Shown here in pieces: positions 1 through 64,000 of a DNA stretch of 64,000 bases. Where the stretch lies: positions 1-64,000 of the forward strand of contig NZ_RRCH01000024.1 in the NCBI RefSeq assembly GCF_003862495.1. The letters run 5' to 3'. The notes beneath the pieces are model-generated. The model was given only the letters and a program-made list of their open reading frames with translations, was not told where the DNA came from and made no database searches. Position numbers and translations under genes: made by a program. Source of the DNA: Halocatena pleomorpha. GTDB taxonomy: Archaea > Halobacteriota > Halobacteria > Halobacteriales > Haloarculaceae. Every line of letters starts with the position of its first letter. Position 1 is the stretch's first letter.

Positions 1-488
1 CGGGCCATCACGAACTGATCATCGGGTGTGAGCTGGTGATGGGTATCGGCGTCTCGATCGTAGCGATACAGGGTACGGGGACTCTCCCAGAGATCGGCAT
101 CTGGACGACAGTGAGAGTAGAGCAGCGATCGATCATCGGGACTGACGTCCCACAGCCAACAGCGCCCTTCCCGAGTGATGAGAGGCTGAGCAGTCCCATC
201 AAGCCCAAGCGTGTAGATATCGGTTCGTTCCGCGCCGGCGTCACTGTGATGGACATACAACTGCTCTCCCGCTCGATCCCAGACGATCCGGTGGTTCGGC
301 TTGAGTGAGAGGTCGCTCGGAATCGATGACGTTGTGCCTGTTTCGAGATCTATCACCAACAACGTACACTGCTCGTCCTGCTCTCGATACACTGCCAGCG
401 ACGCCCCCGACGGCGACACCGCTGGCCAGGTAAACGAAGGAACACTCCCAAGCTCATCAATAGACAACGATCCATCCATAATATCCAT
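1..488 (-). CDS. S9-type (prolyl oligopeptidase-like) peptidase, N-terminal part
   Basis: The minus-strand frame opens at an ATG at 488 (a second in-frame ATG is at 479) and runs off the left edge, so only about 162 residues are visible. They have the look of a TolB/DPP-IV type beta-propeller: repeated WP.VSPSG, IVWDRAGEQLY and LWDVSPDD blades. The catalytic alpha/beta-hydrolase half would lie outside the window. The gene starts 7 bp after the stop of the asparagine-synthetase-like gene, so the two are almost certainly co-transcribed. Lasso-peptide isopeptidases belong to this S9-like fold, which makes the pairing suggestive. A general oligopeptidase is the alternative. Confidence 0.8.
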   Translation of the reverse strand, partial: MDIMDGSLSIDELGSVPSFTWPAVSPSGASLAVYREQDEQCTLLVIDLETGTTSSIPSDLSLKPNHRIVWDRAGEQLYVHHSDAGAERTDIYTLGLDGTAQPLITREGRCWLWDVSPDDRSLLYSHCRPDADLWESPRTLYRYDRDADTHHQLTPDDQFVMA

Positions 489-495
489 TCTAATA

Positions 496-2349
496 TCACC
501 TCAATAAATGCTTTCGGCGCGTCTTTGCTCTCCCTGATAATTGATTCTCGACCCACGCGTGTGCAGCTATCACTCGCCAGATACCGACGTCACCATCTTT
601 GAACTTCTGTATTGCTATTGCCGTATCTGGAACGGACCACTGTTCGCGGACGATACCGATGTCTTTTAGCGGGGAAATGTCCAGAAGTGGCGTGAGATAG
701 TCCGCCTCTCGCTGCAATCCTTTCGCTTCTTCACCCTCTACGGTGTCATCTTTCTGTCGTGAGAGAATCGCAGCCGGTAAGACGTCGCTCAAGCCATCCC
801 GAAAGACGGCCTTGTCGTAGCCGTGCTGTAAATTAGTCGTACCGGGAAGGTCAAACACGAACTGCATGAGGCGAGCATCCTGATACGGATCGGTCAAGCG
901 AATCCCGTGTTGTTTCGCTATTTTACAGTAAATGTCGTTACGATACTCGGCAATCGGTGCGATCAGCGCGCGATAGATCGCCTGATCATGGTGGTACTGT
1001 AGCCAGTTTCCCACCTGAGACGCGTGACGACGTGCCTCGATTGCTTCCAAGATATCGTCTGTAAGTATACGTCTGAAGGACTGTTCGACAGACGTGGAGG
1101 GAAGCGCGTACGACGTATGAATGCCGAGGTTTGGAAGGATGCCATACAGAAGCAAACAGATGATGGTCGTATAGACAGGATCGACACGTGCAGCCCTGAG
1201 CGCTTCGCGGTACTGCCCGTCCCGAAGCGTGTCAGCGATCGCCAGCCGAGACCCATCGAGCGCATTCCCATTATCTCCCACAAGGATCGTCTCCATTCCG
1301 TCTGCTGTGGCCCGCTGTAATAATTTGACTTTTGGCTGGAGGAGTGAGTCAACGGCTGGGCTGTACGCCCATGCCTGCTCGTAGAGTGCTTTATCTTTCA
1401 ATACCCAGTGATTGTCGACGGTGATTTGCTCGTTGTGATCCAGCCCGTAGGTCTCGACTGCCGCCGTGATGCCTTCCGTTTCATTGATTGCATCAGTGTT
1501 CGGAAACACGTATGAGTACGTGTGGAGTGGCTGTGGAAGTTCACGCTGGGACGCAAGGCCCGCGATTGCCGTCGAATCAGCACCGCCACTCATGAACACG
1601 CCAGTTGGACCGCTTGCCGCAAGCCGACAGTCGATAGCCGTTTCGAGCCGTTCTCGTAATATCTCGCCAAGTTCGGTGATCGACAGCTGTTGATAGCCAC
1701 TCCGGTTCTCAGGCTGAGGATGATAATACCGTTTCACGTGCGCCGCGTCGGCAGACGACACCAACACACAACCCGGTGGAATCCGGAAAACGTCCGCATA
1801 GAACGTCTCCTGCGGTGATTCGATGTCTCCAGTAAGATACTCTCCCAAATACGCGTTGTTCACGTCGGCGTTGACTTCAGCAGCGAGAGCGACGAGGTCG
1901 GTACTCACGAGCGTCGTCCCATTCGCAACGGTATAGTAGATCGCCTCGGTCAGCGTACGATCCCGTCCGGCAACCAGCCGACGCTTTGTGCGATCGATGA
2001 GGAGAAAGCAGTAATCACCGATCAGATATTGCGGGAACTGCCACCCGAACGTTCGATAGGCTCGTGCAACCACTTCGGAGGCTGAGGCAGTGCCGATCGA
2101 GAGTGGTTCTATTCGCTTCACTGCAGGGCGTACCTCATGGAGATCGCCCTCAACGGCCACTAGCACATCATCACCGCTGAAATACGGCTCACTGGTCGAC
2201 GGAGCCGCTGTATATCGATCAACGTATAACGTCCCCGTAGCTGTCGGGACTGTCTCCCGATCGAAAACATCGGTGATCCATCGGTCTTGAAAGCGGGAGC
2301 GATCGGTCCTGTCCTGGTGATGGGTGATAAACCCATGAAGCTCGTACAT
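496..2349 (-). CDS. Asparagine synthetase B-like protein lacking the glutaminase cysteine (lasso-cyclase-like)
   Basis: About 617 residues. The N-terminal half resembles a class II amidotransferase and the C-terminal half an ATP-pyrophosphatase with the PP-loop SGGADS near residue 254. True AsnB starts Met-Cys-Gly; here the start reads MYELHGFI, so the nucleophilic Cys is missing and glutamine hydrolysis is unlikely. That loss is typical of lasso-peptide cyclases and other AsnB relatives that adenylate a carboxylate and accept an internal amine. I prefer the ATG at 2349 because a TATA-like GTGTATATG at 2379-2387 suits it; an in-frame ATG at 2370 is possible. An S9 peptidase follows 7 bp downstream and a small peptide gene lies about 125 bp upstream. 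Nucleotide or amino-acid metabolism remains possible. Confidence 0.85.
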   Translation of the reverse strand: MYELHGFITHHQDRTDRSRFQDRWITDVFDRETVPTATGTLYVDRYTAAPSTSEPYFSGDDVLVAVEGDLHEVRPAVKRIEPLSIGTASASEVVARAYRTFGWQFPQYLIGDYCFLLIDRTKRRLVAGRDRTLTEAIYYTVANGTTLVSTDLVALAAEVNADVNNAYLGEYLTGDIESPQETFYADVFRIPPGCVLVSSADAAHVKRYYHPQPENRSGYQQLSITELGEILRERLETAIDCRLAASGPTGVFMSGGADSTAIAGLASQRELPQPLHTYSYVFPNTDAINETEGITAAVETYGLDHNEQITVDNHWVLKDKALYEQAWAYSPAVDSLLQPKVKLLQRATADGMETILVGDNGNALDGSRLAIADTLRDGQYREALRAARVDPVYTTIICLLLYGILPNLGIHTSYALPSTSVEQSFRRILTDDILEAIEARRHASQVGNWLQYHHDQAIYRALIAPIAEYRNDIYCKIAKQHGIRLTDPYQDARLMQFVFDLPGTTNLQHGYDKAVFRDGLSDVLPAAILSRQKDDTVEGEEAKGLQREADYLTPLLDISPLKDIGIVREQWSVPDTAIAIQKFKDGDVGIWRVIAAHAWVENQLSGRAKTRRKHLLR

Positions 2350-2474
2350 TACTCTATGATGTGACATCAAACATATACACTACTATTAATAAATCCAGTA
2401 CTGTTCGGCTGTGGTCCCTGAATAGAGAGTCATGTCGATGATGTAACTATCACACGTAGACTCTCATTCAGTTC

Positions 2475-2603
2475 TTACTTGAACAGTTTATTCTTGACAG
2501 CCTGTCTCGTGAGGGTGACAACACTCCTTCTATCGGGAGCTTTGTCGTATTCTTTGGTCTTTCCTCTTCCAGCGTCGTGCTTGCTTTTCTTTTTATCTCC
2601 CAT
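2475..2603 (-). CDS. 42-residue peptide, possible RiPP precursor
   Basis: Short frame from ATG 2603 to TAA 2475, same strand as the AsnB-like gene. The product is highly basic in its first third (Lys/Arg rich), then has an EYDKAP segment followed by a V-V-T-L-T stretch and a basic tail ending in LFK. The Tyr-x-x-(x)-Pro ... Thr arrangement recalls the leader recognised by lasso-peptide RRE proteins. However, no Asp/Glu follows to serve as macrolactam acceptor, so it is not a standard lasso core. A TATA-like TATATAG at 2624-2630 sits about 24 nt upstream of the ATG, the spacing of a haloarchaeal leaderless promoter, which favours a real gene. Confidence 0.5.
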   Translation of the reverse strand: MGDKKKSKHDAGRGKTKEYDKAPDRRSVVTLTRQAVKNKLFK

Positions 2604-2620
2604 TATCGAACCACAATAAC

Positions 2621-2632
2621 TAGTATATAGAC
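2621..2632 (-). promoter_or_regulatory. TATA box of the 42-aa peptide gene
   Basis: On the minus strand the sequence reads TCTATATACTA, centred about 24-27 nt before the ATG at 2603. This matches the TATA-to-start distance of leaderless haloarchaeal transcripts. Confidence 0.5.
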
Positions 2633-3088
2633 TTGGCACAAAAGTCATGCGATCATGAATAATTTATTATATTTTTGGTCATCGTACTTCATGCTCTAAC
2701 CGACTGTCACAACGATCGCGTCAATCCGGAGCTAGCAGTGATTTCGAATAACTTTGATGGATAGCACGATCCCCCATGATGAGTGATAGAAAACATACAC
2801 GGGTACGAGGTTGATGTCTATTGGACCGTCGGGTATGAGACGTTTCGCACTAATTTGGATTAAGCCCTTACCACCACCTCAACGATCGATCGCGACACGA
2901 TCGACGCGGCGGATCTCGTGGCTTTAACGTACACGGTGAAAACGACGTCGAACCCGCGACGATTACTACCCTCACACCGGACCATTCTCCGGAGGAGACT
3001 CTGCTGACTCAAGATAACTAATCGAATACGGTGATATCTGTCTTCCTCAAAGGAGTGTCTATTATCCAATGACTACGGGAGGTCGCCG
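2633..3088. other. Intergenic stretch with no convincing gene
   Basis: No frame here has protein-like composition plus a plausible start. A plus-strand frame ending near 3021 (…PDHSPEETLLTQDN) reads like a gene remnant but has no recognisable start or homologue. Confidence 0.5.
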
Positions 3089-3930
3089 TTACTGGGATCG
3101 GCGTTGCGGCGGCTCGTCGACGTTGGATACTGGCCGATGGAATTGCTGACTAAGACCAGCTGTGAGTCCGCCGTCAACAGGAACGTCCACGCCCGTGATG
3201 AATGAGCTGCGTGGAGAGGCGAGAAACAGAACGGTTTCAGCGACTTCTTCGGGCCAGCCAAAGCGACCGAGTGGATACTCATCGAGTAATTCTTGGTGGG
3301 TCTCCGTAGGTGGATTGTCCATACGGTCTTGGCGCTGTTCGGTCATGAGCGTCCCGAGCGAGAGGACGTTCGATCTGATATCATGCGACCCATAGTGGAC
3401 GGCGATCATGCGTGAGAGAGCGTACAACCCAGATTTTGCGGCGGAGTAGACACTCGCGCTGATGCCAGTGAGTGCGTTGGCTGTGCTCACATGGACGATC
3501 GATCCGCTGCCACCCTCTGCCGTCGGCGGAATGACTTCACGTGAGCAGAGGTACGGGCCAGTGAGATTCACGCCAAGGCTCTCCTCCCACGTCGATATCT
3601 CCACCGCATGCACTTTCCCGTCCCCCCAAACGAGCCCCCGGCGTTGTTGATGAGGATGTCAATGCCATTGAACTCCTCAAGCGTGGCATCTACCAACGTC
3701 TGTACGTCTGACTCGTTCGTCACGTCACACTCGATCGGATGAACTTCACTGGGACCGTCACCGAGCGTTTCTTCGATTTCCTCTGCGGTGGTCTCTATTC
3801 TGTCGGTCGAACGCGAGCACATCACTGTCGCGGCCCCTTCCGCGGCGAATAGGGTGACGATCACTTTCCCGATCCCCCGAGACGCGCCTGTGACGATAGC
3901 CGTCTGTCTAGCCAGCGTGTGCGTTTCCAT
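3089..3930 (-). pseudogene. Short-chain dehydrogenase/reductase, frameshifted
   Basis: Two overlapping minus-strand frames together make one SDR of normal length (about 280 aa). The N-terminal part (3930 to about 3610) has the Rossmann motif TGASRGIG and the NNAG motif. The C-terminal part has the catalytic Tyr-x-x-x-Lys (VYSAAK), an N-terminal-side Ser and a normal VDGG ending. The frames switch near 3610-3635, beside runs of six and five C. A single-base indel explains the break, either a real mutation or a base-calling error in the homopolymers. Substrate unknown; enzymes of this class are NAD(P)-dependent alcohol or keto reductases. Confidence 0.8.
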
Positions 3931-4267
3931 ACATGTACTATACAGTTCTGTTCCTAATAGCTCGCCATCTCAAGGCATGCTATCATAGTGTCCTGTTCTT
4001 GACCATCACACAATCAACCTGCTCGTCGGATTGAATGACGGGGGACTACAGCGAAGTATCCAAATCCACACGGAGGATGATTCTTCGTTTGCTTCACTAT
4101 ACGGACTAGAGAACATGTATGACGACCCGGTGCATATTGGGCGGGCCCCTAGATGAGCGACCAATTGAGAGACGAGCAGACAGTGTGGTCTAAAGTTATC
4201 TCCTTGTTCCCCTTCTGTTCGGACCAAAACACTTGTCGTCTCATGGTCAATGAGACACATCATACCT

Positions 4268-5161
4268 ATGAACGACATGATTCACCCGTCCTATCACCTC
4301 TTGACCGATCCAGGCCGTGCAGTGAACGAAGATATCGGTGGAACGACGCCACATGCTGCGTGGGTGCTCGATGGAGCAACTGGTGTTGGTGAAGGTGGAT
4401 TCACATCTGGTGCGACCGATGCGCGGTGGTACGTCCAACAGTTCGATCATTTTCTCCGCCAGCACGTCGACGATCATACGACAGACCTCCAGACGATCAT
4501 TCGGCGAGGCATTGAGTCGGTGGCGACCGAATTTACGGACATGATCGATCCCGATGAAATCACACCCGAATCGAGACCATCGGCCGTTTGTGTGATCGCG
4601 CGATGGACGTCGGAGTCGGTTGAAACGTACGTCTTAGGGGATTGTGAGCTAGTGATTATCACGTCGACTGATGACATCAGGCCCGTGATGGATCCACGCT
4701 CAACCCTTGCTCGCCGACAAAACGAGACTGTTAACGGAATGTCTCAACTCATGGAGGAACGGGACATATCACACGCCAAAGCCCGGTCGCTCCTCAGACC
4801 GAAGGCAGCACACGATATTCGGAACCTCCGGCTGTCAGATGAACACTGGACACTGTGCCTGTCTCCCGAGGCGGCCACAGATGGACAGTACAGTCAATTC
4901 GATCGGGAGACGGTCGATCGGATACTCCTCTGTAGTGACGGCTTTACCCGACTTATCACAACGTTCGGTGTCTTCAATGACTGGTACCAGTCCGTCGGAT
5001 GGACGGATGAGCATGGTATCGAGCAGGCGTTTAGGCGGCTTCGTGCCATCGAACAAGACGATATGGACTGTACGACCTATCCGCGGCCCAAGACCCATGA
5101 TGATGCAACTGTGGTATCGGTGGACTTTAGCGAGAATGTCACAGAGCCTTTGATCGAGTAA
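4268..5161 (+). CDS. PP2C-type (PPM family) protein phosphatase
   Basis: About 297 residues from the ATG at 4268 (an in-frame ATG at 4250 would add six). Metal-binding PP2C motifs are visible: NED at residues 20-22, WVLDGATG around 32-39, ILLCSDGF in the C-terminal third, and [10 protein letters not shown] near the end. The family removes phosphate from Ser/Thr with Mn2+/Mg2+. The divergent spacing of the first motif suggests a distinct haloarchaeal subfamily. The NUDIX gene begins only 8 bp downstream, so the pair probably forms one transcript. The target is unknown. Confidence 0.8.
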
Positions 5162-5169
5162 CTGGCCCC

Positions 5170-5706
5170 ATGACTGTTTTCGAAGCTAAATTCTGTCCAT
5201 ATTGTGGAACGGAATTGGTCACTCGATGGATAGAAGAGAAAGAACGCACGTACTGCCGTGAGTGTGATCGAGTCATCTATCAGCAACCAATTCCATGTGT
5301 CGACGTTGCAGTCATCGATGAAACACGAGTGCTTCTCATCGAACGAACCAATCCGCCCCACGAAGGGAAGTGGGCACTACCTGGAGGCATTGCTGAGTTT
5401 GGTGAATCACCGGAGGCCGCAGCAGCTCGGGAATTATATGAAGAAACAGGTGTAACGGTCGATCCGACTGACTTGGTGCTTCTTGGAACGTATTCTGTCA
5501 CTGCAACAGAGGGGTGGCACAATATCGGTCTCTACTATACAGTTACATCCGATCAGACAAGAGGATCGCCAGTGCCCAGCACTGATGCAGAAAATGCCCG
5601 ATTCTGGACGCTTGAGGAGTTACAGGCGTCAAAAGAGATCCTCCGATCTACCCCGGACGACGATTCACATATCCGAGAAGCAATCGATGAACTTGGAGAG
5701 ATATAG
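5170..5706 (+). CDS. NUDIX hydrolase with N-terminal zinc ribbon
   Basis: 178 residues. A zinc ribbon is formed by C9-x2-C12 and C29-x2-C32. The NUDIX box runs from G73 to V95 (G-x5-E-x7-REL-x-EE-x-G), with all catalytic glutamates present. This zinc-ribbon/NUDIX layout resembles NADH pyrophosphatase-related and other sanitising enzymes that hydrolyse nucleoside diphosphates linked to another group. It follows the PP2C gene by 8 bp, which suggests joint expression, but no functional link can be read from the sequence. Confidence 0.88.
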
Positions 5707-5842
5707 CACGCCGATCGAGTCCAAAGCTCATTTTGATTATCGCAGTACCAGTATTATCCATTCTATGATTATAGTAGTATATAATATATAATAAAATGAA
5801 GAGCGGAAGGATTTATATTATACTCTGATTTGATACATTACT

Positions 5843-7180
5843 ATGCCATCCCAAGCTGCGTATCTCGCTCTTCCCGGTCCATCAGTTACGACGATTCTTC
5901 TCAATGTGCCAGATATCATGCGTTTTTCAAGGTCTACCCCACTTATTCTTATGGACCAGCATGATTACGATCAGTTGCGTGCAGAGCTGCTAACTGGTGA
6001 GATAGAAGGGAAGAAAGCACCCTATCTGTTAACGGCGTACGAGGAGTTACGTCGCCGCGGAGTAATTCGTCTCATTGACTACGCGAAATTCTACTCCCCC
6101 TCTATTCAGAAGAGATATCTCCGGCAAAATCAAGCGGTGCTTCAAGACGCTCCAGACTGGATGCTTCGACAAGCAGCTCTGAAGGCGTCCGAAGGCTGGA
6201 TTCAGTATGGCCGTGGTAGCTATCAAGAATCGTTTCGTGGAACCCTCGGCGAGACTGAGGATGCAGTCAATGATCTCCGACGGCAAGATGAAAAACAGCA
6301 CCGAAAACTGAAATGTGGCTCTCACAATCCTCTCGAATGGAACGAAAAAGTCCTCAACAAAGGAATTGCTGCACTTTCGATTGCACACCAGGTCAACCAG
6401 ACGTTAAATGTGAACGTTCGTGGGATTATAGCACATACAGGGTTCGAGATGATCCACGATTTTCTCGAACAATCGCGTAGAGGAACACTTACGACCGATC
6501 TTTCGGACATAGAGCACCTAAAACCCAAGTATAGAATCACGGGATTCGATGCTAACAAAGCTACGCAAACCAGAGCACTACTTGATACAGTTAGTACGAT
6601 AGCTACTGAAATAGCCGGGGTCCAACATACTGACTGGTTCTTGCTTGGCCCTTCATTTGCGGTGCCGCAATATCAGCAACTGTTCGGATTCGAAAATATT
6701 TATAGACAGATCAACAGAGAACTTAACAAGAAAGAACTTATAACAGAAACGAAAAAAGTTATTGACGTATTAGAAAATAATGGAATGGAAAGTGTCTCTC
6801 AAGATGAAATGCGGTACGATGCAGGCTGGGTAGCCGAACAATTTGATCTGCCGACTGGTTTCAGTGGAACGCAAAAGGGCGGGCCTGTTGATCTGATCCG
6901 GTATATGACTACTCTTTCAACCTACTCTCGTGAATTACGAACACTCATAGACAGGAATACTGTCTCGCAAGCTGCCGCACTGATTGGCGCGAATATCGCG
7001 CGAAATCCCCATCGTCAGTACGATGACAACGATATTTATCACCTGAGCGTCCGTCAGATGGTTCGTCTCGATCCACCAGCAGTTGACGAGAGGGAGCTTG
7101 AAGCAGTCCACAAAGAGCGCGGAAACGCGACCTGGCAAGAACACACGGACTGGTTTGAGACTCTTGACCGTGATCGGTGA
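5843..7180 (+). CDS. Hypothetical protein, 445 aa
   Basis: Family not recognised. The start is supported by a TATA-like TTTATATTA about 24 nt upstream of ATG 5843. The protein is soluble by appearance, charged and largely alpha-helical, with no transmembrane segment, signal peptide or P-loop. Features: an LILMDQHDYDQL segment near residue 35, a basic stretch with QDEKQHRKLK near 150, and a conserved-looking DTDWFLLGP-like segment in the middle. Codon use is more AT-rich than in the neighbouring phosphatase genes, consistent with separate acquisition. It stands alone, with a pseudogene downstream. Confidence 0.6.
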   Translation: MPSQAAYLALPGPSVTTILLNVPDIMRFSRSTPLILMDQHDYDQLRAELLTGEIEGKKAPYLLTAYEELRRRGVIRLIDYAKFYSPSIQKRYLRQNQAVLQDAPDWMLRQAALKASEGWIQYGRGSYQESFRGTLGETEDAVNDLRRQDEKQHRKLKCGSHNPLEWNEKVLNKGIAALSIAHQVNQTLNVNVRGIIAHTGFEMIHDFLEQSRRGTLTTDLSDIEHLKPKYRITGFDANKATQTRALLDTVSTIATEIAGVQHTDWFLLGPSFAVPQYQQLFGFENIYRQINRELNKKELITETKKVIDVLENNGMESVSQDEMRYDAGWVAEQFDLPTGFSGTQKGGPVDLIRYMTTLSTYSRELRTLIDRNTVSQAAALIGANIARNPHRQYDDNDIYHLSVRQMVRLDPPAVDERELEAVHKERGNATWQEHTDWFETLDRDR

Positions 7181-7299
7181 TCTTAGCACTCAACGGTAAC
7201 AGATAACCGAGTCATGACGACTGAAGTGCTGCTGATCAGCACTGTTTACAAGCATCGATCGGATATATCTAATAGAGTCACCCAATTGGTATTCGTAGG

Positions 7300-7990
7300 A
7301 TGCTCGACTCAGCGGAGATATAACTCGTCATCCTCGATTTCGATCAGACGATCTGTACATACAGTAAATCAAAGAAAGAGTCCTTAAGCGTGCATTCGAG
7401 GAATGTAAGTTAGAGCCGTTTTTCGCCATTGAGGAGTTTGAGGCTGCAATGGAGACCTTCGACGATGCCAAGGAAGTAACGACAAAGTCCGATTGCCGTC
7501 GCAGAAGTTGTGAAATACAGCCCTTGAGCATGGATATGATCGCTCCACAGGGATCAAACCCGGTGAAGTCTATTCCCATCGTCACAGATACGGCCAGGTT
7601 GCATCCCTTGACGGGGCTGAGAAGACGTTGACGGCACTCACCGGTCGATATGAGCTGGATCTCATCATGAACGCCAAAGAAGCAGTACAACAACCGAAAC
7701 TAGACCAGCTCGGTATCTCTTCTCTGTTCGAGACGATCGTCTACATTGGGTATGATACCGAATACAAACCTCATCCGGAGCTGTTCCAACAGGCGTTACG
7801 GGTGAGTGGCGCCTCCCCCGATGAGGCACTTTACGTCGGAGATGATTTCGAGTCGGATATCTGCGGCGCTGACGCTGTCAGGATCGATGCGGTATGGGTG
7901 TTCGATGAGACGCTATCAACTGACGACGAAACACTACCAGTCATTCAAATCGGATCCATAGCGGAGCTGTCCTCTCTTCTTGGAACATAA
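7300..7990 (+). pseudogene. HAD-superfamily hydrolase, multiply broken
   Basis: The N-terminal HAD motif I survives as LVILDFDQT just after an in-frame TAA at 7321-7323. The following segments lie in different frames (switches near 7380 and 7500). From about 7505 to 7990 the frame is intact and carries the motif II-like IMNAK, a Lys before PHPELF, and motif IV GDDFESDI. A working enzyme of roughly 220 aa (phosphoglycolate-phosphatase type) would need all of these joined. One stop and two frameshifts make it a pseudogene. Confidence 0.8.
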
Positions 7991-8132
7991 CCAATATTCG
8001 GCTCACCGTACACATCTCCGTTCCGAAAGGGACGCCTGAGCATCACAGAGAAAGACACTGTTGATTGGCTCAAGACAGCTGAGCGTCGCCGGTAGCAACG
8101 GATTGGATCATCGACTTACCATCTCGTCGGCA

Positions 8133-8585
8133 TTACTCGGTAGAGTACATGATACTCCCCTGCGTACGCACGGTTGTCACACGACCCTTGATCCGATGCC
8201 CGTCGGTTTCGTCTCGATGGACATCTCCCTCGATGACGGTCACATCTATCGTGGGAGAGTCATCGCTCTCCTCGTTTGTGATGACGGACGCTCTTGTTTC
8301 GATATGGTAGTGGTTGATATGATCGCCCACACCAGTCACACGCAACGTCTTGTCAGCACTCTGTTCTCGATGATCATGGATGGAAGCAGGATGTTCTGTG
8401 GACCCAGCGTCAGTAGAGGATGTCGCACTCGCTGTCCGGTCCATGAGCGATCTGTCAACCAATCCGACGACACCACTCAGCACCGTGTATTTCAGGAACC
8501 GTTGTCGATTTGTGGTTAACCGTGTCTGGGCTTGTTCCTCCCCTATCGCTGTGTTCGTCCCCGTAGAGTGGTCCTCGACCATCAT
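8133..8585 (-). CDS. Hypothetical protein with a degenerate Tat-like signal
   Basis: 150 residues from ATG 8585 (ATG 8582 equally possible). Residues about 25-45 read NRQRFLK followed by a hydrophobic stretch (YTVLSGVVGLV), like a haloarchaeal Tat signal, but the twin Arg is interrupted by Gln. The rest is acidic and predicted beta-rich (THPIDVTVIEG-like segments), typical of secreted haloarchaeal proteins. It lies 26 bp after the 491-aa gene and probably ends a three-gene operon begun by the HTH regulator at 11270. Function unknown; export by Tat is doubtful without RR. Confidence 0.55.
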   Translation of the reverse strand: MMVEDHSTGTNTAIGEEQAQTRLTTNRQRFLKYTVLSGVVGLVDRSLMDRTASATSSTDAGSTEHPASIHDHREQSADKTLRVTGVGDHINHYHIETRASVITNEESDDSPTIDVTVIEGDVHRDETDGHRIKGRVTTVRTQGSIMYSTE

Positions 8586-8611
8586 CCTATCTGTAGTATG
8601 GTCCGAACGTG

Positions 8612-10087
8612 TTATTCTGTCAGTTCAAACTGTGGCTCGTTTAACCACGCAGTAAGGTCTTCTATCGATGCTGTCGGCCCAAGGAGCGTCGTTGCGGCTG
8701 TTTCACACGCCGCTGGTAAACACTGGGCTATATGATTCGATGGAGGAAGAGAGATATCGAATACCGAGCTGTCAGTAAGCGAGGCATCCTGAATGATCCG
8801 CTCAACACCGGCTTCTCGTTCAGCACGGAGGCTACCGAGTCCACTTTCGGCGCTGAATGTAGACAGAAACTGCCGTCGGAACAAGGTCCGTCGCACAGCG
8901 AGCAGACTGTCGTCGTTTGCCACGTTCGGATTCAGCGAGTACCAGGCTCGTTCAAGCGTGAACGTTCCTTCGACACGTTTGAGCCGAACAACTTCGATAA
9001 CGGGACCCCGCAATCGCTCTCGCATGAGATCAACATACATTGACCGTGTCTCGCTATCGGCAACGATCGCGTCGTACGGGGTTGCAGTCGGCGTACAGTT
9101 GCGATAAAAGCTGGCTGCAGTAATCTCTTCAAGTGAGTTCCCGGCTCGTAGCTCGTCAATAATGTATGCAAGCCAGAGATCACAGTACTGCTCACCGACC
9201 GGTGACCGGAGCATCGCTTCCAACCGATCGAGATCAATATGGTGGTCCTTCATGAACTGCCAGAGTGTCGCTTCAGACCCCCGTTGGGCGGCCACACGGG
9301 ACTCAACTGCCCGTTGGATGGTTGGATCAGCCATCGTATAGTCTTCAGCTAGCCTTCCGAGTAGCTCAACGGTGAACCGACTCGGTGTCGCGTACAACGT
9401 TGCCAATCGATCAAGGAATCCCAAATCGGTCCATGTGTGTTCCTCGGCACCGATGAGAATCGACCGCACATATAGCTCGAATTCTTTCCACAGTGCTGTG
9501 TCTGGGTCCAACAGACACCGAACGTGCTCGCGTTCGTGCCGTCTGATGTTCTCTTTGAGGAGTGCCGTTGCCCGAGTAGCGGCTGTCTTATCGAACGATT
9601 CGTACAATTCCGGCACGAGAAGATCGCGGTTAAGAGCGGTGAGGCTATCGGTAGCAACAGTGACCTTGGTTCGGATCTCATCAATAAGTGTCCGCTCGTC
9701 AATATCAGTGAGGAGCACTGATCGGGACAGCGAATCCACACTCATATCCATGTGTCCATGCATTCCCAGCGAACTACGAACGTGGACATCGGGGGGGATC
9801 CCCCGGATGGTCGGTTCACCAGCGGGGACAAACGTCAGCATCGATGGAGCTGGTTGGGAGGATGCATGAGGTTGGGTTGATTGACTAGCAGCCACACCAG
9901 CTATCTCGAGCGGCCGCTCGATAGCGAAAATCGGCTCCTCGGCTTCGGCCATTTCACCCAGCCAACTGACCTGACTGTTTCGAATCTGAGCGACATCGGC
10001 AGGGGACGAACCGAATGTTGGGCCTAATTCGATCGTAATGGTCTGGGAATTCTGTCGATTGTCAGTTGTCATGTCTGCTGGCGACAA
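8612..10087 (-). CDS. Hypothetical protein, 491 aa
   Basis: Family not recognised. A Pro/Ser/Thr-rich first 130 residues (low complexity) is followed by an alpha-helical, charged remainder with several LL/RR-rich helices. No membrane segment, P-loop or metal motif is evident. It starts 4 bp after the stop of the HTH regulator gene and is followed after 26 bp by the Tat-like gene, so it is the middle gene of an operon. Given the regulator upstream, a plasmid-specific accessory role is possible, but nothing in the sequence fixes it. Confidence 0.65.
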   Translation of the reverse strand: MSPADMTTDNRQNSQTITIELGPTFGSSPADVAQIRNSQVSWLGEMAEAEEPIFAIERPLEIAGVAASQSTQPHASSQPAPSMLTFVPAGEPTIRGIPPDVHVRSSLGMHGHMDMSVDSLSRSVLLTDIDERTLIDEIRTKVTVATDSLTALNRDLLVPELYESFDKTAATRATALLKENIRRHEREHVRCLLDPDTALWKEFELYVRSILIGAEEHTWTDLGFLDRLATLYATPSRFTVELLGRLAEDYTMADPTIQRAVESRVAAQRGSEATLWQFMKDHHIDLDRLEAMLRSPVGEQYCDLWLAYIIDELRAGNSLEEITAASFYRNCTPTATPYDAIVADSETRSMYVDLMRERLRGPVIEVVRLKRVEGTFTLERAWYSLNPNVANDDSLLAVRRTLFRRQFLSTFSAESGLGSLRAEREAGVERIIQDASLTDSSVFDISLPPSNHIAQCLPAACETAATTLLGPTASIEDLTAWLNEPQFELTE

Positions 10088-10091
10088 AATC

Positions 10092-11270
10092 CTACGATTG
10101 ATCGTCCTCTGATCGTTCGTCAGTCGGATGGCGTGCTCCAGTGAGCAGGGTCCATGGATTCACTGCATCGAGAGACAGCTCCGCTTTTTCTAGTGGATGG
10201 TGTTCATTCCCCATCTGTAACGTCCAATACGGAACCAACGCCGCATCAGTGCCATGCTCCTCGAGCAAGTGCGTGGAACGGTCTACTAACTCTTCAGGCG
10301 TCATCGAAGTGAGTGGCAGCACTGCTGTTGGCTGCGTTTGTGTTCTCTCTTTCTCTCCCGCTGTGTCGGGAACCAGCCAGTACGCCGGGATGATAGTGGG
10401 TGTCTTCTGCTCATCGGTCGACACAGAGTTGTCAGGGGGACCCCCACCAGTAAACTGGCGCGGATCAAGCTGATTAGCGATCCTGCCAGTGTCGATACCA
10501 GCGATCGGAGCAGTCGATGGATGTGCTTCTGTCGTTCGAGGCGAATCATCTGACTGGCCGCTTCTGGGTTGCGCCTCGCGCTCGTCTTGCCTTCCAGCCT
10601 GTTCCTCAAGCAACTCCACGATTCGGTGCAACAGACAGGCGTGTTCCTGTCCTTTCTCGGAGAGGATACAGTCGTCGCCATCGAACTTAATCGCATCGGC
10701 GTCCTTGAACCGTCGCAGAATCGTGCGAATCTGTTCGGTGGTACTGTGTTCTCCTCGTTCACGGTGTCGACGGTCAACAGCGTCGACGACTACCTCGACC
10801 GAAACCGGACGCGGGGTACCAAGGAGATCAACAATGCCACTCCGGCCCCGCAGTGCTTCAAGCACGAAAATAGGGGTTAGGCTGCGAGAATCACAGAGTG
10901 GCGTGAGACAGTCCGCGACCTGCTCTACCTCCGTATCTGTCTGCCAGTCGATCGTTGCCAGATCGACGCCAAGCCGTTCGGTCATCCCATCGAACAGTCC
11001 GATAACCGTTCGACCGGCGTCCGTCCCGGCGTAGCGCTGTCGGCCCTTCATGACCAGTGGGAGCGGCAGCTCTTCGAGCGAAAGCAAGTACTTCGAGACG
11101 GTTGATCGTGCACTTCCGATCGTCTCGGCGATCTCTCCCTGTGTTTGTGGATCGTCGTCGACAACGATGAGCAACGTCGCAAGCGTCCGTGGGGTGAGCG
11201 TCTGTAGGAGCTCACCGGCTTGAGCGAGCGCGTCCGTCGGCGGACCTGCCGTGACACTCTGCTGTGGCAT
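10092..11270 (-). CDS. Winged-helix DNA-binding protein, 392 aa
   Basis: The N-terminal 90 residues contain a MarR-like winged helix: LTPRTLATLLIVV, then GEIAETIGSARSTVSKYL as helix-turn-helix. A second HTH-like region (residues about 150-220) reads as another winged helix ending in FDGDDCILSEKG. A long acidic, Pro/Ser-rich linker follows, then a conserved-looking C-terminal segment. It heads the three-gene minus operon and is transcribed divergently from TFB across a 275-bp gap. A transcription regulator or plasmid-maintenance DNA-binding protein is likely. Confidence 0.7.
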   Translation of the reverse strand: MPQQSVTAGPPTDALAQAGELLQTLTPRTLATLLIVVDDDPQTQGEIAETIGSARSTVSKYLLSLEELPLPLVMKGRQRYAGTDAGRTVIGLFDGMTERLGVDLATIDWQTDTEVEQVADCLTPLCDSRSLTPIFVLEALRGRSGIVDLLGTPRPVSVEVVVDAVDRRHRERGEHSTTEQIRTILRRFKDADAIKFDGDDCILSEKGQEHACLLHRIVELLEEQAGRQDEREAQPRSGQSDDSPRTTEAHPSTAPIAGIDTGRIANQLDPRQFTGGGPPDNSVSTDEQKTPTIIPAYWLVPDTAGEKERTQTQPTAVLPLTSMTPEELVDRSTHLLEEHGTDAALVPYWTLQMGNEHHPLEKAELSLDAVNPWTLLTGARHPTDERSEDDQS

Positions 11271-11545
11271 ACACGAAAAATGTTACCTCCACTTGTAACT
11301 GTTTCCGTTGTAAAGGTGGCAGAGTTAATAATATCTTCCTTCTTCACGCCCTGAGGCTCACCTTCTGTTGGCGTTCCAAAAACCAGAACTTTGGGAGTTG
11401 TCTCCATCGTTTGGAACACTGTTCTGTATGAATCGGCCTATCTAGAACATTTTTATGTTTGTAGGTAACACAGACATGGTAGGCACATGGTTAGTCGAGA
11501 ACCAGTCAACCGGTCCCATCAGTCTAGGGCTACGCGGCTAGTGTC

Positions 11546-12490
11546 GTGGAAATGGTGGGCGACAGAGAGGAGATCCAGATGATCGTCCGTGACTCTACCG
11601 ATCAGGAGGTAGCTAAATGCCCCGAATGTAATGGTCCTATCTCTCCCGGTACAACCCTTGATGAAACCGTCTGTGAGGAATGCGGGCTTATCGTTGCCGA
11701 AGATCGTCTCGATCGCAGTCCGGAGTGGCGAGCGTTCACCCATCAGGAACACCAGCAGAAAGCACGGGTTGGTGCGCCAACAACCCCGACAATGCACGAC
11801 AAGGGGCTGTCGACACAGATCGGGTGGCAAAACAAGGACGCCAACGGACAGTCGCTGTCGCCTCGCAAGCGTAAGCAGCTGGGACGGCTCCGTAAGTGGC
11901 ACAAGCGCTGTCAGACGTGGGACGGGAAAGAGCGCAATCTCAAGCAGGCGTTTTCGGAGATCGACCGGATGGCGAGTGCGCTTGGACTACCCAAATCCGC
12001 CTGCGAGACGGCGAGCGTCATCTACCGACGTGCGTTGTCTGCGAACCTGCTACTCGGACGATCGATTGAGAGTGTCGCCACTGCCACGTTGTACGCCGCT
12101 GCCCGAACGGAAGGGATTCCTCGCACGCTCGATGAAATGACGTCCGTTGCGCGCGTCGAGTACAACCGAATCGCGCGGGCGTATCGAGCGGTCATCGCCG
12201 AGTTAGAGCTAGCGATCGAACCGACCGACCCGATAGCGTACCTCCCCCGGTTCACGTCCGAGTTGGACTGTTCGCAGGCAACCCACCGGAAGACCCGTGA
12301 ACTTCTCGAAGGCGTCGTTGGCAGGCACTATACCAGCGGGAAAAGCCCAGTCGGATTGGCCGCAGCAGCACTGTACGCTGGCTCGTGTCTCACTGGCGAT
12401 CCACTCACCCAACAAGAGATCAGCGACGTGGCCAACGTCACGACCATGACGATCCGGACTCACTACAGAGAGTTCCTCAACGATGAGTGA
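11546..12490 (+). CDS. tfb: Transcription initiation factor IIB (TFB)
   Basis: 314 residues from the GTG at 11546; an in-frame ATG at 11552 is an equally good start. The zinc ribbon is C25-x2-C28 ... C43-x2-C46, followed by the B-finger/linker (SPEWRAF) and two cyclin repeats of about 90 residues each (about 120-205 and 215-310), with the recognition helix near VTTMTIRTHYREF. TFB bridges TBP-TATA and RNA polymerase. Haloarchaea carry many paralogues, often on plasmids, and these can redirect transcription. It overlaps the next gene by 8 bp. Confidence 0.93.
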   Translation: MEMVGDREEIQMIVRDSTDQEVAKCPECNGPISPGTTLDETVCEECGLIVAEDRLDRSPEWRAFTHQEHQQKARVGAPTTPTMHDKGLSTQIGWQNKDANGQSLSPRKRKQLGRLRKWHKRCQTWDGKERNLKQAFSEIDRMASALGLPKSACETASVIYRRALSANLLLGRSIESVATATLYAAARTEGIPRTLDEMTSVARVEYNRIARAYRAVIAELELAIEPTDPIAYLPRFTSELDCSQATHRKTRELLEGVVGRHYTSGKSPVGLAAAALYAGSCLTGDPLTQQEISDVANVTTMTIRTHYREFLNDE

Positions 12491-12878
12491 TCCAATGACA
12501 GACAGAGCCACCGAGGGACACACCACTCACCAGATTTCGTGTCCGGACTGCGACCGAACCTTTCCGGCGCACCGAGCGCCGTATATCGATTACCGGGGTG
12601 AAGAGATAGCTGAATACACCTGTCCGGGGTGCCGGGACACCATCATTCATCATCCACCGGAGCAGTACATTGAGCGTCCACCAGCGATCGTCGATCACAC
12701 CATACTCACCGATGAGACGGACCAGCCCATCGCGCGGGTGTTCTTCGAGGACGGAGCGTGGTTGCAGTATCGAGCGACCGATCGCCGGTGGGTCCGCGAG
12801 GAGCTGTTGGGAAAAGTGCCGAGAGGGATTCTTTGTCTCATTACGAGAGACGATCTCCCAGTGTCCTCCGTTTCATAA
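12483..12878 (+). CDS. Small zinc-binding protein downstream of TFB
   Basis: 131 residues; the start overlaps the TFB stop by 8 bp, so the two are translationally coupled. Two CxxC pairs (C20/C23 and C47/C50) form a probable zinc ribbon separated by a YRGE-rich hairpin. A 70-residue domain follows with RVFFEDGAWLQYRATDRRW, like a small beta-sheet module. A partner or modulator of the TFB is suggested only by the coupling. Confidence 0.7.
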   Translation: MSDPMTDRATEGHTTHQISCPDCDRTFPAHRAPYIDYRGEEIAEYTCPGCRDTIIHHPPEQYIERPPAIVDHTILTDETDQPIARVFFEDGAWLQYRATDRRWVREELLGKVPRGILCLITRDDLPVSSVS

Positions 12879-12939
12879 GAGATCAATTAATACCATTATG
12901 TGATAACGATGCGTCCAAAAATCGCCCGACAGCGCAGCC

Positions 12940-13108
12940 GGTCAGGGATCGTGGTCAGGGATCGGCGAATATCGTAGTTTATTTCTGATGTAGAAATTCA
13001 AAAACACCATACAGCGAGAGTGGTCAGGGATCGCCCGAAAGGAGGGCATCTCTGAGAACGCCTGGTCAGGGATTCATCGCCAGACGGGACGGGATCCGGT
13101 CAGGGATC
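12940..13108 (+). repeat. Iteron array 1 (GGTCAGGGATC, five copies)
   Basis: Five direct repeats of GGTCAGGGAT(C/T) start at 12940, 12953, 13022, 13064 and 13098. The first two are spaced 13 bp apart. The last abuts the C6 tract of the 52-bp structured element. A second array with a related but different repeat lies at 14683. Direct repeats next to a hairpin and AT-rich DNA are typical of iteron-type replication or partition sites. Confidence 0.85.
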
Positions 13109-13159
13109 CCCCCGAAAAACCAACTGATATAGAGGGGGGGCAAAGCCGTTGGTTTTCGA
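13108..13159 (+). repeat. 52-bp structured element, copy 1
   Basis: C6, then GAAAAACCAAC, a 9-nt loop TGATATAGA, G7, CAAAGCC, then GTTGGTTTTCGA. C6 can pair with G7, and GAAAACCAAC can pair with GTTGGTTTTC. The order of the arms (1-2-1'-2') is that of an H-type pseudoknot. The same 52 bp recurs without a mismatch at 14851. AT-rich DNA follows both copies. Confidence 0.85.
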
Positions 13160-13369
13160 ATAGGGAAATACTATTCGGTCACAGAAATATGTTTGATATC
13201 CGTCCATTGTGTCGAGTGCCCAGAGACACCGTCGACGGTGAGTGAAGTTACACGGCCAGTGGCGGGGTACACCTCTAGAATACCTTGTGATGCCGCTCAG
13301 CGGGACGGCAATCAGAGGGCATAGTGGTCTGCACCGCAACCGCTAACTGCGTATGTAGACCGTCTGTAT

Positions 13370-13955
13370 GCACGAGTACGTCCATCCGCGTCTCCGACAG
13401 CACACAACGGAGGCTTGACAGCCTGCGGAGGGACGATGCAACGTTTGATGATCTCCTCGCACGCCTCGCCACGCGTGAGCGGCCAATTGACATTGGAGCA
13501 TGGAGTGAGAAAGACGCCGATCGGGTGCGGGCAGCCGAGAAACGCTCCCGAGAGAGTGTCGAGCGGTGACGGTTCTCGATAGTTCCGTCATCATCGATAT
13601 GCTGGAAGGCATTCTGGCGAGTGTCACAGCCGTCGAGGACTGCGGCCAGCTATACCTGACGGCCTCTCTGTGTGTTCGAGGTCGTGAATGGAGTGATTGG
13701 AAGCGGGCAGACTGACGTCGTGGCAGTGCGCCAGCAGTTTGGAGGCGTGCAAGCGCTCATCCTGAATGTGTAGATCACGCTGGAGGCACCCGAATGCAGG
13801 ACACGTTGCTGGCTGATGGCCAACGGAAGGCCGCCCGCAACCTGCTGGTCGTGGCGCCATACGGTCTAGAGGATGAACTCATCGTCGCAGACAACGATTT
13901 TGAAACCCACCGTCTCACCGACCTGATGGATGTCACGAACTTTCGTACCGAACAA
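13370..13955 (+). pseudogene. vapBC toxin-antitoxin pair, decayed
   Basis: The antitoxin portion (to 13569) reads TSIRVSDSTQRRLDSLRR and is clearly VapB-like, but its ATG at about 13369 is out of frame by one base. The toxin starts with GTG at 13566, overlapping the antitoxin stop by four bases as in live vapBC pairs. It opens with a PIN motif VLDSSVIID. Its frame breaks near 13665 (the CVFEVVNGVIG continuation is in another frame) and again near 13790; the PIN C-terminus (LIVADNDFETHRL) is in a third frame. It is therefore inactive. Confidence 0.8.
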
Positions 13956-14682
13956 TGGCGCATAGAGAGACGCATGACACGGTTCCCCGGCGCGCGTAGT
14001 TGCATCTCCCGCTCAAGGGGGCCTCCTTGGCCTATGATGTGTCATCTCCAATACAGCCCTGGCTCCGCCTACCACGAAAGGGGAAACGATACGTAGACGA
14101 ACGACCGCAGGGCACGATCAACGAAGAGAACCAAGACGACGATGTTCGAGACACCCATTCGTCGATAGGACAGCGAAGGCACTCGTGCGTTGTATGCTCA
14201 TAGAGAACCATCCAACCGGCCTCACAATCAGAACTGTCTCGATCGGAGGACTGGTTCGCCGGCTCGGGCATGAGCGGCGCTCGCGATCTTTACAGATCGT
14301 CTCAACGACGCGCTCGGTCTCGAGGAACTCACCGACTCGCTGGCTGCGTTCATCACCCCGCTCGAGGAACGTCGCAACGCTGGCGCTGTCCTTCGAGTTC
14401 GAGCGCCGCACTGACGACGTCACTCACGGGACTGTCGCACTCGTCCGTTTGGCCCTTCAACGCTAGCGGGCTGTACGGTCACGGGCGGCGATCTACACAG
14501 TAGTACGTCGCTATAAGAACTGACGTACACCTAGCAGCACACGAGCTGCCACGTGCTGGTCACAGGAACGCCGTTCGTCCGGTCCGGGGCAGCAGTACGG
14601 GAGTGACCACCTATATAAAATATATTTGTTATTTCATACTCATTGAAATCATCTATCCAATAATCGCGAGACGGCGCGGTGA
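13956..14682. other. Degenerate region between the two iteron modules
   Basis: Only scraps of coding sequence remain. Around 14300-14466 two plus frames read LEELTDSLAAFITPLEERR and then FEFERRTDDVTHGTVALVRL, one broken gene of unknown type. The rest shows no protein-like frame. Confidence 0.5.
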
Positions 14683-14851
14683 GTCAAGGGTGTGGTCAAG
14701 GGTCACTGGTGACACTCGTATTTATCTCCCAAATAACTCTGAAAATAACACGACGGGAAGGCGAGTCAAGGGTCGTGGTCAAGGGTCGAAGATTCTCGCT
14801 TGCGCGCGTCAAGGGTCGAATCGATAGACGGCAGTCGGTTCGTCAAGGGTC
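14683..14851 (+). repeat. Iteron array 2 (GTCAAGGGTC, six copies)
   Basis: Six direct repeats of GTCAAGGGT(C) start at 14683, 14695, 14765, 14778, 14808 and 14842. Two close pairs are 12-13 bp apart, as in array 1, and the last copy again abuts the C6 tract of the structured element. Spacing and total length match array 1, but the repeat unit has diverged at two positions in a coordinated way. Confidence 0.85.
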
Positions 14852-14902
14852 CCCCCGAAAAACCAACTGATATAGAGGGGGGGCAAAGCCGTTGGTTTTC
14901 GA
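14851..14902 (+). repeat. 52-bp structured element, copy 2
   Basis: Identical over 52 bp to the element at 13108-13159, including both interleaved pairing arms (CGAAAAACCAAC at 14856-14867 with GTTGGTTTTCG at 14891-14901, and C6 with G7). It is followed by AT-rich sequence (GGATATTTCC...TAATTAATACATTAGATAT). Confidence 0.85.
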
Positions 14903-16029
14903 GCGTGGATATTTCCTATAGAGTAATTAATACATTAGATATCTGACTATGATCAGCAGGGTGGCTGAAGGATACCTACCAGGGGGGTGTGTCAGTATCA
15001 GCCGGCCACTCTGGCAGTGGCCGGGCAGCGATCGAGTGATGCGTCACTGGCGCTAGCGCGCCCTGCCAGCGAACCACGCTGTATGCTGGGATGGATTTCC
15101 CAGTAGTGGTCAGGACTGAACCGCTAAGAGCATCGGGGCGACCAACGACGATGGCGATGGCAGTGCTGGACAGCACTCACTGCTCACAGGACGGCCCCAG
15201 TCAGTCGGGCCTCAGGTCCGATCACTTGGCGAGAACACTGGCCCAGCAGCGGATTGCTCCGTGACGACCATCGGTCCCTCTGTCCGATCGATCCCACGCC
15301 CAGTTTGGGTCTCAGTTGCGGGCCACAAGTGCCCGGACAGCCAGCCGGCACCGACGGGGGGATACCTCACCGAATATCACACCGTGTTTCCGATGAAATC
15401 CGCATACCAGCATTGGGTCCAATACTGCACCACAGGGGTGTGTGGTAGTGAAACTGAGCACTCCGCTGGGGCCTCGAACACACACCGGTTTGCACGAGAA
15501 AAACCGCGAGCCTGCTCGGGGAACTGACCGGCAACGACGAGCTCATGAACCCACGGTGGGCCCCCGGGTGTCCACGCACCACGACCGGCTGAGGGTGCGA
15601 CCTTCCATGCACTGGTAAGGGTGCTGGGTGACAACTACGAGGCCGACCGATCGATGCTCGGGGACCGGGGCATCACCTGTGACCGACATTTCCGGCCGGC
15701 CTACACGGCAACCAGAGTACCACCGGACTCCAGTCTAGTACTCCGAGTCGCCGCCGAGTGGACATCACTGGTGGCACCGATAGCTCCTGAGCTACCAGTA
15801 CCGGCCGCACCGTCGACGAGCTAAAGCACCAGCTACCCAGAGGCCACCCGCCGACTGCCCAAGAGAACACTGGACGTTCTGAGACAGCGACGGCCCCTTA
15901 CGGCGGTCAACAGCGCCCTCTCAGCCGACTACAGACACGTGGCCGAGCTCGGCGAGCAGCGTGTCCACTGTCCCGATCGGTGTGCTCTCAACACGCGTGA
16001 TCGCTCACCAACCCGTCTCAATACACCAC
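14903..16029. other. Non-coding, palindrome-rich stretch
   Basis: No frame of protein-like composition on either strand. The DNA is unusually dense in CAGT/ACTG and CCAG/CTGG words and short inverted repeats (for example around 15000-15070 and 15150-15210). A short plus-strand frame near 15880-15980 (SALSADYRHVAELGEQ) may be the tail of a lost gene. Confidence 0.45.
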
Positions 16030-16479
16030 TCACACGTCACCAGTGTCAGCAGGGACGAGCGTCAATCCAAGGGTGCGAAAATCCCCGTCAAACGCGAAAA
16101 TATGTTCACTGTCCCGATCGATAGCAAGAACACCAGTCATGTGATCGGTGAACGAGATGGCATGATCGTCGTAGCGGGCAAACTGTACACAGGCAGCCTC
16201 AAAGTCCGCTTCACTCGGATGGATGAGCGTCAGTGAATCGGACTGTCGAAGCCGATCTAACGTGGCCGACGCTCGCTCATGGGTGTGTTTGCGCCGAATC
16301 AGCGTGGTGAGTTCATCGAGAACATATGTCGAGGTGTAGAGGGGCCGGTACGCGAGCTCGCCCGTTTGAATCGCATCGAACACCGCTCGGGCTCGCTCAT
16401 GACGCGGGGCGTTATCGACAAACCGCGCGAACAACGCACCCGTGTCGAGAAACAACGCTGTTGCTCCTGCCCGACTCAT
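16030..16479 (-). CDS. PIN-domain ribonuclease toxin (VapC-like)
   Basis: 149 residues. Acidic residues of the PIN active site are present: D12 in ALFLDTGAL, D55/E56 in YVLDELTTL, D112 in ISFTDHMT and D131/D133 in FAFDGDF. The family cleaves RNA, commonly tRNA or rRNA, when freed from its antitoxin. The start ATG at 16479 directly follows the antitoxin stop (TAAATG), so the pair is translationally coupled. Confidence 0.88.
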   Translation of the reverse strand: MSRAGATALFLDTGALFARFVDNAPRHERARAVFDAIQTGELAYRPLYTSTYVLDELTTLIRRKHTHERASATLDRLRQSDSLTLIHPSEADFEAACVQFARYDDHAISFTDHMTGVLAIDRDSEHIFAFDGDFRTLGLTLVPADTGDV

Positions 16480-16842
16480 TTAGCTGTTAACCTCACCGTA
16501 CAGCACATCATCAATCGCCTCCTCGTCAATCGGCTCTTCAAGAGTGAACGTTGGAGCCGAAAACAGCGGATCATCAGCCGGGATCGCGGTCACTTCGTCC
16601 TCTCCGGCGTCGCTCACCCACCAGACGACGGCCCGTCCCCCGACTTTCTTTCGGTCGACAGTCCCCTGCTCTTGGAGCGCGAGCAACCGCTCACGCACCG
16701 CACGGCGACCGATTGGCAGTTCCGCCGCGAGTTCGGCAGCCGTTCCGACGTGACCAGGGGCCTGTTCAAGTGCCGTGAGGATTGCCTCATCGGACACCCG
16801 AGCCGTATACTTCCCACTGTCGTCGCGATTCGCATCTGACAT
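16480..16842 (-). CDS. Winged-helix antitoxin-type regulator
   Basis: 120 residues from ATG 16842 (an in-frame upstream ATG at 16884 lies too near the presumed TATA box). The core is a winged helix: EAILTALEQAPGHVGTAAELA, then GRRAVRERLLALQEQGTVDRKK. An acidic tail (EEPIDEEAIDDVLYGEV) probably docks on the PIN toxin. Gene order antitoxin then toxin, with abutting stop and start, matches type II systems. An inverted repeat in the promoter suggests autorepression. Confidence 0.75.
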   Translation of the reverse strand: MSDANRDDSGKYTARVSDEAILTALEQAPGHVGTAAELAAELPIGRRAVRERLLALQEQGTVDRKKVGGRAVVWWVSDAGEDEVTAIPADDPLFSAPTFTLEEPIDEEAIDDVLYGEVNS

Positions 16843-16877
16843 ACACGACGGTAGACGCGCTGCTGCCTTAACCATTT

Positions 16878-16904
16878 CCCACATTGGTAGTGGGCCTATT
16901 TAAC
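16878..16904 (-). promoter_or_regulatory. Promoter and probable operator of the PIN toxin-antitoxin operon
   Basis: Minus-strand TATA-like GTTAAATAG at 16896-16904 is immediately followed by the inverted repeat CCCAC-7-GTGGG at 16878-16894, which spans the expected transcription start. Bound protein there would block initiation. Confidence 0.5.
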
Positions 16905-16950
16905 ACCATGTAACACATGGGAACAGGAGGGCAGACTGCTCTCGTGACGT

Positions 16951-16989
16951 GTGTTCACATGGAGTCACGTGTTCACAACACATGAACAC
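16951..16989. promoter_or_regulatory. GTGTTCA repeats upstream of xseA
   Basis: GTGTTCACA occurs at 16951 and 16969, and the second copy forms an inverted repeat with TGAACAC at 16983-16989 (7-bp spacer). It lies between the toxin-antitoxin promoter and xseA, so it could bind a regulator of either. Confidence 0.4.
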
Positions 16990-17150
16990 AGTTGTCTCAT
17001 TGAGGGATGCCCTGGCGACGTACACGCGAAGCCACCGGCACAATAGCCACTCATCACTATCTCACAAGGATTCGATAGAGCAACCACCACACTGCTCGCG
17101 GGTGACCGGTCCCATAGATTTTTCACACATCGCCGTTACATGTGGAATCA

Positions 17151-18635
17151 ATGGGTGTCGAGCCGTCGACAGAGACGCAGGCCACCAAGGAACTGACATC
17201 CTTGCAGGACACACTTGAGAGCGACCAGATCGCGTTCGTCGATACGGTTGCTACCGAGATCGAGACAGTGCTCGAAGCGGCCAGCGAGCTCCACCGCTAT
17301 GAGTACGTGATCGGGGAGGTTACCAACTACGGCATCTCATCGAACGACCACGTGCACTTCGATCTCGTCCACGAGGGCTGTCAGCTCCACTGTGTGGTCC
17401 TCCACTTCCGCCGGGAGGACATTCCCACAGAGCTCGAGGACGGAGTGCAAGTTGCTGTCACTGGCGAGCTTTCGTTTTATACCGTCGACAACTACTGTTC
17501 GATCATGGTCGAGGACGCCGTCACCGTCGGGGAGGGCACCTACCAACAGACTTACGAGGCCAACAAGCAACTGCTCGCCGACGACGGACTCCTTGATGAC
17601 GCCACGAAACAACCCCTGCCAGACTATCCCTCCTGTGTTGGTCTTGTCACCAGTGCAGCGAGCGACGCCCGTGACGATGCGGTGACGAGCATCCACCGCC
17701 GCCATCCCGGTGTGGCAATCATCGTTCAGGACACGACCGTTCAGGGTGAGAGCGCAGGGCCATCGATGATGCAAGCAATCGGCACCCTCGATACGGACGC
17801 GCGGGTCGATGTGATCGTCTTGACACGCGGGGGCGGGTCTGACACCCATCTCCGCGTGTTCAACGATACCGCGCTCTGTCGTGTGGTCCACAATACGCAG
17901 ACCCCGATCGCTGTCGGCGTGGGCCATGAGGCTGATCGCACGCTTGCTGAGGATGTCGCCGACCAGCGCGTGATGACCCCCACGGAGGTCGGCCAAATCG
18001 TGCCACGCTATGAGACACTGACTGAGCAACTCACCCAGCAACACGAGCAACTCACGACGGCCTCCACCCAGCTAGCGAACGATCGCGTCATCGCCCTGCA
18101 ACAGCGGCTGACTCAGAGCTATGAGCAGCACGTGATGAGCGAACTCGATGCCCTAACAACCACCCTTACCAACACCTACGAGACACTCGCCTCCCGCAAA
18201 CGCTACGAACACGAACAACTCGACAGACAACACGACCACCTTGCCGCCGCCTACCGACAGGTGGTAACCAATAAGCTCACCGGTCAGCACCAACGGCTTG
18301 AGCAGGCCTACGAGCGGCACCTAACACGTGTGCTCACCGATCGGGCAACGACACTGAATCACGCCTACAGCAGCCTCAAACGACAGAGACACCGCGACCG
18401 GGAACAGCTCATGCAACAGCACAACCGGCTCGATGTAGCGTACACCCAAACTGTGTCTGACCGGGTGAACAACGCCAGCCAGCGACTTGATCATGCCTAT
18501 GAGGTTCTTGAACAGCAAAAGCGCCATGAGCGCGAACAGGCCCAAACGACGCACGCTCACCATCGCCAACAGATCGCTCTCGCTGCCTTGCTTCTGCTTG
18601 TGATATTACTCGTTGGCTATATCATACTAACGTGA
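17151..18635 (+). CDS. xseA: Exodeoxyribonuclease VII large subunit with a C-terminal membrane segment
   Basis: 494 residues from ATG 17151. An OB-fold nucleic-acid-binding domain (to about 120) is followed by the XseA catalytic core: VGLVTSAASDARDD, VIVLTRGGGS, then FNDTALCRVV and VGVGHEADRTLAEDVADQR. A long coiled-coil region follows, rich in Gln/His/Arg heptads, in which the large subunit binds XseB copies. The last 20 residues are a continuous hydrophobic helix (LLLLVILLVGYIILT), unusual for this cytosolic nuclease. xseB follows 25 bp downstream. The complex degrades single-stranded DNA. Confidence 0.92.
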   Translation: MGVEPSTETQATKELTSLQDTLESDQIAFVDTVATEIETVLEAASELHRYEYVIGEVTNYGISSNDHVHFDLVHEGCQLHCVVLHFRREDIPTELEDGVQVAVTGELSFYTVDNYCSIMVEDAVTVGEGTYQQTYEANKQLLADDGLLDDATKQPLPDYPSCVGLVTSAASDARDDAVTSIHRRHPGVAIIVQDTTVQGESAGPSMMQAIGTLDTDARVDVIVLTRGGGSDTHLRVFNDTALCRVVHNTQTPIAVGVGHEADRTLAEDVADQRVMTPTEVGQIVPRYETLTEQLTQQHEQLTTASTQLANDRVIALQQRLTQSYEQHVMSELDALTTTLTNTYETLASRKRYEHEQLDRQHDHLAAAYRQVVTNKLTGQHQRLEQAYERHLTRVLTDRATTLNHAYSSLKRQRHRDREQLMQQHNRLDVAYTQTVSDRVNNASQRLDHAYEVLEQQKRHEREQAQTTHAHHRQQIALAALLLLVILLVGYIILT

Positions 18636-18659
18636 GTACAACCGAGACACCACCAACCA

Positions 18660-18863
18660 ATGACTGACACACCAACTAACGTATCCGCGGACGCATCGAT
18701 CGCTGAGAAACAACAGCGCCTCGAAGCCATCATCGACAAGCTCGAGGATGGCGCAGTCTCACTCGAGCGAGCGAAAGAACTCCACGAGGAAGGCACAGCA
18801 CTCATCGAGGCGCTTGAAGAGGAGCTAGCCCTCGGGGACGGGGAGGTCATAGAACGGACCTGA
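18660..18863 (+). CDS. xseB: Exodeoxyribonuclease VII small subunit
   Basis: 67 residues with the family signature: KQQRLEAIIDKLEDGAVSLE, then KELHEEGTALIEALEEEL, two antiparallel helices that pack on the XseA coiled coil. Normal length for XseB. It lies 25 bp behind xseA and is surely co-transcribed. Confidence 0.92.
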   Translation: MTDTPTNVSADASIAEKQQRLEAIIDKLEDGAVSLERAKELHEEGTALIEALEEELALGDGEVIERT

Positions 18864-19087
18864 TCACACGTCAACTCATTGCCGATGCAGTCGCTTCTTG
18901 ATTCTTCATCGACTTCTTTCTCGACAACAGTTGAATCCCAACCGTTGGCCACCTCTGCGGCATACAAGTCCACCGACTCAAGCCATTTCAGGGAGTATCT
19001 TGTGATGTGCCGATCCATCAGTTATATATGCCAGACTAAACGGATCAATATCACCCCGTACCACTACTTCTAACTATTTAAATGGAT

Positions 19088-19195
19088 GCACCCCTTCATT
19101 TCCAACAGCTGTCTGACGCGTGTCGGACCTCAGCTTCTACCCCAACCATTTGTTCCAAGTTTTAAGTCAGCATCCCCCCACCACTTCCACCTTAT
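19088..19195 (-). repeat. Origin-recognition-box-like cluster 3' of orc1
   Basis: CCCCTTCATTTCCAAC at 19091-19106 is the reverse complement of GTTGGAAATGAAGGGG, close to the haloarchaeal ORB core (TGGAAAN-GAAGGGG). Two weaker copies follow: CCCCAACCATTTGTTCCAAG near 19140 and a CCCCCCACCACTTCCACC near 19174. Confidence 0.6.
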
Positions 19196-19211
19196 TATTG
19201 AAAAAGTCACG

Positions 19212-20477
19212 TCAACGCACAGTCTCTCTCAGTTTACTTAAATCATCGATTTCGTCATCTTCCTCACTTTCTAACGCATTAATAACGGTTTCAAGTGGTG
19301 TATCAAGTTCGTATTTATTTGGTCGACCTCTACCACGCTGATCGGGTGTTACGTTCTTCAGAATGCCATTATCACACATTTCAAGTAGATGTTCGTGAGC
19401 ACCACGCCGAGTAAGCGGATCTCGACCAAAATCATTTGCTATTGTTTTATAGTATTCATAGATCTCTCTTGTTTGAGCAGGTGTCTTTTTCTGTGCGGCA
19501 AGATTTGTGATAGCGAGAAGAACATATTTTCGATGTGTTGGGAGCTTTCGAATTCCTGTTGTCACCTGTTTACGTTCGATCACGTCTTCAGCTGCTCGAA
19601 CATGTTGTTCTTTAATACATTCAGTCTCGCCAGTCTCGACTGCTTCGTTTTCAGCGAGTTCAGCAGCTTTTCGTAGTAGACGGATAGCCTGACGGGCAGA
19701 TCCACGATCGCGTGAGGCGAGTGCCGCACAAAGATCGATAATGCCTGGTTCAGTTACACCGTCGTAGAATGCTTGATCAGCACGACGAGAGAGTATCGAA
19801 ACAAGGTCGTTCCGCTCGTATGCTGGAAAGTGAAGCTCGGTTTCGCAAAGTGTATCCTTTACCCTGGCAGGAAGTTCATCGCGGAACTGGAAGTCGTTAC
19901 TGATCCCAATAAGACATAGCTCAGCGTCGAGTTTGTGCATTGTTTGCGCTCGAGTGAGTTGGTAGAGCAATTCGGTATTATTCCCAAGTGTATTCACCTC
20001 ATCGAGGATAAGTATAATATTCTCTGCAGCTTCACTCAGATCACCAAATAGTTCATCATAGACTTGTTCAGTAGGATATCCTGTCTTACTCAGCTCAGGC
20101 TTATTTATAGAAAGGGTTGTCAATGGATACGTACGGTTTCGAGCCTCATTGATGAGTTCGATCGCTGATTGGTATGATGTGTTTGCAGATGAGCAATTTA
20201 TTTCAAGAAGATCAACATCAATAGACTGTTTCTCAGCTGTTTCTCGTAAATCGGGAAGTAAAATACGCGTAGCAACGGTCTTACCGACGCCCGAATGGCC
20301 GTAGAGGAAGATATTATCGAGATCCCAACCTTTCAATAGAGGACGAAGAAGCTTGACGTAGTCTTCGATTTCATCGTCTCGTTCCTCCAGTTTCTTGGGC
20401 TGATGTTCTGGTTTCAGCACGCTCCGGTCCTTTATGATGTATTCATCGAGGAAGCTATCATCGTCGAAATAGCCCAT
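19212..20477 (-). CDS. orc1: Orc1/Cdc6 family replication initiator
   Basis: 421 residues from ATG 20477 (MGYFDDDSF); an in-frame start at 20492 would add five. Walker A GHSGVGKT is at 60-67, Walker B ILILDE ends at 160, a sensor-1 region GISNDF follows, and a C-terminal winged helix contains the REIYEYYKTIANDFG segment. The protein binds origin recognition boxes and loads MCM. ORB-like repeats lie on both sides of the gene, so this is a self-contained origin. The gene is more AT-rich than its neighbours, as is common for plasmid-borne orc1 genes. Confidence 0.93.
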   Translation of the reverse strand: MGYFDDDSFLDEYIIKDRSVLKPEHQPKKLEERDDEIEDYVKLLRPLLKGWDLDNIFLYGHSGVGKTVATRILLPDLRETAEKQSIDVDLLEINCSSANTSYQSAIELINEARNRTYPLTTLSINKPELSKTGYPTEQVYDELFGDLSEAAENIILILDEVNTLGNNTELLYQLTRAQTMHKLDAELCLIGISNDFQFRDELPARVKDTLCETELHFPAYERNDLVSILSRRADQAFYDGVTEPGIIDLCAALASRDRGSARQAIRLLRKAAELAENEAVETGETECIKEQHVRAAEDVIERKQVTTGIRKLPTHRKYVLLAITNLAAQKKTPAQTREIYEYYKTIANDFGRDPLTRRGAHEHLLEMCDNGILKNVTPDQRGRGRPNKYELDTPLETVINALESEEDDEIDDLSKLRETVR

Positions 20478-20560
20478 GCTATAACACCACAAGATGAACC
20501 CATAAAACCACCGCTTCTAACCCTACCACCCATACCGTCTCTTCCAATCACGAGTTTCTT

Positions 20561-20591
20561 TATATACCCCACTCCCCCCTTCATTTCCAAC
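20561..20591 (-). repeat. ORB-like element A
   Basis: On the minus strand GTTGGAAATGAAGGGG is followed by GGAGTGGGGTATATA. It is the inverted partner of element B at 20747 and the same core as the box 3' of orc1. Confidence 0.7.
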
Positions 20592-20690
20592 TCCTCGTTG
20601 AGATCTGATGGTGCTCCAGTATAGCCTATGTAGTAGGGAAACGCTTAATACATACCGAGTAAAACAGTATCCGTACTATACACAGAAGGT

Positions 20691-20720
20691 AACAAAATGA
20701 TACATTAATATCATTTTGTT
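20691..20720. repeat. Perfect AT-rich palindrome inside the putative origin
   Basis: AACAAAATGATA and its exact reverse complement TATCATTTTGTT are separated by CATTAA. It sits between the two inverted ORB-like elements, where a duplex-unwinding element is expected. Confidence 0.6.
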
Positions 20721-20746
20721 TCCTGAGAACCCTCCCTTACTACGCT

Positions 20747-20781
20747 GAGTTGGAAATAGTGGGGGGAGTGGGGTATATAAA
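20747..20781 (+). repeat. ORB-like element B
   Basis: Plus strand: GAGTTGGAAATAGTGGGG, then GGAGTGGGGTATATAAAG. It is nearly the mirror of element A, including the shared GTATATAAAG end, so the two box pairs face each other across about 155 bp. Confidence 0.7.
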
Positions 20782-20993
20782 GGAACGGCCAATTGGAAGT
20801 GATGGTCCGGGTCGTTCTGATCGGCCGATGGATATGTTCCGTAGTCTTCACTTATGAGGCGACCCTAACTGAACGAACGCGCGATGCACAATTAAGACGA
20901 CAGTTCGGAGCAGCCCTCTCTTTCGATATCTCGCTGTCGTCGATACTGGCACGGACCCGAACAGTCTCGGTGATCGGGGCCGTTCACGTCTCT

Positions 20994-21221
20994 ATGCGGA
21001 ACCAGCGGACACCACTGAGTCATACTGAACAAGCCGCGCTTGAGCGACTGTACGAAGACTACGAGCCGGTTGCAGACAGTTTTTCACGAGCGGTGGCCGT
21101 CACCGCACTTGCAGAGCTCGATTGTGAACCGTCCGTTGCCCACAGTGTTCTCGATCGGTTGCTCTCAAAAGGGTATCTGTATGCTGTCGATGGGGACCTC
21201 CACATTACCGATAGCCCATAG
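20994..21221 (+). CDS. Small helical protein beside the origin
   Basis: 75 residues from ATG 20994. The frame stays open upstream to 20793, but that part overlaps ORB B and is not protein-like. The product looks like a compact winged helix: TPLSHTEQAALERLYEDYE, then AVAVTALAELDCEPSVAHSV and a DGDLHITDSP wing. Not recognised as a named family. Its place next to orc1 suggests a replicon-specific regulator. Confidence 0.5.
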   Translation: MRNQRTPLSHTEQAALERLYEDYEPVADSFSRAVAVTALAELDCEPSVAHSVLDRLLSKGYLYAVDGDLHITDSP

Positions 21222-21249
21222 CGAACGGGCTTCAACCTGACTCGGATTC

Positions 21250-21592
21250 GTCTGTGCCGTTCGCAGTCCTCACATTCGTAGCCGTGGTCGTCCGTTCTGT
21301 TTCAAACCCGTGTTGGGTTTCTAGGGTGCTGTGACGGTAGCGAGCGACGTACCAGTAGAGAGGCATGAGTTCAGCAAATCCGCCCTCATTCCAGTCTTCT
21401 ACCCACCGACCTCCAGTTGCTAGATAACGTCCCACACGATCGGCAGCCTCTGAGCGTATCTCCTTGGTAGAGATTCTTCACGAAGCCAATGCGCCGAAGA
21501 CAGTCGTCGTCTTCGGCTTCTCGATGCATCTCATCGATCCTCTCCTCTGGAAGGTGGTGCTTAATCTCTTTGCGACGATCTCCACCCATCAC
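21250..21592 (-). pseudogene. IS630-type transposase, N-terminal fragment
   Basis: The first frame reads KEIKHHLPEERIDEMH and IGFVKNLYQGDTL, the helix-turn-helix start of haloarchaeal IS630-type transposases. The sequence then shifts frame, continuing as TGGRWVEDWNEGGFAELMP, and ends in unrelated residues. The DDE catalytic part is absent. Confidence 0.65.
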
Positions 21593-21693
21593 CTGTCATG
21601 GGCAGCCATTTTCAAAGATTCTCCCACTCATTAGTGACTACTGACTGGGTGAAGTGACAAAATCATATCCCGACACGCGTACTATTGAATATA

Positions 21694-23175
21694 ATGTCTC
21701 GACGATTTGATGTTGCGATTATCGGTGGCGGCGTCGCTGGGATGTGTACTGCGGCACTGGTGCAGTCGAAAGGACTATCCACGGTAGTACTTGAACAGCA
21801 CCAGCATATCGGAGGGTGTGCAGGGTATTACCAGCAGGAGGGGTTTGTGTTTGATGTCGGTGCAACGACGCTCGTCGATTTTCAGCCGGAAGGTATCGGC
21901 GGTCAATTGCTGAAGCAACTTGGGTTTGAACCACCGCTGATCGATGTTCAAGATGCCTACGAAGTGTGGCTACCTGATCGGACTGTAACCCTCTATCGCG
22001 ATCAGCACCGATGGAGGGATGAATTGGAGAAAACGTTCGGCGACGATGAGAACCATCAACGGTTCTATCGCTTCCTCGAACGCACGTCCAATACACTCTG
22101 GGAGATCACCAGAGATGACGTGAAACTGCCGATTCAAGGGATCAGCGATGTACTGAGAAACGCAAGAGCAGTAGGGATGAACAGCATTCCTCTGGCCAGA
22201 TATCTTCGATGGACGATGAAGGACGCCCTCCTGAAGTTTGGCGTGTTCGATGATGTTCCCCTTCGCACGATGATCGCCATGCTGGTGGAGGATACCGTTC
22301 ATTCAACCCTCGAAGAGGCTCCCTTACTCAACTCGATACTCGGAATCACTATCAGGAAAGCAGGAATCGGGAGAGCCAACGGCGGGATGTATGGATTCTG
22401 GGAAACCTTCGAACGACAATACATCGGTATGGGTGGGACGGTAAAGACGAGCGAAGAAGTAAGTGACGTAACTGGTTCGAAAGGAGATTTTCGGCTCGTC
22501 ACCGACCAGGAGCAATATCGAACTAACCAAGTAGTGAGTGCGGTTCCGATCGATCTGACGAAAAAGATCGCTCCGTCTATTGTCGGTGAGCGACTCGACG
22601 ACCATATCGCGCTGTTGCAAGAGCACGAGGGCGGTGCGGCTGTGGTCTTCCTCGGGGTACCGGAAGAGAACGTCGCGGATCGAGAGATCACACACCACCA
22701 GATATTACGGGACTACGACGAACCGCTGGGCGACGGCAACAATATGTTTGTCTCTGTTTCGGCACCGGACGACACGATCAGCGCTCCGAAAGGCTACCGA
22801 GCAGTGATCCTATCCACTCATTGTGAACTCCCGCCGTGGCAGGATCTCGATGAGGAAATATACGAGCGAAGGAAAGCCGAGATAGGGAAACGACTGGTCG
22901 CAGGAGCGCGGACGGTGTATCCCGATATCGCCACGAATCCTCTAGTGTACGAGGTTGGAACGCCCAAAACGTACGAGGAATTTACGAATAGACCTAGAGG
23001 AGCAATTGGGGGATACCGACAAACGTTGGAAAACACGAACCAAAATGCGGTTCCGCAGGACATTGGTGTTGATGGGTTCTACGTGGCTGGAGACACGACG
23101 TGGCCGGGACTCGGTACCGTCGCGTGTGTAAAGGGGAGTTCTATTGCTGCGGATCATGTTATGAATACCAGCTAA
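21694..23175 (+). CDS. FAD-dependent desaturase/isomerase, phytoene-desaturase (CrtI/CrtISO) type
   Basis: 493 residues from ATG 21694 (a TTG at 21685 is the only upstream alternative). A dinucleotide-binding motif opens the protein: VAIIGGGVAGM, then VVLEQHQHIGG. The C-terminal FAD motif GFYVAGDTTWPGLGTVACVKG is characteristic of carotenoid desaturases and prolycopene isomerases. It is likely membrane-associated and acts on carotenoid or other polyene substrates. No other carotenoid gene is nearby, so the substrate cannot be fixed. Confidence 0.85.
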   Translation: MSRRFDVAIIGGGVAGMCTAALVQSKGLSTVVLEQHQHIGGCAGYYQQEGFVFDVGATTLVDFQPEGIGGQLLKQLGFEPPLIDVQDAYEVWLPDRTVTLYRDQHRWRDELEKTFGDDENHQRFYRFLERTSNTLWEITRDDVKLPIQGISDVLRNARAVGMNSIPLARYLRWTMKDALLKFGVFDDVPLRTMIAMLVEDTVHSTLEEAPLLNSILGITIRKAGIGRANGGMYGFWETFERQYIGMGGTVKTSEEVSDVTGSKGDFRLVTDQEQYRTNQVVSAVPIDLTKKIAPSIVGERLDDHIALLQEHEGGAAVVFLGVPEENVADREITHHQILRDYDEPLGDGNNMFVSVSAPDDTISAPKGYRAVILSTHCELPPWQDLDEEIYERRKAEIGKRLVAGARTVYPDIATNPLVYEVGTPKTYEEFTNRPRGAIGGYRQTLENTNQNAVPQDIGVDGFYVAGDTTWPGLGTVACVKGSSIAADHVMNTS

Positions 23176-23209
23176 TACATGAAATTGTTGTGAATGAATA
23201 ACTTAGCGT

Positions 23210-23395
23210 TCATCCCGATATACTGTAACACAGCAGTTTCTCGAACCAGTCGTCTGGTGAGTTGAGTTTCAGTGCGAGAAAGCTGAGGTATTTCTGGAGA
23301 TGATGCTTCGAGACGCCACGGAACTTCGCTAGCCACTGGCGAAGGAAACTGTGGCGGTTCTCGCAGGTGTTTGCGTGGGCATCACCGATGATGTA
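23210..23395 (-). pseudogene. IS1595-type transposase, C-terminal fragment
   Basis: The minus frame ending at 23210 reads HANTCENRHSFLRQWLAKFR, then GVSKHHLQKYLSFLALKLN and WFEKLLCY. This is the conserved end of IS1595/ISH4-type transposases (the NTCE-S-LR-WL-GVSK-L motif). It is cut at about 23400, where the provirus remnant starts. Confidence 0.75.
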
Positions 23396-23399
23396 AGCT

Positions 23400-23879
23400 C
23401 GGAGTGGGTGACGGCAAGATGGCCGCCTCCTCGTCGACGATCTCGACCAGCGCTGGGAGGAGGCGATCACGGCGATCGTCGCGGTGGTAAATCTCTTCGC
23501 CATCCACACCTACCGCCACGCCGGCGTCGAGTTCGTTGGTGGTGCGCCAGAACGGGCCAGTGCGGCCCAACAGCACCGCCGACAGCACGTCCACACCACC
23601 GATGACGGCAATCCAACGCTGACGGAGGCTGCCCGAGGTGTTAGTCGTGTTGTGCCTGGTGCTGGCACGGTCGAATCGCCAACGCCTGAACAGACATCGC
23701 CCCGTGAATCGGTCAGATACGACGTCTGGAAAACGGCCCGAGATAGCAGGGTTTGTGCACTCTGTCGACCGCTCCACGGACGGGTCTATCGGCTTGATGC
23801 AGTCGTTGATGGACGAGCACCGCGTCCGCCATTAGACGCTAATTGTCGATGTCTTATCATCCCTATCAGTTGGATATGA
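23400..23879 (+). pseudogene. Phage minor head protein (gpF/Mu gp30-like), 5'-truncated
   Basis: The open frame reaches left to about 23400 without a proper start. The C-terminus is typical of the phage head-morphogenesis gpF domain: YDVWKTARDSRVCALCRPLHG, with the paired Cys, ending PLDANCRCLIIP. Upstream it reads EEAITAIVAVVNLFAIHTYR. In head-tail viruses gpF sits with portal and prohead genes; here a DUF2213 fragment follows. It is abutted on the left by an IS1595 fragment and is part of a provirus relic. Confidence 0.7.
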
Positions 23880-23909
23880 TTAGGCGTTCCCAGTAGCGAT
23901 AACAGTATC

Positions 23910-24270
23910 ATGAGACACACAATCAGATCCAGAGCGAACAGTGCAGCGCCGTTCCGGTCGGTCGACACCGTCGAACGCGTCGAAACAGATGACGGCGAGT
24001 ACCTGAAAGCGACGGGCATCCTCGCAAAGGAGGGCGTCTATCAGTACCCACAGGCCAACAGGGACCGTCCCTATCGAGAGCTCCTTCCTGGGGAGTCCGA
24101 AAAAGCGTGGGATCGCATCCCGCTCGCCCTCGATCACCCCGTCGACGAGGATGGGATCGCGACCGTCTCCGACGCCGGGATCGAGGAGCCACCGATCATC
24201 GGTGACCTTCGCAGTCCAACCACCGAGGATGACAGTGAGACGAAACTCACGGGTGAGGCCTGGTTCGATC
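23910..24270 (+). pseudogene. DUF2213 prohead-protease-like gene, 3'-truncated
   Basis: From ATG 23910 the frame reads VETDDGEYLKATGILAKEG, YRELLPGESEKAW, IPLALDHP and KLTGEAWFD, the pattern of phage DUF2213 proteins (caudovirus prohead maturation). Homology stops near 24265 and the frame then runs antisense through the neighbouring NTPase gene. With the gpF fragment it marks the remains of a head-gene module. Confidence 0.7.
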
Positions 24271-25364
24271 AAGGTTGCGATCGCCTCCTCCTCAATCGCC
24301 TCCAACCACACATCCTCGAACGGCAACCATAACGACGAGTCAGGACTGATCTCTCCTGGCAGTGAGTCCACCCGATTGGATCGAGCCGCTGCAAGCACGT
24401 GCAGTTCGTGGTCGGGGGCGAGAAACTCCTCCAGTTCGGTGACTGCCTTCCGGAAGACGGTATTGTTCGTCTCGGGACTGATCGCATGGATATCGTCCCA
24501 GACGAGCAGCACATCCCCCTGAAACGCTTCGCTCCGAAGGGGCTGAAGATCCTGGGGACTTTGCAGAGCTGCCTTCGGTCGGATGATGTGTTCGATCGCC
24601 GGATCAGCGTTGGCGACGAGTTCGGCCAGCACCCGCGATTTGCCCGAGCCACCCGACCCGAGCACTAACAGACGCTGGGCTGCCTGTTTGCCCTCCAATT
24701 CCGGTCGGGAGACGAATTCCAGCGCTTGAGGGTCGACCATCCGACTCGCCCGGCGACGACCAGCCTCGTCTCCACGGTACAGCTCGTAAAACCGAGGATG
24801 AGTGAGCCGTTCTTCGAGATCAGCTAAGCGATCTTGGAGTTGATCAAGGGCTCCTAGCTCCTCGATGTTCGCTTCGGCGACGAATTGCGCGTCTAACCCC
24901 GTCTCGACGAGCCGTTCGCCGAACGAGCCAACGGTTTCCCTGTAGGCCTCAGCAATTGCACGCTTGAGGGCCTGTTGTAGTTGAGGATTCGTCCCTAGCT
25001 CATAGCCACAAACAGCCGCGATCTCTCGGGCGAGTCGATCGACAGCCTCCGTTTCATTCTCGAAGATGAGTCGGTTGCGTCCAGTAATATCCTCCTCACC
25101 ACCCTCTGACGTCGCTTCCAGACGCTCGATGACCGCATCCCAGTGCTCGACAATGTCCGCAAACTCATCCAGTTCCTGCTCGGTAGCCCCGTCCGCGATC
25201 GCGTCCCGAAGGCTCGTGTGGAACTCCGTCTCGATCGCATCGAGCTCTGTGTGGAACTCCGCTTCCCGGAACACGGCGTGAAGCTGCTGGCGGCCCGCCT
25301 CAACCCTGTTCAACAGTCCTGCCGCAAGTAGATTCGTCACCAGACCACTCGTGATCGGATCCAT
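24265..25364 (-). pseudogene. P-loop NTPase (STAND-like), truncated at its 3' end
   Basis: From ATG 25364 about 367 residues are genuine. A helical N-terminus with many Glu/Ala and a coiled-coil segment is followed by Walker A LVLGSGGSGKS and Walker B LLVWDDIH, then ELHVLAAARSN as sensor. Near 24265 the coding sense is lost: the frame continues to 23880 only because it reads the provirus genes backwards. The missing part would include the helical and effector regions of a STAND-type NTPase, often a defence protein. If expressed, it would carry a junk tail of about 127 residues. Confidence 0.7.
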
Positions 25365-25584
25365 ATCCTATGAGCAGACAATATTATACCCATATATTTA
25401 TGATTGAATATGTATCAGAATGAACCTAGTTATGAATAGATGGATGTCTGAAACGAATGATTCGTCACTCGGATTCTGGATCAGTCGGGACGAACCACGA
25501 CACAGTGAAAAACACCGCTTTAGCGTGAGAGGCAGGGAAAGCCAGGAGAAGAATATACACCAAACGGCAGGAATCGACAGCTCG

Positions 25585-25850
25585 TCAGTAGGACTGACTG
25601 GCGACGACTGTGCCAGCATCATCTTCGATCGTCACGGTATCACCGCCGTTATTCCAGATCGCACTCAACGACCCCCAGTATAGATCGGTCGCCGAATTTG
25701 ATCCGCTGCCGGTGTGTAAGGTTATTTCATCACCGAGATTGAGGGTCTGTTCACCCCCATTCTCGAAGGTAACGTACTCGTCGTTCAAATTCTCTCAATC
25801 ATCACCCTCTGCATCCGCGTTGCTCTCCACGATCGAAAGGGGGGTCCCTC
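25585..25850 (-). pseudogene. Lamin-tail domain fragment
   Basis: Minus frame: LSIVESNADAEGDD, in-frame TGA, then NLNDEYVTFENGGEQTLNL, a deletion, then GDEITLHTGSG and IWNNGGDTVTIEDDAGTV. It is the same C-terminal lamin-tail module found at 27498, 28860 and 43736, with an internal loss of about 25 residues and a stop codon. No nuclease or hydrolase domain remains upstream. Confidence 0.75.
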
Positions 25851-25857
25851 ACTTACC

Positions 25858-25990
25858 CGTCAAGGAGGACATTACCCCGTACATCACCATGGTTCCTCGG
25901 CGGCGAGAGTTCCCATGATGCGATCAAACCCACCTCGCGGCGCCGATTCAGGAAGACATTGCCAACGCTATGAGCACAGTCTCGTTGTAA
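25858..25990 (+). pseudogene. Tyrosine recombinase C-terminal fossil
   Basis: Plus frame FLGGESSHDAIKP, a one-base shift, then HLAAPIQEDIANAMSTVSL and stop. It aligns with the end of the intact integrase at 35862 (LGGWSSYDAIEPYLAAP, then EENIIDSMSTAAL). The catalytic Tyr is replaced by His or lost. It shows that a related element once sat here. Confidence 0.65.
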
Positions 25991-26147
25991 CGTGTAGCCG
26001 GATCGAGAATCCATGTCGCTCTGGAGACTATAAAAATCCAGTTATTCTCACATCTATCACATGAGATGTCTTCCTCGGAGGCTGAGGCCCCCTGTTACAC
26101 CACCTGCAAAACCGTCATCTATCTCTACACTTTTAAAACAATATACT

Positions 26148-27428
26148 ATGGTTAATCTTATGCCAAATTATATGATGGATGTGCCAGACGATCGGTGTGG
26201 ATTCGAATTGCGCTGTGAGAATGTCGACTGGGTGTTTAAGCAGTCCAGGTGGGATACAGTCATGAGCCCAGTCTGTTGCTTGCGGCCAGTGTGGGCGTCC
26301 CACGACGAGACAGCACGATGTATCTGGCACGCAGATGTGGACGAGAAACCGCTCACAGAGCTCATCACGTCACGGACAAACACACCGGAACGATTCGATG
26401 GCGCGCAGCTCCGTCAGCTCCATATAGAGGACGAAGCGATGTCGTTTCGGAGGTGCACACTCCACGGGGCTAGCTTTGAGATGTCAGAGATGAGGGGAGT
26501 TGACTTCACCGACGCGAACCTTCGATGGGCTGACTTCACCGACGCTACATCCATCGGAGCTGATTTTACCGACGCTACCCCGATCGGGGCCGCCTTCACC
26601 AATGCTGACCTCCGATGGACTGATTTCCGTGACACTGACCTTGCAACGGCTGATTTCACCGATGCTGACCTTCAGGGCGCTAAGTTATCGGAGGCCAACG
26701 CCAGGGAGGTGAGCTTTCAGCACGCAACGCTTCAAGATGCGGTGCTTATGCGTGCGGACTGTCGGGGAGCAGATTTCACCGACGCGCTCCTCTATGAAAC
26801 CGTCTTTGCGGACACGCGCATCAACTCCACAACAACGTTTTACGATCCCGCAGAAACACGCCCGATCTGTATCTACGAAAAAGATCCCACCACAGCTGAG
26901 AAGCTTCCCGAGGATATTTCTCCTCTCGAAGCGGCCCATTGGGTATACCGGCGGCTCGAATCCCTCCATGAAGAGAATGCCCTCTCCGAAGTTGCCCGCG
27001 AGTTCCACATTAGCAAAGAGGAGGCCGAACGCGCCCTCTACAAGGATCGTGGAAGATACGGTCCGTGGGCCGTCAAAACCCTGATGTGGTATCTCACGAA
27101 ACACGGCGAAAGCGTCAAGCGCGTCCTCATCTGGTGGGGGATCGTCATCCTCACCGCTGGCCTCCTATTCGCGGGACTTGGTGGGGTGAAGGACGCTACT
27201 GGCACCAACTACGCCATTACCTCACTCAGTCAATTGCGGACGGTCACTGGCTGGCAAGACATCCTGATGAATATCTACTTCAGCGTCACCACGTTCTCAA
27301 CGATCATGGACGGTGGGCTCGCCCCTGCCGGGATAGGGACGCGGGCCATCGTCGCCGTCGAGTCCATCACTGGTGCATTGCTCGTCGCCCTTCTCGTGTT
27401 CGTCCTTGGTCGACGAACCGCACGGTAA
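26148..27428 (+). CDS. Pentapeptide-repeat protein with C-terminal ion-channel-like domain
   Basis: About 426 residues from ATG 26148; an AT-rich TTTTAAAACAATATACT lies just upstream. The N-terminal domain (about 75 residues, Cys/Trp-rich: PVCCLRPVWASHDE) recurs as a fragment at 37694. About 14 pentapeptide repeats follow (A(D/N)LxxADFTDA type), forming a right-handed beta-helix. A helical linker comes next, then two membrane helices around a pore-like segment, IYFSVTTFSTIMDGGLAP. In K+ channels the filter reads TxGYGD; here it is TIMDGG, so potassium selectivity is doubtful. Confidence 0.8.
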   Translation: MVNLMPNYMMDVPDDRCGFELRCENVDWVFKQSRWDTVMSPVCCLRPVWASHDETARCIWHADVDEKPLTELITSRTNTPERFDGAQLRQLHIEDEAMSFRRCTLHGASFEMSEMRGVDFTDANLRWADFTDATSIGADFTDATPIGAAFTNADLRWTDFRDTDLATADFTDADLQGAKLSEANAREVSFQHATLQDAVLMRADCRGADFTDALLYETVFADTRINSTTTFYDPAETRPICIYEKDPTTAEKLPEDISPLEAAHWVYRRLESLHEENALSEVAREFHISKEEAERALYKDRGRYGPWAVKTLMWYLTKHGESVKRVLIWWGIVILTAGLLFAGLGGVKDATGTNYAITSLSQLRTVTGWQDILMNIYFSVTTFSTIMDGGLAPAGIGTRAIVAVESITGALLVALLVFVLGRRTAR

Positions 27429-27497
27429 AGCGATCGACGTCTCGTGAGACGACAGCGATTCAGCCACCAGCCGATCGAGAGGGACAAAGACGACTGC

Positions 27498-28388
27498 TCA
27501 GTAAGATTTGCTCGTCACGAGTGTACCGGTGTCGTCTTCGACCGTCACGGTATCACCGCCGTTATTCCAAATTGCACTCGACGATCCCCAGTAGCGATCT
27601 GTTTGCGTATCCGAGCCGCTCCCGGTATGGAGCGTGACAGTCTCACCGGCCGCGAGCGACGCACCACTCGGGAACGTGTATACGTGTCTTGCCTCATCTG
27701 AGACCGTCCACTCCGACAAATCAAGCGTCTCCGATCCTGTATTTGTGAACGTCACATATTCGTCACTGAGATTCTCATTGTCGTTCCCAGTCGCATCGGC
27801 GTGGATCTCTGTAATTGAAAGGGAACTCCCGCTACTCGGCTCACGACACTGCCACAGACCGCGTTCGGCCGTTTGGGCATCCGATTCAGCGGCATAGAAC
27901 CGGTCAGACTGGCTGAATTCACTGTCGTACACGCGCGCGTTGCCCGTATCGATGAGGTCGTAATTGAGATTCTGGCCATCATCATGGATATACGCAAGTA
28001 ACCGGCCGTAGTCGCCCCGCCCATCGCTTGCTGCATCCAACTCAAGCGTTATCTGTTCGCCCTGCTGCAACCTGTCCTTGGTATACTGACTCGCATCTTC
28101 ACCAGCCGCATCCAGACACTGTATCCCAGCTTCTGTGTCCGGGACCCCTTCATATTCAGTCGGATCGTTTTCGCTGTAGACCTCCGGCGTGTCAACTCCG
28201 AGCAGCCGCACGGTGTCGGTCGTCCCATTCGCATACTCGACGTCAACCGTATCACCATCGGTCACCGACGTGACCGTCGCACTCAGCGTATCACTTGTCG
28301 TCGAGGGACTGCCAACGACGCCCGCTGGAATCGCAACGGCGAGCACTGCCATCACCACCACTATGTGAGACGTTCGTATCACATTCAT
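27498..28388 (-). CDS. Secreted staphylococcal-nuclease-type enzyme with lamin-tail domain
   Basis: 296 residues. A Sec signal (1-27) precedes an SNase domain: SVTDGDTVDVEY, R61-LLGVDTPE69, and DYGR129LLAYIHDDG. R61, E69 and R129 match the catalytic Arg-Glu-Arg of staphylococcal nuclease. It ends in an approximately 100-residue lamin-tail beta-sandwich (SLSITEIHADATGNDNENLS...IWNNGGDTVTVED). It would degrade extracellular DNA or RNA, using Ca2+. A near-duplicate with its promoter lies at 43736. Confidence 0.92.
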   Translation of the reverse strand: MNVIRTSHIVVVMAVLAVAIPAGVVGSPSTTSDTLSATVTSVTDGDTVDVEYANGTTDTVRLLGVDTPEVYSENDPTEYEGVPDTEAGIQCLDAAGEDASQYTKDRLQQGEQITLELDAASDGRGDYGRLLAYIHDDGQNLNYDLIDTGNARVYDSEFSQSDRFYAAESDAQTAERGLWQCREPSSGSSLSITEIHADATGNDNENLSDEYVTFTNTGSETLDLSEWTVSDEARHVYTFPSGASLAAGETVTLHTGSGSDTQTDRYWGSSSAIWNNGGDTVTVEDDTGTLVTSKSY

Positions 28389-28440
28389 ACATTTTGAATA
28401 ATAACATATTAACGTTGGTTACGAAATGTATATAGATCCA
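28389..28440 (-). promoter_or_regulatory. Promoter of the SNase gene, duplicated at 44627-44678
   Basis: Minus-strand TATA TCTATATACATTTCG is followed by GTAACCAACGTTAATAT and the start codon. The same stretch with few changes precedes the 43736 gene, so the duplication included the control region. Confidence 0.6.
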
Positions 28441-28557
28441 CATGGAGAGGTCCTGCTGGACAGCCCCGAACGTCACCCGGCAGTCGATCACTACTTTCGC
28501 TCCCTGACCACGCGGACAGCACTGAGGTTGCACCTGCCTGCCTCCCTGGTTGGACTG

Positions 28558-28863
28558 CTACTCGGTACGGTCTCCGTCTCCCTTATCAGACGAAAGGCGC
28601 TCGGACAGCTGGTCAAAGCGGTCGCGGACCTGCTCGGTGCGCCGCTTAGTTTCGGCCTCTTCATACGTCGCGGTGCGCAGCTCACCGGCTTCGACTGCAA
28701 TCGTGAGCACGGCATCGACGTGCTGGCCCGCCTCTGGCAGCTCAGCCCGATCAGCAACGACCTCGCCACAGAGGGCGCCGTCTTCGTCCTCAACAAGCAG
28801 GACGGCCTGGTCGGCCTCGAAGCGATCGATCACCGCTGTGTACGTGCCATCGTCGAGTGTCAT
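28558..28863 (-). CDS. DUF3006-type protein
   Basis: 101 residues. The N-terminus YTAVIDRFEADQAVLLVEDE and the following LPEAGQHVDAVLTI match the small DUF3006 beta-barrel, usually encoded beside ComEC-like metallo-beta-lactamase proteins. The start overlaps the stop of the upstream metallo-hydrolase gene by 4 bp. The C-terminal third is a charged helix. Role unknown; the pairing implies a partner or regulator of the hydrolase. Confidence 0.8.
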   Translation of the reverse strand: MTLDDGTYTAVIDRFEADQAVLLVEDEDGALCGEVVADRAELPEAGQHVDAVLTIAVEAGELRTATYEEAETKRRTEQVRDRFDQLSERLSSDKGDGDRTE

Positions 28864-30248
28864 GAGTAATCCTCCTCCAGGACCACGGTCCCAGTCCCAT
28901 CCCGCATGATCACGGTATCACCGGCATTGTTCCACACCGGTTGTGGCGAGCCCCAGTACAGGTCGGTTGCCGAATTTGAGCCACTCCCCGTATGGAGCGT
29001 TAGTTCTTGGTCGGGAGCAAGCGCGGTTCCGGCTGGGAACGTGTATGTCGCTCCTGCGTCATCGGCGACCGTCCACCCGGACAGATCGAGTGGCTCAGAC
29101 CCCGTATGCTCGAAGGTAATGGTTTCGTCGTTAAGATTCTCCCGGTCAGTGCCCTCTGCATCGGCGTTGATCTCTGTGATCGAGAGTGTCTCGCTCCCAG
29201 TCTCGGTCTCGGGTCCGCCATCGGGTCCAGCAGGGGATTCCGCCTCACCCGTCGAGAGCGCAATGACCGTACGGGGTTGCACGGGCTCGTTCGTCTCTGG
29301 GTCGATCGGCTCGCCGTCTCGGAGCCGAGCTGGCTCCGTCGGTGCCTCTCGTTGGGTGGCGATCGTAAGCGCGGATCCGTTGCTCCGCATCACAATGTCC
29401 CCGTGCGTTCCGGTCCAGTATGTCGGGATGGCACGCGTAGCTAGCCGGGCTAACACCTCCTCGTGTGGGTGGCCGTATTGGGAGTCATACGGACTGGAGA
29501 TGACCGTGACGGCTGGGGTTGTCACATCGAGCAGCGCGGCACTCGAACTGGATTTGCTTCCGTGATGGCCCGCTAACAGGGCCGAGACGTTCATCGAGTT
29601 CCCATACTCGTTGACGAGATATTCCTCGCCAGCCTCGGCCGCATCACCCGGAAAGAGAAAGCCAGCCTGACCGTGTTCGACCTGCAAGACGATGCTGTTC
29701 TCATTCGGCTCCTCGTTGGCCAGATACGGCTCGGGCGGACTGAGAACGCGGACATCGGCCCCAGCGAACGGAAGTTCATCGCCAGCTCGGGTCTGGTACA
29801 GTTGGACATCGTATGTCTCGATCGCATCAAGGTAGCGGTCGTAGGTCCGGGTGGTAGCCGGTACCCCAGGATCGTACACCGCACCGATGCCGTCGGCTTC
29901 TTCTTCGAAGTACTCGATGACAGCTGCCTGCCCACCGATGTGATCCGAATCAGGGTGGGTTGACACCAGATGATCGATTCGGGCGATGCCGTTCGCTCGG
30001 AGATAGTCGAGGACGTGGTCCCCATCGTCCTGCCAATCGCCCGAATCGATCAGGATTGTCTCGTTGGCTCCCTCAATGAGTGTGCTGGTCCCAAGCCCCG
30101 TGTTGATGTAGTGAATCGAAAGCCCGTCGGGAATAGATGGCTGCTCTGGGGTCGGTGTGCCATCCAGTGGGCCGTTCGTACACCCTGCGACGACGAGAAT
30201 GAACACGAGCGTGAGCGCGAGAAGCGTTTTTCTCTGCATACTATTCAT
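28860..30248 (-). CDS. Lipoprotein ComEC-like metallo-beta-lactamase hydrolase with lamin-tail domain
   Basis: 462 residues (start 30248; a second ATG at 30239 is equally likely). Lipobox VVAGC with C23. MBL fold: STHPDSDHIGG around H98/D100/D102/H103, GDAAEAGEEYL, and AGHHGSKSSSS, the pattern of the ComEC/Rec2 hydrolase domain that degrades the non-transported DNA strand. A Thr/Glu/Pro-rich linker leads to a C-terminal lamin-tail domain like those of the SNases here. A cell-surface nuclease or phosphodiesterase is likely. Confidence 0.88.
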   Translation of the reverse strand: MNSMQRKTLLALTLVFILVVAGCTNGPLDGTPTPEQPSIPDGLSIHYINTGLGTSTLIEGANETILIDSGDWQDDGDHVLDYLRANGIARIDHLVSTHPDSDHIGGQAAVIEYFEEEADGIGAVYDPGVPATTRTYDRYLDAIETYDVQLYQTRAGDELPFAGADVRVLSPPEPYLANEEPNENSIVLQVEHGQAGFLFPGDAAEAGEEYLVNEYGNSMNVSALLAGHHGSKSSSSAALLDVTTPAVTVISSPYDSQYGHPHEEVLARLATRAIPTYWTGTHGDIVMRSNGSALTIATQREAPTEPARLRDGEPIDPETNEPVQPRTVIALSTGEAESPAGPDGGPETETGSETLSITEINADAEGTDRENLNDETITFEHTGSEPLDLSGWTVADDAGATYTFPAGTALAPDQELTLHTGSGSNSATDLYWGSPQPVWNNAGDTVIMRDGTGTVVLEEDYS

Positions 30249-30429
30249 TTCATTCTATGCAGTAAGTATAATGACATCGATGGAGAACCCACAGCCAACG
30301 CATCGAAGATTTCGAGAAAAGGCCACACAGGAGCCTTCCTCGTCTTCGTGCATAACAATTGATAGCACGATAAGAACCTTGATTAACTACGCATTCGAAC
30401 ATCGCTATCCGTCGTCGTGAGGGGGAATC

Positions 30430-30617
30430 TGCCTTCAATAGTCATACACCTGCGCCCACCGGACCGCACAAGCATCCACCAGCTGCCTCCCGGTACTGCT
30501 GATCGGTACTCTCTCCGTGTTGGAGATGACCACGTAATCATCGACCGGCAGCGCAGCGAGATACCCGAGGTACTATTCGTTCGGCAAGTGGAACATCAGC
30601 GAAATGTCTACGAATAA
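30430..30617 (+). pseudogene. RelE/ParE-type toxin, 5'-truncated
   Basis: The frame ends DRYSLRVGDDHVIIDRQRSE, then VLFVRQVEHQRNVYE. This is the conserved C-terminal half of RelE toxins (YRLRVGDYRVI...HRRNVYE). The N-terminal helices and the antitoxin gene are missing and the upstream frame is not protein-like. Confidence 0.65.
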
Positions 30618-30788
30618 CGGGGCCTCTGTCAACAGGAATGGATTCCCGTCAGTACCGATGAAGCGACTAAGAGAACGGAGGTCCCACGGGGCCAGAGCCC
30701 GCGATTGTGGTTTGACATCGAAAATTTATATATACTGGTGTGTTGGGCGAGGATTTCGCTGTCAATGGAACGAAAGCAGGGGATTTGT

Positions 30789-30835
30789 CCTTAGTCAACA
30801 ATCGGTGGATAATCGAGAGATTTTGTTGACTAAGG
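30789..30835. repeat. 13-bp perfect inverted repeat
   Basis: CCTTAGTCAACAA (30789-30801) and TTGTTGACTAAGG (30823-30835), with a 21-nt loop. It lies just beyond the Cas3 fossil; it could be a terminator-like hairpin or a recombination relic. Confidence 0.6.
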
Positions 30836-31513
30836 CTCGTGAGCACCAGCGAGCCGTTCGTCTCGTTCCGCTTCAGTGAGACACGCAAGCACGTCCTCGT
30901 AGGCTCCAACCCGTCGATCATATGGGTCTCCTTCAGTTCTGACAGAGGCCGACCTGATAGCCGCGGCAAGAGGTTCGTCGCCAGGCTCCAGTTGGCCCGC
31001 GAACAACGATTCATGGGACTCTACAACGATATCCGAGATCATCACTGACTTGTGGATGCGACCGTCTGGGGTGCATGTCGCTGCAGCACACGGCCGGTCT
31101 CTCCCAACAGCGAAAGTGTATCGCCACCGTCCCTACCGTGAATCACGAGCGAGAGTAGACTCATTCCCTCTTCTGGCTCGACCAGTCGCCAGATGATTAC
31201 ATCCCCGATCTCGCTACTGAATCCTCGATTGCAGCGGCCGTTTGACTGCACGAGGGTGGGGATGGGTGCGTAGTCGCGGAACACCGTCTCGAAGCTGATA
31301 TCGACACCGGCCTCAACGACACTCGTCGAGACAAGCACAACTGAGGAATCACAATCGAGAAGATCAACAAGGGAAGTGCAGGCGGAATTCATCTTCAGAA
31401 CCGACTGATTGAAGATCCTTAGGTCGGTCGTGAAACGATTCTTGAGGACGACCGAATATAGAATTGGGACTGCGGGTAGGGACCCGCTATTGAGTTGTGA
31501 GACAAGTTCGACG
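30830..31513 (-). pseudogene. CRISPR-associated helicase Cas3, C-terminal fossil
   Basis: Minus frame with helicase motifs V/VI: VVLVSTSVVEAGVDISF, then PTLVQSNGRCNRGF and GDVIIWRL, closest to Cas3 helicases. The frame starts after a stop at 31516 and ends at 31042. The C-terminal tail continues in another frame (MISDIVVESHESLFAGQLE...YEDVLACLTEAE) to 30830. HD nuclease and helicase motifs I-IV are lost. No repeat-spacer array or other cas gene is visible in the window. Confidence 0.7.
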
Positions 31514-31720
31514 AATTAATCGACGCAATGCGCGCCGGTCGCTACGACTACAATCGTCATCTGAGAATTTTCGAGATTAGCCTGCTTGGGTTCGACGCAC
31601 CAGGAATTCTTTGAGGCTGCCAAAGCATCAGAGACTGTCATCGCCATCACCGGTGGAAGCGTTGCAAGAACTCGGGTCAGATAGGATTCGCTCGTCAGTG
31701 CTGGCATATATGTAGTTTGA
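31514..31720 (+). other. Unassigned coding scrap
   Basis: A plus-strand frame reads FDELIDAMRAGRYDYNRHLR, then IFEISLLGFDAPGIL and stop; the next frame continues EAAKASETVIAITGGSVART. It looks like a broken gene but I do not recognise it. Confidence 0.35.
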
Positions 31721-31885
31721 AATCATCATACCATAGAGATCCAACGTTTTGCGATCGAACGGCTATAATGCGGTAATGAAAGTCCGGCACAGCAAGCTTA
31801 CGAACCGTGCCCAGAATATGGGTCGTCCTTGGCCACTGTTCAGCCCCGGTACAATTAAGTTCGATGCTGATTTTGGTCACAGATA

Positions 31886-32161
31886 ATGACGGAGTACCGT
31901 GTTTCGTTTGATGCCATTGAGGATGAGGTTGCAAAACTCATTCTCTATAAAGACGGTGAATTTCAAGAACACCTTCGCTATCGCATCGAAGAGCTACCAG
32001 ACGGGGCTGAGCGAAATCACCTAGGTGGTGACTTCAGACCAGAATTTGATGACGAAGGAACCATTACCGCGCTCCACTACGACGAAGAACTCAGTGAACG
32101 AAAGCGTGAGGAAGCGAAAGAGGGAGTGAAGCGATTCAAGGAGAAATTGGAGGATAGCTGA
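31886..32161 (+). CDS. Small protein paired with the ComEC-like hydrolase (DUF3006-like)
   Basis: 91 residues: EYRVSFDAIEDEVAKLILYK, a central ELPDGAERNHLGGDFRPEFD and a Lys/Glu-rich C-terminal helix. Its size, beta-rich start, LPDGA turn and position beside a metallo-beta-lactamase gene mirror the DUF3006 gene at 28558, although here it precedes its partner. The stop overlaps the next start by one base (TGATGG context), so they are coupled. Confidence 0.6.
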   Translation: MTEYRVSFDAIEDEVAKLILYKDGEFQEHLRYRIEELPDGAERNHLGGDFRPEFDDEGTITALHYDEELSERKREEAKEGVKRFKEKLEDS

Positions 32162-33939
32162 TGGCTGATGGCGGTTCCCCGCTTGCCAATGGTGAATTAG
32201 AGATATATACTCTTGATGTAGGACAGGGAGATGCCCGGCTTACTGTTACTCCTACTGGAGAGACGATTCTCACTGACGCAGACAAGGAAGCCGTAGCAGA
32301 GGAACTGACTGAGGTGCTTGAAGATCGGGAACTCAAAAGAACCGATGACGGGAAGGTCCGTATTGACCACTTCCATGTGACGCATATCGATTATGATCAT
32401 GTATGGGGGCTCAAATCATTACACGAGAATGGCTATGAAATACAGCACGTAACACAACCCGATATTAGTCGATTTGAGATAGTCGATCCACAGACCGAGG
32501 ACAACAAGGATGGTGTGACGGAAAAAGTCATTAATAACTATAGAAACCATCTTGGATTTCATAATATTGATGTGGATGATATCACACAGGTGTCGAAGGG
32601 TGTTCAACTCTCAAATCCATCCGATGCGGAAATCAACGTCTTAGCTCCCCCCGCAGACGAGGGAATTGTGAAGGTGACCCGTCCTGCAACAGGGGCTACT
32701 GTCAATTTTAAACCTGAACAGTCCAACGAGAATGGTGCAGTGTACAAATTAGAAGGTGAACGTTCGGCCCTCTTTATGGGGGATGTACAGGATGACTCTC
32801 ACCATCACGCTGAAAGTTGGCTCATGCAACAACACGACAATCCTGAGAGTGAGATCGACCTTGAGGCAGATATCATCTTCGCTAGTCATCATGGGTCGAC
32901 CCATGCGACCAGCGATGAATTTCTCGATCGGGTCGATCCAGATGTTGCAGTAATTTCAAGCGGACTGGATAATAAGCACACGAGTGAGAACCAGCACGAC
33001 GCCCACCCCCACGATGCAACCCTCAAGCGCCTTCACGATCGAGATGTCGATGTCTACTGGACCGCAGGCCACGGAACGACACGCACAAATCTGGATGCAG
33101 AGACGGCCCGCCCAGAGCCAACGACCGATCTCGAGACAACCGACGCGGCGGATCTGGCCGCCCTGAAGTACTACTGTCGAGAACACGAGATTGACCCAGA
33201 AGCCGTCGGCGTGCTTCTGCCAGACAACTTTCCTGAGGAAACGCCCGCGTGGGCGATTGACGCCGCGCCGATGATCGCAGACACCCAAGAACAGTTCATC
33301 GACGAGGCGGTTGCGAATGCCGAGACGGTCGAAGACCTTCGACAAACGCTTGACCCAACGCCCGATGCTCACGACCAGCTCCGGGAGACGGTGCAGGCCG
33401 ACCGCGAGGCCCACGTCACCACCAAACAAGACGTGAAGCGGAACAAGGAAGCATACTTCGAGGCCGTCGAACGAGAACAGGCTTATGAACGACTCCCGCT
33501 GCACACGCGGCTACGGGCAAACCTCCCCTCTCGGTTCGGTGGGATCGAGCACCCATTGACCGACGGACCCTCGTCGGACGAGATGGATGCTCTCCCCAAA
33601 AACATCGAGGACGTGCCGAAAGCGGTCAGAAACGACCCCGCCGCCAAACTCCGCGTCGAGGGCGACTTCGTTAACAACTGGTCGCGCTCGCTTCTGAGAG
33701 CCGAAACCGCCGCCGACACCGCCGTTGACGACGCTCACACACCCCGCGAGCTGTGTCGACACCTTCGCGACACCCCTGGTGCACACCAGGACTTCCTCTA
33801 TGCGATCGACACCCCTGACGCTCACGAGCAGAACAAATCCGAAAAAGGCATCGACGACTTGCTGGAACGAACAAAAGAACACGAACGAACAGAAGAACAG
33901 ACCCACACCCAGGATCAGGACTTCTCATTGGGACTGTGA
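32161..33939 (+). CDS. ComEC-like metallo-beta-lactamase protein with long C-terminal extension
   Basis: 592 residues, no signal peptide. MBL domain (1 to about 310): YTLDVGQGDARL, the metal motif H72-VTH75-ID77-YD79-H80, ALFMGDVQDD, IIFASHHGSTHATSD and VYWTAGHGTTR. The remaining 280 residues are acidic and helical, unlike usual ComEC-type proteins, with an LPLHTRLRANLPSRF segment and a Glu/Gln/His-rich end. It is probably cytosolic, unlike the lipoprotein paralogue at 28860. A phosphodiesterase or nuclease acting with the small upstream partner is likely; target unknown. Confidence 0.8.
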   Translation: MADGGSPLANGELEIYTLDVGQGDARLTVTPTGETILTDADKEAVAEELTEVLEDRELKRTDDGKVRIDHFHVTHIDYDHVWGLKSLHENGYEIQHVTQPDISRFEIVDPQTEDNKDGVTEKVINNYRNHLGFHNIDVDDITQVSKGVQLSNPSDAEINVLAPPADEGIVKVTRPATGATVNFKPEQSNENGAVYKLEGERSALFMGDVQDDSHHHAESWLMQQHDNPESEIDLEADIIFASHHGSTHATSDEFLDRVDPDVAVISSGLDNKHTSENQHDAHPHDATLKRLHDRDVDVYWTAGHGTTRTNLDAETARPEPTTDLETTDAADLAALKYYCREHEIDPEAVGVLLPDNFPEETPAWAIDAAPMIADTQEQFIDEAVANAETVEDLRQTLDPTPDAHDQLRETVQADREAHVTTKQDVKRNKEAYFEAVEREQAYERLPLHTRLRANLPSRFGGIEHPLTDGPSSDEMDALPKNIEDVPKAVRNDPAAKLRVEGDFVNNWSRSLLRAETAADTAVDDAHTPRELCRHLRDTPGAHQDFLYAIDTPDAHEQNKSEKGIDDLLERTKEHERTEEQTHTQDQDFSLGL

Positions 33940-34106
33940 AATCCGACTGTCGAGCGATCGTGGGCAATGTACCCTGACGACTGACGCCGATCGGTTGTAC
34001 CTCCGATACATGAGCGGAGGGCTCGCTGCTTACACGCGGCTACCGTAGTGCGGTGAGTGTTATCTCATCGGCTTCTGTCGGATAACGGTCGTCTTGTCAT
34101 CAGATA

Positions 34107-34349
34107 ATGATCGAACCGATTCGCTCAGGGGGACTCCGAATGCTTGGTTTCCAGCGAGCAGTTACTGCTCCGGACCTCTCGTCGGTACAGGTAGATGTCT
34201 ACTCTGTGCATCGAGTGATCGTCACAATCACCAACGACGAACGAGGAGACACCCTGAGACGCGAGATGCTCACGGCACGAAATGGGTTATATGACACGCT
34301 CTATGCACGGCTGGGCGTGAAACCTATATCAGCGGTCAAAATTTCGTAG
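34107..34349 (+). CDS. Hypothetical protein, 80 aa
   Basis: ATG 34107. The second half reads like a structured protein: VQVDVYSVHRVIVTITNDE, then REMLTARNGLYDTLYARLG. Family not recognised. It may be the remains of a larger gene, since the first 25 residues are less convincing. Confidence 0.4.
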   Translation: MIEPIRSGGLRMLGFQRAVTAPDLSSVQVDVYSVHRVIVTITNDERGDTLRREMLTARNGLYDTLYARLGVKPISAVKIS

Positions 34350-34709
34350 CGGGATATGCATGATGAATCTACCTAGCCGACCTCTGACACCCACCGTGCT
34401 CTGTAGTGATCTGGCGCATCCCAGCTCTCCCGGTGTGTGCAACAGCGCAGTTCGTCATAGCGAATCGGCCGGCTAGCGAAGCGAGCACCACGTACCACAG
34501 TCGGGTATTCGAACTGTCCATACTATCGAGAGAGTTCTGCTTGTAGCTTCAGTTGCGTGAATCTGTATTAGTACGCAATCCCTGACCCTGCCGCCTTATG
34601 GGAGAAGGCGACAATCTCGGGATTGTGTAGATAGGAGCTCGCTTGTTTTTCTCTATCAAACAGTAGTTAGAAGTGTGTTATGGGCATCATATATAATGAG
34701 GGTTTGAGT
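34350..34709. other. Non-coding stretch with a lone iteron
   Basis: No gene seen. AATCCCTGACC at 34567-34577 is the reverse complement of the array-1 iteron (GGTCAGGGATT). Short hairpins flank it (CAATC-4-GATTG at about 34611). A TATA-like ATATATAAT at about 34688 serves the cupin gene. Confidence 0.4.
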
Positions 34710-35219
34710 ATGGAGAAAGTAACCATTAAGGACATCGAACCGCAGTCGCCACCAGACGAAAACATCCCGAATGGAGCGATGGCAAGTTCAATAGGCGATG
34801 CCCGTCTGCTTTCAGAGCCACTTGGCACCATTGGATTGGCAATTAACTACTACGAACTCGACCCTGGAGAGAGCTTCGCCCACTCATCCCATCGACACAG
34901 CAATCAGGAAGAAGTCTTCTACATTCAGTCAGGAACAGTGACGTTCGAGACAGAAACTGGGAAGATAACGGTCACCGCTGGCGAAATCCTCCACATTCCA
35001 CCAGGCACGTTCCAGTTCGGGATTAACCACGGAGATGAACAGGTTACAGCGATCACTCTTGGTGCTCCCCGCGAATATGAGGAGAATACCCAGTATCTCA
35101 TAGACTGCGATGAGTGCGGCGAACGTACCACACAGGTTTTCGAACGGCTAGAAGAACAGAACGAATTCATCACCCGTTGTACCGACTGCGATACTGAAAC
35201 GCATCGAATCTCTTACTAA
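34710..35219 (+). CDS. Cupin-domain protein with C-terminal zinc ribbon
   Basis: 169 residues from ATG 34710, chosen because a TATA-like ATATATAAT lies about 20 nt upstream; an ATG at 34680 would add 10 residues across that box. Cupin motif 1: HSSHRHSNQEEVFYIQSG (H-x-H-x4-E-x6-G). Motif 2: HIPPGTFQFGINHGDEQ. A C-terminal ribbon has CDEC and CTDC pairs. Metal-bound small-molecule or sugar-phosphate chemistry, or sensing, is typical; the substrate is not evident. Confidence 0.82.
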   Translation: MEKVTIKDIEPQSPPDENIPNGAMASSIGDARLLSEPLGTIGLAINYYELDPGESFAHSSHRHSNQEEVFYIQSGTVTFETETGKITVTAGEILHIPPGTFQFGINHGDEQVTAITLGAPREYEENTQYLIDCDECGERTTQVFERLEEQNEFITRCTDCDTETHRISY

Positions 35220-35861
35220 CACGATCGATCAGTCGACATTGATCCGTGTTGCGTGTTTTTCCAAACAATGAAACTCAGTTCAACACGACCGTTTCACTCT
35301 GTCAGCAGCGGAGTGTCGACTGACAGGGGCACTGTGCTTGACGAGACTCTAATAAGGAGGGCCGTCAGTGTGTTCGGCCCGGTAAGTTATAGCTATAAGG
35401 CCGAGACATGTGACTCCCCCGAGAATTATATATGCTATAAATATTGATACCAGAGACGGACTAGCTTCCGGAAACAGAATCATGAGAGTCAGCCGAACTG
35501 CAAGGAACGGAACTACAAAAAGGACTACTTACCAAATGGGTGAGAGACTTCCGAACCATTGCTTCAGACGGCTTAGTAAGTTCATTTCGGGGGCAGTACA
35601 CACTCTAGTGATTAATTCCTTTGGGCGTTACACAAGGCCTCTCGGCCCTGAGAGGGCCGGAGGGTTGGCAGGATAAGCATGAACCTTCGAACCACTCCCC
35701 GAGCGCAAGGGTGAGTTTATAGTTAGTTTCACGTTTGTCTACTAACGTGCAACTCACCACCCAACTCCGCTCTCAGATGCCCGATTTCAGGCGACTCAAC
35801 AAATCGTTCTAGCGTCCGATGGCTCTAAGTTGCATGAAATGCTTAATAGAAGTGTGCAAGA
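35220..35861. other. Non-coding region upstream of the integrase
   Basis: No gene seen. A strong hairpin, GGCCTCTC...GAGAGGGCC, lies near 35637-35660. No tRNA gene or obvious attachment-site duplication is visible, although an integrase att site would be expected near here. Confidence 0.4.
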
Positions 35862-36467
35862 ATGAGAACCGAACGTAACAAAGACGGCACGTTCAACGTC
35901 TGGCTGAGCCGCGACGAATACCAACAGCTCCAACGAGAGTGCAGCTCGTGGGACCGGGAGATCGCGATCCGACTGATGGGCGACTGCGGCCTCCGGGTCG
36001 CCGAGGTACTCGATGTCGAGCCCCGGCATGTCTCGCGCATGAGCGACGGGACTCACCACTCCCTGGAAGTCGTCGGTGGAAAGGATACCACTGGCGAGCA
36101 TACAGACGGAAAACATCGGGAAACGTGGCTGCCCGTCGAACTTGAACGAACCATCAACCGCTTCGTCCAGCACGAGGACATCGATCGGAACGAGCCACTC
36201 ATCGACCGATCGAAGCGAACACTCCAGTACTGGGTCGAGCATGCGGCCGAGGCGGCGGCTGAGACGACCGGTGATGGGGACTATCGACGCGTCACGTCCC
36301 ACGATCTCCGGCGCTGCTGGGCTAATCACTTACTCGTCGAGGGAGGGATCTCCCCGCGCATCGTGATGGCGCTGGGCGGCTGGTCGAGCTACGACGCGAT
36401 CGAGCCCTACCTCGCTGCGCCGACCGAGGAGAACATCATCGACTCAATGAGCACTGCTGCACTTTAA
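35862..36467 (+). CDS. Tyrosine recombinase (XerC/D-type integrase), catalytic domain only
   Basis: 201 residues. Catalytic residues are in place: R45 in CGLRVAEVL, a Lys near 74, H147 and R150 in TSHDLRR, W174 in LGGWSSYDAI and Y183 in EPYLAAP. It lacks the N-terminal core-binding domain of full-length integrases, so it is either a compact haloarchaeal type or needs a partner. It probably integrated or resolved the element carrying the following genes. A fossil of a close relative lies at 25858. Confidence 0.85.
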   Translation: MRTERNKDGTFNVWLSRDEYQQLQRECSSWDREIAIRLMGDCGLRVAEVLDVEPRHVSRMSDGTHHSLEVVGGKDTTGEHTDGKHRETWLPVELERTINRFVQHEDIDRNEPLIDRSKRTLQYWVEHAAEAAAETTGDGDYRRVTSHDLRRCWANHLLVEGGISPRIVMALGGWSSYDAIEPYLAAPTEENIIDSMSTAAL

Positions 36468-36502
36468 TAGTTATATTGCTATAGGAGAGAAGTGATAATT
36501 GG

Positions 36503-37423
36503 ATGGTTAAGAAGAAACCAGATGGGCATCAACTGGAAGCCGAATCTCGGGGAGCCTTAACCAGAGCGCTCTCCCACTGGGTACTAAACGAAACTATGGA
36601 GGATTACGGAATCGATTTTGAGGCGTATCCGGTATGTCCTGAGACAAAAGAAGTCCTTCCGATATCCGTTTCGATTCAGCTGAAAGCGTCAGCAGCGTTC
36701 GAAGGAGAGAATACTGTGACGCACCAACTCGATACTGATTCTCTTGATTTTTATATGCGTCTTGGAAACTCAGTACTTTTAGCACTCTATGAACAACAGT
36801 CAGAAGAAATATACTGGAAGGTTGTGCAGACGTATATCTTAGACGAATACGAGAAACCAGAGGAAAAATGGCAGCAACAGGAAACTGTCCAAATTCCAGC
36901 GAAACGTATACCGCTTTCCCAAAGTCAAGGCGATCTCCTTTCCACAGTCATTAATGTTGATGACCGAGTGAAAAAGAATTCTATGGTGTCAGAGTTGTAT
37001 GATATGTTCTCCGGCTTCGTCACCCGACAGGAAGTGGCTACGGCAGTAGAACAAGGAGAATCCCATCAGCTCGAATTCAAACGTCAGCTACCACGCAAGG
37101 GAACCGAAAGAGATGCCGCAGCTCTTGCAAATACTGAAGGCGGTGCCATCTTGATTGGTATCGATGATAGCGGCGAGGTTGTTGGCGTTGATAATCCCGA
37201 TAACGTGAGTAAACTGATTCGTATGTCGTTAGATTACGATGTCACTCCATCCATTGAAGCCGATATCACCATATCAACTGTTGATGAAAAACAAATTGTA
37301 GTCGTCAAAATACCCCAATACCGCGATCTCCCACATTCAGTTGATGGGCGTTTTTATAAGAGAGATGGAACAACAAGCAGTCTGATGCATTCGCCCAATG
37401 TGGCCTCATTCTTCAGAGAATAA
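36503..37423 (+). CDS. DUF4365-AlbA_2 (Schlafen-type) fusion protein
   Basis: 306 residues. The N-terminal half (1 to about 130) is DUF4365-like: YGIDFEAYP, then ISVSIQLKAS, a PD-(D/E)XK-type core with D38 and the QxK at 59-61. The C-terminal half is AlbA_2/Schlafen-type: ESHQLEFKRQLP at 186, ALANTEGGAILIGIDDSGEV, then VGVDNPD and YKRDGTTS. DUF4365 and AlbA_2 proteins are both common in defence islands. It starts 35 bp after the integrase stop, so it may be cargo of the integrated element. AT-rich codons support transfer. Confidence 0.8.
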   Translation: MVKKKPDGHQLEAESRGALTRALSHWVLNETMEDYGIDFEAYPVCPETKEVLPISVSIQLKASAAFEGENTVTHQLDTDSLDFYMRLGNSVLLALYEQQSEEIYWKVVQTYILDEYEKPEEKWQQQETVQIPAKRIPLSQSQGDLLSTVINVDDRVKKNSMVSELYDMFSGFVTRQEVATAVEQGESHQLEFKRQLPRKGTERDAAALANTEGGAILIGIDDSGEVVGVDNPDNVSKLIRMSLDYDVTPSIEADITISTVDEKQIVVVKIPQYRDLPHSVDGRFYKRDGTTSSLMHSPNVASFFRE

Positions 37424-37693
37424 ACCATCAAGATAGGATCAGCTCCTCAGGACGAGACACGAGAGGAGACTCATACTGATAAGGATCGATAACCACAACC
37501 AGTTCTCAATTATGAGGACGGCAGCGTTAACTAAGACTAGAGGTAAAACCACTCCAACCGAAGAGAACTCATTACCATAAGGCGCACCGCTGTGCTGTGA
37601 ATAGTTCGAGCGAACCACGATACCTCATTACACTCTACTACAAGACACATCCACTTCCATATGTTTATCTAAAACTCAATTCTTAACAGGAGT

Positions 37694-37865
37694 ATGACTG
37701 AGAAGATGGCTGAGGTACCCGCGAATCGGTGGGACTTTGAACTGCACCCCGACGATGTGGGATTTGATGACTCGCACAGCTGGTGGATGCAAGAAACTAA
37801 CCCTGTTTGTTGTTGGCGATCGGTCTGGGAATCCCACGACGAGACAGATCGGTGCTGTCGATGTT
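37694..37865 (+). pseudogene. N-terminal domain of a pentapeptide-repeat protein, truncated
   Basis: From ATG 37694: WDFELHPDDVGFDD and TNPVCCWRSVWESHDETDRC, matching the first domain of the 26148 channel protein (VCCLRPVWASHDETARC). After about 37860 the match is lost and the frame closes at 37909; the repeats and pore are replaced by a beta-propeller gene in another frame. Confidence 0.7.
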
Positions 37866-38351
37866 TCCACGGGAACGAGAGAGTGGAAACGATCTATCGG
37901 GATCAGTAATCCCTTCTATCAGCCCAGCCTGTGTATCGTGAATGGGGTCATCTACTGCAGAACCGGGCCGCTGTATGCGCTGAACCTTACGGACGGGAGC
38001 ACCCGTTGGTCGTACCCACTTGGGACCAGTGACGCCAACCTTGAACCGGTATCCGATGGGTCAACAGTCTATTTTGTGCTCAATGACAGCGTCCGTGCGC
38101 TCGATGCAGAGAGCGGCGAGTTGCGGTGGCGTGTCGATCTTCCCGGCGTTGCGAGTAGACCGACACTCACCGATGGAACGCTCTACGTTGGGCTCGAAAA
38201 CGGTCTCGCCGCGCTCGACAGTACAACTGGGAACGAACGGTTCCGGGTGACGATATCCGACTCGGGGACAGTAAGTACGTCACCGATCATCGCTGGTGGA
38301 ACCGTGTATCTCGCAGCCGACCAGACACTCTACGCTCTTACGGCTCAATGA
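37848..38351 (+). pseudogene. PQQ-type beta-propeller protein, 5'-truncated
   Basis: Four blades are visible: IGAVDVSTGTREWKRSI, LYALNLTDGSTRWSYPLG, VRALDAESGELRWRVDLPG and LAALDSTTGNERFRVTI, each the (A/V)LDxxTG-xxxW-x pattern. A complete propeller has 7-8 blades and a signal peptide; the start is missing, replaced by the pentapeptide fragment. It overlaps the next gene by 4 bp, so the downstream half of an operon survives. Confidence 0.7.
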
Positions 38352-38755
38352 GTGTGCTCAACCGCCTGCGGAACGAATTCAATGGCTTTGGCCGGGTCCT
38401 CGCACTCTGGTTCGCGTTCGAATACTCGCTGGGAAACGGGGTTGTAATGGTCTTCGATGTAGCCCTTACCAATCAGCCAGTAAGCGGGATCGGTATGCTT
38501 GTCGCAGTTGGTGCGACCTACATTGTGCAGTGGTGGTATCCCGACGTTCGAGTACGAACGGTCTGGGCGTTTGCCTTCACAATGATATTCGTGTTCTTCG
38601 GACTGACACTTCTCAATCCGGCGATGATAGATGGCCGAACAGGAGGGACGATCTACTACACCGTGGAAGCTGGCCTCATCTGGATCGCAGCACTGTCATT
38701 GAGCTGTGTCGTCGTGTGGATCAACTGGCGGGAGGTCCTTCCGATACGTGAATAG
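38348..38755 (+). CDS. Small integral membrane protein
   Basis: 135 residues, four hydrophobic segments (about 15-45, 50-65, 72-92, 105-127), Trp/Tyr at the interfaces, basic N-terminus. The start overlaps the propeller gene stop (ATGA), showing original co-translation with a propeller protein. No family recognised. Confidence 0.65.
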   Translation: MSVLNRLRNEFNGFGRVLALWFAFEYSLGNGVVMVFDVALTNQPVSGIGMLVAVGATYIVQWWYPDVRVRTVWAFAFTMIFVFFGLTLLNPAMIDGRTGGTIYYTVEAGLIWIAALSLSCVVVWINWREVLPIRE

Positions 38756-38884
38756 TCTCATAATACATACTGCTAGATTGAGGCTGAACTGAAAGCAAGG
38801 TGTAAAGCAATGAATCCCACTTTAAATTAGACAAATTCGAAATTACCAACATTTATAATACTATATCCAATTAATATCATTTAT

Positions 38885-39988
38885 ATGGGTAGAATCAACG
38901 ACTGGAAAGTATATAAGGAGGAGGCAGAACCAATTGTAGATTTGTTAAAAGCTGTCAATGATGGATACTCAGTAGCATATGAGTATGATAGACATGATTT
39001 CTGTGAAGGCAACCCTTACTTGGAAGACGGTAAAGGCGCTACTCGGAGTAAATGGGGGATTGACCTGTCAAGAATTTACCCGATTAAGAAAGGAGGACAC
39101 CTGTATTGGGGAAATAATCTTGAACACATTCGGAAACACGTACTCTATCACGTTACAGCGCAAGCAATCAAGCATAGAGGTGAACTTCAGAACTTTTTTC
39201 GAGATCGAGAATTGGACAGAAAAGAGCACTTCACCGAAGCATTTCGAAATCTGACTAATAGTTGGAGAGATGAATATGCTCTCAATCATCCGCAATTCGA
39301 CTCTGAAGAAGTACGAGCTCAGACCGCAGAATGGCGAATTATTCAGATGTACTACGCCGTGTTCAAGTCCACAAGTGCTATTATGCGGTCAAAATTTGAG
39401 AACATAAGGGAGGACGGAAGAGGAAATCACGATGGCCTATGGGAGAAGCACCGACGAAAGTGTATGGATGAACTCCAAACAAAACTGTATCCATTCCCAT
39501 TTATGTACTTCTCCGTGACCAATAATCCTCGAAAAAAAAAAGACGCATTCCCTTGGGAGGTACCATACCCAATCCACGAAGATTTTCATGAAGATCAGAA
39601 AGAGCGCCAAGACGGATACGCCCAAGATAAGTTAGAGTCCATTTACGAATCTTCTCAAAAAAGCCCGTATATACAGGGAGAGGTCATTTTTACATTCTAT
39701 GACCTACTAAAGGAACTTCGTGAGTGGGCCCAATACCAGCAAGGAGGAATTTTCAGTCGCCTATATGGTGAAACTCATATAAAAGCACTCGATCATGCTC
39801 TCCGGTTGATCGCTTATACAGCTTTGACTGTAGCAGAGGTTGCTCTCATCCACAATTTTGGATTCAGTGAGTTTGAGGATATGTATTTAGAATATAAAGA
39901 AAGTTGTAAGGAAGGGCAATCATCAGATAGCCTGTATCTAGTGTATGAGAGATATAAAGTTTATAGAAAGGCTTTCCCAACTTCCTAG
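38885..39988 (+). CDS. Hypothetical protein, 367 aa (HEPN-like helix pattern)
   Basis: Family not recognised. Strongly AT-biased and Lys/Glu/Tyr-rich compared with neighbours, which argues for foreign origin; upstream DNA is very AT-rich. A helix TAEWRIIQMYYAVFKSTSA resembles the YYAxFH-type helix of HEPN proteins, and a helical ending contains ALDHALRLIAYTALTVAEV. No catalytic Rx4-6H can be named with confidence. Candidate RNA-targeting or defence protein by resemblance only. Confidence 0.6.
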   Translation: MGRINDWKVYKEEAEPIVDLLKAVNDGYSVAYEYDRHDFCEGNPYLEDGKGATRSKWGIDLSRIYPIKKGGHLYWGNNLEHIRKHVLYHVTAQAIKHRGELQNFFRDRELDRKEHFTEAFRNLTNSWRDEYALNHPQFDSEEVRAQTAEWRIIQMYYAVFKSTSAIMRSKFENIREDGRGNHDGLWEKHRRKCMDELQTKLYPFPFMYFSVTNNPRKKKDAFPWEVPYPIHEDFHEDQKERQDGYAQDKLESIYESSQKSPYIQGEVIFTFYDLLKELREWAQYQQGGIFSRLYGETHIKALDHALRLIAYTALTVAEVALIHNFGFSEFEDMYLEYKESCKEGQSSDSLYLVYERYKVYRKAFPTS

Positions 39989-40583
39989 TTTAGGTTGTGT
40001 CGGAATGCGGTGGGAAATTATAAATTAGATCAGATATTTGGTAGGGTGCAGAGTGCAGTTGATCCTGCCATTCGGTCCACTTTGTACCAGGTACATTATT
40101 GTCTTAAAATCACCTCTCTTTACGCCAGACTGGCGTAAAACTATAGTTTTAGATCATGTGAAAAGGTCGCAGGTGACCTACATCCATCACCGTGAGTCTC
40201 TGAGTCGTTTTACAGGCTAAAATTAGGTACCCCATCCTTGAGGTCCCCACGTGGATTCTCTTGCGATTGATTCATCGCTCTCGCTTTCTCTCTTCCTGCT
40301 CCACTCTCCCGTAGGCGATCGTTGATACGGACGTCACAGGGAGTCCTTGGTGCTGATCGACTGCTGTAGCTGCTCGTGGTATCAAGGACGAAGCCGATTG
40401 CATCGATACGAATCACTCTCCTCGACAGTGAGTAAAGTTGCCAGACAGGGTGGCTTACCTACCGACCGATGTTGACGGTATTTACATAGCCACAACGTGT
40501 ATATAGAGGGATTCAGTCATGTATTTTCCTTACATCAGAGGCATTATTACCTCTCAAATAAATTTTTATTTGAGGTGAAATAG
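39989..40583. other. Intergenic region with perfect palindromes
   Basis: No convincing gene. GTACC-A-GGTAC lies at 40084-40094 and the 21-bp TTTACGCCAG-A-CTGGCGTAAA at 40119-40139. A minus-strand frame ending at 40210 (NDRLRESGAGREKARAMNQS) may be a gene scrap. A promoter for the Tat protein gene lies before 40584. Confidence 0.45.
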
Positions 40584-41039
40584 ATGGTTGACAAAGACGA
40601 TGACAGATCAATCGAATCAAACAGTGCCCCCGGCGACAAATCAGTTCCATCCCGCAGTCGGCGTGGGTTCTTGAAGCAAGCAGCTGCGACCAGTCTTGTA
40701 GGATTGACCGGACTCACTGCTACTACTGAGGTAGCCAGTGCCACCGAGTCGGCCGATGATGTAGAAACGCAGGCTCCAAACAGGATAACCGTACGGGGAA
40801 TAGCTGACTTCACCAACTATATAATCTATTCGACCACACCTATCTGGGGAGGGGACAACAATGCACCAGGAACGGATTCTCCCTTTGAATATCCTCAAGC
40901 CATCAATTATGAGGGAACGTGGTATGACTATGGAATGGACGGGACTATATATGCAGATAATGTTGACGTGTTCCGATTCGAGGGCTACGTAGCGGTGCCT
41001 GACACGACCGGTATCACGTATACTGTGGAAGACTTGTAA
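40584..41039 (+). CDS. Tat-exported hypothetical protein
   Basis: 151 residues. Twin-arginine signal SRRGFLKQAAATSLVGLTG at about 25-43, then cleavage near ATEVASA. The mature part is about 95 residues, acidic and beta-rich (ITVRGIADFTNYIIYSTTP, YEGTWYDYGMDGTIY, FRFEGYVAV). No enzyme motif. Haloarchaeal secreted proteins of this type are common and uncharacterised. A stem-loop follows the stop. Confidence 0.75.
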   Translation: MVDKDDDRSIESNSAPGDKSVPSRSRRGFLKQAAATSLVGLTGLTATTEVASATESADDVETQAPNRITVRGIADFTNYIIYSTTPIWGGDNNAPGTDSPFEYPQAINYEGTWYDYGMDGTIYADNVDVFRFEGYVAVPDTTGITYTVEDL

Positions 41040-41056
41040 AGACGTATCTGTCACTA

Positions 41057-41089
41057 CTAGCAGATTTGGACCGATTGGTCCCCTGCTAG
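41057..41089 (+). terminator. Nested stem-loop after the Tat protein gene
   Basis: CTAGCAG ... CTGCTAG encloses an inner GGACC-GATT-GGTCC. It begins 18 bp after the stop codon and is followed by no long T run, so intrinsic termination is plausible but not certain. Confidence 0.4.
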
Positions 41090-41627
41090 TTCACGTCGTG
41101 AACGTTCTGATCTGGGAACTGTGGGTCGATCCTGTTAGAATCTTCTCACGGGCCTAAGAGGTAGACAACAGGCTCAATCGTAGTTCGCCCGAGGAGGAGG
41201 TCACACATGTCGTGCATTTCCACGACCCCATCGAGGTGGCGATTGAAGGGGTCGAGGGAAAGACCGCGCTGCGATGCACATCTTTACCGAATTTGACGGG
41301 ATCGTGGCTGTCTCGCCAGAGAACAGTCATGGCAGCATTGGCTTCAGCGAGGCAGCGGTTTCGCATATTGAACCGCTTGCGTGACGGCCGCGAACTCCTC
41401 ACGACAGTCACGAACGAATTCGACTCTTCTTTCGCAGTTCTCCTGATTCTTTTCTCGGTCTCTCCCTCACGCGGTGAGCGCACAGTGCAGTGCTCACTCG
41501 ACGAGCTCGTGCAAGGCGGTCGGTTGGTGATAATAGTGGATGTAGTTCCACGCACGCAACCACCGGAGTCGGTCATCCCCCTGACGCCCATACATTCATT
41601 ATTGTCTATAATTCAATTAATACCGCA
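41090..41627. other. Degenerate region left of the IS6-type element
   Basis: The minus strand carries disconnected protein-like pieces (WLRAWNYIHYYHQPTALHEL near 41540; FVRDCREEFAAVTQAVQYA near 41370) separated by stops and shifts, probably an old transposase or accessory gene that I cannot name. Confidence 0.35.
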
Positions 41628-41722
41628 GTGGATAAGAGAGGACATATCATCAACGGAGTGCTCATCGGCATTGGGGTCGGCGTGCTCCTCTCCCCGACGG
41701 GAGACAAGTGGATGGTTCACTC
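41628..41722 (+). pseudogene. YdjM/DUF457-type membrane hydrolase, N-terminal fragment
   Basis: From GTG 41628: DKRGHIINGVLIGIGVGVLL, then SPTGDKW. This resembles the start of membrane-bound metal-dependent hydrolases (DKRGHxxN with the His ligand). It is interrupted at 41722 by the IS6-type terminal repeat; no matching 3' part lies beyond the other end. Confidence 0.55.
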
Positions 41723-42515
41723 GGCACTGTTTAGCACCTCGTCGACCGGCGTTCGTCAGTCGAGCGATTGGTGCGGTCTGAGATGGTTGTAGTAATGCGC
41801 AAATAATGCAAGCCACTGGCGAATGCTCCGCCGACTGCCCACCCACGAAGTATGGAAGCGGCCGACCCGCATCTTAAGCGTATGAAACCATTTCTCAATG
41901 AGGTTTCGCTCGGTGTAGTCGACCTGACCGCTCAACCCGAGTCGAGAGAGGGCAGTCCGATAGCCGAACTGATCGACGAGAAACACTGTGTCTGAAAGAT
42001 CGTGTTTCTCGTCGAGGCCAGACAGAAACGCAGCTGCTGGATCGGTGCCGTGCCGTCCAAACAACGTCACATCGAGAATTAACTTTGTGTCGAGGTCTAT
42101 TGCAGCGTACAACCAAGACCACACTCCGTTGATCGTGACAGCGGTTTCGTCGACCGCGACCCGCCGACGGCGAAGCGTCGGCGGATCGGGAACGCTGTCA
42201 GCAATCCGATGCACCCAGTTCCAGACCCCCGTGAGAGCGTTCAACGCCGAATTCAGCCAGAATCGAAGTTGTCTCTCTGAGCGAACAACCGGTTGCGTGG
42301 AGTCGGACGGCGAACGCCCTGACGGGCGTCCCCAGAACGCTTCACGTTCTGGGTGCGGACGAGACGCGAAGCGTCTCGTTAACGTCGCCGTCTGCTCACG
42401 CTCCTAAGTTTCTTCTAAATCCACTGCAAAGCACTTGCTGAGCAGGTCTGCGAGCATTCTGACCAAGAACTCAACAACCTGCTCGCTTCTCAAACTGGCT
42501 TAACTAGACAGTGCC
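41723..42515 (-). mobile_element. IS6-family-type insertion sequence, copy 1
   Basis: Ends: GGCACTGTTTAG at 41723 and, on the minus strand, GGCACTGTCTAGTTAAGCC starting at 42515. About 793 bp, the size of IS6 elements. Flanking octamers (GTTCACTC and AGATTGAG) differ, so the ends derive from recombination or the duplication has decayed. The same terminus occurs at 55506, 57748 and on the MITE at 56540. Confidence 0.75.
41756..42457 (-). pseudogene. IS6-type transposase with in-frame stop
   Basis: The frame opens at ATG 42457 (MLADLLSKCFAVDLEET), meets TAG at 42404-42406, then continues in the same frame to 41756. The DDE catalytic region is complete: RRRVAVDETAV, FLVDQFGY and the glutamate region NLIEKWFHTLKMRV, ending YYNHLRPHQSL. 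Between 42298 and 42385 the coding sequence contains three consecutive perfect hairpins. The 42244-41756 part could be translated from an internal start, but it lacks the N-terminal DNA-binding part. Confidence 0.8.
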
Positions 42516-42523
42516 AGATTGAG

Positions 42524-42952
42524 CTACTTGTCGCGTTGCTCAATGAGCCACTCGCGTTCCTTCTGAGCGGCAGTTCCAATGACTTTTTCAAGGAGATCGG
42601 CAAGTTCGCTGTCTTCCGGGATGGTGTACAGCGGCGAGTTTTCAATATCCAAAACATGTTCGATAACCCCATATTTGTCAGCTAAAATGTCCTTGTGGTT
42701 GTTCCACGTGTCGTGACTAATCCGCGCAGCGTCGCAAATATCGGCTTCTCGGAGTTTATCACCTCGTACACGGAGCATCGCCAAGATTATTTTAGCTCTC
42801 GAGTTCGGCGTGAGAAGTTCGAGGAACGGATGGCCTTCGAACAGTGTGTCGGTATCGGCTTCATCCTCGGGATCAAATCCAGGAATTGCCACTGTGGGGA
42901 TGTCCTCGTCGTTCAGTTCGTCCTCTCGGTCGTCCGCTGGTAAACTACTCAT
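42524..42952 (-). CDS. Helix-turn-helix regulator, 142 aa
   Basis: Start taken at ATG 42952 (SSLPADDRED); a GAGAGGG lies just upstream and a TATA-like TATATAATGG about 30 nt before. An acidic N-terminus precedes LTPNSRAKIILAMLRVRG, then READICDAARISHDTWNNHK as the HTH, and a C-terminal helix. This domain layout is common in haloarchaeal plasmid genes. An IS6-type end lies 9 bp past its stop. Confidence 0.7.
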   Translation of the reverse strand: MSSLPADDREDELNDEDIPTVAIPGFDPEDEADTDTLFEGHPFLELLTPNSRAKIILAMLRVRGDKLREADICDAARISHDTWNNHKDILADKYGVIEHVLDIENSPLYTIPEDSELADLLEKVIGTAAQKEREWLIEQRDK

Positions 42953-43064
42953 GCCCTCTCTACATATTCTTCCCACCATTATATACTGACTAGCACTTCC
43001 GCCAAGATTCGATTATCCACATATGACAAACATTTATCTATATAATATAAGAACAAAATAGTAG

Positions 43065-43593
43065 ATGAAGAGCCAGCAGACAACGCTGGCAAGAAATCCC
43101 ACCGAACCCTATCGAGACCGAGCGCCGCTTTACGACCTGTACAAAACACAAGAGAAAACTATCTCAGATATCGCCGAGGAATTGGACTGTTCTGTTACCA
43201 CTGTGAGGAACTACCTACGACGGTTTGGCATTCTTGATCCCCTTGACTCCCCCGCTACTATACCGCAAGATCCGACGGATATGACTGTTGGCTCGTGATG
43301 GGCATACTATCCTCGTACACAGGCTCGTAGCGGTAGCTGAATACGGGATTGACGCTGTAGCCGAGGCAGTAGTTCATCACAAAAACACTCACAAGTGGGA
43401 TAATCGCCCCGAAAACCTCCTTCCCTGTGACAGTCGCGCGAAGCACAGGTGTGAGCACTCACGCCATAAAGCCGATGAGGATCAGGGAACCTTCGACGAA
43501 TATTCTACAACTGATCATCTTTCCCACCCACAGATTGACAGCGGACACCAGGACGAGTGCCAACTAACATTCGACGACTTTGAAGAACTCTAA
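43065..43593 (+). pseudogene. HTH-HNH endonuclease (homing type), frameshifted
   Basis: The first frame (43065-43298) has a resolvase-like HTH: LYDLYKTQEKTISDIAEELD, CSVTTVRNYLRRFGI. The second (to 43593) has the HNH core: ILVHRLVAVAEYG, VVHHKNTHKWDNRPENLLP. Haloarchaeal HTH-HNH proteins carry both in one chain, so a frameshift near 43280-43295 split it. The alternative is two separate genes, since GTG at 43288 could start the second. Confidence 0.7.
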
Positions 43594-43735
43594 GTGAATA
43601 GCACGTCTCACTGCTGTTTCTAGAATCTGTGAGAAGTTGACAACCGACCAACTAGAACAGCGACACCCAATCTGCAACATGAGAACCCATTCAGGAAACC
43701 ATAATTACACCTACGGATTCGCTGTTGAGCCGTCG

Positions 43736-44626
43736 TCAGTAGGATTTGCTTGTTATGACGGTCCCAGCACTGTCTTTGACCGTCACGGTATCGCCACCGT
43801 TGTTCCAGATCGCACTTGAGGATCCCCAGTAGCGATCACTGGCTGTGTCCAAGCCGCTGCCTGTGTGGAGCGTGACAGTCTCACCGGCCGCGAGCGACGC
43901 ACCACTCGGGAACGTGTAGGTGTGACCCGCGTCGTCTGATACCGACCAGCCCGAGAGATCGAGCGTGTCAGTACCTGTATTCTCGAACACCACGTATTCA
44001 TCGTTCAAATTCTCGTTGTCGTTCCCAGCCGCGTCGGCATGAATCTCTGTGACGGAAAGGCTGCTCTCACTCCCTGCGTTCCGACATTGCCACAGGCCGC
44101 GCTCAGCTGCTTGAGCATCTGATTCGGCCGCATAGAAGCGATCACTCTGGCTGAATTGGCTGTCGTAGACGCGTGCGTGGCCGGTGTCGACGAGGTTGTA
44201 GTTGAGATTCACTCCGTCATCGTGGATGTACGCCAACAACCGACCATAGTCTCCCCGCCCATCGCTTTCAGCATCGAGTTCAAGTGTCACCTGCTCACCC
44301 GTCTGGAGCTCGTCTTTCATATATGCACTTGCGGCGTCCCCTGCATCGCTGAGACATTGCTCACCTGCTTCCGTATCTGGGACGCCTTCGAATTCCGTGG
44401 GGTCGTTTTCGCCATACACTTCAGGGGTGTCCACCCCGAGCAACCGCACGGTGTCGGTCGTCCCATTCGAGTATTCAATATCAACAGTATCCCCGTCCGT
44501 CACACCGGTCACCATCGCCGTGAGTTCAGTGCTTGTCGTCGAAGGACTGCCCACGACGCCCGCTGGAATCGCAACGGCCAACACTGCCATCACCACTACT
44601 ATATGCGATGTTCGCATCACGTCCAT
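43736..44626 (-). CDS. Secreted staphylococcal-nuclease-type enzyme with lamin-tail domain (second copy)
   Basis: 296 residues, the same length and architecture as the 27498 gene: Sec signal, SNase with RLLGVDTPE and DYGRLLAYIHDDG, then the lamin-tail domain. Substitutions are scattered (VTGVTDGDTVDIEYSNG, ESSLSVTEIHADAAGND). Promoter and signal peptide are almost unchanged, so this is a recent paralogue rather than an independent import. All three catalytic residues are kept, so both copies should be active. Confidence 0.92.
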   Translation of the reverse strand: MDVMRTSHIVVVMAVLAVAIPAGVVGSPSTTSTELTAMVTGVTDGDTVDIEYSNGTTDTVRLLGVDTPEVYGENDPTEFEGVPDTEAGEQCLSDAGDAASAYMKDELQTGEQVTLELDAESDGRGDYGRLLAYIHDDGVNLNYNLVDTGHARVYDSQFSQSDRFYAAESDAQAAERGLWQCRNAGSESSLSVTEIHADAAGNDNENLNDEYVVFENTGTDTLDLSGWSVSDDAGHTYTFPSGASLAAGETVTLHTGSGLDTASDRYWGSSSAIWNNGGDTVTVKDSAGTVITSKSY

Positions 44627-44821
44627 ACCTTTTAGATAATAATATATTAACGTTGGTTACGAAATGTATATAGAACTACACTGACAGACCTGCCCATCGG
44701 ACACACTCTCGACGGCTATTCCGCTATCTGCCAAGCGGGCTCTGACGAGGCAGTTCCGTCCCACAGCACGGGACGCATACCCGTCGAGATTGTGCTCAGT
44801 CGCCTGCGTGTCCCACGACTC

Positions 44822-45067
44822 TCAGATATCTTGGGCCAGTCGATTCGTTTCCAAGTCCGCCCAGCATGGCGGACAGAAAAACGGCCCGTCGTGAGCAGGG
44901 GCGTCGATGCTGGGATATGACTCCCCGTGGCGATCGATGACGGACTCGCTGTCTCTGTGCTCGCTATGAAACCTCGTCCCGCAATGGGGGCACTGGGGCT
45001 CCTGAGTAGCGGTGCGGCCATCCGATCGAGTGTAATCGAACACCGTCGGCGCGTCGGATGCAGTCAC
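44822..45067 (-). CDS. Small zinc-binding protein
   Basis: 81 residues with C26-x2-C29 (CPHCGTRF) and C65-x2-C68 (FFCPPCWADL), a one-zinc ribbon with an acidic, His-containing loop. Such haloarchaeal small zinc proteins are usually of unknown role. It stands alone between the second SNase gene and the SNase fossil. Confidence 0.6.
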   Translation of the reverse strand: MTASDAPTVFDYTRSDGRTATQEPQCPHCGTRFHSEHRDSESVIDRHGESYPSIDAPAHDGPFFCPPCWADLETNRLAQDI

Positions 45068-45108
45068 GAATGGTCGTTAGGACTGTCTCCATTTAGCTAT
45101 CCATCACG

Positions 45109-45393
45109 ATGCACTGGAACCGTCTTGCCCTCGCGCTGACGCGGCTGCTGTTGGCCGGCGGTGCGGCGAGTCCCGGTCCATCGATAGAGGCACCACCAAC
45201 GGGAGGTGAGACGCAAACGGTGACAGTTACACGCGTGGTGGACAGAGACACGATCGAGGTGCAGTCTACGAACAGGACGACCGATACGATCCGACTGCTC
45301 GGGTGGATACGCCCGAAACAAATCCCGCGAACGAAGACCTGCCGGAGTTTACTGTTCCAGAAACAGTTGAGGACCGCGACTGGCTGTTGAACT
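45109..45393 (+). pseudogene. Secreted SNase-Excalibur nuclease, 5' part
   Basis: ATG 45109, a signal-like LALALTRLLLAGGAAS, then TVTVTRVVDRDTIEVQS and DTIRLLG. The next residues (VDTPETNPANEDLPEFTVPE) are in a shifted frame and stop near 45393. The matching Excalibur tail is at 45940-46078, separated by about 550 bp containing a small membrane-protein gene on the other strand. Confidence 0.7.
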
Positions 45394-45438
45394 AGGGCTA
45401 CGCTTCGCTCAGTTCAGAACCTCTCTCAGTTACATCAG

Positions 45439-45696
45439 TTATTGACGGGAAAGGTGGATCCCGCGAGCGATGGTATAGATAAGTATGTTACCAATCCCAG
45501 TTACTACGAATATCCATCCAAGCATATTCCCGATCCACCAGAAGAAGCTGCCAGGTCTGTAGAATCCGATGTTTGTGACTCCAGCGAACCCAATTAGGGC
45601 AAGCGCTCCCCAGAAGAGGAGGATCGCCGCTATTTTCCAGCCATCTCTGAGTAATTCTCGGAAATCTATCGCAGTGGGACCAGACTCAGTTGCCAC
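45439..45696 (-). CDS. Small membrane protein, two helices
   Basis: 85 residues: an amphipathic start, then hydrophobic segments IAAILLFWGALALIGFAGV and NMLGWIFVVTGIGNILIYTI. No family recognised. It sits within the broken SNase-Excalibur gene on the opposite strand. Confidence 0.6.
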   Translation of the reverse strand: MATESGPTAIDFRELLRDGWKIAAILLFWGALALIGFAGVTNIGFYRPGSFFWWIGNMLGWIFVVTGIGNILIYTIARGIHLSRQ

Positions 45697-45939
45697 AAAC
45701 TAAATATCAAATTGAGACGCAAAAGTAGTTTCTACATTGACTTCACCAGACGGACATAACCAATTCTACATAGAGTAGGGGCTCTTTTCACGAGATGAAT
45801 CTTTTGAGAAGAGCCTTCAATAGAGACTCATCTTCATATCGTAAGCAGTTCGGCAGTGCCGCGCAAACCGCACAGGCCGAAAGGCAAGGTATCTGGGCAT
45901 TCGACTGAACATCAGCAACACCATACCGACACCAATTAC

Positions 45940-46078
45940 TGGGGCCGATCGCAACTGTTCTGACTTCGAGACGTGGGCAGAGGCACAGTAATTCTTTGAG
46001 ACCTACGACCCCGCGAACGATCCTCATCGCCTCAACGCCGATGGCAACGGACAGGCCTGCGAGTCGCACCCATACTGA
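45940..46078 (+). pseudogene. Excalibur calcium-binding domain remnant
   Basis: The frame reads DRNCSDFETWAEAQ, an in-frame TAA, then FFETYDPANDPHRL and NADGNGQACESHPY. This is a full Excalibur motif (conserved Cys, DxDxDGxxCE-type loop), which commonly ends secreted SNases. It is the 3' part of the gene starting at 45109. Confidence 0.7.
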
Positions 46079-46173
46079 GCCACGAACTGATGTAGGACGA
46101 AGGATGGTGGTGACGTTGATGACGACAACCGTCGGTACGTTTTGTAACAGCAATAGACACAACGGAGGTCCCC

Positions 46174-46473
46174 CTACGCGTTCACAGAGATCGGGTGATC
46201 GACGTACTCCGCTTCCCAGTCGGCCCGAGCGTCGATCTCGCGTTGGCCTCGCCGTGTCACCGAGTAGAAGTTCGTCCGCCGGTCCTTGTGGCCTTTCTCA
46301 ACGAGTCCCTTCTCGACGAGCGTGTCTAAGTTCGGGTACAGCCGACCGGCAGAGATCTCCGTTTCGTAGTAGTCCTCAAGTTCGTCTTTGATCGCCAATC
46401 CGTGTGGTTCATCGCCCCCTGCAATGATGTAAAGAAGATCGCGCTGAAAACCAGTCACATCATACATATCCAT
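46174..46473 (-). CDS. PadR-family transcriptional regulator
   Basis: 99 residues: FQRDLLYIIAGGDEPHGLAI, a YYETEISAGRLYPNLDTLVE recognition region, GLVEKG and NFYSVTRRG wing. This is the standard PadR winged helix without the long C-terminal dimer helix. Such regulators usually repress an adjacent transporter or detoxification gene; the nearest intact neighbour is the NUDIX gene on the other strand. Confidence 0.88.
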   Translation of the reverse strand: MDMYDVTGFQRDLLYIIAGGDEPHGLAIKDELEDYYETEISAGRLYPNLDTLVEKGLVEKGHKDRRTNFYSVTRRGQREIDARADWEAEYVDHPISVNA

Positions 46474-46680
46474 TCAATCCTTAGAGAGTCCGTTATATGG
46501 GCTTTGTCGTTACCGGCGACCCGCTCCTATCATAAATCTGAATTAACATCCGTTTCGGAAGGAGAGCACGCTCACATCGACTACTTGGAGAGTCACTCTT
46601 CGGCCAGCCGCTCTCCGATTCGTGGATGGCTAGCTCCACGACTGATATTGTCTCTCCGTTTCAACACTGCCAACGTGACG

Positions 46681-47208
46681 ATGTCAGAGCCATCCGACCA
46701 TTATGTTGGCAAGCTCACCCGGAAGGCGATCCTGTTCGGTCCGGACGACCAAGTGTTGCTTACGAAATGTGATGATCACTGGGAACCACCCGGTGGAACG
46801 TTCGAGTACGGAGAAACGCTCGTCGGCGGCCTTCGTCGAGAACTCCGGGAAGAGCTAGCTATCGACAGTCGTGCTGGACCACTCGTCGAGGCGATGTACG
46901 GCGGGTGGATCGATGAAACGACAGGTGAGCCGATGGTGACGCTCGTCTATCGCTGTGAGACCGATGAGCGAGCGATCTCCCTGAACGACGAACACGATGC
47001 GTACGAATGGCTCACACCAGAGGCAGCAGCAACCCGGCTATCTGAATCGTTTGTTCGCCTTGACCGAGCCGTTGAACGAGCGGATGCCTTCGATGGCTCC
47101 CCACCGTTTGCGGCCGTTACGAATCCATACGCCGACACCCACACCAGCAGTGAGACCGTTCTCGAACAGTTCGCTGTGCTTCGGGAATCCGCGTCCACAA
47201 CCCAGTAG
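46681..47208 (+). CDS. NUDIX hydrolase
   Basis: 175 residues from ATG 46681 (the frame is open further upstream but not protein-like). NUDIX box G39-x5-E45-x7-R53-E54-L-x-E57-E58, with Ala at the usual Gly60. YVGKLTRKAILFGPDDQVLL forms the first strands. A C-terminal approximately 50 residues extend the fold. Substrate not evident; unlike the 5170 gene there is no zinc ribbon. Confidence 0.85.
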   Translation: MSEPSDHYVGKLTRKAILFGPDDQVLLTKCDDHWEPPGGTFEYGETLVGGLRRELREELAIDSRAGPLVEAMYGGWIDETTGEPMVTLVYRCETDERAISLNDEHDAYEWLTPEAAATRLSESFVRLDRAVERADAFDGSPPFAAVTNPYADTHTSSETVLEQFAVLRESASTTQ

Positions 47209-47264
47209 CACACCACTCTTCGGATGCCGTGACGTTACTGGCCAGAGAGTGTCGTATCAGTGTC

Positions 47265-47502
47265 GATAGTTCGTTCGAGGAACGCCCTAGGGAGTTCATC
47301 CAGTTCTCCAACTAGGACCCACCAGAGGTTCGCATACAGTCCGTTCTGTTTTAGGAGTTCCTCGTGTGTCTCCCGTTCGACGATCGACCCGTCATCGAGA
47401 ACGGGATCGTATCGGCGTGACGCACTTCCGTTCCGTTATCGACGTGGGAGGTCGCTTCATCCAGAACCAACAGCTCCGGATTGGTTTTGAATCGGAGATA
47501 GA
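47265..47502 (-). pseudogene. ABC exporter, C-terminal fragment
   Basis: The minus frame starts PELLVLDEATSHVDNGTEV (Walker B and D-loop), then shifts frame to VLDDGSIVERETHEELLKQNG and LYANLWWVLVGELDELP. This is the end of an MsbA-type ABC ATPase. Everything before the Walker B is absent. Confidence 0.7.
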
Positions 47503-47508
47503 AGTGGC

Positions 47509-47943
47509 CTAATCGAGATATTTGTATCCCCAGTCGTTTAATTGGGCTGCAACCTCTTCTGGATGCTCCATTGCCACTAACATAGCTGCCTCCCGAACGT
47601 CGAACTTATAGACATCCCGGCCAACGATCTTCTCCACGTCTCGCACGAATTCAGGTTCTGCGTCTGCTGTTTCCTGACGGACATACGTTGGAATCATTTC
47701 TGGTCGTCCGTCTTTAACCCGCTCTCGTCGGAGAACCCAGGGGATATCGTCTTGCTTGAGTCCCTCGCCGGTCTCGTTTTCTTCACTCTCGTCCGTGCTT
47801 ACGACCTCCTTTTGATCTGACGTTTCCTTGTCTTGGTCATCGTTCGCAGTATCCTCTGTGTCGATGCCTTGTTCTTCTTGTTCGGTTGGGTCCGGATCGT
47901 CGGCAAACGGGTCATCACCTGTGCCAGTCTTCATTCCCGGCAT
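47509..47943 (-). CDS. ParA-associated partition protein (probable centromere-binding partner)
   Basis: 144 residues. The acidic, disordered first 70 residues (Asp/Glu/Gln/Thr) are followed by a compact domain: DIPWVLRRERVKDGRP, YVRQETADAEPEFV, FDVREAAMLVAMEHPEEVA. The start overlaps the ParA stop. Position and layout suggest the ParB-like adaptor of a haloarchaeal plasmid partition operon, though no ParB motif is seen. Confidence 0.65.
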   Translation of the reverse strand: MPGMKTGTGDDPFADDPDPTEQEEQGIDTEDTANDDQDKETSDQKEVVSTDESEENETGEGLKQDDIPWVLRRERVKDGRPEMIPTYVRQETADAEPEFVRDVEKIVGRDVYKFDVREAAMLVAMEHPEEVAAQLNDWGYKYLD

Positions 47944-48803
47944 TAGTTGAACTCCATTTCGAGATGTTCAGCAAGCACCTCGTACTTCTCAAGCGTTTCC
48001 TGTTCGTGCGGTCGGTCTCGTCGTTCACCGGGCACTCCGTCGACGTATCCTTGCTCAACTACCTTAAATGCCGAGCCTTGAGCGTCCCACATCTCATTCA
48101 TGAGACTTTCACGCTCCCCAATCATGATCGGGACTGGCCATTCTTGCGCTTTCAACTGTTCTTGGTACCGCTTGTTGGCTCGTGTTCGGCCGACATTTCC
48201 GGGAACGACCGCAACCACTCCCACCCCGATGTCGAGATGATCCTCCAAGTTAAACACCAGATCTTCAAGTCCATCGAGACTTAGTTTCCCCTTCCCGCTT
48301 AGTTCAACGGGACTAACGAGTGTGCGCGTCGCGTAGATCGCATTGTACAGGGCATCCGATGCCGTTGCCTGGGGGTCGATTAGGATTGCGTCGTAGTCGT
48401 TCTGTACGTCATTCGCTCTGAGTACCCGATGCAATTGTGCGTATCGTTCATACTCCTTTCCAGGGTTGCTCATTTCCTCGATTTCCGCTGCCCGATTCAA
48501 AAAGGAGGTGAGATCTTCTAACATATTATGGGCAGGAATGACGTTGATCCCTTCTTCTGTGGTGCGAATGAGGTCTTCGAACTCACCCTTTGGCCGATCG
48601 ATCATGTGCAGGACTAGATTATCAGCTTCTCCGTCTGATCTCGAATCGGCTACATCAAAGACGTAAGAAAGTGAGCCTTCTTGGGGATCTAGGTCGATGG
48701 CAAGGACATCGTACCCTTGTCGTGACAGAGCAACAGCCGTGTTCGAGACAGTGGTCGTTTTGAACGTCCCACCAGCTTCGCTGTACACCGTGGTTGTAAT
48801 CAT
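47943..48803 (-). CDS. parA: ParA-family partition ATPase
   Basis: 286 residues. Deviant Walker A EAGGTFKTTT at 9-18: Lys15 is kept, but the signature Lys of KGG is replaced by Glu/Ala and the usual Gly before Lys is Phe14. DVLAIDLDPQEGSLSY and DAILIDPQATASDAL supply the switch and Walker B regions. It drives plasmid segregation over the nucleoid. Three upstream repeats may be the centromere and operator. Confidence 0.88.
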   Translation of the reverse strand: MITTTVYSEAGGTFKTTTVSNTAVALSRQGYDVLAIDLDPQEGSLSYVFDVADSRSDGEADNLVLHMIDRPKGEFEDLIRTTEEGINVIPAHNMLEDLTSFLNRAAEIEEMSNPGKEYERYAQLHRVLRANDVQNDYDAILIDPQATASDALYNAIYATRTLVSPVELSGKGKLSLDGLEDLVFNLEDHLDIGVGVVAVVPGNVGRTRANKRYQEQLKAQEWPVPIMIGERESLMNEMWDAQGSAFKVVEQGYVDGVPGERRDRPHEQETLEKYEVLAEHLEMEFN

Positions 48804-48863
48804 TCCTATCGCCTATATTAATCGGATAGTATAAATATCTAATTGAAATGTTATCACTAATTC

Positions 48864-48946
48864 TTTAGTCTATACAATTAGGCTACTTGGTTATCCCAAT
48901 TGTTTAGTCTATGTGGTTAGTGTAAGCGTTTAATCTATACGGTTTA
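48864..48946. repeat. Three direct repeats upstream of parA (candidate parS/operator)
   Basis: TTTAGTCTATACAATTA at 48864, TTTAGTCTATGTGGTTA at 48903 and TTTAATCTATACGGTTTA at 48929; consensus TTTARTCTATRYRRTTA. Intervals of 39 and 26 bp. Confidence 0.7.
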
Positions 48947-48959
48947 ACCGAACGCAGTC

Positions 48960-49560
48960 ATGCGGTTATACGATGTTGATGGAGGGACAACATTCTTCTC
49001 GATAAGTACAGCGGAGCAGGACAGTTGCCCAGTCACAATGCCGTTGAGGTCAGCAGTTCTAGCGTGTTCGTTGACCGCCAGTGGGCGAGTGATCACAGAC
49101 AGGACGACGTACGCGGACATCTCCCGCCGTCAGTCCGCAAGGAATTCACACTACTTTCTCCTGACAATCTTGGCGAACTGATCAAAGGATTCTGGGGGAA
49201 CGCTTAGTACGCCGTGCGATCACTAAGCGCGCGTCAGCCTACTGCGCCGCGCCCCTAGTGGGTTCAACCGGGGACCGGAGCCGATGAGGCCCGCATCGAC
49301 TAGCTTGCAATCGCGCTACTTGCCGGCTCCGAGAGGAAGAACATCGCGATCGATCACTACAAGGAGTTCGCGCGGTACCTGCGTGAAGAGTTCGAGGGTG
49401 ACGAGTGGCGGCTCCCGACCAGCGACATTTCGGCCGATACCTGATCGTGAGACGTCGACATCGCTGATGAAACGCCGTCACTGGAGGACGTCGATATCAC
49501 GACGGTCGATTTTGACGGGTTTACTTTTACGGCCGGAGGGGGACAGGTATCTCATCGGCA
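48960..49560. other. Degenerate region right of the partition locus
   Basis: Plus-strand scraps only: SVFVDRQWASDHRQDDVRG...GELIKGFWGNA ending at 49207, and ERKNIAIDHYKEFARYLREE with LEDVDITTVDFDGFTF near 49340-49540. No family recognised. Confidence 0.4.
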
Positions 49561-49675
49561 GGTGGAGAAATGTTTCCATCAACTGTCTTCAAAGTGTCAT
49601 TCTTTACACTATCGTAGTACTCTCGATAATGGGTTGAATCTTAACAATAGGGACTACAAATTATCGATAACATCT

Positions 49676-50635
49676 ATGACCGGCACGCCAACTGAAAGAG
49701 CCATCAAACGCATCGAAACAGGACATAGACTTGAACGCCTGACTGTCGATCTACTACAACGTGAAGGCTATGAAGTCGACCCTACCGGTACAAGAGGACC
49801 AGACGGTGGACGCGATTCTATACTACGTCGAGACGGGAAGACTGGTATTTTGCACTGCAGTATAAACCATCAATGGGAGGGTAAGTGTTGGGCCGATGCA
49901 GAAAGCTCTGCTGACCGGCCAGAATCTATTGACTTCTACATTTTCGCGACCACTGTGAATCCCGCCGGTATCAAACGAGACCGTGTGGAAGAGGAATTCA
50001 GAGACGAATATAGTTGGAGAGTGGAGATATACGATTTTGAACGTCTTCGAAATCGATTGGTAGGGAACAACCGAAATCATGATTTGGCTAAGGAGCACCT
50101 GAACACAGATCCTGGCCGGGCCCACGTAGATACATCGGAGTTTGTTTTAGACAACTTGCGTCAGCAATACGAGGAAATACAGAACAAAAAGCGATATTCA
50201 ACAGATTATGCCGCTTGTTGGGGATCTCGTTGAAGATTTATTTGAAAAGACAATTCTTGATGTTGGAATCCGAAAAAGCCGGTGTTTTGGCTCAACCGGG
50301 GAATACGATTTTATACTGACGAATAATTCGTCGCAATACCCGTGGCGAGGAATGGGACCATTTGTATTTGCAGATTATAAATGGTTTTCAAAGCCTATTG
50401 GATCTCAAGATATCCGTAATATGTCCTTAAAAGCGGATATGCTCCACCCAGAATGCTCGGGGACGGTAATATTTTCTCGAAAGGTCTGACTGATCCTGGT
50501 CAGCAACTTGTACGTGAACTCTTTGCTCAGGGAAAGTACGTAATCGTATTTAATCAAGACGATTTAGAGAAAATGCTGAAAGATGGATACGCCGATGAAA
50601 TCCTTGAAAATATTGCAGATTCTCTATGGCTCTAA
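49676..50635 (+). pseudogene. Mrr-like restriction endonuclease, twice frameshifted
   Basis: ATG 49676. The first frame has an Mrr/PD-(D/E)XK core: VDLLQREGYEVDPTG, RGPDGGRDSIL, then ILHCSINHQWEGKCWAD. It shifts near 50205 to LVGDLVEDLFEKTILDVGIR, FADYKWFSKPIGSQDIRNMS, and again near 50460 to GLTDPGQQLVRELFAQGKYV, ending at 50635. Together about 320 residues with two nuclease-like modules. It is AT-rich, a likely foreign defence gene. Two independent shifts argue against sequencing error. Confidence 0.75.
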
Positions 50636-50809
50636 GAGTGAAACCTGCAAGATGAATCTGGCACAAGAACGCTAAATCCCACTTCAGAGAGTTGGTTTCG
50701 GCTCCCCAGAGACTACGTCCTTCACTGCTGGGAGAGCCCTCCTTAGATTCCCAACCCAGAGTAGGTTCGGCGTGAGTCAATGAGGGAAAGATTCATGACA
50801 TCGATCGGT

Positions 50810-51598
50810 TCACTCCGGTTGACCCGTGCGTTCGGGTTCAGTCGTGCGTTCATCGTGAGCCTCATCAGTAGTGACATCGAGGAAGACGTCTTCAAGAGTG
50901 CCTTCTTCGCCGGTCTCCATGCGTTCTTTCAGTGCGTCGGGCGAACCTTCGGCGACCAACTCTCCCTCGTAGAGGATGCCGACCTCTGTCGCGAGTTCTT
51001 CGACGACTGGCAAGATGTGTGTCGAGAGGAACACGGTAGTGTCGCTGGCGGCGAGTTCGGCAATGGTTTCTCGGACCGTACGTGCAGCCCTCGGGTCGAG
51101 TCCCGATGTCGGCTCGTCGAGAATCACCACGTTGGGTTGGTGCATCAACGCTTGGATCAACCCGGTTTTCTGCTTCATCCCCTTCGAGTACGTCGATATC
51201 CGATTGTCGGCGTCGGTGGTCAGGTCGAAGCGGTCAAGGAGCGAATCGATTCGTTCCTCGATCTCTGACGGGTTCATGTCGCGGAGGCCACCGTGATATT
51301 CGAGTTGCTCACGGGCAGTGAGTTCGTCGTACAGCGGCGGCTCCTCGGGAAGATAGCCGATGTGTGAAACCACCGCCTGCCGGTCGGTGATCGACTCGCC
51401 TACGATATGTGCCGTGCCACTGGTCGGCGTTATCAGGGTCGTGAGCATCCGTATCGTGGTCGTTTTGCCAGCGCCGTTCGGGCCGAGGAAACCATAGATC
51501 GCGCCACTCGGGATTGCGAGATTGAGGTCGTTGACGGCGGTTGTGCTACCGTACTGTTTCGTGAGAGCGTCCGTACTAATCGAGAGTGAGTCGGTCAT
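50810..51598 (-). CDS. ABC transporter ATP-binding protein
   Basis: 263 residues from ATG 51598 (earlier in-frame starts overlap the permease gene). Walker A FLGPNGAGKTTT, Q-loop region GYLPEEPPLYDELT, signature YSKGMKQKTGL, Walker B VVILDEPTSGLD, and the switch His in LSTHI. It belongs to the family that exports drugs, peptides or lipids. It follows the permease gene by 64 bp on the same strand and forms a transporter with it. Confidence 0.93.
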   Translation of the reverse strand: MTDSLSISTDALTKQYGSTTAVNDLNLAIPSGAIYGFLGPNGAGKTTTIRMLTTLITPTSGTAHIVGESITDRQAVVSHIGYLPEEPPLYDELTAREQLEYHGGLRDMNPSEIEERIDSLLDRFDLTTDADNRISTYSKGMKQKTGLIQALMHQPNVVILDEPTSGLDPRAARTVRETIAELAASDTTVFLSTHILPVVEELATEVGILYEGELVAEGSPDALKERMETGEEGTLEDVFLDVTTDEAHDERTTEPERTGQPE

Positions 51599-51662
51599 TG
51601 ATGTCGTATTGGGGTTTGTCACTTGTTGCGTTCGTCTTATTGTGTTACGTTCGTTCACGTGG

Positions 51663-53348
51663 TCACGACAGTGTGTACCGATCGAAGCGGTGTACCGCCT
51701 TCCGATACGCAAGGATCGAGACGCCGACAGCGAGGCAGATCATCATGAGAAGTGAGCTAATCCGAACGACCGCTATTGAGAGCTGAGTTCCGAGTGCCGG
51801 TGGCATGGAGATGAAAACAGAAACAAAAGAGAGAAGATAGCCTCCGAACGCTGGCAGACAGACGATTCCTAACATCCCCAGTAGTACACCCATCCTTACG
51901 AAGCTCGCTCGTCCGATCTCAGTATATATGGTTGCTGAGGTAAGGGGTAATGGAATTGGCATCAAATCACGATGCGAAACTCTCATCCCGAGCGAAAGGG
52001 CGAGTGAAGAACTACACACACACAGTGTAACACTGCCAAGAGCAATCAGCAGAGATTCGAGAATGTGGAGGGAACTTCCCAGCGCAAGTACTACAGTGCC
52101 CACCGCTGTGACTGTCGCACCGATTGTGTTACTTGCGAGGAGTTCTCCACGTATGAATTGCTCTCCCGTGAGTGTCGTGAGCGTCATGGGCAGCGACAAA
52201 TACTCAGTACCGATCGGGTAAAATCCGAATGAAAATCCAGTCCCAACTGCACCAATGAACGCAAAAAACACCAGCGAAACGCCTGGAACCGAGTCTACAG
52301 CAAGAATCGGACCAATCACAACCAGAAGAAAAGGCGCCGACCACGATAGCATTATGAGACCAAGCGGAACGCGTCGTTCCTGGAGCCATCGTTTTCGAGC
52401 AACGGTTAGTACGGGCCGCGACACGTGACCAGCGAACAGTCGCTCAGTTACTCCCGCACCGATGAGTGTCCGGGAGTGATGGAGTGTCGCGATACTGACT
52501 GGCTCAGTTCTCCACACTCTATTGGCGAGCGCTGTCGCACCGACCACAAGCGCTGGAGCTCCGCTGACAATGACTATGAGCGCACCCATGCTACGAACTG
52601 AGGCCGATTGAATCACTGGTGACCCTGCGAATCCGAGATCCACGAACCATGCAGCCGGTCCGACACTAAGCCAATTGAACAAGTATGAAGACGAAATTAA
52701 ACCAGAGATCACTATAGCGACTAAACCGAAACAGAGACCGAATGCTACCACACCAAGCGCCTTTTTATACTTATTAAAATGAGCCGATCGGGTAGTGATG
52801 AATTCAACGAGAAGATTGAGAGCTACACCTAACAGGGCAGTGAGTATGAGTAGCCCGCTGACTGCGACGATGAGAGTGAATACAGTCAGTGGTGACTGAG
52901 TGGCGATCGCGAATCCAATGGCACCTCCGGCGACCACGAAAGAAAGAGGAATAGCAACTGGATAGAGGACCGTCAACACTATTCCAAGAACGACTTCGCG
53001 CGTGGGAACTGTTGTCAGTAGATGATCGCTATTGATGTGGCTACTGTATTTGGACGTTCGTCGTTCGAACATAAGTAATAACGAAAACGATCCTATCGTT
53101 GTCGCTACCGGCAGCACATCGAGTGAACCAGTGAGATGCCCTTGGTTGAGAGCTGTTCCGAAGAGGTATGCGCTGACGCCGATCGCAACAGTTGCACAAA
53201 GCATTGCAACACGGACAAGAATACGCCATCCTCTCGAATGATTGAGCCGTCGCTGGTTCCGTGTCCGTTCGATTTGGGAAATTCGTACACAACGCTGGAG
53301 CCAGAGAGGAATAGTCACAATCTTTATTATATGCGCTGTATTATACAT
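51663..53348 (-). CDS. ABC transporter permease
   Basis: 561 residues with about 12 hydrophobic segments beginning with LVRVAMLCATVAIGVSAYLF and ending LLMMICLAVGVSILAY, and an approximately 45-residue basic cytoplasmic start. Size and segment number fit an ABC-2-type exporter with both halves fused. It is upstream of, and co-directional with, the ATPase gene. It lies about 1.1 kb from the halocin-like gene on the same strand, so halocin export or immunity is possible but unproven. Confidence 0.82.
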   Translation of the reverse strand: MYNTAHIIKIVTIPLWLQRCVRISQIERTRNQRRLNHSRGWRILVRVAMLCATVAIGVSAYLFGTALNQGHLTGSLDVLPVATTIGSFSLLLMFERRTSKYSSHINSDHLLTTVPTREVVLGIVLTVLYPVAIPLSFVVAGGAIGFAIATQSPLTVFTLIVAVSGLLILTALLGVALNLLVEFITTRSAHFNKYKKALGVVAFGLCFGLVAIVISGLISSSYLFNWLSVGPAAWFVDLGFAGSPVIQSASVRSMGALIVIVSGAPALVVGATALANRVWRTEPVSIATLHHSRTLIGAGVTERLFAGHVSRPVLTVARKRWLQERRVPLGLIMLSWSAPFLLVVIGPILAVDSVPGVSLVFFAFIGAVGTGFSFGFYPIGTEYLSLPMTLTTLTGEQFIRGELLASNTIGATVTAVGTVVLALGSSLHILESLLIALGSVTLCVCSSSLALSLGMRVSHRDLMPIPLPLTSATIYTEIGRASFVRMGVLLGMLGIVCLPAFGGYLLSFVSVFISMPPALGTQLSIAVVRISSLLMMICLAVGVSILAYRKAVHRFDRYTLS

Positions 53349-53441
53349 TTAACGCTCGGATGTGAGAGGTAATAGTTTAATTTAGATGTGGAGTTAGGAT
53401 AAAAGAAGACAAGGGCACCGCGAGACCCGTGGCCGACACGA

Positions 53442-54380
53442 ATGACCCCATTCGATGTGTTTGGGCCGGAATTGGTCGCAGCGGATCTGCTGGAACAGGC
53501 TTGCTGGCATGACAGTGTTTTCTGCAGCTATGGACTATTTTAACTAGAGATTAGCTAGGTAGATTTATTATACACACTCCCTACAAAACTTAAAATATCA
53601 AGATAGATTTTCAGATCAATTGTGAATAGAATCAATATAAATAATTTCTGTTTTAACTATTCTACATTAGAATTATAACTACGTATTCGATGATAAGATT
53701 GGTGCGATCTTCGCTCATTCGAAGATCATGCTTCGCAAGTGGTTGTTCTCAATCTATGCGTTCCTCCGGTTCGACACAGTATTCCAGAACTTCGGAGAGA
53801 AATCGAAGTCATGTACGAAAACGATGTACTGAGTGTCGATTGTCTCATTAGGGCGCTTGATACACCTTTCCTCAATCTCGTATATTCCCCTGAATTGATG
53901 AAATGTACGTCTTGCTATATTAAAAGGTCCCAAGCGCGATGCCCGTCGCGCTTGCATGGGATCTCTACGTGTTGACGTAGCTCAAGCGGGGATAAACCTC
54001 CTTCTTCATCCACGTTAATAGGAGGAATATGAAATCGATATATCGTCCTCGTGAAATCCGCTGACAATCGCCGGTGCGACTCCTTCTCATTGATCACGAA
54101 GGGGAGTCGCTGACCGTATATACTGATGGATTTATAGCATACGACCTAATTGGTAACGTCAAGGAATTTTATGTGAGTATGCCGTTCAGGACGACGGCGA
54201 ATACGTCAATGGAGACGTTCACGTCAGACCTGAGAGAACCCCAGGTCGCTATTGTGATCGTGGCTTTTTCCGCATTGAGGCATCTCGAAGAATAAATTCA
54301 CATAGATCTCCAAGTGTCCCAAAACCTTCACGAATTGTTCCGCAAACCTGGTCAAGAGCACCAAACATGCTGTCAAAATG
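53442..54380 (+). pseudogene. ISH4/IS1595-type transposase, heavily decayed
   Basis: The start reads TPFDVFGPELVAADLLEQ (zinc-ribbon N-terminus). After a gap of AT-rich DNA come AHSKIMLRKWLFSIYAFLRF and later HEGESLTVYTDGFIAYDL, then remnants of the YVDGDVHVNTCES and LFRKPGQE regions in different frames. At least five breaks. The whole element is dead. Confidence 0.75.
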
Positions 54381-54474
54381 ATGTTCTGAAATCAACATTT
54401 TCTAATCAAAATTGTATATTAAAAATGTTGATATATTATATAATATATTAAGGCAGTTATAACAGCAATAAGAT

Positions 54475-55380
54475 CTAAGTTAAAATTTCTCTCGCACCGC
54501 AGCCTGTTGCACAGGCCCCTACAACTCCACCCCCACAGGCCAAGCAAGATCCACAGGAGACGGGGTTTGGAGCGGCCACACATGTTCCACACGCAGCGTT
54601 CCAGCATGCCCACCCGATCGTGGTAGATAAGCCTGCGACGCAGGTTGCAAAGCACTCTACAGGACCCTGTGCCAACACTTGAGCCTTCTCTAAATCGCCC
54701 CCTTCATTCATATCAATTATAATCAAAGCTTCCTTACCAGAATCAATCGTTCCTGAGACGTACAGATGGGTTGATCCTGATGTGAGATCAGTATAGGCAC
54801 TTGCCTGGGAAGTATTTAGGTCAGAAACGCCATTCTTCGTGAGCTTGTTCTTTTTATTCCCACGGTCTAGCATTTTAACCGCTTTTCTGGTCACATCCTC
54901 TCCACGTTGAATATGTTCAGTTCGAAGTCCGTCATCGTCTACGGTTGCCCGATAAGTTGTTCCAGATCCTGTTGTAACTGTTGCTGTACGATCGAGACCT
55001 TCATTGTTAGTCACGTAGTTGAATGTAGAGTCACCATCTTGGGAATGAACAACTACTTCCCTAAATATATGAGACTCTTCATCAGCATCCACTCTTATTT
55101 CATATATTGTGGGATCGTTCCAGTTGAAGGAGTCGACAGGAGCATCTTCTAACACGATATTCGCGACTCTCTGGTTGAGGCTGCTTCTAATACTACTTGT
55201 AGACTTTCGATCCGTTACTTCCTGCCGTTCGATATCTATACCAGCGTCAGCTGCTAGTGCGGGAACACTGAAACTGATCCCAGCAGTCCCAGCAGCCGCT
55301 GTCACACCAATGCTTTTGAGAACTTCCCTTCGATTAATGTCAGACAAGCTTCCTTCTTGCTTTGCATTATTTTGTTCCAC
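54475..55380 (-). CDS. Halocin C8-like precursor
   Basis: 301 residues. Tat signal NRREVLKSIGVTAAAGTAG at 16-34. The last 59 residues hold ten Cys, at 243, 247, 259, 264, 267, 276, 279, 282, 290 and 294, in a Gly/Ala-rich hydrophobic segment. Halocin C8 has the same plan: Tat export, approximately 280-residue precursor, ten-Cys C-terminal peptide, and an N-terminal part that gives immunity. The sequence itself is divergent (for example CGSCLACGGGVVGACATGCG). A peptide antibiotic against other haloarchaea is the likely product; cleavage would fall near residue 225-240. Confidence 0.85.
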   Translation of the reverse strand: MEQNNAKQEGSLSDINRREVLKSIGVTAAAGTAGISFSVPALAADAGIDIERQEVTDRKSTSSIRSSLNQRVANIVLEDAPVDSFNWNDPTIYEIRVDADEESHIFREVVVHSQDGDSTFNYVTNNEGLDRTATVTTGSGTTYRATVDDDGLRTEHIQRGEDVTRKAVKMLDRGNKKNKLTKNGVSDLNTSQASAYTDLTSGSTHLYVSGTIDSGKEALIIIDMNEGGDLEKAQVLAQGPVECFATCVAGLSTTIGWACWNAACGTCVAAPNPVSCGSCLACGGGVVGACATGCGAREILT

Positions 55381-55505
55381 ATTCAGAGTTGTGTTTTTTG
55401 CGTATTAATAGTATCTTACAGTCAATAAGTGTGGTGTGCTAAATGGGTCCGAATCACTCAGTGAGCGACCCATACACTGAACTCAGATTAACTTCTGTTA
55501 GTCCA

Positions 55506-56195
55506 GGCACCGTCTAGTCAAAGTGGGAGCAGGTCTTGGGGTTGGTGTCCCTGGAACGTCAAAACCTACTCACTACGGTTTTAGAGCCAGCTTCAGTTGA
55601 GTGTTGAGACGATGAGTCCCCCGAACGCTCTCAGAGCGTTCGGGATGCGGCTCCACTCGATAGGGTTGTCACTTCGGGAAACAGCCGCTGTCCTGGAAGT
55701 ATTCGGCATTTAGTGGTCTCATCCAGCGATCTGGCAGTGGGTGTATCAGCTCGCCAACAGCGTACCCGACTCGCCGTCGGCTGCGCCGACGCGGGTCGCA
55801 GTTGACGAAACCGCTGTCCAAGTCGGCATTGAGTGGTACTGGCTGTATGCGGCCATTGATTTCGATTCGAAGCTGTTACTTGGCATTCAACTGTCGCCGC
55901 GGCGGGGTCATTCCCCGCCGCGGTATTCCTCTCTGAGTAAAAGTGCGTCATGGTCTCTCCAAAACGGAGTTTCTCGTTAATGGATTCGGCTATTTAACCG
56001 CGTTAGCAAGGTGCGACTTGAGGGGTGATCTTGAGTACACCGACCGCAACAAGATCGAAAAATAGTTCCAAACACTGTAAATGTGAATTAAACGTATCCA
56101 TAATGCACTGATGTCGGACAGATGGCTCAGTAATACATAATCCAGGCGTTCCTTCCAGCTATTTTCTTGGCGACGAAAGCTGACTCCGACTTAAA
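55506..56195 (+). mobile_element. IS6-type element, copy 2 (partial, decayed)
   Basis: The left end GGCACCGTCTAGTCAAAGTG is at 55506. A GAACGCTCT-CAGAGCGTTC hairpin lies near 55623. Transposase fragments: LSLREAAVLEVFGI-like start with TAG at about 55713, then WQWVYQLANSV, TRVAVDETAVQV, WYWLYAAIDFDSKL, a shift, then FGYLTALARCDLRGDLEYTD and RNKIEK with further stops. The right end is not found. Confidence 0.75.
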
Positions 56196-56299
56196 TCAGT
56201 TCGTCATTTCTGAATCTCTCCTATATGGCGTGAAATAAAGTGACTCTCTCCAGAGGCTCGGCTCACGGCTGTCCCGCCGGAAAGACGCTTAGAGAGCGA

Positions 56300-56533
56300 T
56301 ATCCCAACTGGTCGGCTATAAGCCCTGCTGGATGTGCTCGTGTGTTGGCAAGCCTGCGAATCTTCATTGAAGCATGTCCACAACGTGGTAGCCTGATTCG
56401 TGTCGATCAGGAGTCGGTCGAATCGTGCTGTCGATTGTATGATGTGCTTATGTTAGCCTGCCAAGGGTGCAACATGACACTGTTCGAAATCAAATGGATG
56501 GGGGAATTACTATTTGTTGAATTAAACAATTAA
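56300..56533 (+). pseudogene. Zinc-ribbon protein remnant
   Basis: The frame ends IEACPQRGSLIRVDQESVES, CCRLYDVLMLACQGCNMTLF, EIKW. It resembles haloarchaeal small zinc-ribbon proteins, but the first CxxC has become CPQR and the start is lost. Confidence 0.4.
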
Positions 56534-56539
56534 CTAGAC

Positions 56540-56740
56540 GGCACTGTCTAGATAAGCGATTTCGAACGAGTTAGTGTAGCTCTCTGGGGAATGCTTTGAG
56601 GTCAGACGAAGATCCCCGATTGAACGGCTGATCGTCTCTCTGGTTCACCAGTCGTCGAATCAGTTCTCGGCTCCTTTCCACGCTCATCCCAACTCCTCAA
56701 ACCTCCGGAATCAGCCGATCCGGCTTAACTAGACAGTGCC
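56540..56740. mobile_element. 201-bp MITE with IS6-type ends and 8-bp target duplication
   Basis: It begins GGCACTGTCTAGATAAGCG and ends, on the other strand, GGCACTGTCTAGTTAAGCC, identical over 19 bp to the left end of IS copy 1. The octamer AACTAGAC flanks it directly on both sides (56532-56539 and 56741-56748), the duplication length of IS6-type transposition. No coding capacity. Confidence 0.88.
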
Positions 56741-56758
56741 AACTAGACCAATCTTCGT

Positions 56759-57631
56759 CTATCGAGGTATAATCTCTTCCTCACTCAGTTTCTCATATTT
56801 ATCGGCTGTGTTCCTTAGTGTGTTATACTGTTGTTTAGTCCACTCTATCACTTGTTGCTGCCCGGTGTTCGCTTCCAGCAATGAGTGGACTCTCATGTCA
56901 CGATCATAGACTGCGATGACAGCGATATCATCAAGGAGTGCTATCCCGAATCGTGGAACGTCATCTGCAACGAGCAACTGTACGGATTCAGCCTGTAGAG
57001 CCGTTTCGAGTGATGAAGTATAATCAGACTGTATCGTTTCAAAGACATCCTGTGATCCAATGATCTCGATCTCATGGTCGTCAGAAATCGGATGTTCAAA
57101 CGTCTCAACGTAGATCGGATTAAATACCGGCGTAAAGGCACGAATGGTTTCCGCTTCTCTGACCAGTGTAAGAGATCGCTGCATCGGTGCATACGGGTTC
57201 TGAGCGTCACAGTATGTTATATTACAGTCACAAAGTGTCTGCATCTGTATCGGGAGTTCTTTAGGGAACAGCGCGAGGAAGTCGCCAAGAGAATCTGCAG
57301 TTTGAAAATCAGCTAGCGTCGCACGGAGACTCTGGATCACAATCTGGCCCGCAGGTAGCACATGATAGACGTTCTCTGTTGGGATGGTCTCGATCCAGTT
57401 TTTCTTTTCCAACCCACGGAGATTCTTCCGGAGTGTTGTCCGATGAATATCGAGTTGTTTTTTGAGATCATCTTGACTATGGGGCGACGCACAGATCAAT
57501 TCGAGAATTCGAAACCGATTATGCGATCGTGCAAGGTAGTTAATCTCGGCTAGCGTTGTACTGTGGATCGTCGTATCACTCTTGTTGCTATCAGCTTGAA
57601 GAGTATTATTGGAAAAATCTAACGAATCCAT
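56759..57631 (-). CDS. Winged-helix regulator with DUF1724 (FilR1-type) domain
   Basis: 290 residues. The HTH (about 30-100) reads RFRILELICASPHSQDDLKK, QLDIHRTTLRKNLRGLEKKN. The middle and C-terminal region matches the DUF1724/FilR1 regulatory domain: CDAQNPYAPMQRSL, AFTPVFNPIYVETF, DDVPRFGIALLDDIAVIAVYD. Common in haloarchaea, with ligand unknown. It is transcribed toward the MITE and, beyond IS debris, the halocin-like gene; a regulatory link is possible only. Confidence 0.82.
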   Translation of the reverse strand: MDSLDFSNNTLQADSNKSDTTIHSTTLAEINYLARSHNRFRILELICASPHSQDDLKKQLDIHRTTLRKNLRGLEKKNWIETIPTENVYHVLPAGQIVIQSLRATLADFQTADSLGDFLALFPKELPIQMQTLCDCNITYCDAQNPYAPMQRSLTLVREAETIRAFTPVFNPIYVETFEHPISDDHEIEIIGSQDVFETIQSDYTSSLETALQAESVQLLVADDVPRFGIALLDDIAVIAVYDRDMRVHSLLEANTGQQQVIEWTKQQYNTLRNTADKYEKLSEEEIIPR

Positions 57632-57747
57632 CTATCTATAGATATGAAACTATACTATATAATAATTTCTTTTTATTTATTATATGATATTGTGAATTAA
57701 ATGTGTTGGATTCTATTCTGCTAGCTCTCAATAGTACAGATTTGGCA

Positions 57748-58058
57748 GACACCGTCTAGTCAAAGTGTGAGCAGGTCTTGGGGTTAGTATCCATGTAATT
57801 CCAAAACCTACTTACCACGGTTTTAGAGCCAGCTTCAATTGAGTGTTAGGCGACAAGAGCACCCGAGCGCTCGGGGGCGCCTCCATTCGATGGGATTGTT
57901 GCTTCGAAAAACACCCGACGTGTTAGGATTGTGGAATCGAAGCCGGCGAGGGGAACGTGCTGGACGTCCATCACGCGACGCCCCTCTCCGATGGTGGCTC
58001 GAATCGACTCTGGAACTTAGAGCTGCTCTGTGTGAACTGTCACAACGCTCGCCATAAC
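57748..58058 (+). mobile_element. IS6-type element, copy 3 (left-end fragment)
   Basis: Starts ACACCGTCTAGTCAAAGTG; the first 150 bp match copy 2 closely (AAAACCTACT-ACGGTTTTAGAGCC), and the CCGAGCGCTCGG palindrome replaces its hairpin. Only the transposase N-terminus (LLRKTPDVLGL) remains. Confidence 0.7.
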
Positions 58059-58092
58059 CACGACATCACTGACGGGTGAGACAGGCACGATT

Positions 58093-58760
58093 CTACACTC
58101 GGCGTGTGGCGATGGCTTCGTACGAGTCAAGCGTTAGGTCGGGCGCATCATCGATGGTCGACGCGACAGTTCGCTGACCAGTGTCGTCCTTCTGCAGCCA
58201 GCGTTTGCGGACGATAATCTCCGTGTCGGCTCCTTCAAGCTGTTCTTGTTCTCCGTACGGCTGGTTGGTGACATCAGTATCCTCAAACTCGCCATGGATC
58301 TTTTCGATCGGGTATTGCCCCGTTCCGACGATCGGGGGATTGGCCCGATGCCCAACTTCGTCAGCGCCTCTATCGTCTCTTGGAACTCCCGGTAGCGGTT
58401 CCGACCATCGCCGATAAATAACGCCACCTCGTCGAGGCCGATCAGTAATTCCGTCTTCGTATCGGAGGTGCTCAGGTCGTCTTGTGCCTCTTCGATCCGG
58501 ACAACGAGTTCGTCCGGATCAAACTCGTCGGGAGTAACCTCTGCGATAGCCGTGTCAATGGAGCGTTTCACATCTTCAGAGGAGCCAAACAGCGAGTCAT
58601 CGAGCATCGGAACGGCTTCGTAGAGCCAGTAATTTGCGCCGGAATGCATGTTCTCCGAACGGCCAAGCAGCCGCGCGAAGAAGTCGTGCATGAAGTTCTC
58701 GGCTTCGTCGGTAACGTGGTAGGTGTCGATAGACTCCAGTCGATGATCACGTCCGTCATC
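58093..58760 (-). pseudogene. BREX BrxC/PglY-type P-loop protein, internal fragment
   Basis: Minus-strand segments: SIDTYHVTDEAENFMHDFFA, SGANYWLYEAVPML, TELLIGLDEVALFIGDGRNR and YREFQETIEAL (Walker-B-like LDEVALFI). A shift near 58330 leads to TGQYPIEKIHGEFEDTDV and TEIIVRKRWLQKDD, stopping at 58093. These match BrxC/PglY proteins of BREX phage defence. The N-terminal Walker A part is cut off near 58760 by the Mrr fragment; the C-terminal half is lost. Confidence 0.65.
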
Positions 58761-58779
58761 CTGGCGATCGATACGTATT

Positions 58780-59627
58780 CCCAACACAATGACCGACACA
58801 TCGCCCAAAGCGCTGGGCAGGTATATCGATTTGCAGTCGAGATGGAGGAGGGCCATCTGGTGTTGAGCTACGACAAAACGGAACGGGAGTATCTCGTTGG
58901 GCAAGTCACGAGTGATTACGAGTGGGAGCCCGGCGACCATCCACCAGGCTATCCCCACGTCAGGCGTGTCGACTGGAAGGACTCCGTCTCTCGGGATGCG
59001 TTTACTACGGCAACGAAGAACACGCTCGGAAGCACGTTGACAGTGTTTTCGCTTGACGACCGCCTTGACGAAATCGAGGCTGTTTTAGCGGGGAATATCC
59101 CCGATGAAAGTGACGAGGAGGAGGAGGAGAGTGTCCCGTTCGTCGACGAGGTTGCAAACCAAGCAGATGAACTCATCTCCGACATGTTAGCGAACATGGA
59201 CCCATTCGTCTTTGAAGGACTGGTTGCAGCAGTCCTACGAGCGATGGGGTATCATGCAACGAAAACTCGGGACCGGCAGGATCGAGGAATTGACGTCATT
59301 GCACATCCTAACGCGTTGGGATTCGAAGAACCCTACATCAAGGTTCAGGTTAAGCGCCAGCAGTCGACAGTCGGATCGCCGGAGATGCGAGCGTTTACGG
59401 GAACCCTTGGAAATGGCGAACGAGGATTATTCGTTTCGACTGGTGGATATACGAAGAATGCACGGGATGCGGCACGCACTGCTGAACAGCGGGTGACGCT
59501 CATCGACCGGGATGCGTTCATTGATCTCCTGATTCAACACTACGACGAACTCGAAGCCGAGTATCAGGCCACCGTCCCGCTGAAGCGGATCTATATTCCG
59601 TCGCAGGATCCGCCACTCACGGAGTAA
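58780..59627 (+). pseudogene. Mrr restriction endonuclease, 5'-truncated
   Basis: About 280 residues in frame: QVYRFAVEMEEGHLVLSYDK, then the Mrr catalytic domain FEGLVAAVLRAMGYHATKTR, DRGIDVIAHPNALG and YIKVQVKRQQ (D...QVK core), with FVSTGGYTKNARDAAR. The expected first 40-50 residues are replaced by antisense BREX sequence, so no native start remains, although the frame is open to 58482 and a chimeric product is possible. The family cuts methylated DNA. Confidence 0.8.
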
Positions 59628-60599
59628 CAATAGCGATTAGTTGAGGTGGAATTGACGAAAGCTGATGGTTCTCTCGTATCGAACGGGATAATCCCTTCTC
59701 AACCGTTGTCAGCACTCGAATGACACCAACATTCATCGCTATAACCTCGTACTCATCCGATTGATCCAGTGCCGGATTGCAGATACGATACCCGAGTCAT
59801 CGGTGGTCGTCGTTGGTCCTCGATCGATCGCTTCTAGATGTCTCAACTCGATCGTATCCGGACCTGAAAGAAGATGTGACTCACAGAGGTTGCCCCAAAA
59901 GAAGGCGTCCGCATCAGTGTAACGCTGGACGCAAACAGCGCCACGATGATAACCGCCATCGCGGGTGCGGAAGTCGTCAAAGCTGATCCCGTGATTATCG
60001 ACGCAAGGGTGCTTGTTCCTATCATGGTCAGAACCTTATTTACCGGGTCGGGTCCTCTGGAGCTGTCATATGCGGCATACGCCTCTGAGGAATTGAACCT
60101 CAGCTCTGCCACTTGACCCTGTGACCATTTAACGACTTCCGGTACTTTTGTCTAAACGACTGAACATCATAATACCTCCGAGTGCTATTCTTCCCTCATC
60201 ATTTATTCCGTATTATTCTAGATAAATTAAGATGCAATAAAAATATATCAGCATACTTGACACCCGAATATTATTCAATAGCCGATATCCTTGAGTGAGT
60301 TATTGCTATTACAAAATTTAAGTCGTTCTTGCCGAATATGGTGAAACAGTCGTATAGGAACTACAGAATCCGGTCGTATGCTATTGGTTATGTTCCAACG
60401 GACGGCTTTCGGCGGGATGCTACAGGAGGTTGTTGAATGGCAGGCAATAGTGTTCCGGCCCGAGCCGCTTGACGCCATCGCCAAGCGGTCTTCACGGTTA
60501 ATGAGTTCTGCAAAATCGAAAACAAAAGATATCGTGATGTGTGGTATCACACAATAATTTCCCAGAGACTTATACCAGTGAAGACGATAAATAGCTATA
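59628..60599. other. Mostly non-coding region before mcrB
   Basis: Apart from the possible membrane-protein gene at 59843-60112, I see no gene. A minus-strand frame ending at 60275 (FAELINREDRLAMASSGSG) is unconvincing. AT-rich DNA with TATA-like sequences at 60180-60260 precedes mcrB by several hundred bases. Confidence 0.4.
59843..60112 (-). CDS. Possible small membrane protein
   Basis: 89 residues with two hydrophobic segments (VLTMIGTSTLASIITGSALT and APAMAVIIVALFASSVTLM) after a polar start. No family and no operon partner. The composition is protein-like, but the case rests on that alone. Confidence 0.4.
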   Translation of the reverse strand: MAELRFNSSEAYAAYDSSRGPDPVNKVLTMIGTSTLASIITGSALTTSAPAMAVIIVALFASSVTLMRTPSFGATSVSHIFFQVRIRSS

Positions 60600-61871
60600 A
60601 TGAGTCGCAAGGAGTCGCCGTCCGGATATTTGCTTGAAGATGTTAAACAGTTAAATATGGAAATCACACGAAACAAGGAACAAGCCGAGCGCGTTATTCG
60701 AGAAGCAGCCGACCCCGACGTCATTCGTTATCTTCTCAACGAACTTGATGACAAGTTTGGCGATGATCCTGTCGACATCCTCCACGACGAAGAACGTGGT
60801 ATCGGCTCCATTCGGGAAGCCATCCTACGCTCTGGACTTATCTCACATGATCTGAAGCGTGATATCGTCACCCGCGATGACGATCCACGAGATCTCACCG
60901 TTGCCGTTCCAAACTCAATCTGGAAGAATGCGCTTGGCGCACTCGCCGTCGGCAAACCAGTCGTCCTCTACGGACCGACAGGAACCGGGAAGACAACATT
61001 AGCGAAGCAGTTGGCGATGGACACCGCAGTCGGATACAATATCGAAACCGCCGCTCCATCGTGGACCGATCAGGACATCATCGGACGTATTGCACCGGAC
61101 CACTCCAATGACACCGTTGAATACGTCAAAGAACCGGGCTGTGTCTCTAGCGCCGTTCTCAAAGCTCAATCGTTCGATGAGAACTGGGGACTCATTATCG
61201 ACGAACTAACACGAGCCGACATCTCTCGAATCTTCGGTCCCCTCTACACTGCAATCGAAAACCGTTCTCAGACACTGTTCGAGACCGAAGATAATACAAT
61301 CACGCTTGACCCGCGTGTGAAAATCATCTGTACGATGAACGTGTCGGACCGTACAGTCAACGAACTTGATGACGCGATCACCCGACGGTTTGCGATGATC
61401 AAGGTCGGTGGCTATGACAAAGATGAGCGAGATATCCTCTTCCGAAAGTGGGTTGGTAATACAATCGACTGCCCCACTATCGACACGTCACGATTGGTTG
61501 ACCTCTTCCATGCTGACTATGAAGGTCTTAACTACGGACAGGACACCGGGGAGGGGATCCACGAGTTCGGTCCCATGCACTACCGTGACGTGGTTGACTT
61601 CCTTGGAACAGTGACCACAACCGATCGTGATTCGTCCAGCGAACCAGGTGTCGGCGTCTACAGCGACCAGCCAGCGCGCGCTGTCGGTGAAGCGTTTAAG
61701 ATCTATATCCTGCCACGGCTCCTCAACGATGCGACGTTCCCGCAGATTGAGCAGCTGCCAAATCACTACCAACGTTTACAAGAGGTGTTCGAGGTTTTCG
61801 ATCTCGCGCCCGCGATTGATCTGGCCGAACAGCGGTATCAAAGCGAAGAACAGCGACTGAGTGGGCGATGA
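60600..61871 (+). CDS. mcrB: McrB-like AAA+ GTPase/ATPase
   Basis: 423 residues. Walker A GPTGTGKT at 125-132, Walker B WGLIIDELTRAD with D201/E202, the CTMNVSDRTVNELDDAITRR sensor/arginine-finger segment, and an AAA+ lid. In McrBC this subunit forms the hexamer that translocates DNA. The N-terminal 100 residues lack a recognisable methyl-cytosine reader and are helical, so the modification sensed is unknown. It overlaps mcrC by 4 bp (ATGA). Confidence 0.85.
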   Translation: MSRKESPSGYLLEDVKQLNMEITRNKEQAERVIREAADPDVIRYLLNELDDKFGDDPVDILHDEERGIGSIREAILRSGLISHDLKRDIVTRDDDPRDLTVAVPNSIWKNALGALAVGKPVVLYGPTGTGKTTLAKQLAMDTAVGYNIETAAPSWTDQDIIGRIAPDHSNDTVEYVKEPGCVSSAVLKAQSFDENWGLIIDELTRADISRIFGPLYTAIENRSQTLFETEDNTITLDPRVKIICTMNVSDRTVNELDDAITRRFAMIKVGGYDKDERDILFRKWVGNTIDCPTIDTSRLVDLFHADYEGLNYGQDTGEGIHEFGPMHYRDVVDFLGTVTTTDRDSSSEPGVGVYSDQPARAVGEAFKIYILPRLLNDATFPQIEQLPNHYQRLQEVFEVFDLAPAIDLAEQRYQSEEQRLSGR

Positions 61872-63754
61872 GTACTCGTCTGGGTGACGGTCGAAACGTT
61901 GAGGGGGCACTTGAGCCGCGTATCCAGGTTGAAGAGAAGAGCAAGGAGACGGTTGATCAGTATCCGCCAGATATTGTGGAACAGCTGAAACGGGCAGCGT
62001 TCATCGAGGGTGAGGCCGCGAACACTTACATCAAGCGCATCCACACCTCGAACAACACGCCCGAGCCGAAAGTGGTCACGGTTGAGGTTCGGGATGACTC
62101 TCTTGTTATCGATGTCGAAGACATCGTCGGTATCGTCAACCTCACCCCTACTGCCACGCTCCAGATCGATCCGAAAATCGGGTGGAGTGATATTCTCGAT
62201 ATGTTTCTCGATGTCGGTGAGCAGCGTCGCGCCCTCGAATATCAGGGAATTCCCATCCGCGAATTTCTAGCTGACGATATCGGGATTGAGGACGTATTTA
62301 TCGTTGTTGCGGTCAACTATCTGAACAGCGTCGACGAAATCTTCCGTCACGGTTTTATCCGCTCCTTTGAGCGTCGACGCGTATCTGCGCTTGATGCGCG
62401 AGGCCGTATTGATATCAGGAACAGCTTGAGAAATTTCCGGGTTCCGAATGGAATCCAAAAACATGAATTCATACAGAAAATCGTCAGGTACAGCATCCCG
62501 GTAAACGATCTCATCTACAAGGCTGGCCTGGAACTCCAACGCCTTTTCTACCTGTATGCTGGTGGGAGCGGCAATTCCCATTATACCCGGATATTCTCCC
62601 GCCTTGAACGCGCTATACAACGACTCGAACAACGAGGCGTCACAGGCGAGAGCATCCGTCTAGCTGACGTCCCCGATATTACGATCGGCGACATTCCCCG
62701 TCAGCGTTACTACTACACGCAAGCCGTAGAAATCTCGAAGTCTATTCTCTCCTCGTCTGTCGGTCAGCCTCTTGATCAGGGTCGTGAGGAACTACTCATG
62801 GAGTACATCCTGGGGATGGAATCGCTGTTTGAAGAGTATAGTGCACTCGTTCTGGAAGAAGAACTGAACAAGCTGAAGCAAAACCCGATGATACGTGGGT
62901 TGGATGGGCTGACCGTCGAAAAGAAATTCTACCGGTTGTTCGAAGACGACGATGTCACCTTCTCCAGCCAGCCTGACCATGTGATCACATCGGACGAAGG
63001 GACGGTTGCAATCCTCGACAGCAAATACTATGGGAGGAACACGAATCCCCTCAAAGACAACTGGTCGCGTTCACGGCTACTCTCATACGGCTTCCATCTC
63101 GAAACTGACACTCTCGGGATGATCGCACCGCTTGCGGAGCCGGATTTGTACAGCTTTGCAGGGCGAAGCGGTGAGGTAGCTCTCATCAGCCCGGAAGGTG
63201 ATGAGTTCTCGACTGAGGGATTGCGACAGGCAGTCCGGGATTATCTGCGTGACCATATCGGTGAGCAGCATGAGATAGATGTATTCACAGACTTGCAGAA
63301 TCGTCAGATTTGCCATCCCGAGGTAGATGTGTCGATGGTCGAAGACATATTTGACAACCCTCAAACATCTGCGCTTGCGGATGGATTCGATGAGCCCCAG
63401 TTACAGGCAGAACGTATTGTTGATAAAGCACGGGAGATCCTCCAGTATATCGTCAAAGATGCACGGTTGTCCGACGAAATGAATCCCAGAAACGCAAAAG
63501 GGTGGATTGGAGCAAGTAGACGTTTCAAGCCGTATCTTCGTCGAGAGGCGGAAGGATATGATATCGTTGTCCCCTTCTTTCTTCCAGCCAGTGACGAAGA
63601 AGCACAGCAGCTCGCAAGCGATGAGAAGTTACTGAAAGACCGACCAGAACTCAAAGAAGCGACTGAATTTATCAAACTCCACTGCCTCACAATCGACGAA
63701 GATGGTCGTATCGCTGACCACAGATCTCCCTCACCGTTTGGACTGAAGTGGTAG
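61868..63754 (+). CDS. mcrC: McrC-like endonuclease subunit
   Basis: 628 residues, longer than E. coli McrC (about 350). Near residue 375 the PD-(D/E)XK site reads PDHVITSDEGTVAILDSKYY. The N-terminal 150 residues (VEVRDDSLVIDVEDIVGIVN) form the McrC DUF2357-type part. A C-terminal extension of about 200 residues is charged and helical. The start overlaps mcrB; together they form an intact type IV restriction pair, the best preserved defence locus here. Confidence 0.85.
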   Translation: MSTRLGDGRNVEGALEPRIQVEEKSKETVDQYPPDIVEQLKRAAFIEGEAANTYIKRIHTSNNTPEPKVVTVEVRDDSLVIDVEDIVGIVNLTPTATLQIDPKIGWSDILDMFLDVGEQRRALEYQGIPIREFLADDIGIEDVFIVVAVNYLNSVDEIFRHGFIRSFERRRVSALDARGRIDIRNSLRNFRVPNGIQKHEFIQKIVRYSIPVNDLIYKAGLELQRLFYLYAGGSGNSHYTRIFSRLERAIQRLEQRGVTGESIRLADVPDITIGDIPRQRYYYTQAVEISKSILSSSVGQPLDQGREELLMEYILGMESLFEEYSALVLEEELNKLKQNPMIRGLDGLTVEKKFYRLFEDDDVTFSSQPDHVITSDEGTVAILDSKYYGRNTNPLKDNWSRSRLLSYGFHLETDTLGMIAPLAEPDLYSFAGRSGEVALISPEGDEFSTEGLRQAVRDYLRDHIGEQHEIDVFTDLQNRQICHPEVDVSMVEDIFDNPQTSALADGFDEPQLQAERIVDKAREILQYIVKDARLSDEMNPRNAKGWIGASRRFKPYLRREAEGYDIVVPFFLPASDEEAQQLASDEKLLKDRPELKEATEFIKLHCLTIDEDGRIADHRSPSPFGLKW

Positions 63755-64000
63755 GTATACAACACCACTATTATTCTTGAAGTGCGAAAAGCTATGAGAA
63801 TCGCGTGGCTACCACCGCATCAACCGAGCTATGCACTGACTCCAAAGGCATGAGCATCAACTCTCGTGATCCACCCTACTTGTCTTCATACCATCCTGTT
63901 TTGAGAGGGACAGTCACCGTGTCCCTATATCTTATTATTCTTGAAATAAACATCATGTTCACCATCGTCTTGATGCTATGGCGTTCTGTGAGTTAGCACC

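Follow-up and report, generated by a model that had tools for sequence, protein, structure and literature searches.

The window analysed here, a 64,000-nucleotide stretch of Halocatena pleomorpha DNA, contains two arrays of short direct repeats (iterons) that close in one and the same 52 bp, and the question raised by this locus is what an element with a constant part and a part that differs between its two copies is for. Array 1 (12940–13108, plus strand) comprises five iterons of the form GGTCAGGGAT(C/T), that is GGTCAGGGATY, at 12940–12950, 12953–12963, 13022–13032, 13064–13074 and 13098–13108. Array 2 (14683–14851, plus strand) comprises six iterons of the form GTCAAGGGT(C/G), starting at 14683, 14695, 14765, 14778, 14808 and 14842. 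The pattern GTCARGGRTC occurs nine times in the window, compared with 0.88 expected and a maximum of four in dinucleotide shuffles, and the 52 bp at 13108–13159 are identical to those at 14851–14902, for which the chance expectation is 0. The two arrays with a shared ending that a preliminary description had pointed out are therefore far above chance expectation, and their spacing, with close pairs 12–13 bp apart and a last copy abutting the C tract, is as it had been described. Core 1 (13108–13159, plus strand) consists of a C6 tract, a 5′ arm CCAAC at 13120–13124, TGATATAGA, a G7 run and a 3′ arm GTTGG at 13148–13152. Core 2 (14851–14902, plus strand) has its arms at 14863–14867 and 14891–14895, and there is no third copy elsewhere in the genome. 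We found an additional component that had been overlooked, a box resembling AATCGCAAGACGGCG upstream of the iterons. It precedes the first iteron of array 1 at 12920–12934 (plus strand; weaker copies at 13002–13016 and 13075–13089) and, with one mismatch, array 2 at 14662–14676 (plus strand; weaker copies at 14744–14758 and 14819–14833). The true borders of the elements lie slightly further upstream, at about 12915 and 14655.

A search of 391 Halobacteria genomes recovered divergent cores with other iterons in many genera, most of them beside the same genes. The core pattern matched 86 of the 391 genomes and its reversed control matched none; the exact Halocatena core had no match in IMG/VR or the GTDB genome collection, and the family pattern had none in IMG/VR. 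The core is neither the end of an insertion sequence nor part of a gene, and nearly all of its homologues are accompanied by arrays. Outside Halocatena, the conserved features are AAAACCRACTAGTATAGANNGGGG and covarying CCRAC/GTYGG arms; the part common to 73 distinct cores reads AAAACC(A/G)ACTAGTATAGA..GGGG followed by GTYGG, relative to which the Halocatena core carries one extra G. Across the 73 distinct cores, 86.6% of cells show pairing between the arms, compared with a mean of 80.6% and a maximum of 83.0% in shuffles and at most 41% in slid registers; these cells do not represent independent events, and the 3′ arm has been lost from one subgroup. The arm pairs include CCAAC/GTTGG (39 times), CCGAC/GTCGG (11 times) and ACGAC/GTCGT (twice). 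This covariation appears to favour a hairpin over two fixed protein half-sites, because such half-sites would sit 27 bp apart. The interleaved complementarity of C6/G7 and CCAAC/GTTGG that had been read as a pseudoknot is present in the Halocatena sequence, but a conserved pseudoknot of interleaved helices does not hold up: only the CCRAC/GTYGG helix covaries, and the C run beside the core is four bases or shorter in all 68 non-Halocatena sequences, so that the C6 tract is confined to Halocatena. The AATCGCAAGACGGCG box precedes the iterons throughout the family, with a best match of zero to two mismatches in 31 of 87 relatives versus 0 of 1,740 shuffles. The iterons themselves vary by lineage (GTTCCACCC, GTTACGGCA, GTCCAGGCA, GTCCACGCA, GGTCAGGGG, GTGTCAAGGGA, GGACGGACG and others), and a few loci have weak repeats only. 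The array 1 unit of 8–9 bp (GGTCAGGGG; GGTCAGGG) is shared with complete systems (L103–L105), and a unit resembling that of array 2, TGTCAAGGGA, occurs in L024.

Nearly all cores sit between a gene for an ATPase of 1,300–1,550 amino acids and a gene for an NrS-1-type primase of about 410 amino acids, which matches the NrS-1 polymerase HBD domain (PF22763, E 2e-30). The ATPase was found in 153 of the 391 genomes, from which we fetched 80 ATPase-defined loci; wherever an ATPase with a C-terminal tail and the primase lay no more than 500 bp apart, the core was in the gap (76 of 76), and array and core together fill these gaps of 270–460 bp. The ATPase matches the DUF87/HerA, TrwB_AAD_bind and T4SS-DNA_transf families, the gene upstream of it is annotated as a VirB4-family or transfer protein, and several of the plasmids are typed as MPF_T. 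Two plasmids with a tail-less ATPase (L218 and L220) have the same operon, but the ATPase gene overlaps that of the primase, which is a different one, and there is neither a gap nor a core. The pNG600-type systems are an exception, as they have the tail but no core adjoining it; in pNG600 (L219), a tailed T4SS ATPase at 11953–16323 stands without an adjoining array, core or NrS-1 primase, and the recognition site of this class may lie elsewhere. At another locus (L025, 5076–6308 and 6652–10653), primase and ATPase tail match opposite ends of phrog_1829, a primase family of 772 amino acids, which gives the impression of an initiator whose two ends have come to lie on either side of the array, a HerA-type motor having taken the place of the helicase.

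The ATPase tail matches Pox_D5 in 25 of 30 loci. Its AlphaFold model, confident over the domain, is a winged helix whose best match in the PDB is the RFX DNA-binding domain 1dp7 (TM 0.88). The resemblance to eukaryotic RFX DNA-binding domains can be seen in L103 at 1042–1377, and several iterons, such as GTTACGGCA and GTTCCACCC, loosely recall the RFX half-site. Among about 80 relatives, iteron similarity followed tail identity with a partial Spearman rho of 0.476, which none of 300 permutations reached, whereas the partial rho was 0.07 for the ATPase body and −0.03 for the primase. In pairs with 70–90% body identity, tail identity was 0.81 when the iterons were alike and 0.34 when they were unlike. 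Core similarity, by comparison, tracked the ATPase body most (partial rho 0.32). The earlier idea of one conserved structural component combined with separable, co-diverging specificity repeats is thereby borne out across the family, the iterons co-varying with the DNA-binding tail and the core following the rest of the ATPase. These correlations suggest that the variable iterons are likely to be read by the tail, so that the putative reader is a transfer-type ATPase.

The window contig and the 172-kb plasmid unnamed4 of Halocatena salina have no match to the transfer ATPase, the primase or VirB4, and the tail domain is absent everywhere in the H. salina genome, which has four arrays and no reader. 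The only tailed ATPase in the window genome, on another contig (C36), has an array of its own (GTCTAGGGT) and core arms CCGAC/GTCGG; it uses GTCTAGGG-like iterons, and a reader exactly matching the window arrays was not found in this genome. Such orphan sites occur elsewhere. A 637-kb plasmid of Natribaculum breve carries two, one with the unit GTCCAGGCA, which is also the unit of a complete system (L135) on another plasmid of the same genome. A further contig (L208; G387:C66) has three orphan cores within 1.4 kb, at 4065 (minus strand), 4751 (plus strand) and 5399 (minus strand), with three iteron types (GTCCAGGGTA, GTTCAGGG and GTCCACGCA) and a short ATPase-tail fragment adjoining. Of nine orphans that share 150 nt or more with a complete system, seven have homology confined to the noncoding block, whereas in comparisons among complete systems of similar identity the homology extended into the genes in 57 of 57. 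Since orphan homology ends in the noncoding block, the sites either move or are retained independently of the genes, which is how cis-acting sites that are used in trans should behave. This pattern suggests that orphan sites may be mobilised in trans, like staphylococcal oriT mimics.

On balance, we think it probable, as judged from these sequence comparisons, that array and core form the cis-acting site by which a conjugation-type plasmid system of haloarchaea recognises its DNA; most likely, this site is the transfer origin. A role in transfer is favoured because the ATPase has HerA/TrwB/T4SS coupling similarity and follows a VirB4-type or transfer gene, and because of the MPF_T typing. In the mechanism that we infer, the HerA/T4SS coupling-type ATPase would bind and read the variable iterons with its C-terminal, RFX-like winged helix, and this reading would position the DNA pump. 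In single-stranded form the conserved core would probably fold into a hairpin, and it would serve a step common to all systems, which may be the opening of the strands and priming by the NrS-1-type primase whose gene follows directly. The window would then hold two orphan sites of different specificity, and its plasmid could be moved in trans by a conjugative plasmid with a matching reader.

An alternative for the window itself, which we regard as rather doubtful, is that its two copies no longer have a function and are inert remnants of conjugative plasmids that have been lost. The contig lacks reader, T4SS and primase, and xseA (17142–18635, plus strand), a gene near the arrays, is common to conjugative plasmids, adjoining the transfer operon in pCBA1232-02 and pNG600 as well. 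The corresponding stretch of H. salina unnamed4 has three arrays, with units GGTCAGGGATC, GTCAAGGGTC and GGTCTAGGGTC, of which array 2 is decaying by iteron loss and core mutation; a further array, with unit GGTCAGGGGTT, lies on plasmid unnamed1. Type I-D and type I-B CRISPR-Cas sets are found on either side of the three-array stretch (L006). Against decay in the window, its arrays are nearly perfect even though the vapBC pair between them is dead. That degenerate insert (13334–14077, plus strand), 79% identical to intact vapB/PIN genes of H. salina unnamed1 (L007, 21989–22733), is indeed present as previously reported, but it lies outside the element and is incidental to it, being absent at that place on the homologous H. 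salina plasmid. Core 2 shows no substitutions relative to the core of H. salina array 3, whereas the adjoining 600 bp differ by 7.7%, a contrast that speaks against a relic, although conversion could produce it. Orphans elsewhere, moreover, are cleanly cut from the genes and clustered with several specificities. The upstream flank of window array 2 resembles that of H. salina array 2, whereas its core and downstream flank resemble those of H. salina array 3. Comparison of these flanks indicates that array copies have recombined within the core and that the 52/52 identity stems at least partly from recombination; because of this, the identity alone is no proof of constraint, and substitution rates between the window and H. 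salina do not reach the level at which constraint on the arrays could be proved. The roughly 600 bp of noncoding DNA 3′ of core 2 (14903–15515) is 89% identical to unnamed1 and about 92% identical to unnamed4, with no gene recognised in it. Elsewhere in the window, two near-alike genes for a predicted secreted nuclease-like protein lie on the minus strand at 27498–28388 and 43736–44626.

A second alternative, which we consider unlikely, is that the element is a vegetative iteron origin, in which the D5/RFX-like tail would be the iteron-binding part of a split P4/NrS-1-type initiator, the HerA protein its helicase, and the primase would start at the core. Iterons, an AT-rich stretch, a hairpin and a primase gene make up an origin-like layout, and phrog_1829 (772 amino acids) matches the primase at 4–336 and the ATPase tail at 685–757, so that parts of one initiator would flank the array. 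Multi-domain primases with such ends would suit a replication origin equally well, and phrog_1829 is a contrary hint that the array might initiate replication, possibly tied to transfer. However, all four complete plasmids that we examined have their own orc1/cdc6 and ParA genes, both away from the element, which makes a transfer origin of the clt or oriT kind likelier than a vegetative one. The motor is a T4SS-type ATPase within a transfer operon, and orphan arrays reside on replicons without any reader. The GC skew of the four plasmids was so weak that no origin could be placed by it, and it did not single out the core. Two of the four encode an ArdC-like single-stranded-DNA-binding protein, and no relaxase is noted in their annotation; relaxases have not been recognised in archaeal conjugative plasmids (PMC9905601). 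The window has an AAA ATPase gene (19212–20492, minus strand) 4.3 kb from the arrays, whose homologue in the same position in H. salina is annotated ‘AAA family ATPase’; sequence inspection suggests that it is Orc1/Cdc6-like and likely the replication initiator of the window plasmid. Incompatibility switching of replication or partition sites, the function first envisaged for the diverged repeats, has to be divided: replication incompatibility is less likely than transfer specificity given the separate orc1/cdc6 genes, and a partition site was rejected, the ParA genes of the four plasmids being far from the element.

It is very unlikely that array and core do no more than control the primase gene downstream as its operator and promoter, with TAGTATAG as the TATA box and autoregulatory iterons. 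The core does lie 105–140 bp upstream of most primase starts, with a TATA-like stretch, but this distance is variable and long by haloarchaeal promoter standards, orphans retain both array and core although no primase gene follows them, and arm covariation across a 22-nt spacer is no promoter feature. The interleaved complementarity in Halocatena could be cited for a structured RNA containing a C6/G7 pseudoknot, but this reading can practically be dismissed: the C runs of the 68 non-Halocatena cores are short, Rfam gave no match, and the stability of the strand when folded as DNA does not exceed that of shuffles (z about −1).

We found no described haloarchaeal element of this form in the open-access literature, in line with the preliminary description, and no described archaeal transfer origin. 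We therefore offer, more tentatively than the assignment of a transfer origin itself, the proposal that these elements could be the first family of archaeal transfer origins, which would be relaxase-free and read by an RFX-like tail on the T4SS ATPase, and whose covarying hairpin core a PrimPol would use, together with natural plasmids that would collect two or three orphan sites of different specificity for carriage by several conjugative plasmids. Roughly two in five of the Halobacteria genomes searched contain the plasmid system, and for the question of how archaeal conjugative plasmids choose and process DNA, the element offers a genetically testable candidate site and reader. Tail and iterons together would amount to a specificity rule, and the element to a sequence tag for spotting possibly mobilisable non-conjugative haloarchaeal plasmids.

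Several known systems resemble the element in part. Repeats, an AT-rich stretch and runs of G are among the features of haloarchaeal origins. The element shares these with Orc1/Cdc6-dependent origins and is likewise noncoding and plasmid-borne (PMC3528665), but it does not adjoin orc1/cdc6, has other repeats and belongs to plasmids with a separate orc1/cdc6. The P4/NrS-1-type primase-helicases with a D5-like C-terminal winged helix have a PrimPol end and a tail homologous to those described here (phrog_1829, PF22763 and PF03288), and the alpha protein of phage P4 is known to bind iterons with such a tail; in the haloarchaeal systems, however, the two ends are in two genes that flank the array, and the motor is of the HerA/T4SS type rather than an SF3 helicase. 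The element is homologous to neither of the two transfer sites that it most recalls in its organisation, Streptomyces clt and the staphylococcal oriT. Like clt (TraB/TraA; PMC3583192), it is noncoding, is built of short direct and inverted repeats, adjoins a DNA translocase gene, with iterons in the gap directly downstream of the tailed ATPase gene, and would need no relaxase. In clt, a C-terminal winged helix of the translocase reads 8-bp repeats, a role that is putative for the tail described here. The clt translocase is of the FtsK/SpoIIIE (TraB) type, whereas the haloarchaeal one is of the HerA/TrwB type with another winged helix, and clt, which is bacterial, has neither a core common to plasmids nor an NrS-1-type primase gene alongside; the haloarchaeal element would thus work like clt but, judged by its ATPase family, is not a member of that class. 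In the staphylococcal pWBG749 family (PMC8136818), the core of oriT and of its mimics is likewise identical while the specificity sites have diverged, an accessory DNA-binding protein sets the specificity and switches with its sites against plasmid phylogeny, and orphan sites occur on plasmids without transfer genes, just as the window contig lacks transfer genes and has in array 1 a unit common to complete systems. There, a relaxase (SmpP) works with a separate RHH protein (SmpO), whereas in the haloarchaeal system the likely reader is the tail of the ATPase itself.
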